This document shows, piece after piece, positions 1-49,132 of a stretch of 49,132 nt of DNA. The notes beneath the pieces are model-generated. The model was not told the origin of the DNA, did not search any database, and was given only the letters and a program-made list of their open reading frames with translations. The position numbers and the translations under genes were made by a program. The stretch comes from an uncultured Lachnospiraceae bacterium. Lineage in GTDB: Bacteria > Bacillota > Clostridia > Lachnospirales > Lachnospiraceae. The stretch spans positions 1 through 49,132 of the forward strand of contig CANOFW010000023.1 in NCBI GenBank assembly GCA_947565425.1, read 5' to 3'. Within the stretch, counting starts at the first letter, position 1; every line of letters starts with the position of its first letter.

Positions 1-4
1 AATT

Positions 5-1250
5 ATGGCAAACAGAAAAAAAGAAGTTTACAAACCAAAACCAATGACAGAGGGGGAAAAGAAACGTCATCCAAGGTCTACTCCGGGAGTATGACAGTCA
101 AACGGCGGAAGACATCCAGGACGCACTGAAAGATCTGCTGTCCGGCACGCTCAATGAGATGCTGGAGGCGGAAATGGACGGCCATCTGGGATATGACCGG
201 TACGAACGTTCCGACGAGCCCAATTACCGCAACGGGACAAAGTCCAAGCGCGTCCGCAGCAAATACGGTGAGTTTGAGGTGGACGTGCCGCAGGACAGGC
301 AGAGTTCCTTCGAGCCGCAGGCGCTGCCAAAGCGCAAGAAAGACATTTCAGCCATTGATGACAAGATTATTTCCATGTATGCCAAGGGGATGACGGTGCG
401 ACAGATTTCGGAAACAATCGAGGACATATACGGTTTTGAGGTCAGCGAAGGCATGGTGTCAGACATCACCGACAAGCTGCTGCCGAAGATCGAGGAATGG
501 CAGAACCGCTCCTTGTCAGCGGTTTATCCGGTCGTGTTTATAGACGCCGTGCATTTCTCCGTCAGGGACGACGGAGTCATCCGGAAGCTGGCGGCTTATG
601 TGGTTCTGGGGATCAATGAAGACGGAAAAAAAGAAGTCCTCTCCATAACGGTCGGGGAGAATGAAAGCAGCAAATACTGGCCGAGCGTGCTGAACAGCTT
701 AAAAAACCGCGGCATAAAGGACATACGGATCCTCTGCTCTGACGGCCTGACGGGGATCAAAGAGGCCATCACAGCTGCGTTCCCGTCAACGAAGCAGCAG
801 AGGTGCATCGTCCACATGGTGCGGAACACGCTGAAATATGTGGCAAACAAGGACATGAAGTCATTTGCAAAAGACCTGAAGACAATCTACACTGCGCCGG
901 ATGAAGAAACCGCTTCTAAGCATCTGAAAGCCGTGACGGAAAAATGGGAGGGACAGTACCCGAACGCGATGAAGCGCTGGAACGACAACTGGGATGCTGT
1001 ATCCCCAATCTTCAAGTTTTCCAAAGACGTCAGGACGGCATTCTACACGACAAATGCAATAGAATCACTCAATTCCTCCTACCGCCGCCTAAACCGCCAG
1101 AGGAGCGTGTTTCCGAGTTCGCAGGCATTATTAAAAGCCCTGTATCTGGCAACATTTGAGAGCGTGAAAAAATGGACAGTCCCGATCCGGAACTGGGGAA
1201 AAATCCGGGGAGAGCTGGCAGTCATGTACCCGGAGAGGATGCCGGAGTAA
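5..1250 (+). pseudogene. IS256-family transposase, frameshifted near the 5' end
   Basis: DDE transposase of the IS256 (mutator-like) family, which moves its own element by cut and paste. The main frame runs from an ATG at 159 (363 residues). Counting from there, the catalytic triad is probably Asp129 (FIDAVHF), Asp195 (LCSDGLTG) and Glu302 (TTNAIESLNS), with the family C-x2-H pair at Cys216/His219. The true N-terminus is upstream: the ATG at 5 encodes MANRKKEVYKPKPMTEG in another frame. At 52-56 a run of five G puts this out of register with the downstream frame, which reads KRNVIQGLLREYD from 57. Removing one G restores a normal family N-terminus of about 50 extra residues. The element is therefore probably inactive unless the extra G is a sequencing error or a slippage site. 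Its base composition is richer in G+C than its flanks. The left end lies outside the window. Confidence 0.9.
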
Positions 1251-1259
1251 CAAAAAACG

Positions 1260-1374
1260 CCGGAATGCCAAGAGTAAATACACGCCCGGATAATCCGGAC
1301 GCTCTTGACATGCCGGCTTATTTTTGATATGTATTAATCAAGGGCTTAACAACAGGATCTGCCGCCAAGCCCTT
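1260..1374 (+). terminator. Hairpins downstream of the transposase
   Basis: Two stem-loops follow the stop codon. The first pairs 1260-1274 with 1302-1316 (13 of 15 matched) and encloses a CCGGA/TCCGG mini-stem. The second pairs AAGGGCTT (1340-1347) with AAGCCCTT (1367-1374). They could stop transcription leaving the IS. The right inverted repeat of the IS could be the A/T-rich block at about 1395-1419, but this is a guess because the left end is not in view. Confidence 0.45.
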
Positions 1375-1544
1375 TCAATTATCATAGAAGATCTAAATTT
1401 ACAGAAAAAATTTCACACCCTCGTTTTTTATATGGTGGGCGTTTGCCTTAGACCTTATGAAATGAAATAAGCCAATAAACTGTGATTCTATTTCACAAGT
1501 TCATCGGCTCTGCATCTAAAGTATCTGGCTCTTTCTAAAAAATA

Positions 1545-2165
1545 CTAGTCAAACAATGTTTTCCAGTTTTCAGACTGATATGCTTCAAAGCACATCTTTA
1601 TCTGTTCCTCATTATTTTTTTCTGTTGCAAGGATAGGCAACTCATTCATCCCAAAGTAGTTACTCGATATGGTTTCTATATTGGATTTAAACTCGCCCCC
1701 TATGACGGAACATAATACAAATATTTTGCACACCTTATAGGCATAAATCGGTAAATTATGCTTTTCCCTGTCCTGTACGGCAATAACCATATCAGCTATT
1801 ACATCTAAACCCGCTTCTTCTTTTACTTCTTTTATCACATTTTCTTTCACTGAAACATTAACGTCAACCCAACCTCCAGGCAATGACCATGTTCCATTTT
1901 TCTCTTGCACAAGCAAAATATTATTATTTTGAAAAACAGCAGCACGACAGTCAATTTTAGGTGTTTGATACCCAATTTCGTTACAAAATAGATTTTTGAC
2001 CTTATCCATTGAAATATCTGTTTTATACGAAATCATTTCTGCTGCAATTTCTCTAATTCTTTCATAGCGTTCTTTATCAAAAACGTCCTTACCATAGAAA
2101 ATTCCTGCCTGTGCCAGACTTTGTAATTCTACTGCCCATTGCAGCCATTTTTCATTATTATCCAT
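1545..2165 (-). CDS. NUDIX hydrolase with N-terminal NUDIX_N domain
   Basis: Predicted hydrolase of a nucleoside diphosphate linked to another group, 206 residues. The first 60 or so residues match the helical NUDIX_N domain seen in ADP-ribose and CDP-choline type hydrolases. The NUDIX box follows as GGWVDVNVSVKEN then VIKEVKEEAGL. The central KEVKEE keeps the metal-binding glutamates but has Lys where the consensus has Arg, and Val where the first Glu is expected. The start is set at 2165 because AAGGAGGAC lies just upstream; an in-frame ATG at 2228 has no comparable site. The gene is monocistronic. The substrate cannot be told from sequence. Confidence 0.88.
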   Translation of the reverse strand: MDNNEKWLQWAVELQSLAQAGIFYGKDVFDKERYERIREIAAEMISYKTDISMDKVKNLFCNEIGYQTPKIDCRAAVFQNNNILLVQEKNGTWSLPGGWVDVNVSVKENVIKEVKEEAGLDVIADMVIAVQDREKHNLPIYAYKVCKIFVLCSVIGGEFKSNIETISSNYFGMNELPILATEKNNEEQIKMCFEAYQSENWKTLFD

Positions 2166-2250
2166 GTGTCCTCCTTGTCTGCCAGTTAATATCATTCTAA
2201 TAATTAACCGCTTTGTATGTATGAACATTAGGCTCTATGACAATACTGAT

Positions 2251-2394
2251 TTACATATCTTTTGCTTCAATCAAACTTTTCTGTCTGCATTTGGGACAAT
2301 AAAGGGGATAATTTATTAAAACCGTATCCTCTCTAAGTTTATTACGTGTCTTGCCACCGCAAACAGGGCATAAAATCCACTTTTCTATATTCAA
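2251..2394 (-). CDS. Cysteine-rich KTR domain peptide (47 aa)
   Basis: A 47-residue zinc-ribbon-like peptide. It has two CxxC knuckles, CPVC at residues 9-12 and CPKC at 33-36, and the KTR motif (GGKTRNKLRED) that names the family. The family is common in Firmicutes accessory regions and conjugative elements, and its function is not known. The start is a TTG at 2392-2394 preceded by AAAGAGGTGG. It sits just upstream of the NUDIX gene on the same strand, with 85 nt between them. Confidence 0.75.
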   Translation of the reverse strand: MNIEKWILCPVCGGKTRNKLREDTVLINYPLYCPKCRQKSLIEAKDM

Positions 2395-2435
2395 AAAACC
2401 ACCTCTTTGCTCAATTATTTTCCCATCATTCCCGA

Positions 2436-2668
2436 TTATTTTATAGTACCTAGTAAATCGTTTGGAGTTTCAATGAAGTAATCGGCTTCCAACTCTCTGG
2501 TATGGCTTCCCCACATTGCAAATGCAAAATCAACTTCTGCATTTTTAGCACATAAGCTGTCATATTTGCTATCACCTATGTATAATATTTGCTCGTTGTA
2601 TGCCCCAGAAATCCAATTTTACAATCGCATTCTCCATCAATATCAAAAACAATATGTTGATATTTCAT
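2436..2668 (-). pseudogene. HAD-family phosphatase remnant with internal deletion
   Basis: The ATG at 2666-2668 opens MKYQHIVFDIDG, a classic HAD motif I with the nucleophile Asp and DxDG. The frame then breaks. A second frame close behind reads NEQILYIGDSKYDS and continues to a stop at 2436, which matches the HAD motif IV region (GDSxxD) and the C-terminal end. Most of the middle of a roughly 210-residue protein, including the cap domain and motifs II and III, is missing. The start codon shares its first base with the stop of the upstream acetyltransferase remnant (TAATG), so the two were once a translationally coupled operon. Confidence 0.8.
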
Positions 2669-2932
2669 TATGCTTTTCCTCTTTTCTCTGCAAAACAGCG
2701 AATAACTTTACACGGATTCCCAACAGCAACGCAATTTGCGGGAATGGAACGGGACATCAATGGCAATATTTTTCCCAACAGCTCCCAACAATTCTTTCAA
2801 AATTTCATTTTTTGTTTTTGTATCATCATAATCCGTAAAATAGTATTCTCTTGTAAGTCTCCTTGCATTGGAAATAATATGCAAAGTTTCCTTATCTGCG
2901 GTTTCCAAAAAATCTTTGGCTTCGTAAAACAT
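2668..2932 (-). pseudogene. Sugar O-acetyltransferase (maltose acetyltransferase type) remnant with internal deletion
   Basis: From the ATG at 2930-2932, with AAGGAG upstream, the first 60 or so residues match the Mac N-terminal domain of maltose/galactoside O-acetyltransferases, up to NIAIDVPFH. The next conserved piece, CDYG, is absent. Instead a shifted frame gives the extreme C-terminus of the same family: IPANCVAVGNPCKVIR and a stop at 2668. The left-handed beta-helix that carries the active site, about 100 residues, has been deleted. The protein cannot be functional. Confidence 0.82.
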
Positions 2933-2952
2933 AGCGTTCTCCTTAAAATGAT

Positions 2953-2998
2953 ATAACAAAATCTGCGTCATATATCATTATAACGCAGATTTTGTTAT
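2953..2998 (-). terminator. Perfect 16-bp inverted repeat after the AraC gene
   Basis: ATAACAAAATCTGCGT (2953-2968) is perfectly repeated in inverted form at 2983-2998 with a 14-nt loop. It lies between the stop of the AraC gene and the start of the acetyltransferase remnant. A terminator is the simplest reading, although no long U-run follows on the minus strand. An operator for the neighbouring regulator is possible. The loop contains TATAAT on the minus strand. Confidence 0.5.
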
Positions 2999-3007
2999 TT
3001 ATCTATT

Positions 3008-3931
3008 TTATTTCGGACATAAGATATGACTATCCTGCCATTTCTTCCGATATTCTATGGGAGTGCAGTTTTGGTATTCACGGAAAATCTTGCTAAAATA
3101 GCTGCTGTTCCCTAACCCGCAGGCATGTCCAATGTCTGTAATTGTGTCCTGCCCATTTATGAGCATTTCACAAGCTTCCTGCAAACGGTAACTTTGGATG
3201 TACTTTGTGGGCCTTGTATGCAAATAGCTTTGAAACAGCCTGAAGCATTCCCTTTCACTTAAACATGCAACTGCGGCAAGTTCTGAAACCGCAATTTTAT
3301 CCGCAAAGTGTTCGTGTATGTAAATTAGCATCTTCTTAAGTCTCTCGTCATTTTTATTATATGTTCCTTTCCCATCACATGAAGCAGAAAACAGCTCATA
3401 AAGCTTTAGCCATATTTGGGACAGAGCTTCCCTTATCTTTATCTCATATCCAATGTCATTCTCGCATAAGGTAAAAGTCTGTTTTATCAAATCCAGTATA
3501 TCTGCGTGTATAAAATTATCGGGGTGGAAAGCATATATTTCAATCTGGGGATTTGCAGTAATTGGCATAACATACTTTTTCTCAATTTTACTCCCATAGT
3601 TTCCAGAAATGAGAGCCGTGTCAAAAATATGCAGCCGCTGTATGTTTTTTTCTGTTCTGGAAACAGCCTTAGTCATGTGAAGGACATTTGAATTGATAAA
3701 GCCTCCAGAACCTGCCGAAAAGGACAATTTCTTTTTCGGAGTGTAATATTCTAATGTGCCACTCTCCATATAAAAAAGCTCTATTGCCTTATGCCAATGC
3801 CACGGCGCAGAACGCCCAATATATTTGTCAAGTTCTGCATTAGATGCAATATACGGAAATTCAGATTGAAAATCAGGCAATAATTCTTCTTTGCTTCCCG
3901 AATGAAATTCAAGTTTATATACATTCTTCAT
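3008..3931 (-). CDS. AraC-family transcriptional regulator
   Basis: A 307-residue regulator. The N-terminal part is a cupin-like sensor domain (HWHKAIELFYMESG, and HMTKAVSRTEKN further on). The C-terminal 100 residues form the paired helix-turn-helix of AraC/XylS: IAVSELAAVACLSERECFRL, then the second helix pair in DIGHACGLGNSSYFSKIFRE. The start is placed at 3931 rather than the in-frame ATG at 3949 because AAAGGA lies 8 nt upstream only of the inner ATG. The acetyltransferase and HAD remnants follow on the same strand, so its former target may have been that sugar-related operon (inference). Its ligand is unknown. Confidence 0.9.
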   Translation of the reverse strand: MKNVYKLEFHSGSKEELLPDFQSEFPYIASNAELDKYIGRSAPWHWHKAIELFYMESGTLEYYTPKKKLSFSAGSGGFINSNVLHMTKAVSRTEKNIQRLHIFDTALISGNYGSKIEKKYVMPITANPQIEIYAFHPDNFIHADILDLIKQTFTLCENDIGYEIKIREALSQIWLKLYELFSASCDGKGTYNKNDERLKKMLIYIHEHFADKIAVSELAAVACLSERECFRLFQSYLHTRPTKYIQSYRLQEACEMLINGQDTITDIGHACGLGNSSYFSKIFREYQNCTPIEYRKKWQDSHILCPK

Positions 3932-4001
3932 ACAAGATTCCTTTTTCACATTGTATCATTCAGTCTGCTTTCAGATTTATTTTTTCACATCAGCAGATTT
4001 C

Positions 4002-4136
4002 TCACTGCCGCTCCAATTCATGCTCATCCCTGCGGTCATTGAGATAGATTTCATCTGCCCACGCTAATGCATCCCTGCTCCGGTCCATGAAGTTCCCCAT
4101 GCCTTTCTTAATTAATTCTTCAATCAGCTTATTCAT
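4002..4136 (-). CDS. Small uncharacterised protein (44 aa)
   Basis: An unrecognised 44-residue protein, MNKLIEELIKKGM followed by a charged helical tail (DRSRDALAWADEIY, NDRRDEHELE). It is supported by a good ribosome binding site, GAAAGGAGACATAA, directly upstream of the ATG at 4134-4136. It has no membrane segment and no cysteines and looks like a single amphipathic helix. It may be a fragment of a larger accessory-element protein. Confidence 0.45.
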   Translation of the reverse strand: MNKLIEELIKKGMGNFMDRSRDALAWADEIYLNDRRDEHELERQ

Positions 4137-4243
4137 TTATGTCTCCTTTCGATGGTTTATTTCACAAATGCACCCGTGTTCTTTTTTTCTGTTGTTCATG
4201 GGGAAAATATTTACGGAGAAATCCAAAGAGTGGAAAAAGCAGA

Positions 4244-4272
4244 TTGCCGAATGGCATAAGGTATGCTATAAT
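4244..4272 (+). promoter_or_regulatory. Promoter of the holin-like toxin
   Basis: TTGCCG at 4244-4249, a 17-nt spacer, and an extended -10 TGcTATAAT ending at 4272. This is close to the sigma-A consensus and would start RNA near 4279, about 63 nt before the toxin ATG. Confidence 0.7.
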
Positions 4273-4341
4273 TTGTTCTAGAGCAGTCGTGATACAAGGT
4301 GGCAGCCTCCCTAACTTCACTGAAGAAGGGGGGTGATGTAT

Positions 4342-4440
4342 ATGAGTACATACGAAGTTTTAAGCCTGTTGTTTTTTGGCGGTTCGTTTCTCGTTGCATT
4401 GCTTTCCTATTTAGATAATAGGGTCAACAAGCGAAAATAA
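4342..4440 (+). CDS. Putative holin-like toxin of a type I toxin-antitoxin system (32 aa)
   Basis: A 32-residue single-pass membrane peptide, MSTYEVLSLLFFGG then SFLVALLSYLDNRVNKRK. A hydrophobic core of about 18 residues is followed by a short basic tail. This matches the Hol_Tox/TxpA-like class of toxic peptides. The ribosome binding site AAGGGGGGTGAT is very strong but could be masked by CCTCCC at about 4308-4313, a feature typical of type I toxins whose translation is delayed by mRNA folding. A convergent antisense RNA is predicted over its 3' end. It would depolarise or damage the cell membrane if overexpressed (family knowledge). Confidence 0.75.
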   Translation: MSTYEVLSLLFFGGSFLVALLSYLDNRVNKRK

Positions 4441-4527
4441 AAAAAGCCTACCTTGTAATCTTAGCCGGATGCAGGTAGGCTTTTAGCACACTTGGGAGAC
4501 TAACCACTTTGTGGGCGGCTGCTCCTT
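4440..4527 (-). ncRNA. Predicted antisense antitoxin RNA
   Basis: On the minus strand a promoter (-35 TTGATT at 4557-4562, 17-nt spacer, -10 TATATT at 4534-4539) points at the toxin gene. A transcript starting near 4527 would end at the hairpin 4442-4484, followed on this strand by a T-run. The RNA would be about 90 nt and fully complementary to the 3' end of the toxin mRNA, the usual design of type I antitoxins. No coding potential is seen. Confidence 0.6.
4442..4484. terminator. Bidirectional terminator shared by toxin mRNA and antisense RNA
   Basis: A perfect 12-bp stem, AAAAGCCTACCT (4442-4453) with AGGTAGGCTTTT (4473-4484). U-runs occur on both strands, stronger on the minus strand. It starts two bases after the toxin stop codon. 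Confidence 0.85.
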
Positions 4528-4604
4528 TTCTATAATATAACATTTCTGAATCTGAAAATCAACCCCTGTATAAACTTTGTTCTTTATTTATGTTCCTTAC
4601 AAAA

Positions 4605-5054
4605 TCATTTTTTACCAAATATCATTACCATTGAAAGAATATTATGTAATGCAGTAGCAAAAGATAAAAGAAAGAATATATTTGCATTTTTTCCTCTCTG
4701 GTAAAAATATCTCCAGTCCTTAAAAGCCAATTTATTTCTTCTCAAACTATCCCAAAAATCAGATTCTTTAAAATCAGGTTCTAATTGTTGCGCTTGCTTT
4801 ATAGTCAGTTGAAGGATAGCATTTTTTTCATTATCATCTATTTGCATAAATAATTTTTCCAAATCATGTCCCCAAGGGCTATCAAGCATACTTTTTAAAA
4901 ATAATTCTATAGAAAAAGCAAGATTAACAATAATAGGAATAAATGTATAAGCATCCTCTTCTGTATTTATACTATTCCCATGCTTTAAATATTCCTGTTT
5001 ACCTAAATTGAAAAAAGCTGTAGCTTCATTCACAATTCTTGGGTCAACTTTCAT
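4605..5054 (-). CDS. HEPN-like helical protein
   Basis: A 149-residue, mostly helical protein with AAGGAGAT before its ATG. It resembles small HEPN-superfamily proteins: an N-terminal helix (RIVNEATAFFNLG), a hydrophobic helix IELFLKSML, then GHDLEKLF and WRYFYQRG. The RxxxxH catalytic motif of HEPN RNases is not obvious, so it may be a non-catalytic or nucleotidyltransferase-partner type. No MNT partner is next to it. The assignment rests on general pattern only. It could be a defence or housekeeping protein. Confidence 0.5.
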   Translation of the reverse strand: MKVDPRIVNEATAFFNLGKQEYLKHGNSINTEEDAYTFIPIIVNLAFSIELFLKSMLDSPWGHDLEKLFMQIDDNEKNAILQLTIKQAQQLEPDFKESDFWDSLRRNKLAFKDWRYFYQRGKNANIFFLLSFATALHNILSMVMIFGKK

Positions 5055-5121
5055 TTCTATTATCTCCTTTACATTTATAACTACAAAAATAGTACACTAT
5101 TTATACTGGTTTACGGTATGG

Positions 5122-5151
5122 CTACAGTTCAGCCGAAAAGCTGAACTGCAA
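5122..5151. repeat. Minimal GTTCAGC palindrome (family B type)
   Basis: CAGTTCAGC and GCTGAACTG flank a CGAAAA loop. The arms match the inner part of the GTAACAGTTCAGCC ends found at 38885-39047, so this may be an extreme deletion derivative of that repeat family. It lies between the HEPN-like gene and the end of rlmD. Confidence 0.4.
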
Positions 5152-5160
5152 CGACTGTCC

Positions 5161-6855
5161 TCATATCATATTAAAATGCCTAAACGCCGCCATAATCGCT
5201 TTCTCTTTCTCCGGCGGGCATTTTGGCACATGACTTTTATTTCCGCCCATATTATAATTGAGACGCTTCTCCAAACCGCATTTGTCCTTTATCTGTGCCA
5301 CATACAGCGACGATACCTTTAGACCATACTCTGATTTTATCCATTCTTTGATTTCCGTATAGGTCGCACATCCCTTTACTTCTTTCAAAAATTCGTTATC
5401 TTTCGGCTCATAATCGTCGTATGCATACACGATATTTTTCGTGTTCCTATTTCTACCCAAAAGGACGCACGTCTCTATATTAGCCGAAAACGGAAACATA
5501 TCTACACAGCAAATTCGCTCCACCATATAACCTCGCGCCTGCAAAACTTCTAAATCCCTGGCAAGGCTGGTAGGCTTACAAGAAATATAAACCATTTTCT
5601 CCACGCCATAACGAATAATGCGCTCCAATGCTTTGGGATGAATCCCATCTCTAGGCGGGTCAAGTACAATGAATCCCGGAACTTCCTCAATGTCATCGAG
5701 AACTTTGAATACATCCCCGGCAAGAAATTGGCAATTATGCAATCCATTCAAAGAAGCGTTCTCCTTCGCAGCCTTCACCGCCTCTTCCACAATCTCCACA
5801 CCAATAACTTTCTGCGCAACAGGAGCAAGAATCTGTGCAATCGTCCCCGTTCCGCTATACAAATCATATATTACCTTGCCATCTCCACTATCGGCAACAA
5901 AGTCTCTTGCCGTCTCATATAAGACTTCCGCTCCCAAAGAATTCGTCTGAAAAAAGGAAAAGGGCGTAATCCGAAAACGCAGCCCCAATATTTCTTCATA
6001 AAAATAATCCTGTCCATACAAGATATGCGTTCCTTCGTTAATCACCGCATCCGCCAAGCTGTCATTGCGTGTATGTAAAATACCAACAATGTTCCCATCC
6101 AGTTCCAACTGCTGTAAACTTTCACAAAATCCCGCCAATAATCCCGCTTCAGCTTCCGCATCTATCTGACCTGTCGTTACCAAATCTACAAGAATTTCTC
6201 CTGTTTTTATCGCCTTTCGCACCAGCAAATGGCGCAAATACCCCGTATGACGCATCTTATGATAATAGGATGTATTCTGCTTTTGAAAATAAGACAGCGC
6301 CGCCGAGAGAATTCGCGAATAATCCTCATCCACAATCTTACAACCTGTCACCGTCACAATATCATGAAAACTTCCGCGCTTGTGCATCCCTAAGCAGAGC
6401 GGACCGTCCTTAAAACTATCTCCAAAAGAGAACTCCATCTTATTGCGGTACGCAAATTTGCGGGGACTGCTCTTTACCCCCTCAAAAATATCAGAAAATT
6501 CCCTTCCACCTCGCTGCTCCTGGTAAGGGGCGCATACTGGCTCTAAAAGCTCCCGTACCTGCTCCTCTTTTAAATCCTTCTGCTTTTCATAATCTAAATT
6601 CAGAAACGTACATCCTCCGCAAGCGCCGAAATGTTTACACGGAACTTCTGCTAATTCTAAAGGCGATTTCTCCAACACTTCCAAAAGCCTTCCCTCGCCT
6701 CTGCCTTTCCTAACCTTATTGACCGCAAAAGAAATCTTCTGGCCTGGAAGGGTATTTTTGACAACAACCTTCTTCCCGTCTTCCAGAATCACTATCCCTT
6801 TATTGGGAAAATCTATCCGTTCTACCGTTCCCTCATACACTTGTCCTTTTTTCAT
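5161..6855 (-). CDS. rlmD: 23S rRNA (uracil-5-)-methyltransferase, RlmD/RlmCD type
   Basis: SAM-dependent enzyme that methylates C5 of a uridine in 23S rRNA, 564 residues. An N-terminal TRAM domain (GQVYEGTVERIDF) is followed by a 4Fe-4S motif (CKHFGACGGC), the SAM-binding IYDLYSGTGTIAQ, the LDPPRDG motif, and the catalytic cysteine in YISCKPTSLARDL. The start is set at ATG 6853-6855 by AAGGAG; the in-frame codons upstream lack a site. The last 85 or so residues form an extra domain (TYTEIKEWIKSEYGLKVSSL, then CPPEKEKAIMAAFRHFNMI) that clostridial homologues commonly carry and E. coli RlmD lacks. The gene is monocistronic. Whether it targets U747, U1939 or both cannot be told. Confidence 0.93.
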   Translation of the reverse strand: MKKGQVYEGTVERIDFPNKGIVILEDGKKVVVKNTLPGQKISFAVNKVRKGRGEGRLLEVLEKSPLELAEVPCKHFGACGGCTFLNLDYEKQKDLKEEQVRELLEPVCAPYQEQRGGREFSDIFEGVKSSPRKFAYRNKMEFSFGDSFKDGPLCLGMHKRGSFHDIVTVTGCKIVDEDYSRILSAALSYFQKQNTSYYHKMRHTGYLRHLLVRKAIKTGEILVDLVTTGQIDAEAEAGLLAGFCESLQQLELDGNIVGILHTRNDSLADAVINEGTHILYGQDYFYEEILGLRFRITPFSFFQTNSLGAEVLYETARDFVADSGDGKVIYDLYSGTGTIAQILAPVAQKVIGVEIVEEAVKAAKENASLNGLHNCQFLAGDVFKVLDDIEEVPGFIVLDPPRDGIHPKALERIIRYGVEKMVYISCKPTSLARDLEVLQARGYMVERICCVDMFPFSANIETCVLLGRNRNTKNIVYAYDDYEPKDNEFLKEVKGCATYTEIKEWIKSEYGLKVSSLYVAQIKDKCGLEKRLNYNMGGNKSHVPKCPPEKEKAIMAAFRHFNMI

Positions 6856-6961
6856 GATTACTCTCTCCTTAAAGGCTTCTATAAAATACAGCATAATTAT
6901 TTTTATCTTATAGGAAAGGCGCTTTCACGCGTTGGTATGACAAGGTCTTTCCTACAAGATA

Positions 6962-6995
6962 AAAAGACCCCCACAATACTATGCGGGAGCCTCTC
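6962..6995 (-). terminator. Terminator of the small membrane protein gene
   Basis: On the minus strand CTCCCGCAT pairs with GTGGGGGT, followed by CTTTTTATC. It lies 20-50 nt after the stop codon of the gene at 7015-7272. Confidence 0.7.
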
Positions 6996-7014
6996 TTTAC
7001 CATATAAGCTCTTC

Positions 7015-7272
7015 TTATTCTTTCTCATCCTCATCATCAAAGAAGTCTTCTTCTTCAAAATCATCGTCAAAGTCATCCTCAAAATCTTCCAGATAATCAG
7101 GTGTAAAGAAACGATAAACTCCATATGCGATAGCCGCAACAGCTACGACTGCGCCTGCAATTGCACAAATCCACAGCAGCTTATTTTTCTTCTTCTCACA
7201 TTCCTCCTCTTTGTGTAACAGTTCGTTCAGTTTCACTGAACTTAAAAAGTTATCCATCTTTTCTCTATTCAT
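7015..7272 (-). CDS. Small single-pass membrane protein with acidic tail (85 aa)
   Basis: Unrecognised. An N-terminal charged segment (about 35 residues, with EEECEKKKNK before the membrane) is followed by one transmembrane helix (LLWICAIAGAVVAVAAIAYG). The tail is strikingly acidic and aromatic, nearly all Asp, Glu and Phe (DFEDDFDDDFEEEDFF). The likely topology is tail-out after a basic cytoplasmic side. The start at 7272 follows GGAGGAAAT. Similar small proteins with acidic tails are common in Lachnospiraceae and have no assigned function. A minus-strand extended -10 (TGcTATAAT, 7477-7485) could be its promoter. Confidence 0.7.
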   Translation of the reverse strand: MNREKMDNFLSSVKLNELLHKEEECEKKKNKLLWICAIAGAVVAVAAIAYGVYRFFTPDYLEDFEDDFDDDFEEEDFFDDEDEKE

Positions 7273-7521
7273 GATTTCCTCCATTCCGTGCATGTTCCAG
7301 CACAAATAGGTAACTCGTGAAAAACTAGGGCTTCTACACGCTTACCTTTATTTTCTTTAAAATTCTGGCGAATTATTCCGCCTAATGTTCACTTATATGA
7401 AATCTTACACTATTACTGTTCTCTTACAAATTGAATCTATACAGCCAAAAGATAACAGCCAAACTCTTTACGTCATATTATAGCACACCTTTGCACATTA
7501 TCATACCAATTTTTACAAATT

Positions 7522-9780
7522 TTATACTTTTTTTAGTTTTGCAAATGAGGCAAACATTTTCTTTGTGCCTACCCGGTCAAAATCTACTGTCACCTCATAA
7601 TCCCTGCCGCCTTCCACTATCTGTAAAACCGTTCCTTCTCCAAATTTGATATGTTTTACTCTATCCCCGTTGGCATATTCCAGAGAAATCCCGCTAGTTG
7701 TATTGCTAGAGAATGAAGTACTTGCGGAAGGCTTTTTGGGATATAACTTACTCTGCGTATTCCCTACGGTAAAAATCGGGTTCACCCTGGAACGCGCTTG
7801 CTGGAAAGAACGTGAAGAAGATTCACTTGTCGTTTCTTCTTTGTCCTTGCCAATAGATGCCCCTGCCAACAGATTTCTCGGTATCTCCTTGACAAAGCGA
7901 GATACTTTATTATATTGCGTCTCGCCACGAATCATACGTTGTCTGGCACAGGAAATCGTCAGATTCTTCATCGCACGCGTAATCCCTACATAGCACAGCC
8001 GTCGCTCCTCTTCTATCTCCATAGGGTCATCCGAGATTATGGTCATATAACTCGGAAACAGGCCGTCCTCCATACCTGCCAGATACACATTGGGAAACTC
8101 CAATCCCTTGGCGCTATGTAAAGTCATCAATACCACATAATCGCTGCCCTCCTGCAAATTATCTATATCTGCAACAAGTGCAACTTCTTCCAAGAATCCG
8201 CTTAACGTCGGCTCCTCCTCTGCACTTTCCTCATAAGCCACCGCCTTACTGATTAACTCGTCGATATTCTCAATACGCGCCATGGCTTCTTCTGTGTTCT
8301 CTGCCTCCAGTTCCTGCACATACCCTGTCTCATCTATGACCTCCTGCAAGAGTTGGGAAACGCTAAGATATTCCATCTTACTGCGCATAGACTGAATCAG
8401 CGTCACGAAAGGCTTAACTTTTACCCCGGCACGTCCGATACTTGGAATGTCGTCTGCCATTTTCAATGCATTATAGAAACTCATATCCATATCTGTGGCA
8501 TATTCCTGCACACGCCCCAGCGTAGTGGCCCCAATCCCACGCTTTGGCACATTAATGATACGCCGTACCGCCAAGTCATCTCTGCCATTATCAATCGTCT
8601 TTAAGTAAGCAAGCAAATCCTTAATCTCTTTCCTCGCATAAAAGTTCACGCCGCCCACAACACGGTAAGGCGTGTTGTTCACAACAAACCGTTCCTCAAA
8701 AAGACGGGACTGTGCATTGGTTCTGTATAAAATCGCGCAATCACCATAACTGCTTTTCCCTTCTCGCACATTCCTCTGAATATCCTTTACTACGTAATCC
8801 GCTTCCTCATAGGCGGAATCAAACTGCTGGAAATTAATCTTCTCGCCCGCCTCATTTTCCGTCCATAAACTCTTGGATTTCCTGCCCACATTATTGGCAA
8901 TCACGCGGTTTGCCGCATCTAAAATATTCTGTGTGGAACGATAATTCTGCTCTAACTTAATCACTTTTGCATCAGGATAAACTTCCTCAAAGTTGAGAAT
9001 ATTCTTAATATTTGCTCCACGGAACTTGTAAATCGACTGATCGTCATCTCCCACCACACATAAATTCCGATATTTATCTGCCAGCAAGCGGATGAACTCA
9101 AACTGCGCCGTATTTGTATCCTGATACTCGTCCACCATAATATATTTAAAACGTTCCTGGTAACTGTTAAGTACTTCTGCGTCATGCCTGAAAAGCTCTA
9201 CCGTCTTGACAAGCAAATCGTCAAAATCCAGCGCGTTATTCTTATGCAGCATCGCTTGGTATTCTCGATATACCGCCGCCTGCCTTTCTTTAGCAAAATC
9301 GCCTGCGGCACGCCGTGTAAATTCCTCCGGTGAAATTAATTCATTCTTGGCCGAGGAAATTACTCCCAAAAACATTCTCTCTTTATAAATCTTCGTATCG
9401 ACCTGCAAGCGTTTGCAAACTTCCTTCATCAACGATTTCTGGTCATCTGTATCGTAAATAGTAAAATGGTTATCGTAACCGAGACGGTCGATATAACGCC
9501 GCAAAATGCGCACGCAGGCAGCATGAAAAGTGGATACCCAAATGCTTTCCGAGCCGAACCCCACAAGCTTATCTATACGCTCACGCATCTCTTGTGCCGC
9601 TTTATTGGTAAACGTGATCGCCAGAATATGATAGGGATTAACGCCCCTCTCCTCAATCAGACAGACAGTCCTGTGTGTCAGCACCCTGGTCTTGCCAGAA
9701 CCTGCCCCCGCCAAAATCAACAGCGGTCCTTCCGTACAAAAGACCGCCTCCTGCTGCATCGCATTCAAGTTCTCGTACAT
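7522..9780 (-). CDS. pcrA: ATP-dependent DNA helicase PcrA (UvrD/Rep family)
   Basis: Superfamily 1A 3'-5' helicase for DNA repair, plasmid rolling-circle replication and removal of RecA and RNA polymerase, 752 residues, the usual length. Walker A is GAGSGKTR (25-32), followed by motif II DEYQDTNT, motif III VVGDDDQSIYKFRG, motif IV QNYRS, motif V LMTLHSAKGLEFPNVYLAG and motif VI YVGITRA. The C-terminus ends with the PcrA Tudor-like segment (GDRVKHIKFGEGTVLQI) that binds RNA polymerase. GGAGG precedes the ATG. The nearby yerC-like and DUF1836 genes fit a common Firmicutes neighbourhood. Confidence 0.97.
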   Translation of the reverse strand: MYENLNAMQQEAVFCTEGPLLILAGAGSGKTRVLTHRTVCLIEERGVNPYHILAITFTNKAAQEMRERIDKLVGFGSESIWVSTFHAACVRILRRYIDRLGYDNHFTIYDTDDQKSLMKEVCKRLQVDTKIYKERMFLGVISSAKNELISPEEFTRRAAGDFAKERQAAVYREYQAMLHKNNALDFDDLLVKTVELFRHDAEVLNSYQERFKYIMVDEYQDTNTAQFEFIRLLADKYRNLCVVGDDDQSIYKFRGANIKNILNFEEVYPDAKVIKLEQNYRSTQNILDAANRVIANNVGRKSKSLWTENEAGEKINFQQFDSAYEEADYVVKDIQRNVREGKSSYGDCAILYRTNAQSRLFEERFVVNNTPYRVVGGVNFYARKEIKDLLAYLKTIDNGRDDLAVRRIINVPKRGIGATTLGRVQEYATDMDMSFYNALKMADDIPSIGRAGVKVKPFVTLIQSMRSKMEYLSVSQLLQEVIDETGYVQELEAENTEEAMARIENIDELISKAVAYEESAEEEPTLSGFLEEVALVADIDNLQEGSDYVVLMTLHSAKGLEFPNVYLAGMEDGLFPSYMTIISDDPMEIEEERRLCYVGITRAMKNLTISCARQRMIRGETQYNKVSRFVKEIPRNLLAGASIGKDKEETTSESSSRSFQQARSRVNPIFTVGNTQSKLYPKKPSASTSFSSNTTSGISLEYANGDRVKHIKFGEGTVLQIVEGGRDYEVTVDFDRVGTKKMFASFAKLKKV

Positions 9781-9865
9781 ATTTTATTCCTCCCTGGTAC
9801 ACGCTCAAACATATGTTTATTATAGTGTATCTTTTTTCATATTTCAACCAGTTTTCTTCCATTAT

Positions 9866-10203
9866 GTAACTATTCAGCCATAATTTTTATATAACAGCCT
9901 TATTCTATAGAACTTTTTTACTTTTGTACAAAAATACTTATGGGCAATATATATTTTCTTACAGATTCCCCCTCCATACTGCCATAAGGGAAACATTTGA
10001 TGGATTTTGTGCATCCCTTGTCTCCGGGACATGGACGGAATGTATTCCCGGAGCTAGGGATGCTAAAAATCCAGTCACGTTTCCCAGTAGCAGTATGGCG
10101 GAGAATCTGTTGGAAACAAATGGTTCCCATAAGTATTTTTATATTCTATAATATAAAAATTCTATGGAATGGGCTGTACAAAAGATTAAGGCTGAATAGT
10201 TAC
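9866..10203. repeat. 338-bp near-complete palindrome, family B element
   Basis: The ends are a perfect 14-bp inverted repeat, GTAACTATTCAGCC (9866-9879) and GGCTGAATAGTTAC (10190-10203). The resemblance continues inward for most of the element: AAAATACTTATGGG, ACAGATTC, CCATACTG, GGGAAAC and CATCCCT occur in order in the left arm and, inverted, in the right arm. The whole fills the gap between pcrA and the DUF1836 gene and holds no convincing gene. It looks like a non-autonomous transposable element (MITE-like) able to form a very long hairpin. Confidence 0.8.
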
Positions 10204-10279
10204 TCCATTCTCATGGAAAAGCAACAAACTGCTTGTCATCTGATTTTGAATACTATATAATATTTTTGAGGTGAAAAGA

Positions 10280-10918
10280 ATGACAATTGATGAAAAAGAT
10301 TTATTGAATCGTATTTTAAACAGCCTGTCACATATTGATTTTATCAGACCGGAAGATTTCCCAAATATTGATTTATATATGGATCAGGTAACAACCTTCA
10401 TGGACACTCAGCTTTCAGCCTGCAAACGGCATACGGAAGATAAAGTGCTGACCAAAACCATGATTAATAATTATGCCAAGAACAACCTACTTCCTCCCCC
10501 TATCAAGAAGAAGTACTCGAAAGAACATATGCTGGCTCTGATCTTCATCTACTACTTTAAAAATATTCTGAGTATCGGAGATATTCAGGCAATCTTAAAT
10601 CCCATCACCGACAAATACTTTGCTTCCGATTCCAAGTTTTGTCTAGAAGATATTTACGCAGAAATCTTCCGACTAGAAGAAGCAGGAATAGTAAACATGC
10701 AAAAAGATCTTACCAGAAAATACCAGACCAGCTTACAAACCTTTACCGATTTACCGCAAGAAGACCAAGCAGAGCTCCAGCATTTTGCATTTATCTGTAT
10801 GCTATGCTTTGACGTTTATATGAAAAAGCAATTGATTGAGCACATGATTGACGGCAAGATACCAGAAATGGGCAAATCTAAAAAATCTTCTGAAAGAAGC
10901 AAAAAGGCCGATGATTAA
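10280..10918 (+). CDS. DUF1836 domain protein
   Basis: A 212-residue cytoplasmic protein of the DUF1836 family. The motif region around TKTMINNYAKNNLLPPPIKK, followed by YSKEHMLALIFIYYFKNILS, is characteristic and looks like a MerR-like winged helix-turn-helix reading head, so a DNA-binding role is suspected. The start is the ATG at 10280 with GAGGTG six nt upstream, not the GTG at 10271. The last residues are Lys- and Ser-rich. It stands alone, with a terminator-like hairpin downstream. Confidence 0.8.
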   Translation: MTIDEKDLLNRILNSLSHIDFIRPEDFPNIDLYMDQVTTFMDTQLSACKRHTEDKVLTKTMINNYAKNNLLPPPIKKKYSKEHMLALIFIYYFKNILSIGDIQAILNPITDKYFASDSKFCLEDIYAEIFRLEEAGIVNMQKDLTRKYQTSLQTFTDLPQEDQAELQHFAFICMLCFDVYMKKQLIEHMIDGKIPEMGKSKKSSERSKKADD

Positions 10919-10921
10919 AAC

Positions 10922-11012
10922 AAGAGCTTCCGCATTAAGTTTGAGACATACTCCAAGTAATTCTATACCGCCAAGCGGTCATATGTTTCATGCCTTTTGC
11001 GGCAGCTCTTTT
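10922..11012 (+). terminator. Long-loop terminator after the DUF1836 gene
   Basis: AAGAGCTTCCGCA (10922-10934) pairs with TGCGGCAGCTCTT (10998-11010, one mismatch), followed by TT. The loop holds a smaller ACCGC/GCGGT stem. Confidence 0.6.
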
Positions 11013-11107
11013 ATTCCCAAGCAATGCACCAGAGCGCTTAAGAAAATAGCCGTGTTTACCCCGGCGAGGGGGCAAATCCTCCAAGCTTACTGCGTGGTAT
11101 TTGATGC

Positions 11108-11404
11108 TTATTCTTCTCCAATTCCCATTCTTGCGAATACCATATCATATCCGTCATTTCCATAATTCAGAGAACGATTCACCCTACTGATTGTCGCCGT
11201 AGATGCTCCCGTCTGTTCTGCAATATCCAGATATGTCTTCTGCATTCGCAGCATCCTCGCCACTTCAAACCTCTGAGAAAGTGATAACAACTCATTGACT
11301 GTACATACATCTTCAAAAAACTTATAACATTCCTCTTTATTCTCCAGGCTTAATATCGCTTCAAACAAATGGTCTACGGCTTCCGTCCTCAATTTTTTGC
11401 TCAT
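11108..11404 (-). CDS. YerC/YecD family TrpR-related protein
   Basis: A 98-residue DNA-binding protein of the TrpR/YerC fold. The helix-turn-helix is visible as TYLDIAEQTGASTATISRVN. Homologues sit near pcrA in Bacillus, as here. The target is unknown; the family is annotated as TrpR-related but tryptophan binding has not been shown for YerC. The start at 11404 is preferred over 11410 because AAGGAG sits 8 nt before it and only one base before the outer ATG. Confidence 0.88.
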   Translation of the reverse strand: MSKKLRTEAVDHLFEAILSLENKEECYKFFEDVCTVNELLSLSQRFEVARMLRMQKTYLDIAEQTGASTATISRVNRSLNYGNDGYDMVFARMGIGEE

Positions 11405-11429
11405 ACCCATTCTCCTTTATGTATTTCTT

Positions 11430-11529
11430 GGGGTTGTCGCACGAACATAAGTTGCTTTGCGCATTCTGTCTTAACTGCATAAGCAGCAAAAGCTTTTAAA
11501 CAAATGAATATATTTGTGTGACAGTTCCC
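11430..11529. repeat. Diverged, shortened family A palindromic element
   Basis: Left end GGGGTTGTCGCACGAACATAA, right end TGTGTGACAGTTCCC. Between them only the right half of the full element is kept (GCATTCTGTC, then GCATAAGC and CTTTTAAAC). It lies upstream of the yerC-like gene and may carry or displace its promoter. Confidence 0.65.
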
Positions 11530-11598
11530 GCATCTCTATGATTTTATCATATTAAAGTTGTAAAGTAAACAAATATTTGATCACTTACTAACTTATAT

Positions 11599-11778
11599 GT
11601 AACAGCTCAACCCACGCCATTCGCAAAATCGCACTTACGTGCTCTTTGTTGCTTCGCAACTCTTTTTGCTCATAATCTGGCGTTCCGCTCATAGCCGACA
11701 TAATATGCTCATTCATGCCTACCCACAGGGCACTTAGCATGATTCGCCCATTATGCCTGGCTATGACTGGACTGTTAC
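11599..11778. repeat. Family B palindromic element
   Basis: Starts GTAACAGCTCAACCCACGCC and ends GGACTGTTAC. The interior (GCCATTCGC, GCTTCGCAAC, TGGCGTTCCGCTCAT, ATGATTCGCCCA) closely matches the copy at 38885-39047. No gene is inside. With the previous element it fills the 375-nt gap between the yerC-like and PHP genes. Confidence 0.75.
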
Positions 11779-11785
11779 ACTTATA

Positions 11786-12508
11786 TCACTTAGTTTTATA
11801 GTTGATATACTCATATATAGCCTCACCGCAGGCATTTAAAATCAGTTCTTGTGGAAAGTCCAACGACTCCAGCATTTCCAAAGCATACGCGTGCCCGCCC
11901 ACCAGATGATCCGCATGTGCATCGGAATTGACAATAACAGGAACACGGTATTTCACGCACAAGTCCAGCATTTGCAGATAATTGTCTCTCGCGCCCATGC
12001 GAAAACTTACCGGAGATAGCGAAGTGCTATTTACTTCCAACAACACATGGTACTCTTTCGCCGCTTTCACCAAAGCTTCATAATCAATGGGAAAACGACC
12101 GTCATCAGGATGTCCAATGATATTGACATAGGGATTTTTCATAGCTCCAAGATAAGCGGTCGTATTGTCCTCAACCGTACCTGAAACATAACACGGCGGA
12201 TGGATACTCGCCACAACCACATCCATCTCTTTTAAAATTTCCTCTGGAAGATCAACATGCCCTGCATAGTCCAGAATATTCAGTTCCGCTCCATACAGCA
12301 CTGTCAATGCTCCATGGCTGCGCGGCAACACCTTATAATTGGAAAAATAAATTTGCTGACAACTCCCCGGCATGGCTGGCGCGTGTTCCGTAATCGCCAA
12401 TAACTCCAATTCTTTCTCCATGGCTGCCGCTATCATCTCATTCCTGGTATTATAGGCATGTCCACTGGCAATGGTATGTGTGTGCAAATCCATCTTATCC
12501 GTTATCAT
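11786..12508 (-). CDS. PHP-domain phosphatase (YcdX-like)
   Basis: A 240-residue metal-dependent phosphoesterase of the PHP family. The signature metal ligands are MDLHTHT near the N-terminus, LAITEHAPAMPG, GAELNIL, SIHPP, IIGHPDDGRF, LLEVNSTS and NSDAHADH at the C-terminal side. The length and the order of motifs fit YcdX-type trinuclear zinc phosphatases rather than histidinol phosphatase. The native substrate is not established for this class. The gene is monocistronic on the minus strand. Confidence 0.88.
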   Translation of the reverse strand: MITDKMDLHTHTIASGHAYNTRNEMIAAAMEKELELLAITEHAPAMPGSCQQIYFSNYKVLPRSHGALTVLYGAELNILDYAGHVDLPEEILKEMDVVVASIHPPCYVSGTVEDNTTAYLGAMKNPYVNIIGHPDDGRFPIDYEALVKAAKEYHVLLEVNSTSLSPVSFRMGARDNYLQMLDLCVKYRVPVIVNSDAHADHLVGGHAYALEMLESLDFPQELILNACGEAIYEYINYKTK

Positions 12509-12673
12509 TTCCTCTACCTTCTCTTCTCTTTTTTACCATTTTAGCTGTTTTTCCAGAAAAAAACAAGTTTTAAGTTTCCCCATTTTTTGTAATAATCTAT
12601 ATTTCAGTACCAAAAGGTCTTGCACAAAAGCGTCTGGAAAGCTAGCTCTCCATAGCACTTTTATGTGCAAAGT

Positions 12674-12864
12674 GGGGATGTCGCACTAACATAAGTTACA
12701 AGCTATGATTCATTCAAAAGGTTTACATTGCATAGCAATGTAAACAACATGCACAAAAATTATCTTGGGAATCTAGCTTCCCAGAGTGATTTTGGTGCAT
12801 TATGTCTTTGCCGCATGAGCGGCAAGACCTTTTGAACGAGGAAATAAATTCGTGCGACACCCCC
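12674..12864. repeat. Family A palindromic element, full copy
   Basis: A 191-bp element. The left end is GGGGATGTCGCACTAACATAA and the right end GTGCGACACCCC. Inside are the nested stems ATTCATTCAAAAGG/CCTTTTGAACGA, TTGCATAGCAATG and TCTTGGGAATCTAGCTTCCC. An outer palindrome surrounds it: TTTCCCCATTTT (about 12576) with AAAATGGGGAAA (about 12896), and AGTACCAAAAGG with CTTTTGGTACT. The element therefore probably landed inside an older palindrome. The 474-nt gap it fills has no gene. Confidence 0.8.
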
Positions 12865-12982
12865 CTTTTGGTACTATGCATATACAAAATGGGGAAATTC
12901 AAACCTTGCCTGCCAATCCTAATAACATATTGGCTTCCTCCTACATACTATAATTACAAATATAAATCAAAAGGACGAAAAA

Positions 12983-14002
12983 ATGAAAAAACATGTACCT
13001 CGCTGTCTAACGATGCTTTTATGCATCACAGCTATTCTAAGCACTTCTCTACTGACTGGATGTTCTGCCAAAAAGGACAGTCAAAATCTTACAAAGCTGA
13101 CCTTAAACGAAGTGGCGCATTCTATTTTCTACGCACCTATGTACGTTGCCATTGAGGAAGGCTACTTCGAGCAGGAGGGCATTGACCTGACGCTTGTCAC
13201 CGGATTTGGCGCTGACAAGACAATGACTGCTGTTCTATCCGGTGAAGCAGAGATCGGTTTTATGGGACCTGAAACCACCGTCTATACCTACAACGAAGGT
13301 GCACAAGATTATGTGGTAAATTTTGCACAACTGACCCAACGCGCCGGAAATTTTCTGGTAGCGCGTAAAGAAATGCCCGACTTTACCTGGGCAGATTTAA
13401 AAGGAAGTGAAGTTCTCGGTGGGCGCAAGGGTGGCATGCCGGAAATGATCTTCGAGTATATTCTAAGACAGAATGATATTGATCCAGCTTCTGACCTTTC
13501 CATTGACCAAAGTATTGATTTCGGCTCTACCGCCGCTGCTTTTTCCGGTGGCAAAGGTGATTTCTCCGTTGAATTTGAACCGGGCGCAACCTCCCTGGAA
13601 TTAGAAGGAGAAGGTTATGTCGTCGCATCTTTGGGCGTAGATTCCGGTTATGTGCCCTATACCGCATTCAGCGCCAAGGCAGAATATATGGAAAAAAATC
13701 CTCAAATCATTCAGCAATTTACCAATGCCCTGCAAAAAGGTATGGATTATACCAGAAACCACACCCCAGAAGAAATTGCGGCAGTTATCGCTCCACAATT
13801 CAAGGAGACCGATGCCAAAACTCTTACTGCTATCGTGACGAGATACCATGAGCAGGACACCTGGAAAGAAGATCTCGTATTTGAAGAGGACAGCTACCAG
13901 CTCCTTCTGGATATTCTCTCCGACGCTGGAGAACTCATGGGTACTCCTTCTTATCAGGAACTAGTAAACACTGACTATGCCAAAAAAGCTGCTCAACAAT
14001 AA
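12983..14002 (+). CDS. NMT1/SsuA-type ABC transporter substrate-binding lipoprotein
   Basis: A 339-residue lipoprotein. The signal peptide ends in LLTGCSAK with lipidated Cys27. The mature part follows the SsuA/NMT1/TauA pattern: HSIFYAPMYVAIEEGYFEQE, LTLVTGFGADK, GEAEIGFMGPE, DLKGSEVLGGRKGGMPE. This family binds sulfonates, nitrate or thiamine precursors. No permease or ATPase gene adjoins it, so the partner complex must be encoded elsewhere. The ligand is not predictable. AAAGGA precedes the ATG. Confidence 0.88.
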   Translation: MKKHVPRCLTMLLCITAILSTSLLTGCSAKKDSQNLTKLTLNEVAHSIFYAPMYVAIEEGYFEQEGIDLTLVTGFGADKTMTAVLSGEAEIGFMGPETTVYTYNEGAQDYVVNFAQLTQRAGNFLVARKEMPDFTWADLKGSEVLGGRKGGMPEMIFEYILRQNDIDPASDLSIDQSIDFGSTAAAFSGGKGDFSVEFEPGATSLELEGEGYVVASLGVDSGYVPYTAFSAKAEYMEKNPQIIQQFTNALQKGMDYTRNHTPEEIAAVIAPQFKETDAKTLTAIVTRYHEQDTWKEDLVFEEDSYQLLLDILSDAGELMGTPSYQELVNTDYAKKAAQQ

Positions 14003-14009
14003 ACAGAAC

Positions 14010-14052
14010 GGGCTGTTACATTATGATTACATCTTACATTTTGTAACAGCCC
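14010..14052. terminator. Hairpin between convergent genes
   Basis: GGGCTGTTACA (14010-14020) and TGTAACAGCCC (14042-14052) form a perfect 11-bp stem between the convergent substrate-binding protein and InlB-repeat genes. No strong U-run. The TGTAACAG arm resembles family B ends, so it may derive from that repeat. Confidence 0.55.
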
Positions 14053-14061
14053 TCTGTCCCC

Positions 14062-17000
14062 CTACTGTCTGCAATGGGCAAATCTACTCAAAAATTTTTG
14101 ATTTATTTCCTGTCCAAGTTTCCAGTGCCCTTGTCCACCCTCAGTAATCCAATCCTGGACGGCAAGCACATCTTCATGCGTGTATCTCCAGGTCTCTACA
14201 GGCGTGTGGTTGCTCAAAATGCTTTTCAGATAGGCAAAATTTTCCGGCTCCCTCCAGGCGGAGTTTTCTTCCAGCGTATGCAAATATTTCTGTGAAATAT
14301 AGCGAACATAGCGCCTTGGCTCCTCCGCTTTCACGGCATCCTCATCCCATACGATAACCTGCACTGTTTTGTGAGAAGTCTTCTGATAGGCGTCCGTCAC
14401 CTGATATGTCACTTCAAATTTCGCTTTGGACTCCGTCTGCATCTTCATTGCCTGCGGATCAAAATTTTTGAGTTTTAATTTCCAAGTAACATCGCCGTCT
14501 TCCTCATCTTTTGCAGATGCCCGCCGAATGAGCGCTGCGGCTGTAATCTCTCCGCGATTTGCCTCCTCTTTTAAGTAGTAAAATACATTTTCACTGCTTA
14601 TTTGGGGGTAATTATTGTATTTTATCTTAACTGGTATCTGTTCTTGCGTAGTGTTACCCGTGCTGTCTGTAACAGCAAACGTCACAAGTACCGTCACCAC
14701 TTCCCCTTTTTCAAGTTTAAGATAATATGTATCGAGAAGAAAACCTTCTGGCACGTCTTCTCCATACACCTTCTCATAAGCCATCTGACTGAGCTGCTTC
14801 GTCTGTGGATAAGATACCTGCACAATACGCAATTTATGATTCAAATTCGGATGATTTACAAGATCTTTGTTATCCTCATTATCATGTGCTGTCAATCTGC
14901 GTATGAGTTTTTCCTTCGTAACCTTCTCTCCTTCATAGAATTCCATCTTCTCTCCCGGTGTTACCACAATCGTTGGACATGAATCCCATTTTGCACGTAG
15001 ATTGATATATTCGTTTGCATGAGAGCTTTGAGGCGCAGCATACTTAGATTGTACTTCTCTCACTCCTGGCAGTGTTCCGTTACTCGAAGAAGCATCCATC
15101 ACACCTGCTCCCGGCAAAATGCAGATTGGGTATGCTTCCTCATAGGTTCCGATATCTTCTGTCGTCCCGGTTGCAATAACTTTTTTCTCACTGGCATTTA
15201 AATAAATACTTGCCATTTTACGCTGGTCTTTCGCTGCAAACTGAGATTCATCACTCATCTCCCATCCCTGAAAACAGTATCTCACCTTACACTCATATTT
15301 CTTTCCAGCATTCGTGTGTTTTTTTTCCATTTTCTCTTTGGTAAAGGGATTGTCCCGAAACCAATACATATCTTCCAAAGACACGTCATATTCTAAGATA
15401 TTTTTACCGGAAGTTGCACCATTGCCATTGTATGCCATATTAACATCTTTATAACGATAATACCGCTGCACGTTTCCGGGTCCTTGAATGTTATTAATTC
15501 TTGAGCATCCATCGTACCGGTATAAATCATATTCCGTATCATACGTCCCCCAGGCGCTGCCTGCAAGACTGCCTCCGGCTTCCGATTCCTCCGCATCTTT
15601 CTCTCCTAACTTTACAAGCGTTCGGAATCGCCCGTCCTGAAAATAGATTAACCTATCGCAGAGAGGCTTTTCCTCTTTCTCTACCTTTAAGCGATATGCT
15701 GCCCCCTCCGGAACAGTAAGCAGCAATTTCACACTTCGCGCATTTCCTGTACTTCCTGATGCTGAACCTGCACTCAGAGAAGATTGGAAGTTTCCGATCT
15801 TCGTTTGAGACGGCTGCGCCGTAAGGGAAACTTCACACCCCGGCTGCATTGTATGAATCAACACGTTTCGGGCATCACTGTCATATCTGAGCCGCACACC
15901 AAAATCTTCCCGAATATCTCCGGCCTCCTTTGTAATGTCACACGGAATATCTGCGTAGTCTTCACACCCAATTTGATAATCATACCAGGCATACCATGTC
16001 TCATTTCCTTCAATTCCCTGTCTGTCTAATGCCTCTGCGGTTGGCAAACCATCACTGTCAATCATTTTCTTTATAAAGTGGCTGCCGATCACATCACCAA
16101 CGCTTTTTTTCATCGTATAATACCCGCGAAACAAATACCCTGCTTTCTCTGGCGTGTCAATTGCCTGCCCTGCTGCAAATTTCTTGCTGCCTGTACGGTC
16201 AAAAAACAATCCTCTCTCAAATGTTTTATAAAGTATATCTGTCCCTGTTCTACTTGGATTGGTGAGCCCATGATTTAGTGTAATTGTATAGACATTCGGT
16301 TTCCATTGCGCATAGAGAATGATTTCCTGATCTCCATCCTTGAGATTAGGCGCATAATCCAGCATCTCGTATTCAAGTTCCTGGTCGAAAGCTTTGCCCG
16401 AGCCGTCAGGTTTTGTATTCCATTCTGCGCCAACCAGCCTCGTATACCCGCTTCTGGACAAGCGTAATGATGAGAAATTTACCAGTTCTTTTTTTGCCGT
16501 CTTATAATTCCATCTACTGGTAAACGACTCTATGGTATTAGGACCGCTGCTTTGGTCTATCTGCCCGCCGTTTGCATTGTATCTTACGGTCAACGTATTT
16601 ATCCTCCACTGTGCATAGAGTGTGATCTCGCCACCGTTTTCTGACGTTAGATTTTTTATTTCTTCTCCTAAATCATACCTTGTTCCCCTGCCATCGCTCT
16701 TAGTATTCCATCCCGTCAAGGTATAACCGGCACGTTTATATTTCGCACCAGCCCTCAATGACAATTTTGTATCATAAATAGCATTCTGGCTGCTGACTGT
16801 CCCAGAACCCCCGTTGGCATGATACTTTATCTTATATTGGTTGGGAATCGTTTTGTACAACATAAACTTATGATGAAAGTTTGTCGGGTGAAACTCCACC
16901 GTGCCCTCATCTCCACCCTTGCATCCCAACCATACATGAGACTCCCCGGCATGGCAGAATCTTCTCTGGTTCGGACAATAAGAATAATATATCTCAAAGT

Positions 17001-17541
17001 ACGCATACGCCGCATATCCGTCCCCACAAACATAAGGACCTGCGAGCAGCGTCTTATTTATCCCCGGCGCTTGCACATTTGCCTCCAAACGTAAATGCGT
17101 CACCGTATTATCTTTCCCTCCTTGATCGTCTGCCACTGTTTGCGCTGTAAACTTTTTTCCTTTCAATTTTCCGGTCAGCTCAATGTTATTTAACAGCTCA
17201 TCTTTCTTCGGATTCAGAGGATTTGCCGCACTTTTGCATTTTATACTTGCATTGATGGTGGAAGGCGTATGTATACAATTGATTTCTCTGCTTGGGACAA
17301 TGTGATAGCCCTGCTTTTCCATATAGTCGACACTCTCCCCCTTCTCGAATACAATGTTTCCTTCTTCCCCATCCAGCTTTACGTCCTCCGACCGTACTTG
17401 TTCCTGCCTTTCTTCGGAAACAGCCTCTAAAATCTCAGCGCCTTCCCCGCTCTCCTGACGGATTGCACGCTCCTGCCCTGGCATAGAAAGAGCCGCCAAC
17501 AGTAGCAAACCTGACAACCAGATACTTAAAATTATTTTCAT
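14062..17541 (-). CDS. Large secreted InlB-repeat surface protein (1159 aa)
   Basis: A secreted protein with an N-terminal signal peptide (MKIILSIWLSGLLLLAALS). The first 220 or so residues are unassigned. Next come at least three InlB B-repeat (Listeria-Bacteroides repeat) modules, each with a YxANGG core, a GYTLTGWNT-type turn and an ending ITLYAQW. A cysteine-containing middle region follows, then two DUF5011/Ig-like cadherin-type segments (VTFAVTDSTGNTT; FEVTYQVTDAYQKTS). There is no LPxTG signal and no C-terminal membrane anchor. The start is placed at 17541, six nt after AGGAGG. It is the last gene of the Tad-like operon, 20 nt after its neighbour, which makes it a candidate tip adhesin or exported cargo (inference). 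Confidence 0.85.
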   Translation of the reverse strand: MKIILSIWLSGLLLLAALSMPGQERAIRQESGEGAEILEAVSEERQEQVRSEDVKLDGEEGNIVFEKGESVDYMEKQGYHIVPSREINCIHTPSTINASIKCKSAANPLNPKKDELLNNIELTGKLKGKKFTAQTVADDQGGKDNTVTHLRLEANVQAPGINKTLLAGPYVCGDGYAAYAYFEIYYSYCPNQRRFCHAGESHVWLGCKGGDEGTVEFHPTNFHHKFMLYKTIPNQYKIKYHANGGSGTVSSQNAIYDTKLSLRAGAKYKRAGYTLTGWNTKSDGRGTRYDLGEEIKNLTSENGGEITLYAQWRINTLTVRYNANGGQIDQSSGPNTIESFTSRWNYKTAKKELVNFSSLRLSRSGYTRLVGAEWNTKPDGSGKAFDQELEYEMLDYAPNLKDGDQEIILYAQWKPNVYTITLNHGLTNPSRTGTDILYKTFERGLFFDRTGSKKFAAGQAIDTPEKAGYLFRGYYTMKKSVGDVIGSHFIKKMIDSDGLPTAEALDRQGIEGNETWYAWYDYQIGCEDYADIPCDITKEAGDIREDFGVRLRYDSDARNVLIHTMQPGCEVSLTAQPSQTKIGNFQSSLSAGSASGSTGNARSVKLLLTVPEGAAYRLKVEKEEKPLCDRLIYFQDGRFRTLVKLGEKDAEESEAGGSLAGSAWGTYDTEYDLYRYDGCSRINNIQGPGNVQRYYRYKDVNMAYNGNGATSGKNILEYDVSLEDMYWFRDNPFTKEKMEKKHTNAGKKYECKVRYCFQGWEMSDESQFAAKDQRKMASIYLNASEKKVIATGTTEDIGTYEEAYPICILPGAGVMDASSSNGTLPGVREVQSKYAAPQSSHANEYINLRAKWDSCPTIVVTPGEKMEFYEGEKVTKEKLIRRLTAHDNEDNKDLVNHPNLNHKLRIVQVSYPQTKQLSQMAYEKVYGEDVPEGFLLDTYYLKLEKGEVVTVLVTFAVTDSTGNTTQEQIPVKIKYNNYPQISSENVFYYLKEEANRGEITAAALIRRASAKDEEDGDVTWKLKLKNFDPQAMKMQTESKAKFEVTYQVTDAYQKTSHKTVQVIVWDEDAVKAEEPRRYVRYISQKYLHTLEENSAWREPENFAYLKSILSNHTPVETWRYTHEDVLAVQDWITEGGQGHWKLGQEINQKFLSRFAHCRQ

Positions 17542-17561
17542 GCGCATCCTCCTTTAACTCT

Positions 17562-18149
17562 TCATTCAAAGACTGCCTCAAATACCACGTCCTCTTCGGC
17601 AATCACACCTTCTGACAGCCAGCCGCTTTCTCCTTTCTTTTTCCATCCCTGAAATACACTGCCGCTCTTACGGGGCTCTTGGGGCATGACAATGCGGCTG
17701 CCCTTATAAAGAGAATATGTTTCATACACGGCCCCATCCAAGAGAAATTTCACCACACAGTAACCCTTTTCATCCGTATATTCTTCCAAAATCACTGTTT
17801 TTCGGCAACTGGCCTGCTTAACTTTATTATTAATCGTTTTATACGTTTCCGTGACTTCCACATCAAGCACGCCCCTTTTGGCGTCTGCTGCAAGAATCTT
17901 CACCTCTATGTCTGAGTCCGAAGAGATATGTAAAAGCAGTGCTTGCTGGAAATCCGCAACCAGTTCTTGCTCATTGCCAATTTGATAGCTGCCATATTTC
18001 ATCAACTGTTCCAATGATTGCTCTACTGCCGTGTTTAAAGCCTTATCCGCTTCATTTCCGCGTACTTCCCCGCCGCTAGCTACCATAACCCCAGCAATCA
18101 CCATAATTGCAACCGCTAACAGAGAAATGCCATAAATTATATGCTTCAC
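17562..18149 (-). CDS. Membrane-anchored pseudopilin-like protein with InlB-type C-terminus
   Basis: A 195-residue protein beginning MKHIIYGISLLAVAIMVIAG, an N-terminal hydrophobic helix with almost no leader, as in TadE/TadF-like and pseudopilin proteins. A soluble alpha/beta region follows. The C-terminal 60 residues end in a single InlB B-repeat-like module (PRKSGSVFQGWKKKGE, then VVFEAVFE), echoing the modules in the next gene. The start codon is GTG with AGGAGGAGA upstream. It is 11 nt from the gene before it and clearly in the operon. The function is inferred from context. Confidence 0.6.
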   Translation of the reverse strand: MKHIIYGISLLAVAIMVIAGVMVASGGEVRGNEADKALNTAVEQSLEQLMKYGSYQIGNEQELVADFQQALLLHISSDSDIEVKILAADAKRGVLDVEVTETYKTINNKVKQASCRKTVILEEYTDEKGYCVVKFLLDGAVYETYSLYKGSRIVMPQEPRKSGSVFQGWKKKGESGWLSEGVIAEEDVVFEAVFE

Positions 18150-18160
18150 AGTGTCTCCTC

Positions 18161-18625
18161 CTATCTTTCATCCACAAGAAGAGAAATCATCCCGGTACTT
18201 CTTTTCTGATGTCTATCTGTTGCCGACAACAGAAACGTATACACCCCTCTTGCCGAAAATATCGCCTGCCCAGTTTCCTTATTGTAACATTCCATCACAC
18301 TGGCGCCATTTTGGTCTGTGATATCCAAGACCACAAGCTCTACATGATTTCCCTCTGTATCTGCACCTGCAAATACTTCTGACATCATAATACACTCCCC
18401 GACGTCCCAGCGCTTTTTGCCCACACATTTAATAAGCGGCAGTTCTCTTTCACACAACCCCTCTATTGTCTCTGTATCCGCCATACGAGAGAAGTCTTCT
18501 CCCCCGGTATCCATGCGTCCGCCTATTCTGGCAAACAACGCAGTTCCTATGAGAATTGACACGACGGCAGCAAATACAATACTTGGCAGAATCATATCCG
18601 ACATAACCTGATAAACTTTTTTCAT
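18161..18625 (-). CDS. Tad-operon membrane-anchored protein (154 aa)
   Basis: Unrecognised by family. It begins MKKVYQVMSDMILPSIVFAA with one N-terminal transmembrane helix (to about residue 27), then a soluble extracytoplasmic domain with a conserved-looking cysteine set (CERELPLIKCVGKK, GECIMM, ECYN) and a strand-rich end (GVYTFLLSATDRHQKRSTG). The layout matches minor pilins or TadE-like proteins. The start at 18625 follows AGGAGGA. It overlaps nothing and has 8 nt to the upstream mini-pilin. Confidence 0.6.
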   Translation of the reverse strand: MKKVYQVMSDMILPSIVFAAVVSILIGTALFARIGGRMDTGGEDFSRMADTETIEGLCERELPLIKCVGKKRWDVGECIMMSEVFAGADTEGNHVELVVLDITDQNGASVMECYNKETGQAIFSARGVYTFLLSATDRHQKRSTGMISLLVDER

Positions 18626-18633
18626 GAATCCTC

Positions 18634-18774
18634 CTAACAAATACTTTGGGAAAATAGTAAAATAGCTTCAAAGACTTGCCCTTTCGTCAAAAATACTGCT
18701 GCAAACCCAATCAACAGAATAGAAGCCACTGTTGCAATTATTATCCTGCCATATTCTTCCAATACTTCTCTCAT
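18634..18774 (-). CDS. Pilin-like mini-protein (46 aa)
   Basis: MREVLEEYGRIIIATVASIL and a further hydrophobic stretch, total 46 residues. It shares an EE-Y/F-x-x-II pattern at residues 6-12 with the products at 18837-18941 and 22315-22476. Flp pilins keep a Glu-Tyr at the start of their hydrophobic helix, but here the methionine is only 5 residues before the glutamate and there is no prepilin leader or G|x cleavage site. GGAGGTGTAGGAGA precedes the ATG. The role as a structural subunit is inferred from position and composition. Confidence 0.65.
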   Translation of the reverse strand: MREVLEEYGRIIIATVASILLIGFAAVFLTKGQVFEAILLFSQSIC

Positions 18775-18836
18775 TCTCCTACACCTCCCTACGCTCATTC
18801 CATTCCTGCTATCACTTCTATCTTTGTCCCTCACCG

Positions 18837-18941
18837 TTAGAGCAATAACAACTCCAACAGATATACAAAAATCCCTAACACTCCGCCTCCGGCTATCGCA
18901 TAAATAATGGCGCCGCCAAATTCTTCCACAATACTTTTCAA
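18837..18941 (-). CDS. Pilin-like mini-protein (34 aa)
   Basis: A 34-residue hydrophobic peptide starting at TTG: MKSIVEEFGGAIIYAIAGGG, ending in a Leu-rich tail. It has the same EEF-GG-II pattern as its two neighbours. GAGGAGG lies 8 nt upstream of the TTG. It is short enough to be missed by automatic gene callers. The GxxxG-like glycines could allow tight helix packing. Confidence 0.6.
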   Translation of the reverse strand: MKSIVEEFGGAIIYAIAGGGVLGIFVYLLELLLL

Positions 18942-18997
18942 CTATATCGCCTCCTCACATGGTAGCGGCACGCGACGCTATGCGTCACCTGCCCATC

Positions 18998-19171
18998 TGG
19001 AAATGTCATGCCCGGCTTTGCCGGACCTGACCTGTCGGTCGACGCATTATATATCGTGCTTCGCACGAGGCGTCTCCCTCTCGCTGGAAATGTCATGCCC
19101 GGCTTTGCCGGACCTGACCTGTCGGTCGACGCATTATATATCGTGCTTCGCACGAGGCGTCTCCCTCTCGT
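18998..19171. repeat. 87-bp tandem duplication, GC-rich and hairpin-forming
   Basis: Two almost identical 87-bp units (18998-19084 and 19085-19171) lie in a 272-nt intercistronic gap within the pilus operon. Each contains small stems: CCCGGCTTTGCCGG, GACCTGTCGGTC, and CGTGCTTCGCACG enclosed by GACGC/GCGTC. After them GGAAGGC (about 19173) and GCCTTCC (about 19200) make another stem. The units are richer in G+C than the surrounding genes. No ribosome binding site or gene is inside. Confidence 0.9.
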
Positions 19172-19213
19172 CGGAAGGCTTTATAAAAATGCTTCGCATT
19201 TGCCTTCCTCCTC

Positions 19214-19549
19214 TTATTTCGCAAATCCCCGTACCTGATGTTCAGTCAACAGATTTAACACCGGAATTGCATATTCGTAATGCAAAATAACTTCCGCAAT
19301 CTGGACATGCTCCTGCGCATTATAAACCATCTTCTTTACCTCCAGCTTATACCCCGCATCCTGCGCCTGCTGTCTACAGGAGGCTACCACTGCATCATTA
19401 AAATTGCTGCATTCAATCTCACTAATCACATCTGCGTGATAATTTCTGGCATTTGCTGACTGGATTCCGGCTGTTATCACGCCAATCCCAACCATCCCTG
19501 TCACCAGCAGGAAAAAGATTCCCAGATATGTCTTCATGATCTGTCCCAT
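19214..19549 (-). CDS. TadE-like membrane-anchored pilus protein (111 aa)
   Basis: A 111-residue protein: a short N-terminus, one transmembrane helix (YLGIFFLLVTGMVGIGVI) and a small extracytoplasmic domain with two cysteines (IECSNFNDAVVASCRQQ). The size and layout match TadE-like minor pilins, though the sequence is too divergent to be sure. The start at 19549 follows AGGAAGGAAG; an in-frame ATG four codons later is possible. It lies 40 nt after the TadB/C-like gene. Confidence 0.6.
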   Translation of the reverse strand: MGQIMKTYLGIFFLLVTGMVGIGVITAGIQSANARNYHADVISEIECSNFNDAVVASCRQQAQDAGYKLEVKKMVYNAQEHVQIAEVILHYEYAIPVLNLLTEHQVRGFAK

Positions 19550-19589
19550 GGCTTCCTTCCTTTCTCGCTATGTATAGACTTCTGATCTT

Positions 19590-21107
19590 CTATAATTTCA
19601 TCTGCCCTAAAAACATCAACATAAACACTACCATATTCGTCACCGTCTGCAAGGAGACTGTCACCTGAGGCAGATAGAATATACCATTGATTCCGGCAAG
19701 TCTCTTCTCATTAGATAATTTCTCCGCCTTATCCATCATCTTACTATTACGCTGCACGAGTATGCGAATCTGCGACTGCGCATCGCCATTGCCGGACTCC
19801 GAGATCGCATAAAGCATCTTCATAGACGAGAGCACCGCAGATAATTCAAACATTCCCAGAAATCCTAAATACGGCTCTATGGCGTCCGGTGTGCGCTTGA
19901 GCTGATCTGACAGACGTTGTAACTCACTTTGCAGTACCACAGGCGCATGTTCTATCGTCTTTTCTATCGAAACCTGGACATTGTTGCCCTGCAAAAGTAA
20001 TGCCATTTCCATCAGCCATCCCGGAAACACACGATTAATTTCTTGCACTACTTTATCAAACGCAAGGCGGTAACCAATTTTGTGCTGGTTCATCAGAAGA
20101 ATTCCAACAACAGCAGCCGCGGCTGCTATTATGAAATGCCCCCACAAACCTATCAGAAAGGCGAGCGCCAAAGCCACACACGCGCACATAAAGCTCTTTT
20201 TGGCCTCTTTCTTCTCGTCATAATTACATATCATTTGCAGATATCCCAATAGCTTTTCTTCCTCTGCATCAATCGGTACAATCCAGCTCTCTGCAAGCTT
20301 CCTGTTGACTTTACAAAAAATGACGATATTCAAAAGTAAATACAATGTCGTCACACCCTGGGTAACCGGATGATAGACAATTGTGTACTGTTCCGGCATG
20401 GAACGGTATACCAGATGAAAAACTACAGCGAGCAGCATCGTCACAATCAGCGAAAAAATTGCCCGCAAACGCGCCGCCTTCTTGTCCTCTTGCAGCAACA
20501 TCACATTATCTGTCCAGATGGCTTTGTCCTGTAACAACAAATCTATTCCTTCATCACAAGCCCCGCCATTACTTTCCACCGTTCTCAGATATTCATGGAT
20601 TGCACGCAGACGTTGTGCCGGATATGTATGTTCAATGGTTTCCAACGCTTCTTTGTACAATTCATACTGGTAAGCGCCGCGCTCAATATAATGGATTGCT
20701 GTTCCAATTGCCTCATACATTGCACCCTCCCGAAACAACGTGCGCGTATCTTTTAGCGAAAGAAGAATTTTCTGATTCAAGCGAAATGAATACAAGATTT
20801 GCTCCATGTAATCGGAGACATCCAGAAATTGCTTATGCTCGTACATCTGCTTATAACCATCCAATATGAGAAATGGCAATGATATGGCGCAGGCAATCAT
20901 TACAATGAGAATCAAATACCAGCGCAGACTGAATACTAACCCACAACCTACCGCTCCCAGAATAGCCGCCAGTAAAAACGCACAATACTTTCCCATAGAA
21001 AAGTTATATCCATAACTGTCAATCTTTTTTTGCAGATTTCCCGGATGGAACAGCTCAAAGCTCCCTGTTATCTTGTGACTTTTATGTTTCTCATATCTAT
21101 CCTTCAT
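19590..21107 (-). CDS. TadB/TadC-like inner membrane platform protein (505 aa)
   Basis: Polytopic membrane protein of the type II secretion F (T2SSF)/Tad class, the platform on which the ATPase acts. Transmembrane clusters lie near residues 42-85, 215-265 and 308-340 and at the C-terminus (VTNMVVFMLMFLGQ). The cytoplasmic segments have the helical T2SSF pattern (LDVSDYMEQILYSFRLNQKI; FPGWLMEMALLLQGNNVQVS). At 505 residues it is nearly twice a normal TadB or TadC, so it may replace both. The gene starts 8 nt after the ATPase stop codon. Confidence 0.75.
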   Translation of the reverse strand: MKDRYEKHKSHKITGSFELFHPGNLQKKIDSYGYNFSMGKYCAFLLAAILGAVGCGLVFSLRWYLILIVMIACAISLPFLILDGYKQMYEHKQFLDVSDYMEQILYSFRLNQKILLSLKDTRTLFREGAMYEAIGTAIHYIERGAYQYELYKEALETIEHTYPAQRLRAIHEYLRTVESNGGACDEGIDLLLQDKAIWTDNVMLLQEDKKAARLRAIFSLIVTMLLAVVFHLVYRSMPEQYTIVYHPVTQGVTTLYLLLNIVIFCKVNRKLAESWIVPIDAEEEKLLGYLQMICNYDEKKEAKKSFMCACVALALAFLIGLWGHFIIAAAAAVVGILLMNQHKIGYRLAFDKVVQEINRVFPGWLMEMALLLQGNNVQVSIEKTIEHAPVVLQSELQRLSDQLKRTPDAIEPYLGFLGMFELSAVLSSMKMLYAISESGNGDAQSQIRILVQRNSKMMDKAEKLSNEKRLAGINGIFYLPQVTVSLQTVTNMVVFMLMFLGQMKL

Positions 21108-21115
21108 ACAACCTC

Positions 21116-22204
21116 CTACGTTAATTCCTGGGATGCTTTCACCAGTGCAATATCAAGCGGCTCATACGCACATGTATGCGGACAATGGAACGGTTCTCTT
21201 ATTCCAGCTCTTTGCAGCCGCAGTAAAATATCAGCCGGTATCTCGTCGGAAATCTGTCGTCCATCCTTTACCAGCATATAAATTAAATTTTTGCCGTTTG
21301 ACCTGTCAAAAAAACACATCTGATCAATATAACGTTCGAGCATTCCTTTTTCATTTTGATATTGCCGCAGTAACACTCCTACGCTAATAAATTCATAAAT
21401 ATAATTTTCCAGCCTATCCGCATCACTGGAACGGCCAATCATGTTCATGATACGGTCGGGTAGATTCCGCAGATCGTCCAAATGCAGCGTGGTAAATCCA
21501 TACACGCCCGTAGACCATTGTTCTAAGAGATACTGAACCTCCGTAGAACGCGCCTCCGACAAAATAATCCACTTGGGATTTTGCCTCAGACAGAGCTTAA
21601 TGGCATCTGTATAGCTCAATTCTTTGCTAACCTGAAGTTCTACACAATCATTTTGCGGGTTAATCTCATGAAAATGCATTTCTAAATTGTCCTCTATCGT
21701 GATGGCGCGCTGGTTGGGAGGGATAAAACGAGAAAAAAATTTCGCGCACTCTGTCTTGCCCACGCCCGGTTCCCCACAAAAAGCAAAATTCATTTTTGCC
21801 GTTACACAGTTAATTAGAAGGCTCAAAATCTCCACGCTACAGTAACCGCTGTCTAACATGCTCTCCACCGTCTGTCGCACTTGAGGAAGCGATTTGCGAA
21901 TACAAATACTGCGGCCCGATATGGCTGCCGATTCGTGGACAATACTGATTCTCAACTCATTCGTCTCCGCCTCCAACACATTATTGGCACGGTTAAAGGG
22001 CTTGTTGACACGATTGGCAATCCGGTGGGTAAAACGTTCTACAAACTCTTCCTCTACCGCAACGTCTGCCCGGTATCTCCCTTTCTTTAAGTCTGCGATC
22101 CATAAAGATTTGCCATTGTAATCAACATCCGTCACATTTTTATCTTGAATAAAGGGATAAAAAGGTCCAAATTCCTCTTCTGTCAATTCCCAATCATATT
22201 TCAT
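21116..22204 (-). CDS. TadA/CpaF-type secretion ATPase
   Basis: Motor ATPase of a Tad pilus or type IV/II-like secretion system, 362 residues. Walker A is GEPGVGKT (144-151), the Asp box is TIEDNLEMHF, Walker B is WIILSEARS (212-220) and the His box is FTTLHLDD (237-244). The N-terminal domain (VTDVDYNGKSLWI; ISIVHESAAISG; ICIRK) is the one typical of CpaF. It pairs with the platform protein encoded directly after it. The usual tadZ/cpaE partner gene is absent from the window. Confidence 0.9.
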   Translation of the reverse strand: MKYDWELTEEEFGPFYPFIQDKNVTDVDYNGKSLWIADLKKGRYRADVAVEEEFVERFTHRIANRVNKPFNRANNVLEAETNELRISIVHESAAISGRSICIRKSLPQVRQTVESMLDSGYCSVEILSLLINCVTAKMNFAFCGEPGVGKTECAKFFSRFIPPNQRAITIEDNLEMHFHEINPQNDCVELQVSKELSYTDAIKLCLRQNPKWIILSEARSTEVQYLLEQWSTGVYGFTTLHLDDLRNLPDRIMNMIGRSSDADRLENYIYEFISVGVLLRQYQNEKGMLERYIDQMCFFDRSNGKNLIYMLVKDGRQISDEIPADILLRLQRAGIREPFHCPHTCAYEPLDIALVKASQELT

Positions 22205-22234
22205 TTTTCCTCCAATCTACTCTTATAGAACAAA

Positions 22235-22319
22235 CCTAGCGGTTTTCCAGGCAGCCAGCATGTATGACTGCCTGGATGACACAAGCGCTTAATACTTAAA
22301 GCAACAGCAAGACGCTAGG
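22235..22319 (-). other. Nested intercistronic stem-loop after the first mini-pilin gene
   Basis: A perfect CCAGGCAG/CTGCCTGG stem (22247-22254 with 22268-22275) lies inside a wider CCTAGCG/CGCTAGG pair (22235-22241 with 22313-22319). The wider stem covers the stop codon of the mini-pilin gene at 22315. No U-run follows, so it may be an RNA processing or stability element that separates high pilin expression from lower ATPase expression (inference). Confidence 0.55.
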
Positions 22320-22476
22320 AAAATTTTGCCATCTTAAACAACTTGTCAACCAAATCTACAAACGCCGTGTGTACCGGTCCATTTGTGGCAAGCAACAATC
22401 CTGCGACTGCTATCAGTGCAAGGATTGCCACTGCCGTAATAATAATACCGCTATACTCCTCAAAAATAACTTTCAT
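22315..22476 (-). CDS. Pilin-like mini-protein heading the Tad-like operon (53 aa)
   Basis: MKVIFEEYSGIIITAVAILA and on to a C-terminal amphipathic end (FVDLVDKLFKMAKFS), 53 residues. It has the shared EEY-x-G-III core seen in the products at 18634 and 18837. AAAGGAGGA precedes the ATG. No leader peptide is present. It is the first gene of the operon, a position usual for the major Flp pilin. The structural role is inferred. Confidence 0.7.
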   Translation of the reverse strand: MKVIFEEYSGIIITAVAILALIAVAGLLLATNGPVHTAFVDLVDKLFKMAKFS

Positions 22477-22582
22477 GGCTGTCCTCCTTTCCACAGAATG
22501 GAAACAGACCGCCACGGATGACAGCTCCATTCCGTTTATTTTTTAGTTGCCGCCGAGAAAGCAGCGCAACCTTTTCTTTCAT

Positions 22583-22830
22583 TCATGCATTGGTAATCGG
22601 CGAAAAGCTCTGCCAACTGATTAAGAATTCCTTGATCATACGGTGTTCCTTGCAGATGATAACAACCGTCATGAAATTCCTATGCAGAAATAAAAAGATG
22701 TCTTTGTGCCGGCACAGAGACATGCCAGCGGCTAGATAGTAAATTACCTCATACGGTTTGAGAATGCTTGATTTGAACTCTGCTGAATGGATTCTAGGAC
22801 TTATACGATGAATCCTTTTAGCTTTCTTCA
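22583..22830 (-). other. Weak open frame in the gap upstream of the Tad-like operon
   Basis: A minus-strand frame reads MKKAKRIHRISPRIHSAEFK and on for about 80 residues. It has no clear ribosome binding site, no recognisable domain and a 22-nt palindrome (GTCTCTGTGCCGGCACAAAG and so on) inside. It may be a remnant of an accessory gene or chance. The operon promoter may lie in this stretch, but no convincing -35/-10 pair was identified. Confidence 0.2.
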
Positions 22831-22893
22831 TGAAGTCTTTTGCCAAAAAATCTTGCTGCCTTTGGCAGCAAAGACACCTGTTATGTGCAAAAT

Positions 22894-23084
22894 GGGGATG
22901 TCGCATTAACATAAATTACAAGTTTGATTCGTTCAAAAGGCTTGCATTGCAAAGCAATGTAAACACCATGCACAAAAATCATCTTGGAACGCTAGCTTTC
23001 CAGAGTGATTCTTGTGCATTTTGTCTTTGCCGCTTATGCGGCAAGACCTTTTGAACGAGTAAATAAATTCATGCGGCAATTCCC
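22894..23084. repeat. Family A palindromic element, full copy
   Basis: 191 bp, left end GGGGATGTCGCATTAACATAA, right end ATGCGGCAATTCCC. The same internal stems are present as in the copy at 12674-12864, and both copies have the same length. Just before it, TGCTGCCTTTGGCAGCA forms a separate stem and TTTTGCCAAAA a flanking palindrome, matched by CTTTTGGCA after the right end, so again an outer palindrome surrounds the element. Confidence 0.78.
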
Positions 23085-23194
23085 TTTTGGCATCTTAGGC
23101 CATACTATAAACCCCTTCCTCTCAAATCCGTATGGGTATTGTAAGCCCTTGCTCTTTAAAAATCAATTATGAATTTCTCACAAAATTTTGGACA

Positions 23195-23232
23195 AAAAAG
23201 AAGCCCTACAGAGAGCAAGTTCGCTCCCTGTA
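23195..23232 (-). terminator. Terminator of the Mrp ATPase gene
   Basis: On the minus strand TACAGGGAGC (23232-23223) pairs with GCTCTCTGTA (23216-23207), followed by GGGCTTCTTTTTT. Confidence 0.8.
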
Positions 23233-23253
23233 AGACTTTGCGATGTCAAAAGA

Positions 23254-24099
23254 CTAAATATTTTCTACCTTATCCACTGCATCTTTGAGATACGGATTGT
23301 TGATTTGATGGAACTTCCCTTCATCCGCTAATCTGGCAAATTCTGGGTCTAAGGGCATCTTACCCAGAACCGGCACGCCAAGTTCAGCCGCCACCCTATC
23401 AATATGACTGTCCCCAAATAACTTAATCTCTTTGCCACAGTCTGGGCACTTGAGATAACTATAATTCTCCACAAGTCCCAATACTGGAATATCCATCATG
23501 GACGCCATATTGATTGCCTTCTTCACAATCAATTGCACCAATTCCTGCGGTGACGTCACAATCACAATTCCATCTACTGGCAAGGACTGGAACACCGTAA
23601 GCGGCACATCCCCAGTTCCCGGAGGCATATCTACAAAGAGATAATCCACATCCCCCCAGTAAACGTCATGCCAGAACTGTTTCACCGTGGAGGCAATCAC
23701 CGGACCACGCCAAATTACAGGCGCTTCCTCATCATCCATCAACAAATTCACGGACATAACCTTTGTGCCATCAGCCGTCAGAACCGGAAACAAACCCAGA
23801 TCATTTCCCTCTGCGGGTCCATGCAAACCATACATTTTAGGAATAGAAGGACCTGTGATATCCGCATCAAGAATACCTACTTCATATCCTTTTTCTCTCA
23901 TCGCCATTGCCAGGGAAGACGTCACAAAAGATTTCCCCACGCCTCCCTTTCCACTGACGACGCCAATCACTTTCTTCACACTGGAAAACGGATTCATTTC
24001 TTCGATAAGGCTTTGGGATGAACCACCCTTACTCGGGCATCCCTCACAGCTCTCGCGCGAACAGGTGGATGCGCTGCTGCATTTCTCATTCTCCGCCAT
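23254..24099 (-). CDS. Mrp/NBP35-family iron-sulfur cluster carrier ATPase
   Basis: P-loop ATPase that assembles or carries Fe-S clusters, 281 residues. The deviant Walker A is SGKGGVGKS (49-57), followed by the switch segment DADITGPSIPKMYG, MPPGTGDVPLT and the metal-binding CPDC near residue 217. The N-terminus carries four cysteines (C7, C13, C18, C21) like the NBP35 ferredoxin-type extension, which the shorter Mrp/ApbC proteins lack. GGAGGAAAT precedes the ATG. Monocistronic. Confidence 0.93.
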   Translation of the reverse strand: MAENEKCSSASTCSRESCEGCPSKGGSSQSLIEEMNPFSSVKKVIGVVSGKGGVGKSFVTSSLAMAMREKGYEVGILDADITGPSIPKMYGLHGPAEGNDLGLFPVLTADGTKVMSVNLLMDDEEAPVIWRGPVIASTVKQFWHDVYWGDVDYLFVDMPPGTGDVPLTVFQSLPVDGIVIVTSPQELVQLIVKKAINMASMMDIPVLGLVENYSYLKCPDCGKEIKLFGDSHIDRVAAELGVPVLGKMPLDPEFARLADEGKFHQINNPYLKDAVDKVENI

Positions 24100-24133
24100 G
24101 TTATTTCCTCCAGTTCTTAATTCTAAAATCTTA

Positions 24134-24210
24134 GTGACTATTCACATCCCATGCCACAGACATTCCAGCTACGCTGTCATACGCTCTTAACAGGGGTGCT
24201 GAATAGTTAC
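24134..24210. repeat. Short family B derivative
   Basis: The left end GTGACTATTCA (24134-24144) and right end TGAATAGTTAC (24200-24210) match the termini of the 338-bp element at 9866-10203. Only 55 nt remain between them. It lies in the gap between the lipoprotein and Mrp genes. Confidence 0.6.
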
Positions 24211-24218
24211 AAATCTTA

Positions 24219-24890
24219 TTACTGTCCCAGACCGGACGCTTCATCCAAATCAAACAAAGCATATTCCAAAGCTTCAACATCCTCCTGATTGGGACTGTAA
24301 ACTTTATCATTCAGCTCTACCCGGACAGTCGTGGACGCCTCTTCCTCATACTCAACATTCTGTGATGCTTCTTTGAGCGCATCCTTCAATATAGTATACA
24401 CTTTTTCATTAATCTCATCCTCAGACGGATATTCCCCACCATTTTGCACCTGCTCGGAAAGCTCATCCGTATATGCCTGCTGGCCTTCCTGGAATTTCTC
24501 CATCGCTGCTGCAAATATCTTCATCTTCTGATACTTTATTTCTACTACATAAGAATTGTCATCCTGTTTGGTTGCTTCTCCCACTGTGTAATTAACACTC
24601 TTGTAAATGTCCTGCAATACCGTTGTAAACTCACCTTGAAGTTCTTCCGAAATGTTTACACCGGAAATCAGACTGTCTACTTCCGTCTGAATTCCCTGGT
24701 CATACAATTCCTTTGCCTGTTCCTCCGTTCCCACTTTCTGCTCTATAAATGCAGCAGAATCATTTTTGTAAGAGTTGTCAAGCAAAGCCTTTATGTACCC
24801 ACTAGCATCAAAGCTGCCACACCCTCCTAACATTGTTGTTACCAGCACTGCAACCAGCAGTAAGCTGAGTTTTCTCATTTTTTTCATCAT
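24219..24890 (-). CDS. Secreted lipoprotein, DUF5105-like
   Basis: A 223-residue lipoprotein. The signal peptide ends in TTMLGGCGS with lipidated Cys24. The mature part is helical and acidic (EQKVGTEEQAKELYDQGIQT; EELQGEFTTVLQDIYKSVNY) and matches the general look of the DUF5105 family of clostridial lipoproteins. Function unknown. The start is at 24890 with AAGGAG six nt upstream. It is divergent from the membrane protein gene at 25000. Confidence 0.75.
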   Translation of the reverse strand: MMKKMRKLSLLLVAVLVTTMLGGCGSFDASGYIKALLDNSYKNDSAAFIEQKVGTEEQAKELYDQGIQTEVDSLISGVNISEELQGEFTTVLQDIYKSVNYTVGEATKQDDNSYVVEIKYQKMKIFAAAMEKFQEGQQAYTDELSEQVQNGGEYPSEDEINEKVYTILKDALKEASQNVEYEEEASTTVRVELNDKVYSPNQEDVEALEYALFDLDEASGLGQ

Positions 24891-24963
24891 ACCATACTCC
24901 TTTGTACTATATTTTCACAACATATCTATTATATAATGTCTCTCTCTTTTCCGTCAACATGTT

Positions 24964-24993
24964 TTGCATAGGTTATGCAAAAATGGTTATATT
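24964..24993 (+). promoter_or_regulatory. Promoter with overlapping palindrome, probably giving a leaderless mRNA
   Basis: TTGCAT (24964-24969), an 18-nt spacer and TATATT (24988-24993). RNA would start about 7 nt later, at the ATG itself (25000). The -35 is part of a perfect palindrome, TTGCATA-GGT-TATGCAA, a possible operator. Confidence 0.55.
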
Positions 24994-24999
24994 AATCCC

Positions 25000-25413
25000 A
25001 TGAAAAAGAATTTTTTACTATGTGGACTCACCGGATGGTGTATGGAAATCATTTTTACGGCGCTTGACTCCTACCGCAAGCGCGAATTAAAACTTATGGG
25101 ACAAACATCTCTGTGGATGTTCCCGATTTACGGCATGGCAGCCTTTTTAAAGCCTCTCTGCAAACTTATACGCAACCTCCCGGCAGCAATCCGGGCAATG
25201 TTTTACGGCATGTTCATTTTTCTGGGCGAATATGTGAGCGGAAGCATTCTCAAAAAGTACAAACTCTGCCCCTGGGACTACAGCAAAGCGCGGACAAACA
25301 TAAACGGCGTAATCCGTCTGGACTTTGCCCCTTTTTGGATGGCAGCAGGTCTCATTTTTGAAAATTTACTGATGCATAACCCAAAATCAGCGCGGCAGAT
25401 TTCAGAGAATTAA
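25000..25413 (+). CDS. CmpB-like putative ABC transporter permease (small membrane protein)
   Basis: A 137-residue membrane protein of the ABC_trans_CmpB family, with several hydrophobic segments (FLLCGLTGWCMEIIFTAL; SLWMFPIYGMAAFL; MFYGMFIFLGEYVSG) and the family motif CPWDYS followed by NGVIRLDFAPFW. Despite the family name no transport function is proven. No ribosome binding site is seen before the ATG, and the promoter spacing suggests translation from a leaderless mRNA. An in-frame ATG at 24964 is less likely because it lies in the -35 region. Confidence 0.8.
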   Translation: MKKNFLLCGLTGWCMEIIFTALDSYRKRELKLMGQTSLWMFPIYGMAAFLKPLCKLIRNLPAAIRAMFYGMFIFLGEYVSGSILKKYKLCPWDYSKARTNINGVIRLDFAPFWMAAGLIFENLLMHNPKSARQISEN

Positions 25414-25462
25414 TTCCTGCTAAGGGATAAGACGTCTCAAACATCACTGACTTGAACGCGAA

Positions 25463-25840
25463 TTACAGTTCTTCGCCCTCAGCCGTACCAATATCCAGCG
25501 TATTCATCGTTCGCCTTCTACGCCTTGCTTCCTCCGACGCCTCCAAAATGAATCCCTTGATTTCTCTGGCATTTTTGATATGTGTAAGAGAAATCTGGGG
25601 ATCTGTGGTGTCTCCGGTATAGCAGATGACAGTAGAAAGCTTAAATATCCGCTCCAACAATGTAGTAGTCATCTTTACATCCTGCACCTTATACATATAA
25701 CAATCATCCTCTATGGTCTTTAAAAGCCCTTTCTTTACCGTCAACAACTCCTCACCGATAAAATACTTGGTAAAGGTCCAGGGAAGCCCGAAAAACAAAA
25801 CTCTCTTTTTCTCCTCATACTGTCTTTTTTCATTTTCCAT
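25463..25840 (-). CDS. PH-domain (bPH) protein (125 aa)
   Basis: A 125-residue cytoplasmic protein. The core from about residue 15 to 100 (VLFFGLPWTFTKYFIGEELL; TIEDDCYMYKVQDVKMT; ICYTGDTTDPQISLTHIKNA) has the strand pattern of bacterial PH domains such as those in YdbS/YdbT, but without transmembrane helices. It ends in a basic then acidic tail (EEARRRRRTMNTLD). The start at 25840 has GAGGTG upstream. Function unknown. Confidence 0.7.
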   Translation of the reverse strand: MENEKRQYEEKKRVLFFGLPWTFTKYFIGEELLTVKKGLLKTIEDDCYMYKVQDVKMTTTLLERIFKLSTVICYTGDTTDPQISLTHIKNAREIKGFILEASEEARRRRRTMNTLDIGTAEGEEL

Positions 25841-25957
25841 CTGCAAACACCTCGTTCGTTTTTGATTTTTCTACATTGGCTACGGCAGGAGGCTTCTGTA
25901 ATCCTCCTAAGCATAAATTTTACTATAATTTTAACCATACTGCAAATCTTTTTCCCC

Positions 25958-25986
25958 TTGAAATTTACACTTGTCTGAGATATGAT
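25958..25986 (+). promoter_or_regulatory. Promoter of pyrBI
   Basis: TTGAAA (25958-25963), a 17-nt spacer, TATGAT (25981-25986). RNA would begin near 25993, leaving a leader of about 24 nt before the pyrB ATG, too short for a PyrR-type attenuator. Confidence 0.7.
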
Positions 25987-26016
25987 AAGAAAAATACGAC
26001 ATCGTAGGAGGAATTT

Positions 26017-26937
26017 ATGCAGCATTTAATGAGCCCGCTGGATTTGTCCGTAGAAGAACTGGACAAACTGCTAACCCTGGCAAATGACATTGAAAAAAAT
26101 CCCCGCAAATATGCACACGCATGTGAGGGGAAAAAGCTTGCAACCTGTTTTTATGAGCCCAGCACACGCACTCGCCTGAGCTTTGAAGCCGCCATGTTGA
26201 ACTTAGGCGGCAGCGTCCTCGGTTTTTCCAGCGCGGACAGCAGCTCTGCCGCCAAAGGCGAAAGCGTTTCTGACACAATTCGCGTGATTTCCTGTTATGC
26301 AGACATCTGCGCTATGCGCCATCCCAAAGAAGGCGCGCCGCTTGTCGCTTCTGAGAAATCTACCATCCCAGTCATCAACGCAGGTGATGGCGGACATCAA
26401 CATCCCACTCAGACTTTGACGGATCTACTTACCATCCGTTCTCTAAAAGGACGCTTGCATAATCTTAACATTGGCCTTTGCGGAGATTTGAAATTTGGCC
26501 GTACCGTTCATTCTCTGATTCATGCGCTCATTCGTTACCCCAACATCAAATTTACACTCATATCCCCCGAGGAATTACGCGTACCCAGTTATATTCGCGA
26601 AGATGTGCTGCACAAGAACAACGTGCCCTTCTGCGAAGTGGAGCGTTTAGAAGACGCTATGGCAGACCTGGATATTCTTTACATGACAAGAGTGCAAAAA
26701 GAGCGTTTCTTTAATGAAGATGATTATGTGCGAATGAAAGATTTTTATATCCTCAATAAGAAAAAAATGTCTCTCGCCAAAGAGGACATGATTGTCATGC
26801 ATCCGCTTCCTCGCGTAAATGAAATTTCAGTAGAAGTCGATGATGATCCCAGAGCCGCCTATTTCCAGCAGGCACAATATGGCGTCTATGTGCGAATGGC
26901 GCTGATTCTCACATTACTGGAGGTGGAAGTATGTTAA
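26017..26937 (+). CDS. pyrB: Aspartate carbamoyltransferase catalytic chain
   Basis: Catalyses carbamoyl phosphate plus aspartate to carbamoyl aspartate, the committed step of pyrimidine synthesis; cytoplasmic, 306 residues (normal). The carbamoyl phosphate loop is STRTRLSFE (49-57), then HPKEGAPL near residue 107, [11 protein letters not shown], and the aspartate loop/active-site [18 protein letters not shown] precedes the ATG. It overlaps pyrI by 7 nt, so the two are translationally coupled and form the 12-subunit allosteric enzyme. Confidence 0.97.
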
Positions 26938-27386
26938 ACGTAGGAGCAATTACAGAAGGATTTGTATTAGATCACATCCAGGCAGGAACCAGTCTGTCCC
27001 TCTATCACGATTTAAAACTGGATGAACTCGATTGCTGCGTTGCTATCATCAAGAATGCACGCAGCAATAAGATGGGCAAAAAGGACATATTAAAAGTAGA
27101 ATGTGATATTGACACACTTGATTTGGATGTTCTTGGTTTTATCGACCACAACATTACCGTCAATATCATCAAAGGCGAACAAATTGTAGAAAAACGGGAA
27201 CTTCATCTGCCGAAGGAAATAAAAAATATTATCCACTGCCGGAACCCACGCTGTATCACCTCCATCGAACAGGAGCTTGACCAGATTTTTCTACTGACAG
27301 ACGAAGCAACAGAAACTTATCGCTGCAAATACTGTGAGGAGAAATATAAAGGACAAAGAGTCCGCCTCAGAAGCCATTCACGCTAA
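26931..27386 (+). CDS. pyrI: Aspartate carbamoyltransferase regulatory chain
   Basis: Regulatory subunit that binds CTP/ATP and zinc, 151 residues. The N-terminal allosteric domain begins [18 protein letters not shown]; the zinc domain has four cysteines as CRNPRC and [22 protein letters not shown] inside pyrB serves as its ribosome binding site. In Clostridia the pyrBI pair gives feedback control of the pathway. The C-terminus [11 protein letters not shown] is basic. Confidence 0.96.
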
Positions 27387-27404
27387 TTTTCTATTGAACA
27401 GAAC

Positions 27405-27489
27405 AAAGGACTGCTCATAAACGATACAACATTTATCCGTTATATAACGGTATTTCTTACATATTGTACGTTTTATGCACAGTCCTTTT
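27405..27489. terminator. Long bidirectional terminator between pyrI and the histidine kinase gene
   Basis: AAAGGACTG (27405-27413) pairs with CAGTCCTTT (27480-27488), continued by CATAAA/TTTATG and TACAA/TTGTA. An inner CCGTTATATAACGG stem occupies the loop. It serves two convergent operons. Confidence 0.75.
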
Positions 27490-27531
27490 GCCGTATCTTT
27501 TTTAAAAATTATCCAGTAACCACATCTGCGG

Positions 27532-28977
27532 TTAAAGATTCTCAGGCTCCGGTGTTACACGTGGCAAAATAAACCAAAACTCTACACCTTCGGGAAGATT
27601 TTTCACACCGCATTTCCCATTCTGCATCGTAACGACATTCTGTACAATGTACAGACCCAGCCCAACATGAGAAAGTGCATCCGCACTCTTCTGCTTTGTG
27701 GTGTAGAATCCGCTCCAAATTTTCTCCATGTCTTCTCTTGGTATCTGCCTGCCCGTATTGTAAACACCCACCCGGATATCTTTCTTCTGTTTCTTTAATG
27801 TAACCCTCAGGCTGCCTCCCATACTCATATGCTCAATGGCATTCATCATATAATTATTGACCGCCTGCTCAATATATTCCTGGTCTCCATATACGTAACA
27901 GCCTTCCTCCAAAAATGTTTCCATGTGCAAATGTTTCTTTTTCACCAAACCTTCATATTTGAGGAGAATGTATTCCATAATCTCCTTCATATCCAAGGTT
28001 TTTTGCATCATATCTTCCATATGATGCTCCATCGCTGTAACATCTAAAAGCCTGCTGACCATAGACGCCACTTTCTGCACTTCCTCATGAATAGAGGATA
28101 AATAATACTGTCTCTTCTCCTCCTCCGCATACTCAAGCATCTCCGACTGACTGGAAATTACGGCAAGCGGGGTTTTCAACTCATGTGAGATATTGGCCAT
28201 CAAATCCTTGCGCGCTTTTTCTACGCGCTCCTGATAAATATTCTGACGAAGCTGCTGCCGTCTGTTTTCCTCGATCTGTTCCTCATTTTGCTGAAGCTGC
28301 TCCGCCATACTGTTAATACTGGCAGTGAGTCTTACCGCTTCCTCATATTTTTCACCCCCGGCGGCACGTCTACTTAAATCACCTTCGGCAATCTTTTCTG
28401 CCACATCTGCCAACCCCTCCATGGGTGCAGACAAATTCTTGGAAAACTTCCAGATAATTAAACTGCCCAATAAGAATATAGATACGCTGGCAACAACCAG
28501 AAACTGCTCCGAAGCCCTGCCTGTTCCCAATTTCTGAACAGCGTCTTTGATGACAATATAATAGTCGATTTCATTTTGAGTAATAATTCCGCGGAGTTTC
28601 GTTGTCTCCTTTAACTTACTATTTCGCTTTATAACCCCGGGTTCCCTGGAAAATAACTGCTTTTTCATCTCTATATTTTTGTAAATGAGATATTTTTGGT
28701 TCTCCCGTGTCGTATAAATCGCATTCAACTCCTCATCCGCAATCGTAAAACTGAGATTCTCCTGCTCATAATCTGCAAAAACAGAATAATCCTCCTCCCG
28801 CAGATTAGCCAAGTCAAGATCCTCAATATCCAAATAAGCCTCATGAATCTGCTTGTTCTTCGTCATATCATAATACAACGGAAAAAAAACTTTATAACAT
28901 AATACACAACATCCGATAATGATCAGTGCCAATATCCAATATGTCATAAAGATCCATGCGCTAATTTTTCTTTTCAT
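27532..28977 (-). CDS. Sensor histidine kinase
   Basis: A 481-residue membrane kinase. The first transmembrane helix is at about 8-30, followed by an extracytoplasmic sensor of about 125 residues, the second helix at 158-177, a HAMP linker (APMEGLADVAEKIAEGDLS), a coiled coil rich in Gln/Glu, the phosphoacceptor His265 in ISHELKTPL, the N box (VNNYMMNAIEH), and the ATP lid GLGLYIV. It overlaps the response regulator by 17 nt. Being the last gene of the operon with cysD, cysNC and the sulfotransferase, it may sense something related to sulfation or the cell envelope (inference). Confidence 0.93.
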   Translation of the reverse strand: MKRKISAWIFMTYWILALIIIGCCVLCYKVFFPLYYDMTKNKQIHEAYLDIEDLDLANLREEDYSVFADYEQENLSFTIADEELNAIYTTRENQKYLIYKNIEMKKQLFSREPGVIKRNSKLKETTKLRGIITQNEIDYYIVIKDAVQKLGTGRASEQFLVVASVSIFLLGSLIIWKFSKNLSAPMEGLADVAEKIAEGDLSRRAAGGEKYEEAVRLTASINSMAEQLQQNEEQIEENRRQQLRQNIYQERVEKARKDLMANISHELKTPLAVISSQSEMLEYAEEEKRQYYLSSIHEEVQKVASMVSRLLDVTAMEHHMEDMMQKTLDMKEIMEYILLKYEGLVKKKHLHMETFLEEGCYVYGDQEYIEQAVNNYMMNAIEHMSMGGSLRVTLKKQKKDIRVGVYNTGRQIPREDMEKIWSGFYTTKQKSADALSHVGLGLYIVQNVVTMQNGKCGVKNLPEGVEFWFILPRVTPEPENL

Positions 28978-29650
28978 TTCCTTTTACCTCAAAACAATAC
29001 CCTACGCCATATACCGTTCGTATATAGGAAGTGTCGCCCAGTTTCTTCCTGAGCTGTTTCACCAACGTATCAATCGTACGAACGTCTCCAACATAGTAAT
29101 CACCCCAAATGGTATCAAGAATATAATCCCTCGTAAGCACTGCTCCCTGATTACGGATTAAGATATGAAGAAGCTCAAATTCCTTGGGTGTTGTCTCTAT
29201 GAACGTGCCTTTCACATAGACTTTCTTGGCCTTGACTTCGATTTTAATATCCCCGGCATAGAGGAAATCTCTTCCGTAACCATAACGCTTGAGCACTGCT
29301 TCAATATGTAATTTTACAATTGATAATGTATACGGTTTTATAATGTAATCATCCGCGCCATAAGAAAAACCTTTTATCTGATCTTCCTCTTCTTCTTTCG
29401 CCGTCAATAAAATTACCGGCACATTAGAACATAAACGAATCTGCTTTAGTACCTCATATCCATCGACAAAAGGAAGCATTACGTCCAGCAGCACAATATC
29501 TATCTCTGTCTGGTGTGTATTAAATTTCTGTATCGCATCCAATCCATCGGTTGCCTGTATGATATGGAAATGGTTTATCTCGAGAAAATCTGATAAGGTC
29601 TCCAACAGTTTGGCTTCATCTTCAACCAGCAATACTGTTGCCCCATCCAT
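28961..29650 (-). CDS. OmpR/PhoB-family response regulator
   Basis: A 229-residue regulator. Receiver domain with the acidic pair in LLVEDEAK, phosphoacceptor Asp56 in VLLDVMLP, and the switch Lys in VILLTAKEEE. The C-terminal winged helix has TPKEFELLHILIRNQGAVLT and DTLVKQLRKKLG, ending in a typical VYGVGYCFE. GGAGGAG lies before the ATG. It starts 12 nt after the sulfotransferase gene, so it is co-transcribed with it. The target genes are not known. Confidence 0.95.
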   Translation of the reverse strand: MDGATVLLVEDEAKLLETLSDFLEINHFHIIQATDGLDAIQKFNTHQTEIDIVLLDVMLPFVDGYEVLKQIRLCSNVPVILLTAKEEEEDQIKGFSYGADDYIIKPYTLSIVKLHIEAVLKRYGYGRDFLYAGDIKIEVKAKKVYVKGTFIETTPKEFELLHILIRNQGAVLTRDYILDTIWGDYYVGDVRTIDTLVKQLRKKLGDTSYIRTVYGVGYCFEVKGNEKKN

Positions 29651-29662
29651 AAATACTCCTCC

Positions 29663-30835
29663 CTATTGTGATGCTTCATTCCATAATATTCTTTTTACTT
29701 TACGGTAACCTCTTGTTACCAAGTTACCCTTGTTACCCATACCTGTAATCCCCACTCTCTTCTCCAATTCTTCTATTCTGGCATTTAAGTCCATGATCTC
29801 CATCTCATATTTACAGAACATCTCCACTAAAAACGTCATCATATCCCGGTTCATCGTGCTCTCATTTACTTTCCATTTTGGAAGGTTACGAATTGGCTCA
29901 CGGAACAAAATGCCATCCTTCCTGCCAAGGAATTCCTGCGCCACCCTCCGATTGCTCTCTTCAAACTGCTGCATAAAAGACGTCTGTTCCTCATAGGACA
30001 GCATATTCGTCTTCTCAAAATCTTTTTGCGCCGCCTGATGCACACTCGCAGCCACCATTTCATTCCACATAAAGTTATTCAACTCTAAGTATTCCGGCAT
30101 AGTGTTCATCATCCGCTTCAACTCAATGAAATTACCGCTGAGTCCAAAGTTTGCCTCTTCCTCGCCGTATTCAAAATCATCCGTCAACTCAACGCCAATC
30201 GTCCGCAAATAATCGGACAAAAGTGTATTGCCTCCTCCCTCAAACTGACCGCGCTCAAACACCCGCACAAGTAAATTTTCTTTGCCTACGAAATCGGAAA
30301 TTTTCTTCAGATGTGCATAATAATCAACCGGGAACCACTTATATTTCTTTTCCCCCATCCAAGAGTCAAAGTCATCTGTGATACACGGCATTTTTTTTAC
30401 ACGCTGGTTCCAGAGAGATTGCAGCACCTGATCCTGCCTGCGCAGGTATACTACCACTTTGACTTCACAATTGATTTTCTTAAATTCCTCTACCATCTCC
30501 TGCCAAAAGCCTTTATATTTATTGGACTGATACCAGATAATCTCATCGGAAAGCACAATATTGGGATACTCCTTGGCAACCTGGGCAAGAAGCTCGTACG
30601 CTTCCTCCCGTTTCTTCTTCTCCTCCGCATGATTCCTCTTTCTTGACTCATTACGCGAAAGATACGCCAAAAAATGCCCATTTCGATACTTATACGTGGT
30701 ATAAAATCCCAGAGATTCCAAGCGCGGATAACTATATCCCTGCTTATTCAGCGCCTCTTCGTTCAATGCCATAAAACGCTGCAAAAATGTTGTCCCTGTC
30801 TTCTGTGTCCCTATACATAAATATACTGTTGCCAT
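29663..30835 (-). CDS. PAPS-dependent sulfotransferase
   Basis: A predicted cytoplasmic sulfotransferase, 390 residues. The 5'-phosphosulfate binding loop is GTQKTGTTFLQ (residues 9-19). A likely 3'-phosphate motif is VVVYLRRQDQVLQSLW, with Arg and Ser in the expected spacing. The C-terminus has a short coiled coil (MEIMDLNARIEELEKRVG) and a basic tail. The start at 30835 follows GGAGGAG. It lies 39 nt after cysNC, which makes PAPS, and no cysH-type reductase is in the window. The acceptor could be a glycan, lipid or small molecule; sequence does not say which. Confidence 0.85.
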   Translation of the reverse strand: MATVYLCIGTQKTGTTFLQRFMALNEEALNKQGYSYPRLESLGFYTTYKYRNGHFLAYLSRNESRKRNHAEEKKKREEAYELLAQVAKEYPNIVLSDEIIWYQSNKYKGFWQEMVEEFKKINCEVKVVVYLRRQDQVLQSLWNQRVKKMPCITDDFDSWMGEKKYKWFPVDYYAHLKKISDFVGKENLLVRVFERGQFEGGGNTLLSDYLRTIGVELTDDFEYGEEEANFGLSGNFIELKRMMNTMPEYLELNNFMWNEMVAASVHQAAQKDFEKTNMLSYEEQTSFMQQFEESNRRVAQEFLGRKDGILFREPIRNLPKWKVNESTMNRDMMTFLVEMFCKYEMEIMDLNARIEELEKRVGITGMGNKGNLVTRGYRKVKRILWNEASQ

Positions 30836-30874
30836 GCTCTCCTCCAGCAATACATAATCTTTCACCTGTGCAGC

Positions 30875-32701
30875 TTACCAACGTTCTTCCAGGCGTTTTA
30901 AAATAATCTCCACACATTCATCCAGACTGTGCTTGCTCGTATCTACCGTAATGTCAGGATTCTCCGGTTCTTCGTATTTCGCAGATATGCCCGTAAAATT
31001 AGCTATCTGTCCTAATCTTGCCTTCCGGTAAAGTCCTTTGACATCTCTCTTTTCACATTCTTCTAACGGTGTGCTCACATATACTTCAATAAAATGCTCG
31101 CCAATGATTTCTTTGGCATTTCTTCTATCCATTTTATAAGGTGAAATAAATGCAGTCAGCACAATCAAGCCCGCGTCATTCATCAATTTGCTGACCTCGG
31201 CAATCCTGCGGATATTCTCAATCCGGTCATTTTCCGCAAAACCGAGGTTCTTATTAAGCCCCATTCTTACGTTATCTCCATCGAGAATCATGGTATGTTT
31301 ACCCATCGCAAACAGACGCTTCTCCAGTTCATTGGCAAGCGTAGATTTACCAGAACCGGAAAGTCCCGTCATCCAAATTGTAGCCGCTCTCTGTTCCAAT
31401 GCGCTCTCACGCATTTGTCTGGTAATGTCCATATTATGCCAGGTAAGATTTCCATCTCTCGTAAGCGGGTACATCACTACGCCGCAGGCAGACGTCATAT
31501 TTGTAATGCGGTCAATCAAAATCAGCGAACCCAGTTCCCGATTATTCTCAAAACGGTCAAATACAATGTTGCTACCCACAGAAATCTCACAAAAAGCAAT
31601 CTCATTCTTATAGATTGCATCTGCATAAACTTCTGCGCCTGTATTTACATCAACTTTATACTTAATATTCATTACCGTAGCAGGAATCATCTGCGTACCA
31701 ATCTTCAACCAGAAAATACGCCCTGATACCAGGCGGTTATCATCCATCCATAACAAAGACACCGCCAGCATATTCCCCACATGTAACTCATACTCATTCT
31801 GCAAGATACATCCTCTGGAAATATCAATCTCTGTATCGAGCTGAATGGTTACAGCCTGTCCTCTGCCGCTCTTTTCCACTTCCTTATCGCCCTGGAAAAT
31901 CTTTGTCACCTTGGCGCTCTCCTTGCTCGGCATTACCGTCAACGTATCTCCTACGGCAACCTCCCCGGAAGAAATCTGCCCCTGAAATCCACGAAATTCA
32001 TGGTTCGGACGGCATACTCTCTGCACCGGCATAGAAAAGCCTTTCCAGTCGTCTTTCTCGTTCACGTTCACTTCTTCCAGATAAGCAAGAAGCGTTTCCT
32101 TCGTATACCATGGCATTTTTTTCGACTTGGTTGTGATATTATCCCCTTCTGTCGCTGAGACTGGGATAATCCTCAGCGTTCCATAATCAAATTCCGCCAT
32201 CAGAATCTTGATATCTTTCTCGATCTTTTTAAATTTCATCTGGTCATAATGAACGAGATCCATCTTGTTCACGGCAAACACAAAATGCCGGATTCCCATC
32301 AACGAACAAATCCTGGCATGTCGTCTGGTCTGCACCAGCACGCCCTGGCTGGCATCCACAAGAATCACAGCAAGAGACGCAAAGCTCGCTCCTACCGCCA
32401 TATTGCGCGTATATTCCTCATGTCCCGGTGTATCCGCCACAATAAAACTTCTGCGTTCCGTACTAAAATAGCGATATGCCACATCTATGGTAATCCCCTG
32501 TTCACGCTCTGCCATCAAGCCATCCAGCAAAAGTGAATAATCAATCTTTCCTTCCCTGGAGCCAACCTTGGAATCGAGCTCCAGCGCACGCTTTTGATCT
32601 GCAAAAAGCAATTTTGCATCATAAAGCATATGCCCAATCAGCGTAGACTTTCCATCATCGACGCTCCCACATGTAATAAATTTCAATAAATTATCTTCCA
32701 T
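30875..32701 (-). CDS. cysNC: Bifunctional sulfate adenylyltransferase subunit 1 / APS kinase
   Basis: A 608-residue fusion. The N-terminal GTPase of ATP sulfurylase (CysN) has GSVDDGKS (12-19), DTPGH (90-94) and NKMD (145-148). The C-terminal APS kinase (CysC) begins near residue 425, with P-loop GLSGSGKS (446-453) and DGDNVR (474-479). Together with CysD it converts sulfate to APS and then PAPS. It starts 2 nt after the cysD stop codon and has only a weak ribosome site, so translation is probably coupled. The length matches known CysNC fusions. Confidence 0.96.
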   Translation of the reverse strand: MEDNLLKFITCGSVDDGKSTLIGHMLYDAKLLFADQKRALELDSKVGSREGKIDYSLLLDGLMAEREQGITIDVAYRYFSTERRSFIVADTPGHEEYTRNMAVGASFASLAVILVDASQGVLVQTRRHARICSLMGIRHFVFAVNKMDLVHYDQMKFKKIEKDIKILMAEFDYGTLRIIPVSATEGDNITTKSKKMPWYTKETLLAYLEEVNVNEKDDWKGFSMPVQRVCRPNHEFRGFQGQISSGEVAVGDTLTVMPSKESAKVTKIFQGDKEVEKSGRGQAVTIQLDTEIDISRGCILQNEYELHVGNMLAVSLLWMDDNRLVSGRIFWLKIGTQMIPATVMNIKYKVDVNTGAEVYADAIYKNEIAFCEISVGSNIVFDRFENNRELGSLILIDRITNMTSACGVVMYPLTRDGNLTWHNMDITRQMRESALEQRAATIWMTGLSGSGKSTLANELEKRLFAMGKHTMILDGDNVRMGLNKNLGFAENDRIENIRRIAEVSKLMNDAGLIVLTAFISPYKMDRRNAKEIIGEHFIEVYVSTPLEECEKRDVKGLYRKARLGQIANFTGISAKYEEPENPDITVDTSKHSLDECVEIILKRLEERW

Positions 32702-32703
32702 AA

Positions 32704-33597
32704 TCAGAAATATCCCTCTCGTTTTCTTTTCTCCATGCTGGCTGACCCGCCATCTGAATCAATAATACGGCTTGTCCTCTCTGACTCCACAGAAGACAAT
32801 GTTTCCTCTATAATTGCATCTAATGTATCCGCCTCCGATTCCATAGCTCCGGTCAGCGGATAACAGCCAAGCGTACGGAATCTCACCTTGCGCGTCTCAA
32901 CAACTTCTCCTTCTTTGAGCTTAATCCTGTCATCATCTACCATAATCAACTGCCCATCTCTGGAAATTACAGGACGCGGCGCAGCAAAATACAAGGAAAC
33001 GATGGGTATGTTCTCCCTGCGGATATACTGCCAAATATCTTTCTCCGTCCAGTTAGACAGCGGAAATACGCGAATACTCTCTCCCTGCTTGATTCTGGTA
33101 TTAAACAGCTTCCACATCTCCGGCCTTTGATTCTTGGGATCCCAAGCATGACTCTCGTTGCGGAAAGAAAAAATACGCTCCTTCGCCCTCGACTTCTCCT
33201 CATCTCTTCTGCCACCACCAAATGCAGCCGTAAATCCATACTTGTCCAATGCCTGCTTCAAAGCCTGGGTCTTCATGATATCGGTATAGGAGGAACCATG
33301 GTCAAACGGGTTAATTCCTTGCTGTACCCCTTCCTCATTAATATATTCAATCATTTCAATCCCCAGCTTTTTCGCGGTCTCATCCCGGAACTTAATCATC
33401 TCCGCAAACTTCCATGTAGTATTCACATGCAGAAACGGAAATGGCGGTTTCTCAGGGTAAAAGGCTTTCATTGCCAGATGCAGCATTACGGAAGAGTCCT
33501 TTCCTATCGAATAGAGCATCACCGGCTTCTCACATTCCGCCGCTACCTCACGCATAATATAGATTGCCTCTGCCTCCAATTCATCTAAATGATCCAT
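32704..33597 (-). CDS. cysD: Sulfate adenylyltransferase subunit 2
   Basis: ATP-pyrophosphatase subunit that adenylates sulfate, 297 residues. The PP-loop is SIGKDSS (30-36), with [24 protein letters not shown] and [15 protein letters not shown] further on. The last residues (GYF preceded by a basic EKRKREG) match family C-termini. The start at 33597 is chosen because GGAGG lies 5 nt before it; the in-frame ATG at 33609 overlaps that site. It is the first gene of the operon. The 200 nt upstream are very A/T-rich with several TATAAT-like hexamers, so the promoter cannot be picked with certainty. Confidence 0.96.
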
Positions 33598-33818
33598 TTT
33601 ATCCTCCATTTATTTTATAAAATTCTTCAATTTCTCTATTTATATTGTTCACTTTCAAGCTATTATTTACAAATATTGTTTACATATTAGAACTGCCTCA
33701 TTCATTATATACAGCAATTATGATAGAAATTTGAGATAATTATATTATATATAGAATATGCAAAATACTCCCAAATTAATGCAAAAATCAACACATATTC
33801 GTATATTTTCCCAAAAAA

Positions 33819-33857
33819 GATGTCCCTAAACCGCTGCCAAACGGCTTGAGGGACATC
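33819..33857 (-). terminator. Terminator upstream of the sulfation operon
   Basis: GATGTCCC (33819-33826) pairs with GGGACATC (33850-33857), extended by ACCG/CGG-T pairing. On the minus strand a T-run follows. It would stop RNA entering from the zinc-ribbon protein gene, isolating cysD. The GGGACATC arm resembles family A ends. Confidence 0.65.
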
Positions 33858-33899
33858 CCCATAATATTCGTGATGTATACCTATTAATCCCAGGCTCTA

Positions 33900-34261
33900 G
33901 GGGACACACTAGCATAAATTACAAGCTATGATTCGTTCAAAAGGTTTGCATTGCTTTGCAATGTAAACAACATGCACAAAAATTATCTTGGGGCTGTCGC
34001 ACTAACATAAATTATAAGTTATGATTCGTTTAAAAGGTTTGCATTGCTTCGCAATGTAAACAACATGCACAAAAATTATCTTGGGAAGCTAGCTTCCCTG
34101 AGTGATTTTTGTGCATTCTGTCTTTGCCGCATAAGCGGTAAGACCTTTTAAACGAGTAAATAGATTCGTGCGACATCCCCAGAGTGATGTTTGTTCATTC
34201 TGTCTTTGCCGCATAAGCGGCAAGACCTTTTGAACGAGTAAATATATTAGCGCGACATCCC
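33900..34261. repeat. Nested family A elements: one copy inserted into another
   Basis: An inner full copy (33990-34180; ends GGGGCTGTCGCAC and GTGCGACATCCCC) splits an outer copy. The outer left half (33900-33989) begins GGGGACACACTAGCATAA and stops at ATTATCTTG; the outer right half (34181-34261) resumes at AGAGTGAT and ends GCGCGACATCCC. In intact copies these two edges flank the central stem. The last base of the outer copy is the last base of the stop codon of the neighbouring gene. Confidence 0.85.
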
Positions 34262-34656
34262 TAACTCTTCTTAATAAATTCTTCCTTGCATTTCGGACAG
34301 GTAATACAAATCCTCCCTTTCCCCTTAGGCACTCTCACTTTCTGCTTACAGGACGGACAGCGATAAAATCGATAATCCCTGCGTTGTTTGAAATGTTCCC
34401 ACTCCCGGTTCCAATAAACCACTAGGCGGTATCTTCCATTCAGGTACTTTTGATTCTCCGCATATCTTTGTTCAATCCGCCTAGACATCATACGATAATA
34501 CTCATACGCCATGACCGCTAGTGCGAATATATAAAAAATATCCAGTCTGGTAAACAGCGAAAACAACAGGAATACAATAGAAATTCCCATCAATAACCGT
34601 CCGAGCTGATCCGCTCCATATCTTCCTATCATAAAATGCTGTATCTTCTGTTTCAT
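34261..34656 (-). CDS. Membrane protein with C-terminal zinc ribbon (131 aa)
   Basis: A 131-residue protein. Two short hydrophobic stretches (LGRLLMGISIVFLLFSLFT; IFYIFALAVMAYEYY) form a membrane hairpin, then a basic linker (RRIEQRYAENQKYLNGRY). A C-terminal zinc ribbon has CPSC and CPKC separated by about 20 residues. AGGAGAC lies before the start at 34656. This architecture is common in Clostridia, often near rnpB. Function unknown. The stop codon borders a palindromic element. Confidence 0.75.
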   Translation of the reverse strand: MKQKIQHFMIGRYGADQLGRLLMGISIVFLLFSLFTRLDIFYIFALAVMAYEYYRMMSRRIEQRYAENQKYLNGRYRLVVYWNREWEHFKQRRDYRFYRCPSCKQKVRVPKGKGRICITCPKCKEEFIKKS

Positions 34657-34810
34657 CTCTCTGTCTCCTGTGCGGTATGTTTCCTTCATGGTAGCGCAGA
34701 AAATCCAGGAAGTCAATGGAGTTATTTTCTTTTTAGAATTGTTTATGATTTGGTAATAAATCACGTATATACAAAAGTCATATTGGCGATTGAAACTGTT
34801 ATCTGTATAA

Positions 34811-35158
34811 ATAAGCAGGGCGGTAAGCCGGGTTATGTCGTGGATAATCATCTATCTAGCCCGGCTGTCACCAGCCGGATCTTGCGACCTACCTAAAGCT
34901 AGCGGGCCGCGTCAACGCTTTCGTTCGGTCTTGCTTCGGATGGGGTTTACATGTGCCCTGCCCGTTACCGGACAGGCGGTAGTCTCTTACACTGCCCTTC
35001 CACCCTTACTACTTGCAAAGCAAATAGCGGTACATTTCTGTTGCACTGTCCTTGGAGTCGCCTCCACCGGCCGTTAGCCGGCATCCTGCCCTGTGAAGCC
35101 CGGACTTTCCTCACCTGCGGTCTTTCGACGCTTGCAGCCGCGATTATCTGCCCTACTT
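34811..35158 (-). ncRNA. rnpB: RNase P RNA, bacterial type A
   Basis: Catalytic RNA that matures tRNA 5' ends, about 348 nt on the minus strand. Recognised from GAGGAAAGTCCGGGCTTCAC (P4 5' side), ACAGAAATGTACCGC (about J11/12 region), CCCATCCGAAGCAAGACC and the 3' part TAGATAGATGATTATC followed by AACCCGGCTTACCGCCCTGC. The ends are set by P1 pairing AGTAGGGC with GCCCTGCT. A TATAAT box lies just upstream of the 5' end on this strand. The exact ends are uncertain by a few bases. Confidence 0.93.
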
Positions 35159-35273
35159 ATTATATAGGAAATGAACAAAACATTTGCGTTTTGATTCGTT
35201 TCCTGCGCCGGATGCACGCCGCAAGCGGTATATTTCCTATGTGCATCCTTGCGGAGCGGTTACGGGGATGTCG

Positions 35274-35314
35274 CACTAACATAAATTACAAGTTATGATT
35301 CGTGCGACAGCCCC
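35274..35314. repeat. 41-nt remnant of a family A element (two ends only)
   Basis: GGGGATGTCGCACTAACATAA joins almost directly to ATTCGTGCGACAGCCCC. The interior is gone. It lies 116 nt upstream of the rnpB 5' end. Confidence 0.7.
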
Positions 35315-35359
35315 ATAACTGCATAACAGCTATCTTGCCCTATCATATCACAAGCTGCA

Positions 35360-35399
35360 ACAGAAAACAACCCCGGCAACGCTAACCTGCCCGCCGGGG
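35360..35399 (-). terminator. Terminator of the beta-helix glycosidase-like gene
   Basis: CCCCGGC (35371-35377) pairs with GCCGGGG (35393-35399), followed on the minus strand by TTGTTTTCTG. It is 39 nt or more past the stop codon. Confidence 0.8.
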
Positions 35400-35402
35400 T
35401 GT

Positions 35403-35437
35403 AATTATTCAGCCTAAATTTTTATATTACAGCCTCA
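35403..35437. repeat. Solo end of a family B element
   Basis: GTAATTATTCAGCC followed by TAAATTTTTATATTACAGCC closely matches the left end of the 338-bp element at 9866. No partner end is present. It sits against the stop codon of the next gene. Confidence 0.5.
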
Positions 35438-38400
35438 TCAACGAATTTTAATTTTCACGCTCGCCTTCCTATTCGTTCCATCTGTAGAGACGACGCGGAT
35501 AGTGACAGTTTTTCCCTTTCCTGCGCGCTTTGCCGTGACCTTTCCTTTGGAAGTGACTGTCGCATATTTTTTGTTAGAACTGCTCCACTTCAAAGCTTTA
35601 TTCACGGTCTTGCCATTTTTCCCTTGCGCGTTCACAATCGTTTTCAGCGTGACGGTCTTTCCCGTTTTCAGCGTCTTAGGTTTATTTTTTATTGTCACCT
35701 TCTTCACGCCGTATTTCATAATTTTGATACGCACAGACGCATATTTTCGGCTGCCATCTTGAGCGGTCGCTTTGATGGTGACGGTCTTTCCCGTTCCCGC
35801 ACGCTTTGTTGTTACTATGCCTTTGCTGTTTACCGTAGCGTATTTTTTATTGCTACTCGTCCATTTTACCGCAGGATTGCTCACCTTTTTGGGCGTCACG
35901 CTCGCTTTTAAAGTTACTTTTTTTCCAGCGGCAATAAGTTTAGAAGGTTCACTGATAGATATCTTTTTCACCTTCACTTGTGCAGGCGTATTCCCCCCTG
36001 GCGGTGTGTTATTCTCCGGCGGCGTATGATCTCCAGGGTTTTCGTCGTCTCCAGAACCTTCGTTATCTCCTGGGGGCGTGTGATCACCTGGATCTTCCTC
36101 ATCATTTTTCTTTACTGACAACAGCAGGGAAGGCGCCATGTCCGCGTCGGCCTCTGTCATATTCCGCGCTCCTTCGCGGCTGACGAACGCAAGCTCCCAG
36201 CCTTTTGCGTCGCAGACCGCCACAGAAAATGTCTGCGCGTCTTTATCTAATGCGCGCACCCACTCGGTGACGTCAATCGTCACCCTTGTTTTGTCTATTG
36301 CCTGACTTGTGTTATACCGCTTATCCTGCGCCATAATAACATTGTTCTTATCTACCAAAAAGGGAGCTGAAGATTTCACTCCAGAGGTAGGCAGTGCGGG
36401 CATATTCGTCCACTTCAAATCTGTCTCGCTCCAATTCCCCATTACCGGGACTGCCAGCAAGGTGTCTTCTCCCGTTACACGGCTCTCACGGCGCCCAATA
36501 TAAGTAAGCTGAATCTCCGCCTTATCCAACTTTTCCAGGCTCCCTCTAATTTTTGCTGCATCAAATGAGAGAAATGATATTTTTGAATCTCTGCTATCGC
36601 TGGTACTGTTGCCCACTGCCTCGCCAAAAATTCCGACTGCCGAACCATCTGAGAGCGCATCCCCCATACGCAATGTGCGTATGTAATCCTGCGTGCCGTA
36701 ATACTCCTCTTTTTCACTCTGATAAGATTTCACGGTTGCATCAGCAAGGGCTTCCAGCACAACAGTCTCTAATTTTGCAGATTTCACATATATCTCAACG
36801 CTCTTTTTTGTAACCTCATGTTTGTCAGAGGCCATAAAAACTACCGTATACTTACCAACTTGCTCCTCCTTGGGCGTCCAGGTGAATTGACCCGTGGCAG
36901 AAGTGAACGAAGCTCCTTCAGGCAAACTTCCTTCTATGCTAAGCGTAACTGCTTCCTCGTCCACATCCTCCGCCTGCACAATAAATTCCAGCATTTTGCC
37001 CGCTTCTATTTCCTGCATACTGAAAGATGGATTGGTAAATACTGGAGCATGATTGTCAATCCAATCATGAACGTCGTTTGTAACTTCCGTTGCTGTCAAC
37101 TTTGCCTGGCTGCTGACTGTCACCCGCTCCCCGCCTACAAAATGATTCGTAACGGCCAAGTCATTGACATTACTAATATAACTTCCCGCATCACCATTGG
37201 AAAACCAGCAGCCGTCCATTGTCACGCTGGCAATTTTATGCTCAGCGTCAAGTCCGTTGATATTAAAGTTTGTGCCAACCCGGGTAGTATCAAAAGAACA
37301 ATTCGTAAACGCCAGCGATTCATAACGCGGATAAGGCCGCTTATTTCCTGTCCCATTTTGTACTGTAATCCCGTTGCCGCCCCCGGTAAAATTGGTAGTG
37401 TTTACATTGGTAAACGTGTAATCTTTCATGGCATGCCCATAAGCATCATGTCCCAGACGGATGCCATTACCACCACCAAAACTCCAGCCCAGCGTATTGC
37501 TGACGGACACGCCGAAGGAATCCTCTGTGTCCCATTGCAGGCAATCGCTATTATACTGGTCATACCCCGGAACTGTATTCGGGAATCCATCGCTGGGATT
37601 GTAGTGCCCGCTGGCAAAATTGTCGTCATTTCCCATGGTCAGCGCGCCATTAATCGTCAAGTTCTGTGCACTCGCCATATCAAGTCCGTCCACCCAAGGC
37701 TGATTATAAGGCGTGAGTCCCTTGACATTATTGAGCGTACAATTTTTGCTTCCATGGGATTCCCAATTCCACTGTTTGGTATCGCGCACATAAGTGTCCT
37801 GAAATACGATATTGGAAGAACGCACAATCATCACACCGCCCTGATGACAGCTATCCTTCGCATCATGACGGTCTTTTCTGTAATTCTCCACCCCGTTCCC
37901 ATCAAATATTCCCCTGCCGGAAATCGTAATATCCGCGGAATCCCATATTCCAATCGCCGGCTCCATCGCCTGCATGCATTCCTGGATGCGGTTTTTCACT
38001 AACGCCCCTTCTTCCAGATAAATCGTGACATGCTTCCCCTGACGGCCACGAATTTCCAAACCGGAACATATATACGTTCCCGCTGGGAAATACAAGGTAT
38101 CATAAGAAGAGCCATCCGCATAAATAACATCCAAGGCTGCCTGTAACGCAAAGCTCGCATCGTCTGTTGTCATCTTGCGCTTATCGGGGAATCGAACCTG
38201 CGCTGTACCATTATCTACGAGTTGCCCGGCCTCATAAGACGTGCCGCCAGACGTTGTGCCCGCTGGCTGTGCCTGCTGCGCCAAAGAATTTGGATGCTCC
38301 TGCAAATACTGCTCCATAAACGTCTTAAAATTTAATACGTTAGCATCCGCGGGATTGGGAATCTCCCCTGTTACCTCAGGTGGGTCATTGATGATAGCGA

Positions 38401-38863
38401 GATACGGCTTGCCTGCCTGATCTGCTGGTCCACCGTTAATCATCACAAACGCATAGCGCAGTTTGTCGGACATAGTAAATGTCAAGCTGCGCTTATCATC
38501 GCTAATACGAAGCGCTTCCTTTGGATAATAACGCTGCGGGTAGACTGTCACTTCCTTAATCTCCTCCGACACTTGCACGGTATATTCCGGCGTAACGTCC
38601 GCAGACGCAAAACGAGCAATATCAAAGTTATTCCCATTGCGATTATACTTGATAACCGGTACTTCTACGCCGTTCGCCGTCAACGTGTATTTGCTTGATG
38701 TCTCATCCCCCGGCGTGTCCGCATAAATATGTACCTCCCCTTCTGATGCCTTTGCTCTATACATCTGCGGTTGAGGAAATACAAAAAAATTTCCCAAAAC
38801 CAGGAAAAACACCACTGCCAGGGAAATTGCCTTTTGCCTCTTACCCTTCTGCCTCTTTCCCAT
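35438..38863 (-). CDS. Secreted beta-helix glycosidase-like protein (GH28/GH49 fold) with Ig and Big2 repeats
   Basis: A 1141-residue secreted protein. The signal peptide is KAISLAVVFFLVLGNFFVF. A dextranase-like N-terminal beta sandwich covers roughly residues 40-150. A right-handed beta-helix follows at about 215-630, with LYFPAGTYICSG, ISGRGIFDGNG, and a GH28/GH49-like catalytic stretch WVDGLDMASAQN then MGNDDNFASG. After it come a He_PIG-type Ig domain (PEGASFTSATGQFTWTP), a DNRLRE/CBM96-like domain (about 700-920), a Pro/Asp-rich linker with repeats of GDHTPP, and two Big2-like repeats (WTSSNKKYATV; WSSSNKKYATV). Probably cuts a plant or microbial polysaccharide outside the cell. The start at 38863 follows GGAGGAAGGA. 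Confidence 0.8.
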   Translation of the reverse strand: MGKRQKGKRQKAISLAVVFFLVLGNFFVFPQPQMYRAKASEGEVHIYADTPGDETSSKYTLTANGVEVPVIKYNRNGNNFDIARFASADVTPEYTVQVSEEIKEVTVYPQRYYPKEALRISDDKRSLTFTMSDKLRYAFVMINGGPADQAGKPYLAIINDPPEVTGEIPNPADANVLNFKTFMEQYLQEHPNSLAQQAQPAGTTSGGTSYEAGQLVDNGTAQVRFPDKRKMTTDDASFALQAALDVIYADGSSYDTLYFPAGTYICSGLEIRGRQGKHVTIYLEEGALVKNRIQECMQAMEPAIGIWDSADITISGRGIFDGNGVENYRKDRHDAKDSCHQGGVMIVRSSNIVFQDTYVRDTKQWNWESHGSKNCTLNNVKGLTPYNQPWVDGLDMASAQNLTINGALTMGNDDNFASGHYNPSDGFPNTVPGYDQYNSDCLQWDTEDSFGVSVSNTLGWSFGGGNGIRLGHDAYGHAMKDYTFTNVNTTNFTGGGNGITVQNGTGNKRPYPRYESLAFTNCSFDTTRVGTNFNINGLDAEHKIASVTMDGCWFSNGDAGSYISNVNDLAVTNHFVGGERVTVSSQAKLTATEVTNDVHDWIDNHAPVFTNPSFSMQEIEAGKMLEFIVQAEDVDEEAVTLSIEGSLPEGASFTSATGQFTWTPKEEQVGKYTVVFMASDKHEVTKKSVEIYVKSAKLETVVLEALADATVKSYQSEKEEYYGTQDYIRTLRMGDALSDGSAVGIFGEAVGNSTSDSRDSKISFLSFDAAKIRGSLEKLDKAEIQLTYIGRRESRVTGEDTLLAVPVMGNWSETDLKWTNMPALPTSGVKSSAPFLVDKNNVIMAQDKRYNTSQAIDKTRVTIDVTEWVRALDKDAQTFSVAVCDAKGWELAFVSREGARNMTEADADMAPSLLLSVKKNDEEDPGDHTPPGDNEGSGDDENPGDHTPPENNTPPGGNTPAQVKVKKISISEPSKLIAAGKKVTLKASVTPKKVSNPAVKWTSSNKKYATVNSKGIVTTKRAGTGKTVTIKATAQDGSRKYASVRIKIMKYGVKKVTIKNKPKTLKTGKTVTLKTIVNAQGKNGKTVNKALKWSSSNKKYATVTSKGKVTAKRAGKGKTVTIRVVSTDGTNRKASVKIKIR

Positions 38864-38884
38864 ATTCCTTCCTCCTTCCGCAAA

Positions 38885-39047
38885 GTAACAGTTCAGCCCA
38901 CGCCATTCGCAGAGGTGCCTACGGCACTTTCTCGCTGCTCCGCAGCTAACTTTGCTCATAGAATGGCGTTCCGCTCATCGCCAGCATTATGTGCTCATTC
39001 ATGCTAGTATGATTCGCCCATAAATTTGGCGATGGCTGAACTGTTAC
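38885..39047. repeat. Family B palindromic element, perfect 14-bp ends
   Basis: GTAACAGTTCAGCC (38885-38898) and GGCTGAACTGTTAC (39034-39047) form exact inverted ends. Inside, CACGCCATTCGC, TGGCGTTCCGCTCAT and ATGATTCGCCCA match the copy at 11599-11778. It lies 22 nt upstream of the glycosidase-like start codon, so it probably supplies or separates its promoter. Confidence 0.82.
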
Positions 39048-39134
39048 TCCACAAATATGTTTTCTTCTATTTTAATCGAAAAGAAAACATATTTGTGTGC
39101 ATTTTTGAAGCAAATATAGGCATTTTCAATACTC

Positions 39135-40058
39135 TTATTCTAACCACCCACGCAACACCTTGGTCTGATAACTTACAAACTCTCTACTCGTTGAAGATTT
39201 TAGCCGCCATTGCTTAGGAGAATCGCCTACAATCTTTTTAAAATTGCGCTCAAACGTAGAGACAGAAGTATATCCCACCTTCCAGGCAAGCTCATGTACC
39301 AGATAGTCTTTTTTTTGCAAAAAATCACATGCCTTCTGAATACGCACCGTATTGATGTATTCCAAGGGCGAAACTTTCATACAGTCCCGAAACAATTTCC
39401 GAAAGTACGGTTCACTGATACTACAGGTTTCCGCCAGAGCTTTCACTTTAACTTCTTCATGGTAATGAGTCTCAATATACACTAATGCAGGGCGAATTTT
39501 CTCAATATGAAGTGATTGTTTCTTCTGGTCTTCCGATACCCGCTCGTTCAGACGAACCAACTCCTGAAGCAACACGAACATATATCCACACACCGCTTCT
39601 CGATTGCAATCTTTCTTCTCACGATTTTCCTCAAGGATCGCGCGCACCACGCTTGCAAGCCGCGGATAATCCTCTGACTCAATCAGCAACGGAAACTGTG
39701 TAATTTGCTCTAACACTTTCATCCCCTGATACTCGTCCCACTGATAACTTCGCTCTATAAATCCTGCAAAATCCAGGTATAAAAATTCCCAACGACAGAC
39801 GCCACCCTCCTTGCTATGCACTCCGTGAGGAAAATTTGCTGGAATAAGTGAGATTGTACCGGCGCCATAAGGTTCTGACTTCTCTCCCAAAAAGACGACA
39901 CCCTCTCCAAAATAGCAATAGCCTATCTCGTAAAAATTATGGAAATGCTGCTCTCCAGTTCGGTAAGTTGTTATCCAGCTATCGCCCAGCAAGGCCAAAT
40001 CATATCTGCCCACAGGCATTTCATAATAACGAAATTCTTCTATTTTCTTTCCTGTCAT
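39135..40058 (-). CDS. AraC-family transcriptional regulator
   Basis: A 307-residue regulator. The N-terminal cupin sensor includes EQHFHNFYEIGYCYFGEG and SLIPANFPHGVHSKEGG. The C-terminal double helix-turn-helix is VKALAETCSISEPYFRKLFR and VHELAWKVGYTSVSTFERNF. AraC regulators of this type often control polysaccharide use, and the next gene on the same strand is the secreted glycosidase-like gene, its probable target (inference). AGAGG lies 8 nt before the ATG. Confidence 0.92.
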   Translation of the reverse strand: MTGKKIEEFRYYEMPVGRYDLALLGDSWITTYRTGEQHFHNFYEIGYCYFGEGVVFLGEKSEPYGAGTISLIPANFPHGVHSKEGGVCRWEFLYLDFAGFIERSYQWDEYQGMKVLEQITQFPLLIESEDYPRLASVVRAILEENREKKDCNREAVCGYMFVLLQELVRLNERVSEDQKKQSLHIEKIRPALVYIETHYHEEVKVKALAETCSISEPYFRKLFRDCMKVSPLEYINTVRIQKACDFLQKKDYLVHELAWKVGYTSVSTFERNFKKIVGDSPKQWRLKSSTSREFVSYQTKVLRGWLE

Positions 40059-40068
40059 TTTCGTTTAC

Positions 40069-40220
40069 CTCTTTGGCTCCGGCATGAGACCTAAGGCATC
40101 CTCCCAATCTACTCTTTGGCTCCGGAAGGAGGCATCAGGGCTCTCCCCAACTCCGTTGGGTCCCCCCTCATGCCAAATCGTTGGGTCCCTCCTTAGGTCA
40201 TATGGTCCCTCCTTAGGTCA
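40069..40220. repeat. Short direct repeats overlapping a stop codon
   Basis: CTCTTTGGCTCCGG occurs at 40069 and 40112. Three related units of about 22 nt follow: GGGTCCCCCCTCATGCCA, GGGTCCCTCCTTAGGTCA and GGTCCCTCCTTAGGTCA. The last one contains the stop codon and the final two codons of the nucleoside kinase gene (40213). GGCATCAGGG/CCCTCATGCC can form a hairpin. It fills the 154-nt gap between the kinase and AraC genes; nothing else is seen there. Confidence 0.75.
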
Positions 40221-41877
40221 AGAAACAACTACCCCCGATGAATTCACGCAGAATCGAATTCCTGCCGATGTCCTCGCTGGGCACCGGGAGAAAGTAATCC
40301 AGGAATTTCAGCAGCCGTTTTGCCTCCACATACTCCGGGCAGCTCTTGTCAATTTGAAACAGTAAGGGTTCTGCATATTGTTTAAGAACTGCTAGTTCAT
40401 AAATTAAAGCAGAATTAAACATAATATCTGCTTCCTCTTGAAATGGGAAGATATACTGTTCTTCTCCTTTGCGCACAGAGCCCCACATAGCGATCGTCTC
40501 TTTCGCTGAAATATTCCTTGTGCGCGCGTCGCGCACCATTCTTCGTATCATTCTTCCATCTGTAGTAGGCAGACTGTTATGCTCATCAATGTTAATCTGT
40601 GTCAGGGCGCTGATATAAATTTTCAGTTTACTGGATTTCGGCAACGAATAAGATAACTTGTCATTAAGACCGTGAATTCCTTCTAATACCAAAATATCAT
40701 TTTCCCCAAGCTGCTTATAATGTCCCTTATATTCACGCTTTCCTGTACGGAAATTATAGATGGGAAGTTCCACTCGCTCGCCTGCCAGCAACGCTGACAT
40801 ATCGCGGTTAAACAATTCAATGTCTAAGGCTTCCAAACATTCAAAATTGTATGTTCCATCCGGGTGTTTGGGCGTATCTACACGGTCCACATAATAATCA
40901 TCCAATGCAATCGGATGCGGTTTTAATCCCAACGCCATAAGTTGGATGGAAAGCCGATGGGAAAACGTTGTCTTGCCGGAAGATGATGGACCTGCAATCA
41001 TCACAAATTTCTTATCTGGCGCAGCAGCGATATCTTCCGCCATCCTGCCAATTTTACGCTCCATCAATGCCTCAGACACTAATATTACATCGCGTATGCG
41101 TCCCTGAGCAATTGCATCATTGAGCGCGCCGATTGTGGCGATATCCAACTTAGCGCCCCATTCTGCCGACTCTTTGAGTACATGGAATAACTTATGCGAG
41201 GGCACAAATTTTGAAGGCGTCTTGGTGTCCTGATCGGGAAACAGCAACACAAAGCCACTCTCATACAATTCCAGTTCAAAATATTTGAGATACCCAGTAT
41301 GTGGCACCATATAACCATAAAAATAATCCTCATAGTTCCCAATACTGTAAATATTTACCTTAGAACTGCGCCGGTATGCAAATAACCGCTCCTTATCGCG
41401 CATACCAAATTCCCGAAATCGTGCAACTGCTTCGTCCGTGGAAATGCTTTTCTTCTGAATCGGAATCTTCTGCTCCACGAGCTTCAACATCTCGTTCTTT
41501 AACCGGGCGAGATACGCCTGGTCCGGCAACTGTCCAGACAACTCGCAAAAATATCCCTGGCTAATGGAATGCTCTACGCGCACAGTAACTAACTTGCCAT
41601 CCTCCTCCGACAAATTATGAACCGCACGCTGCATAAGAAAACTCACGCTGCGTCGATATGACTTTCTGCCCGCCTTATCCCTGGTCGTTACAAACGTGAG
41701 CTCCCCGTCCGCTTTTATCGTTTTATGCAATTCTTTCAAGCGATTGTTAAACATCACCATTACAATATCATCTTCATACCCCGGTTGATATTCCGCAGCA
41801 ATCTCTGAAAACGCCGTTCCTGCCGGATACTGCCTTTCCTCCCCACTGATTCTGACCTGGTATGTTGTTTTTTTCAT
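40213..41877 (-). CDS. TGS-domain nucleoside (uridine-kinase-like) kinase
   Basis: A 554-residue fusion. The N-terminal TGS domain (about 5-65) and a ThrRS-like second domain (VEHSISQGYFCELSGQLPDQ, about 95-240) precede a phosphoribulokinase/uridine kinase domain with Walker A GPSSSGKT (296-303), ALDDYYVDR and LVLEGIHGLND. It is known in Firmicutes as a putative nucleoside kinase; the role of the ThrRS-like front is unknown. It ends the dgt-dnaG-rpoD-trmK-nif3 cluster, 90 nt after nif3. Its last two codons come from a local repeat, so its C-terminus (GGSCFLT) may differ from relatives. Confidence 0.9.
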   Translation of the reverse strand: MKKTTYQVRISGEERQYPAGTAFSEIAAEYQPGYEDDIVMVMFNNRLKELHKTIKADGELTFVTTRDKAGRKSYRRSVSFLMQRAVHNLSEEDGKLVTVRVEHSISQGYFCELSGQLPDQAYLARLKNEMLKLVEQKIPIQKKSISTDEAVARFREFGMRDKERLFAYRRSSKVNIYSIGNYEDYFYGYMVPHTGYLKYFELELYESGFVLLFPDQDTKTPSKFVPSHKLFHVLKESAEWGAKLDIATIGALNDAIAQGRIRDVILVSEALMERKIGRMAEDIAAAPDKKFVMIAGPSSSGKTTFSHRLSIQLMALGLKPHPIALDDYYVDRVDTPKHPDGTYNFECLEALDIELFNRDMSALLAGERVELPIYNFRTGKREYKGHYKQLGENDILVLEGIHGLNDKLSYSLPKSSKLKIYISALTQINIDEHNSLPTTDGRMIRRMVRDARTRNISAKETIAMWGSVRKGEEQYIFPFQEEADIMFNSALIYELAVLKQYAEPLLFQIDKSCPEYVEAKRLLKFLDYFLPVPSEDIGRNSILREFIGGSCFLT

Positions 41878-41967
41878 TGCACCCTCCCATATTACTTAAT
41901 TTAGATTAAAATTTTATATTCGCTCATATCTAAAACGTCAACAGATATGAAAAAAATCAAATTAAAA

Positions 41968-42750
41968 TTATATATAAACAAACGGTTCCCTTATAGGCTG
42001 CCCTATAATCTCAATCTCCTTTAGCCTTGTCTGTAAATATTGTACCATATAAGGAATGAACAACTTCTCTACCCCATAATGTCCTGCATCAATTACTGCA
42101 AGTCCCTGGCTTGATGCATCAATTCCTTCATGATGATCAATATCTCCGGTAATTAATACCTCCGCTCCTGCATAAAGTGCACATGTAATTACACTTTTGC
42201 CAGATCCGGGTGAGACCGCCACCCTGTGCACACTCTTTGACAAATCTCCAAACACCTTAACCGTATCGACGGCAAAAGCCCGTTTTACCTGCGCTACGCA
42301 ATCGGTAAGCGTCACTTCCTCCGGCAAAAGCCCGACCCTGCCGATTCCTTCTATGCCCTCTTCACTCTGACAAGTAACGTCAAGCACCTGGCAATCGGTA
42401 AGCATCATTCTTTCAGCTGCAAGTTCTGCCATGCCTTTTACATCAAAATTGGTATGCATTGCATAACAGGAAATGTTATTTCGGATTAACTTCCATACAC
42501 GCCTGCCGATAAAATCTTGTGTATTTACCTTTTTCAATCCCTTAAAAATTAATGGGTGATGTGTCAGCAATAAATCTGCCTTCTGTTCCACCGCCTCTGC
42601 AACCGTTTCATCGGTCACATCTAACGCTATGTAAATTCTTTGCACTTCTTGCTCAAAATCCCCCACCAAAAGTCCTACATTATCCCAATCACAGGCAAAC
42701 CCCTCCGGCGACTGCTTCTGTAACAATGATATGATTTCCTGGCATGTCAT
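41968..42750 (-). CDS. Nif3-like dinuclear metal center protein
   Basis: A 260-residue protein of the Nif3/YqfO (DUF34) family. Metal ligands are visible in LLLTHHPLIFKG and AMHTNFDV near the N-terminus and in GDIDHHEG and DAGHYGVEKL near the C-terminus. It is the short form, without the PII-like insert of B. subtilis YqfO. It is often annotated as GTP cyclohydrolase I type 2, but that activity is not established for most members. It follows trmK by 54 nt, as in many Firmicutes. GGAGAAGG precedes the ATG. Confidence 0.93.
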   Translation of the reverse strand: MTCQEIISLLQKQSPEGFACDWDNVGLLVGDFEQEVQRIYIALDVTDETVAEAVEQKADLLLTHHPLIFKGLKKVNTQDFIGRRVWKLIRNNISCYAMHTNFDVKGMAELAAERMMLTDCQVLDVTCQSEEGIEGIGRVGLLPEEVTLTDCVAQVKRAFAVDTVKVFGDLSKSVHRVAVSPGSGKSVITCALYAGAEVLITGDIDHHEGIDASSQGLAVIDAGHYGVEKLFIPYMVQYLQTRLKEIEIIGQPIREPFVYI

Positions 42751-42804
42751 AATACCTTCTCCTTCTATAATTAATTACCTGTATAAACAGCAATAACAAT
42801 CTTA

Positions 42805-43563
42805 TTATTCCTGCGGATACATTTTTAAGAGAACCTCGATTTCTTCAAGCTCCTCTATGACCTGGGCTCTGCGCGTGGACACATCCCGCCTGGCATTTTC
42901 GCCCAAACTTTCTAATATTTTCGCTTTTTGTTCTTTCTGACGCAGTAAATACAGATGAAGAATCGGATGTTTGTGCGCAAGCAACAGCGGACCATATCTG
43001 AACTCAGCCTCCGTCATTGCCTGCACGTGGCTCCCGACGCCAGCTACCCGCCAATTTTGCCGCAAACTGTCCTCAGTGTCAGCTTCCATCCACCTAGCCG
43101 CCATCATAGTGTAAAACTTCCCGTCCTCATATACCATATCTTCGCGCAAGATCCGATACCCATGCTCCACAAGAAAACGACGAAACATCGGCAACTCAGA
43201 CTGCGGCTGCAAAACCAGACAATCTGCTGCATGGGCTGTCGCCCCACCCTCAATGAGAATCCGCGTCATCAATGCACCGCCCATACCGGCAATCACAATC
43301 GTCTGCGCTTCTCCCGGACGCAACTCTTGTAAGCCATCCGAAAGACGCGTCTCTATCTGCTCCTGCCGATTGTACTGCCGAATATGCTCCCGGGCTCGCA
43401 ACAATGGTCCTTCATTCACATCCATGGCAATCGCTCTCCCCGCTTTTCCACTTTCGATAAGAAAAAGCGGTATGTAGCCGTGATCTGTGCCTACATCTGC
43501 CACAACTTCGGCGTCCCCCGCCAAATCTGCAACAGCTTGCAGTCTCCGTGATAATTGTACCAT
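42805..43563 (-). CDS. trmK: tRNA (adenine22-N1)-methyltransferase
   Basis: A 252-residue SAM enzyme that makes m1A22 in tRNA. The SAM motif is VADVGTDHGYIPLFLIE (residues about 17-33), followed by DVNEGPLLRA and IAGMGGALM. The C-terminal coiled coil (LLRQKEQKAKILESLGENAR) is typical. It lies 19 nt after rpoD and before nif3, the conserved order. Confidence 0.94.
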   Translation of the reverse strand: MVQLSRRLQAVADLAGDAEVVADVGTDHGYIPLFLIESGKAGRAIAMDVNEGPLLRAREHIRQYNRQEQIETRLSDGLQELRPGEAQTIVIAGMGGALMTRILIEGGATAHAADCLVLQPQSELPMFRRFLVEHGYRILREDMVYEDGKFYTMMAARWMEADTEDSLRQNWRVAGVGSHVQAMTEAEFRYGPLLLAHKHPILHLYLLRQKEQKAKILESLGENARRDVSTRRAQVIEELEEIEVLLKMYPQE

Positions 43564-43582
43564 TTCTCTTTATACTTTCCTG

Positions 43583-44686
43583 TTAATCTAAATAATCCTT
43601 GAGTTTCCGGCTTCGGCTTGGATGACGCAGCTTACGCAGCGCCTTTGCTTCAATCTGACGAATCCGCTCCCTCGTGACGTTAAATTCTTTTCCCACTTCT
43701 TCCAATGTCCTGGCACGTCCGTCGTCCAACCCAAAACGCAGGCGCAATACTTTCTGCTCCCGCTCGGTCAACGTGCTCAGCACCTCCACTAATTGTTCCT
43801 TCAACAAAGTAAATGCCGCCGCTTCCGCCGGCACCGGCACATTATCGTCCTGGATAAAATCACCCAAATGACTGTCCTCTTCCTCGCCAATCGGCGTCTC
43901 CAAAGACACCGGCTCCTGGGAAATCTTGAGAATCTCCCGCACACGCTCTACCGGCATACTCATCTCCTCGGCAATCTCCTCCGGGGTCGGTTCACGCCCT
44001 AACTCCTGCAAAAGCTGCCTGGAAACACGAATTAGCTTATTGATTGTCTCCACCATATGCACCGGAATACGGATGGTTCTCGCCTGGTCTGCAATTGCCC
44101 TCGTAATCGCCTGACGGATCCACCAAGTCGCATAGGTGGAAAACTTGTACCCCTTGCGGTAATCAAATTTTTCAACTGCCTTAATAAGACCCAGGTTTCC
44201 CTCCTGAATTAAATCCAAAAACAGCATTCCGCGCCCAACATAACGTTTGGCAATGGAAACTACCAGACGTAAATTTGCTTCTGCCAGACGTTTCTTCGCC
44301 TCCTGGTCTCCGAGTTCCATACGTTTTGCTAAGTCAATCTCCTCTTCTGCGCTCAACAGTGCAACCTTACCAATTTCTTTCAAATACATACGAACGGGAT
44401 CTTCAATGGATATTCCGTCGGGAACAGTCAGGTCAATATTCTCAACTTCTACTTCGTCATCCTCATCAATGAGAATATCCTCGTCATCCCCCTCCTCAGA
44501 AATCCGCAGTACGTCAATATTATTGGTCTCCAGAAAATCCAAAATCTTTTCAAACTCTTCTGCGCCCAACTCTATATCATGAAAGAAATCATTAATCTCC
44601 TGATATTCCAGGACATTCTTTTTCTTCTTTGCTATTACTAACAATTCCTGTAATTTCTCAGGAAACTTTGCACTTTTTTCTTCCAT
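43583..44686 (-). CDS. rpoD: Primary sigma factor SigA (RpoD)
   Basis: Housekeeping sigma factor, 367 residues. Region 1.1 is acidic and short ([20 protein letters not shown]). Region 1.2 is [20 protein letters not shown], region 2 contains [20 protein letters not shown] and [17 protein letters not shown], region 3 follows [10 protein letters not shown], and region 4.2 has [20 protein letters not shown]. It binds the -10/-35 sequences used throughout the window. The start at 44686 follows GGAAGGA; the ATG at 44704 has no site. It is co-transcribed with dnaG, 51 nt downstream of it. Confidence 0.98.
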
Positions 44687-44737
44687 TTCGTTTCTTCCTT
44701 CCATTCGTTGTTAATATTTTGTCCTTAATTTATCGTA

Positions 44738-46507
44738 TTATACGTGTTTCTGCCCCCGCAGCTTCTGCAAGCCCTTCTTATCCGCGATAAGCGCTTGCAA
44801 TCCTTCCATATCAGACGGTTGTAAATGCTTGGAGCGGTAGTTGATACTGTTCTCCTTTAAACGGATAACCGTTTCCCACAAAGCCTTCTCTCTCTCCGCC
44901 GGGGTAACCACCTCCTTGAGCCTGGCGTTAAATAAAGCGGCTATTTCCCGCTGCTGTTCCTCCTCCGTAAACATACTGACAATCCCGGCAGGATTCAGCC
45001 TGCCCTCCTGATACTGGGAAAAAACCAGATCTGCCGCCCGCCGGTACAATTCCTCGGTAAAATCCTCCGGTCCCAGGTACGGGCTAATCTGCGCAAAAAG
45101 CTGGGGCTCCTCAATCAGCCATGTGAGCATTATTTTTTGCGACTGCTTCATGCCGTCCTCTTTCTTTTTCTTCTCACTGATTCCTGATTTCAAATGCCTG
45201 CTCTCCCTGGTGAGACCAGCACGCGTACCCTGATGCGCCACCAAATTGCGTAAATTTTCAAATCCTGTATGATACTTCCCGGCAATTGCTTCTATGTAAT
45301 TATTTCGCTCGATTTCCTCATCGAACTCCAAAATCCGCTGAGCAACCGCATGATAAAAAGCCGTCTTGCTCTCTGGATCGCGAAGATCATACTCCCGCTC
45401 TATAACTTCTACCTCAAACAGAAAGCTATTTTGTGCATTGTCAATACATTTTTGGTAAGCATCCGCCCCCTCATTCTTAATAAATTCATCCGGGTCTTTA
45501 TATGGCTGCATCTTGACAATCTTTGCCGTAATCCCCGCCTCCTTCAAAAGCGGAATGGCGCGTAACGCAGCCTTGATTCCGGCGTCGTCACTATCGAAAG
45601 TACAATAAACCTCTTTGGTATATCGTTTCAAAAGATTCGCATGCCCTGGCGTAAAGGATGTACCTAAAGAAGCCACCGCATTGTTAAACCCCGCCTGGTG
45701 CAGTGCAATCACATCCATATATCCCTCGCACAACAAGATATAATGCTTCCTTGAGCTCCTGGCAAAATTCAAGCCATACAGGTTGCGGCTTTTGTCGAAA
45801 ATGATTGTTTCAGGCGAATTCAAATACTTCGGCTCCCCTTCGCCCATCACACGCCCTCCGAATCCAATAACACGGTTATTAACGTCCATAATCGGGTATA
45901 TGACACGATTCCAAAATTTATCCCGCCCCCCACGCTCATCAATGGTAACAAGACCCGAATCCTTGAGTAATTCATCCTCGTACCCTTGTTTACGCAGGTA
46001 GCGGTACAAATCGTCACTGAACTTATTGGCATATCCTAAGCCAAACTTCTTCAATGTCTCTGGAGCAAGCCCCCTCTTTTCAAAATATTGCATGGCATTT
46101 TGCCCTTGCTCCATCCTTAATTGCGCATAGAAATATTTCGCCGCCGTCTTATTAACCTCTAATACCCTTGCGCGTCTGTCCGCCTCCTGCCTCGCTTTGT
46201 CAGACATTTCCTGCTTCGGCAGCTCTATTCCCGCCCGCTGCGCCAATGCCTGTAACGCTTCCTGAAATGTATAATTCTCATACTGCATGAGAAATGTAAT
46301 AACATTCCCTCCAGCCCCGCAGCCAAAACAATAATACATCTGCTTGCCCTGACTTACCGAAAAGGATGGCGTCTTCTCGTTATGAAAAGGACAGAGTCCA
46401 AAATGAGTGCTGCCCTTTTTCTGCAAACGCACATAATCCGAGATTACATTTACAATATCATTGGCAGAACGGACTTGTTCGATCAAATCATCGGAATAAT
46501 ACGGCAT
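44738..46507 (-). CDS. dnaG: DNA primase
   Basis: Makes RNA primers at the replication fork, 589 residues. The N-terminal zinc finger is CPFHNEKTPSFS then YYCFGCGAGGN (about 38-68). The catalytic core has FGGRVMGEGEPKYLNSPET, the Toprim EGYMDVIALHQ and the acidic YCTFDSDDAGIKA. The C-terminal helicase-binding domain (about 455 on) is typical. AAAGGAGATT precedes the ATG. It lies between dgt (28 nt) and rpoD. Confidence 0.97.
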   Translation of the reverse strand: MPYYSDDLIEQVRSANDIVNVISDYVRLQKKGSTHFGLCPFHNEKTPSFSVSQGKQMYYCFGCGAGGNVITFLMQYENYTFQEALQALAQRAGIELPKQEMSDKARQEADRRARVLEVNKTAAKYFYAQLRMEQGQNAMQYFEKRGLAPETLKKFGLGYANKFSDDLYRYLRKQGYEDELLKDSGLVTIDERGGRDKFWNRVIYPIMDVNNRVIGFGGRVMGEGEPKYLNSPETIIFDKSRNLYGLNFARSSRKHYILLCEGYMDVIALHQAGFNNAVASLGTSFTPGHANLLKRYTKEVYCTFDSDDAGIKAALRAIPLLKEAGITAKIVKMQPYKDPDEFIKNEGADAYQKCIDNAQNSFLFEVEVIEREYDLRDPESKTAFYHAVAQRILEFDEEIERNNYIEAIAGKYHTGFENLRNLVAHQGTRAGLTRESRHLKSGISEKKKKEDGMKQSQKIMLTWLIEEPQLFAQISPYLGPEDFTEELYRRAADLVFSQYQEGRLNPAGIVSMFTEEEQQREIAALFNARLKEVVTPAEREKALWETVIRLKENSINYRSKHLQPSDMEGLQALIADKKGLQKLRGQKHV

Positions 46508-46535
46508 TCCAATCTCCTTTCCCTACCATTGCCTT

Positions 46536-47543
46536 TCAATTCACCTGCCATGCCTTGGGCAAAAAATATTGTTCAAATTTGGCAATAGCATACTGATCTG
46601 TCATGCCGGCAATATAATCACAGACAACACGCTCTTTGGGCTGCCCCTGCTCCATCATTGCAAGATACCATGACGGCAGTTCCTCAATATGCTGTCTATA
46701 ATATTGGAACAGACGGCTAAGAAGCCCTTCGGCACGCTCCTCCTCTCCCTTTGCCACTGGATTACAGTACACCTTCTCAAACATGAACTTACGCAATGCC
46801 CGCATCGCCGTCTCCACTTCCTCTGACATGCAAATATCATTCTTCCCCAGACTGTTGATGATAATATTATGAATCAGGTTGTCCAAACGTTCCCGCGAAG
46901 TCATTCCCAATATCTCACGGTATTCTATAGGAATATCCCTCTCCGCCAATACGCGCGCGCGAATAGCGTCATCTATATCATGGTTGATATAGGCAATTTT
47001 GTCGGAAAAACGTACAATCTTCCCTTCCAAGGTCGAGGGCATCAAACTCGTCTGATGGTTCAATATCCCATCCCGCACCTCCCAGGTCAAATTCAGCCCT
47101 TCCCCATCCTTCTCGAGCCGCTCCACGATCCGCACACTCTGTTCATTATGCCGGAATCCGCCCTCACAGATTGCATTCAAGATCCGCTCACCAGCGTGTC
47201 CAAACGGCGTGTGCCCCAAATCATGTCCAAGCGCAATCGCCTCCGTCAAATCCTCGTTCAGCCTTAGCGCTTTGGCAATCGTGCGGGCATTCTGGGAAAC
47301 CTCCAACGTATGGGTCAGCCTCGTTCGGTAATGGTCGCCCCGCGGCGTCAGAAAAACCTGTGTCTTATGTTTGAGACGGCGAAAAGATTTGCAATGCAAA
47401 ATCCTGTCGCGATCCCTCTGAAATACCGGTCGAATATCACACTGTGCTTCCTCTCTGTCACGCCCTTTTGATTTCTCACTCAACGATGCAAATGGACTTA
47501 AATAAGTTCGTTCCAAGAGCTCTATATTCTCTCTGATGAGCAA
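46536..47543 (-). CDS. dgt: Deoxyguanosinetriphosphate triphosphohydrolase-like protein
   Basis: HD-domain dNTPase that removes triphosphate from dGTP or related dNTPs, 335 residues (short class). HD ligands are TRLTHTLEVSQNART, AIALGHDLGHTPFGHAGE, and SDKIAYINHDIDD. The start is TTG (47543), the only in-frame start downstream of an in-frame TGA, with AGGTG 9 nt upstream. It heads the dnaG-rpoD cluster and probably limits dNTP pools at replication (inference). Confidence 0.92.
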   Translation of the reverse strand: MLIRENIELLERTYLSPFASLSEKSKGRDREEAQCDIRPVFQRDRDRILHCKSFRRLKHKTQVFLTPRGDHYRTRLTHTLEVSQNARTIAKALRLNEDLTEAIALGHDLGHTPFGHAGERILNAICEGGFRHNEQSVRIVERLEKDGEGLNLTWEVRDGILNHQTSLMPSTLEGKIVRFSDKIAYINHDIDDAIRARVLAERDIPIEYREILGMTSRERLDNLIHNIIINSLGKNDICMSEEVETAMRALRKFMFEKVYCNPVAKGEEERAEGLLSRLFQYYRQHIEELPSWYLAMMEQGQPKERVVCDYIAGMTDQYAIAKFEQYFLPKAWQVN

Positions 47544-47696
47544 TCCACATCACCTCTAAATGATATATTCCGCACAAATCTTTCATTTCCTTTATTTTTT
47601 CTTCAAAATCCGCAGAATTTTACTTGTGCGGCGGGCTGCCGTGAATCGCAAATCCAACCGCACAGGTTTCAGAATTTTCTACTCCGGGAACTATTC

Positions 47697-48875
47697 TCAA
47701 TATTTCCCTATACGCTTTGAAATTACCCGCGCAATATGATAAGGCGGCGTTTCCATATGCTTTTTTACTTCATTTAAGCTTTCACGAATAGAAATATTCT
47801 GCGGGCAGTGCTGCTCACATTTGCCACATTTTAAGCATTTGGAGGCGTTACTTGGATTCATCCGCAATGTCGTACACATCATGTATGCCTTCATCCCCTG
47901 ATACCAACTGTCCGTATATCTCATATTATAAGCGGCAAAACAGCCGGGAATATCCACGCCCGCCGGACAAGGCATACAATAACCGCAACCTGTACAGGGA
48001 ACTTTTATATAACGATTTATTTCCGCCTTAACTTTTTCAATCACTTCTCGATCACGTTCTGTCATACAGCCTACCGCTGCCTCACTAGCAATTCTTACAT
48101 TCTCTTCTACCTGAGCAACATCGTTCATGCCGGAAAGCACCACAGTCACTTCCGGCTGGTCCCACAGCCAGCGCAGTCCCCATTCTGCCGGGCTTCGCCT
48201 GGGTTCTTCATTTTCCAGTATCTTTGCCGCACTCTTAGGCAGTCCCTGCACCAGACGCCCTCCCCTGAGCGGCTCCATAATTATCACTGGCAGTCCCTTC
48301 TCATGCGCATATATTAAGCCTCTTCTTCCCGCCTGAGAATGTTCATCCATATAATTATACTGAATCTGGCAGAAATCCCAATCATACGCGTCAAGAATTT
48401 TGATAAAATTCTCCGTTCCTCCATGGAAAGAGAATCCTATATTGTGAATCTGCCCTTTTGCCTTTTTCTCCTCAATCCATTCCCTGATGCCGAATTCCTG
48501 TAATCGTCCCCAGGTAGCCACATCATTGAGCATATGCATCAGGTAATATTCCACATGGTCGGTTTGCAGCCGTTCTAACTCTTCCGTAAAATACCGCTCC
48601 ATGTCTCCCTTCTTCTTAACATAGTAATGAGGCAGCTTCGTCGCAATATTTACCTTATCACGATAGCCCTTCGCCAGAAACTTACCCAGACATGCCTCAC
48701 TTCCTCCATAAGTATATGCAGTATCAAAGTAATTCACGCCATGTTCTATCGCAATTTTCATTTGCTCTTCTGCTTTTTCCTGGTCTATACCTGCGCCCTT
48801 CTTGGGAAAACGCAGACAACCATAGCCCAAAATTGACAATTTCTCCTGATTGGCTGGATTTAATCTGTATAGCAT
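47697..48875 (-). CDS. Aldo/keto reductase with C-terminal 4Fe-4S clusters
   Basis: A 392-residue oxidoreductase. The N-terminal TIM barrel of the aldo/keto reductase family has YFDTAYTYGGSEACLGKFL (catalytic Asp/Tyr), NIATKLPHYYVKK (catalytic Lys) and YYLMHMLND (His). The C-terminus adds a ferredoxin-type region, CTGCGYCMPCPAGVDIPGC and CLKCGKCEQHCPQN. Such fusions are frequent in anaerobes and the substrate is unknown. AAAGGAGG lies 6 nt upstream of the ATG. It is next to dgt but separated by about 150 nt that hold only a CCGCACAA/TTGTGCGG stem (47570-47577 with 47624-47631). Confidence 0.93.
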   Translation of the reverse strand: MLYRLNPANQEKLSILGYGCLRFPKKGAGIDQEKAEEQMKIAIEHGVNYFDTAYTYGGSEACLGKFLAKGYRDKVNIATKLPHYYVKKKGDMERYFTEELERLQTDHVEYYLMHMLNDVATWGRLQEFGIREWIEEKKAKGQIHNIGFSFHGGTENFIKILDAYDWDFCQIQYNYMDEHSQAGRRGLIYAHEKGLPVIIMEPLRGGRLVQGLPKSAAKILENEEPRRSPAEWGLRWLWDQPEVTVVLSGMNDVAQVEENVRIASEAAVGCMTERDREVIEKVKAEINRYIKVPCTGCGYCMPCPAGVDIPGCFAAYNMRYTDSWYQGMKAYMMCTTLRMNPSNASKCLKCGKCEQHCPQNISIRESLNEVKKHMETPPYHIARVISKRIGKY

Positions 48876-48912
48876 TCATATCCTCCTTTCGCGTGACAAG
48901 GTCTTTTCTATA

Positions 48913-49076
48913 AGGATTAGGGTGTCAAAAGGTCCATTTTCATTGCAGAGCAAATTTTTTCAAGATTGTGCTACAATATCTTGAGGCGATGCGGCGCATC
49001 GTTGATAGATATTGTGGTGCAAGATTGAGGAAATTAGCCTGCAAGGGAAATTCAGACCTTTTGACACCCTAATCCT
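48913..49076. repeat. 164-bp palindromic element
   Basis: The ends are a perfect 22-bp inverted repeat, AGGATTAGGGTGTCAAAAGG (and two more bases) at 48913-48934, with its complement at 49055-49076. The interior continues the pairing imperfectly: GTGCTACAATATC with GATATTGTGGTGC, and GGCGATGC with GCATCGTT. It lies upstream of the aldo/keto reductase gene and contains no gene. Confidence 0.8.
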
Positions 49077-49083
49077 ATAATCA

Positions 49084-49132
49084 GAACCACCGGCTTAGCC
49101 GGTGGTTTGCTCACGCCCTATAAGGGCTAATT
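49084..49132. mobile_element. Possible end of an IS200/IS605-type element
   Basis: AACCACCGGCTTAGCCGGTG forms a perfect hairpin (about 49086-49108), followed by GCCCTATAAGGGC, another small stem. IS200/IS605 ends carry such subterminal hairpins. The window stops here and no transposase is seen, so this is tentative. A terminator for a gene beyond the edge is an alternative. Confidence 0.3.

Follow-up and report, generated by a model that had tools for sequence, protein, structure and literature searches.

A complete sulfation module in an uncultured Lachnospiraceae bacterium, encoding PAPS synthesis and a predicted sulfotransferase, appears to be controlled by a surface-modification two-component system, with a surface glycan or teichoic-acid-like polymer as the probable sulfated product; we give this reading a probability of roughly 0.6. 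It is built on gene content, gene order and co-occurrence, on a promoter box and its occurrences across genomes, and on a predicted fold class, all of which are read from sequence. The operon lies within a window of 49,132 nucleotides (the whole stretch of DNA analysed; assembly GCA_947565425.1, contig CANOFW010000023.1).

A five-gene sulfation operon

The five open reading frames lie entirely on the minus strand, in the order cysD, cysNC, sulfotransferase (ST), response regulator (RR) and histidine kinase (HK), downstream of a candidate regulatory box:

33699..33736, minus strand: predicted RR-binding box over the -35 position (pattern match at 33717-33734)
about 33704-33709, minus strand: -10 TATAAT of the cysD promoter, read by hand
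32704..33597, minus strand: cysD, sulfate adenylyltransferase small subunit (TIGR02039, 489 bits vs a cut-off of 397)
30875..32701, minus strand: cysNC, fused sulfate adenylyltransferase GTPase subunit and APS kinase (NF004035, 839 bits vs a cut-off of 715)
29663..30835 (ATG) or 29663-30865 (GTG), minus strand: PAPS-dependent ST, glycan-type fold predicted (from fold and motif)
28961..29650, minus strand: OmpR/PhoB-type RR (PF00072, Response_reg; PF00486, Trans_reg_C)
27532..28977, minus strand: sensor HK (HAMP PF00672, HisKA PF00512, HATPase PF02518)

The ORF list bears out the five co-directional genes of the first-pass annotation, with gaps of 2, 39 (counted to the ST ATG) and 12 nt and an overlap of 17 nt, and the identities it assigned to cysD and cysNC hold, with CysD and the CysN/CysC fusion both exceeding their family cut-offs for CysD-CysNC PAPS synthesis. 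The APS-kinase part of CysNC matches PF01583 (9e-67) and TIGR00455 (252 vs a cut-off of 139). The cysD frame is open as far as 33609; since a GGAGG precedes the ATG at 33597, that start, as originally proposed, is likely right and is preferred here. The RR has a receiver and winged helix and the HK a HAMP-HisKA-HATPase arrangement, as in OmpR/PhoB two-component systems. Judged by eye, the HK spans the membrane twice and has a domain of ~125 aa on the outside; the predicted model of that domain is poor (mean pLDDT 47).

Gene maps were drawn with a simple ORF caller rather than a trained gene finder, and the RR of one genome (G420) was missed by this caller. The sister species G419 has the identical five genes in identical order, so the arrangement is more than chance. 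No polymerase, exporter or glycosyltransferase was found within the operon by ORF list and domain search, no sulfate importer adjoins it, and a genome search returned no member of the chromate-transporter family.

A predicted glycan-type sulfotransferase

Searches of Pfam and NCBIfam (to E 0.001) and of PDB sequences (to E 1) returned nothing for the ST; without a curated family match, the name "sulfotransferase" comes from fold and motif only. In an 18-sequence alignment, residues K11, T12, E97, R131 and S139 are invariant; we take K11/T12 to be the 5'-phosphosulfate loop and R131...S139 to be 3'-phosphate-binding. The structure model is predicted by fold search to be a sulfotransferase fold, with the closest solved folds, among the families listed, being NDST and 3-OST, i.e., heparan-type glycan sulfotransferases. 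The loop noticed in the third gene at first pass is thus strengthened by its invariant residues and by the predicted fold, and we predict the gene product to be a PAPS-dependent sulfotransferase of glycan-type fold. A second ST in the same genome sits among glycosyltransferase-like genes.

The most likely substrate is a cell-surface sugar polymer, although with no polymerase, exporter or glycosyltransferase in the operon itself this choice is guesswork based on fold and regulon. Sulfation of a small molecule (sterol, bile acid, phenol or xenobiotic), with the sensor pair acting as a stress switch, is unlikely without being negligible: an operon free of glycan genes would suit it, and PAPS genes beside a small-molecule ST are known in gut Bacteroides from the available text on BT_0416 and cholesterol (PMC9417993).

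A conserved box as the probable link between operon and sensor pair

The predicted RR-binding box is a conserved 11-bp direct repeat, TCAAATTT / TCAcAaTT. With a scoring matrix derived from other genomes (11 RR promoters), the cysD box reaches 31.1 bits, against 6.3 for the next best site in the window; in a reversed-sequence control, 0 of 3,194,768 positions reached 10 bits. It is the only match in its own genome at up to 1 mismatch by pattern search, and scoring of nearly all of the 97 weaker sites yielded a second box, which reaches 26.1 bits and precedes a DltABCD-like operon of contig C4. A simple promoter scan gave 20 sites vs 17.2 expected, the cysD box not being among those listed.

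At up to 1 mismatch, the box precedes cysD in 7 of the 11 cysNC-bearing genomes of the genus, with weaker versions in G411 and G408. The RR-HK pair lies on a separate contig among other genes in six genomes (G397, G403, G405, G412, G411 and G408); with the pair on another contig than the boxed cysD, any such control would be in trans. Three separate loci of G412 each have a box: RR-HK, cysD and an ST standing by itself. A second chromosomal site, in G416, has cysD-cysNC immediately upstream of RR-HK, and here too a box precedes cysD. No box was seen at the cysD of G414, a genome with both cysNC and the HK; G421 has the box with no HK match. A further 13 operon starts, not part of the main set, were checked (G407 and 12 in other genera, two of the starts being placed only roughly): the best had 2 mismatches (G152), four had 3 and eight had none within 4. 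The box is absent at most other STs of the genus that are distant from cysD. These occurrences link the operon to the RR-HK pair, with RR binding predicted.

In relatives, boxes also precede DltABCD-like and TagF-like genes. The C4 operon scores below the NCBIfam cut-offs (DltA 300 of 560, DltC 20.5 of 52 and DltB 146 of 375 bits), as do DltA and DltB of relatives, hence the name "DltABCD-like". The second box of the genome makes the regulon reading slightly likelier, and the sensor pair seems, on these sequence grounds, to control another bacterial surface change as well.

The sensor pair is shared

The first-pass annotation regarded the two-component system as dedicated to sulfation, which does not stand. 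Of the 29 genus genomes, 22 have a match to the HK sensor domain, and 12 of these 22 lack cysNC; HK presence does not track cysNC (10/11 genomes with cysNC vs 12/18 without, p 0.20). In G413, the same site has the promoter, RR-HK and flanks but lacks cysD-cysNC-ST, and the promoters align. On these grounds, together with the box at the C4 DltABCD-like operon, a dedicated sensor is rejected. The proposed linkage of pair and sulfation genes in relatives is borne out by the gene order of G419 and by RRs of the same class (52-54% like the operon RR) beside ST/cys genes at seven loci of other genomes, but not by the HK distribution. RR relatives beside the HK within the genus are 62-92% identical, and kinases beside same-class RRs at other loci are only 28-44% like the operon HK. 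Pairs beside other STs (G143, G140, G319 and G286) were rejected as orthologues, at 22-27% (HK) and 31-36% (RR) identity.

In the HK tree, ((G000,G419),(G413,G414)) stands beside (G416,(G409,G417)), disregarding the placement of G398 (its row being in the wrong frame); the CysNC tree gives (G416,(G000,G419)) at 93/93, below the star threshold. The trees are compatible either with a single ancient cysD-cysNC-RR-HK linkage that was twice lost or with insertion on two occasions. An old autoregulated RR-HK pair might merely have had its promoter adjoin or take up cysD-cysNC-ST, with no meaningful signal link; the G413 site and the independence of HK presence from cysNC agree with such a history, which is nonetheless improbable given the box before cysD with RR-HK elsewhere (G397, G403, G405, G412), the boxed lone ST of G412 and the second chromosomal site of G416.

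Peptide or protein sulfation of the Xanthomonas Rax type, in which raxP/raxQ make PAPS, would draw on comparable parts (ST, PAPS genes and a two-component pair). In X. oryzae, the raxHR cluster adjoins raxX-raxSTAB, according to the available text (PMC8306577). We consider such a role here very improbable by comparison of gene sets and ST fold, as no peptide gene or peptidase-ABC exporter was seen in the operon (from lists of ORFs of at least 90 aa around it, which a short peptide could escape) and the best fold matches of the ST model are glycan sulfotransferases.

PAPS supply most likely serves sulfonation

ST and cysD occur together in 23 of 23 ST genomes, among 397 (hypergeometric 2e-18, kinship not corrected). 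Within the genus, cysNC is found in 10/10 ST genomes and an ST in 0/18 genomes without cysNC, as the proposed ST-cysD/cysNC linkage anticipated. Cultured commensal relatives that have cysD-cysNC-ST include Hominisplanchenecus murintestinalis NM72_1-8 and Parablautia sp. Marseille-Q6255, the latter also having an RR of the same class. A PF01507 search of the genome, which is 92.9% complete, returned no CysH-type protein: apart from CysD, it found one 439-aa protein matching no CysH model, presumably IbrA-like. The one NIR_SIR protein (contig C16, 511 aa) is under all NCBIfam cut-offs listed, its best score being 138 bits with a NirA-family model whose cut-off is 523, and no sulfur genes were recognised nearby. 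In G401, G404 and G418 of the genus, AprA-like (by eye) and sulfite-reductase-like genes lie beside a CysN without an APS-kinase match.

The view put forward at first pass, that the operon's PAPS most likely serves sulfonation and not cysteine, is therefore supported by both gene distribution and the missing CysH. Assimilatory sulfate reduction to cysteine as the main use of CysD/CysNC could appeal to the NIR_SIR protein and to a cysH missed at 92.9% completeness or an AprA-type APS reductase beyond the reach of the PF01507 search, but is highly implausible given no CysH-type protein in that search, a NIR_SIR protein below cut-off, and AprA-like and sulfite-reductase-like genes accompanying a different CysN form.

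A model for regulated surface sulfation

Under the preferred surface-polymer reading, the HK would read an envelope or outside signal, and the phosphorylated RR would bind directly to the 11-bp direct-repeat box that replaces the -35 element upstream of cysD, presumably as an activator rather than a repressor. The RR-bound promoter would drive cysD-cysNC-ST-RR-HK, in a loop taking in the RR and HK genes themselves, and the RR would drive the C4 DltABCD-like operon too. CysD and CysNC would produce PAPS, with which the ST would sulfate a glycan or teichoic-acid-like polymer of the cell surface, giving that polymer more negative charge. The earlier suggestion that sulfation is switched by an outside signal thus survives in part: the cysD box ties the operon to the pair, but the pair is not dedicated.

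A broader reading, which we hold tentatively and at somewhat under even odds, is a regulon of gut Clostridia in which a family of envelope-sensing pairs drives PAPS synthesis and an ST of heparan type alongside D-alanylation-like and teichoic-acid-like genes, resulting in a signal-dependent, host-glycosaminoglycan-like sulfated coat. If true, common gut commensals would be able to switch on sulfated surface polymers via a widespread Clostridia ST family, their own PAPS and an envelope sensor. Such a switch could matter for adhesion to mucus, resistance to cationic peptides, recognition by phages and the immune system, and the sulfate economy of the gut; relatives without cys genes would provide natural controls.

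Comparison with known systems

Gram-positive dlt operons are under two-component control, e.g., by GraRS or VirRS. Like these, the pair described here is an OmpR-type system that would tune surface charge, with a box preceding DltABCD-like genes, but the linked output is sulfation, which adds negative charge, and not only D-alanylation.

Two-component-controlled sulfation is not new as such, the precedent being, from the available text, the synechan xss cluster of Synechocystis 6803, in which sulfotransferases for an extracellular polysaccharide are under the linked kinase and regulator XssS/XssR (PMC8205485). The likeness lies in an ST under a linked sensor kinase and response regulator, whereas xss is an entire polysaccharide cluster of the Wzx/Wzy kind, sited on a cyanobacterial megaplasmid and with a third regulator, XssQ, and, in the text available, cysD/cysNC are not named among its genes (PMC8205485); the operon here has no polymerase or glycosyltransferase within it. 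No report of a clostridial PAPS-sulfotransferase operon with a two-component pair was found in the open-licence literature searched. The same 2021 paper, as available, held sulfated extracellular polysaccharides to be unique to cyanobacteria among bacteria (PMC8205485), with Cobetia a reported marine exception.

Gut sulfation is known from small molecules in Bacteroides, where the BT_0411-BT_0416 cluster of a gut commensal sulfates cholesterol and putative PAPS-synthesis genes likewise adjoin the sulfotransferase; that cluster differs in its demonstrated sterol substrate, its response to cholesterol and a proposed sulfate importer, and the available text describes no two-component pair (PMC9417993). 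In raxX-raxSTAB/raxHR, a secreted peptide is sulfated in a Gram-negative host and the regulatory link is there called not yet determined; as here, however, a two-component pair lies close to the ST set and is the more widely conserved of the two, and raxHR has, in the text available, been linked to envelope (lipid A) remodelling (PMC8306577).

Architecture and surroundings of the operon

The window is the entire contig C23 of a source genome of 3.36 Mb (92.9% complete), and ORF calls bore out the five genes of the first-pass annotation, with their directions, gaps and overlap:

32704-33597 (-), cysD
30875-32701 (-), cysNC
29663-30835 (-), predicted sulfotransferase (ST)
28961-29650 (-), OmpR/PhoB-type response regulator (RR)
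27532-28977 (-), sensor histidine kinase (HK)

CysD and CysNC score above curated family cut-offs, standard domains are present in RR and HK, and the predicted role of the operon, PAPS synthesis and sulfotransfer, is near certain. ST matched no family in Pfam or NCBIfam and, by sequence, no PDB chain; going by its predicted fold and the candidate regulon, we lean towards a surface glycan as its probable acceptor.

Around the operon lie:

33907-34259, two tandem repeat pairs (units of 82-86 nt, 90-94% alike), between a zinc-ribbon gene and the cysD promoter
34808-35159 (-), class A bacterial RNase P RNA (Rfam RF00010, 296.8 bits), upstream of the operon, past the zinc-ribbon gene
35438-38959 (-), GH28-like protein of 1173 aa with Ig-like (Big_2) repeats, adjoining the operon

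With an inverted repeat at the junction of the two pairs, the repeat stretch looks like a small inserted element; by eye, no such repeats occur in the spacer (~320 bp) of the genus relative G413. A 196-aa ORF (34261-34851) overlaps the RNase P RNA; since its homologues measure 131-133 aa, its true start may lie further downstream. Relatives of the GH28-like protein lie beside the same site in G413 and G419.

Sulfotransferase and sulfate-activation genes co-occur

Conserved co-occurrence of ST with the cys genes, proposed as a check in the first-pass annotation, was found across the family: ST is present in 23 of 397 genomes, all of them among the 77 that carry cysD at E up to 1e-60 (probability 2e-18, relatedness not corrected). 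By manual reading, 15 of the 23 genomes have an ST in the same run as cysD and/or cysNC, some runs having intervening genes; in G109, ST and the cys genes are divergent. Within the genus (29 genomes), CysNC is found in 11, ten of which have ST, and ST is absent from all 18 genomes without CysNC; the CysNC of G407 is split across two contigs and that of G408 has an internal stop.

A wider scan of genome contigs with one peptide pattern gave 367 relatives, from which 78 distinct loci were kept. In the fetched stretches, CysNC is visible in 46 loci, CysD in 40, and in 17 (within L288-L365) a gene resembling the G140 chromate-transporter-like protein, which itself scores 66 of 172 bits on TIGR00937. 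CysPTWA or SsuA-like transporters occur at loci outside this set; any of these proteins may import sulfate. Chromate-transporter-like genes also accompany ST-cysD-cysNC runs at L040 (10794-12227), L045 and L046.

The source genome has a second sulfotransferase (G000:C3:195346-196359, L036; 481 aa, 28-32% to the first) amid glycosyltransferase-like and sugar-modifying genes, a second possible user of PAPS. Three loci of deer-gut Lachnospiraceae (L304, L308, L312) hold five sulfotransferase genes in tandem, with a TagF-like gene one gene beyond, which suggests that several positions of one polymer are sulfated.

PAPS and cysteine assimilation

The first proposal, that PAPS probably does not serve cysteine synthesis, held up in a PF01507 search of the 92.9%-complete genome, which returned CysD and one other protein, of 439 aa, with no match to CysH models. 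The latter we take to be IbrA-like, and the adjacent 179-aa gene product ParB-like. The single NIR_SIR protein (511 aa) scores below all cut-offs listed, with no sulfur gene recognised in its neighbourhood. In contrast, G401, G418 and G404 of the same genus encode CysN without an APS-kinase match; there (L098-L100), CysD-CysN adjoins AprA-like, small sulfite-reductase-like, thioredoxin-like and CysPTWA-like genes (by eye), likely an assimilatory route via APS reductase.

A direct-repeat box probably links the response regulator to sulfation and surface genes

Sequences upstream of RR genes share a motif, TCAAATTTcTATCAcA(a/t)T, followed by a -10-like element and matched at 13 of the 18 RR starts examined (12 with ≤2 mismatches). 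Its TCA half-sites lie 11 bp apart over the -35 position (geometry read by hand); PhoB-like activators have a similar half-site geometry covering -35. A 38-bp matrix from the matches at 11 RR starts, own genome excluded, gave 31.1 bits to this box before cysD:

33699-33736 (-), predicted RR-binding 11-bp direct-repeat site

The maximum over both strands of the rest of the window was 6.3, and none of 3,194,768 positions in a reversed-sequence control reached 10 bits (maximum 8.9). We assign a probability of roughly 0.87 to the reading that the operon's own RR-HK would control it.

Across the source genome, a single site, the cysD box, fits at ≤1 mismatch; ≤3 mismatches gave 98 sites versus 47 for the reversed pattern. 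Matrix scoring of nearly all of these, which covered 97 distinct sites in 437,550 bases with some overlap, put two at 10 bits or more, that before cysD and one of 26.1 bits on C4, the next scoring 9.6:

C4:112750-112787 (-), second box
G000:C4:106507-112722 (L382), DltABCD-like operon downstream of it, 28 bp from the box end

The C4 run encodes a DltA-like ligase/formyltransferase-like fusion (unusual, to our knowledge), a carrier protein, DltB-like (MBOAT) and DltD-like (by eye) proteins, and a sugar amidotransferase resembling WbuX (151 of 203 bits). Two further DltB-like genes (C8, C14) have no such box nearby.

In the 29 genus genomes, an 18-base pattern (≤1 mismatch) found 59 sites versus 7 for its reverse, with 53 of the 59 in the 22 HK-bearing genomes. 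Sorted by manual reading, 17 precede RR (in G399, G400 and G420, a gene leading into RR), 7 cysD and 19 surface-modification genes (G422 C20 and G417 C210 by eye only), the other 16 being intragenic or ahead of unrelated genes. Boxes precede carrier-protein, MBOAT, DltD-like and AMP-ligase sets or parts thereof (G409, G422, G413, G414, G417, G415, G176, G410, G402) and TagF-like with TagGH-like genes (G398, G400, G420; G421 at a contig end). Ten surface proteins were family-tested, other genomes being judged by eye: six passed Pfam cut-offs (PP-binding, MBOAT, AMP-binding twice, Glyphos_transf, ABC_tran), one fell below and three had no match. DltA and DltB of relatives score below NCBIfam cut-offs and are therefore named "like" only. 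In G176 (C3; L236 4996-5053), three perfect box copies exactly 20 bp apart precede an AMP-ligase gene and a binding-protein gene.

Strong cysD boxes also occur where RR-HK lies elsewhere (G397, G403, G405, G412), with weaker ones in G411 and G408 (11.9 bits) and none seen before cysD of G414; with the pair at another locus, its control of cysD would be in trans. The lone ST of G412 (45-47%) has a 25.5-bit box ~180 bp upstream, and three separate G412 loci therefore share the box. Lone STs of G195, from another genus, and G408 scored 19.6 and 7.3 bits; the remaining STs scored had none. Of the 298 genes that lie no more than two genes from the ST/cys core in the 78 loci, 15 encode OmpR-type RRs; at distances of more than three genes the figure is 4 of 550 (p 1e-4, several loci being near relatives and one G419 itself). 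RRs 52-54% like ours are divergent in L305, L307, L315 and L326 and follow the window's order in L337, L350 and L355, beside kinases 28-44% like our HK; box-like sites precede cysD, ST or RR in L315 and, at lower strength, in other loci. L347, L348 and L361 have an RR of a different class, as do, by eye, G319 and G407.

The sensor pair probably predates its tie to sulfation

The first-pass annotation took the two-component system to be dedicated to sulfation, a view that the genus does not support. The first 185 HK residues match in 22 of its 29 genomes, and in 34 family genomes outside it, mostly weakly (36 of 397 in all). CysNC is missing from 12 of the 22, a single CysNC genome of 11 lacks HK (G407, 63% complete), and the association is not significant (p 0.20). 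The pair is probably the older element.

G413 has the order pectate-lyase-like, zinc-ribbon (by eye), RR (87%), HK (75%), pyrI, pyrB, the stretch from zinc ribbon to RR being free of called genes, and G419 carries the full operon at the matching site. At a different site, with TrkA- and DegV-like neighbours (by eye), G416 has cysD-cysNC-RR-HK, where G409 and G417 carry RR-HK but no cys genes. Because the RR promoter of G413 can be aligned to the cysD promoters of the source genome and G419, and an identical 23-bp run precedes cysD in G416 and RR in G409 and G417, cysD-cysNC(-ST) appears to sit between RR-HK and its promoter at both sites. Either one old linkage with losses or two insertions would fit the trees.

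Comparison with known systems

As far as our searches show, what is new is the predicted tie of sulfation to a D-alanylation/teichoic-acid-like regulon in gut Clostridia. Closest in logic are the synechan (PMC8205485), Xanthomonas Rax (PMC8306577) and Bacteroides cholesterol (PMC9417993) systems.
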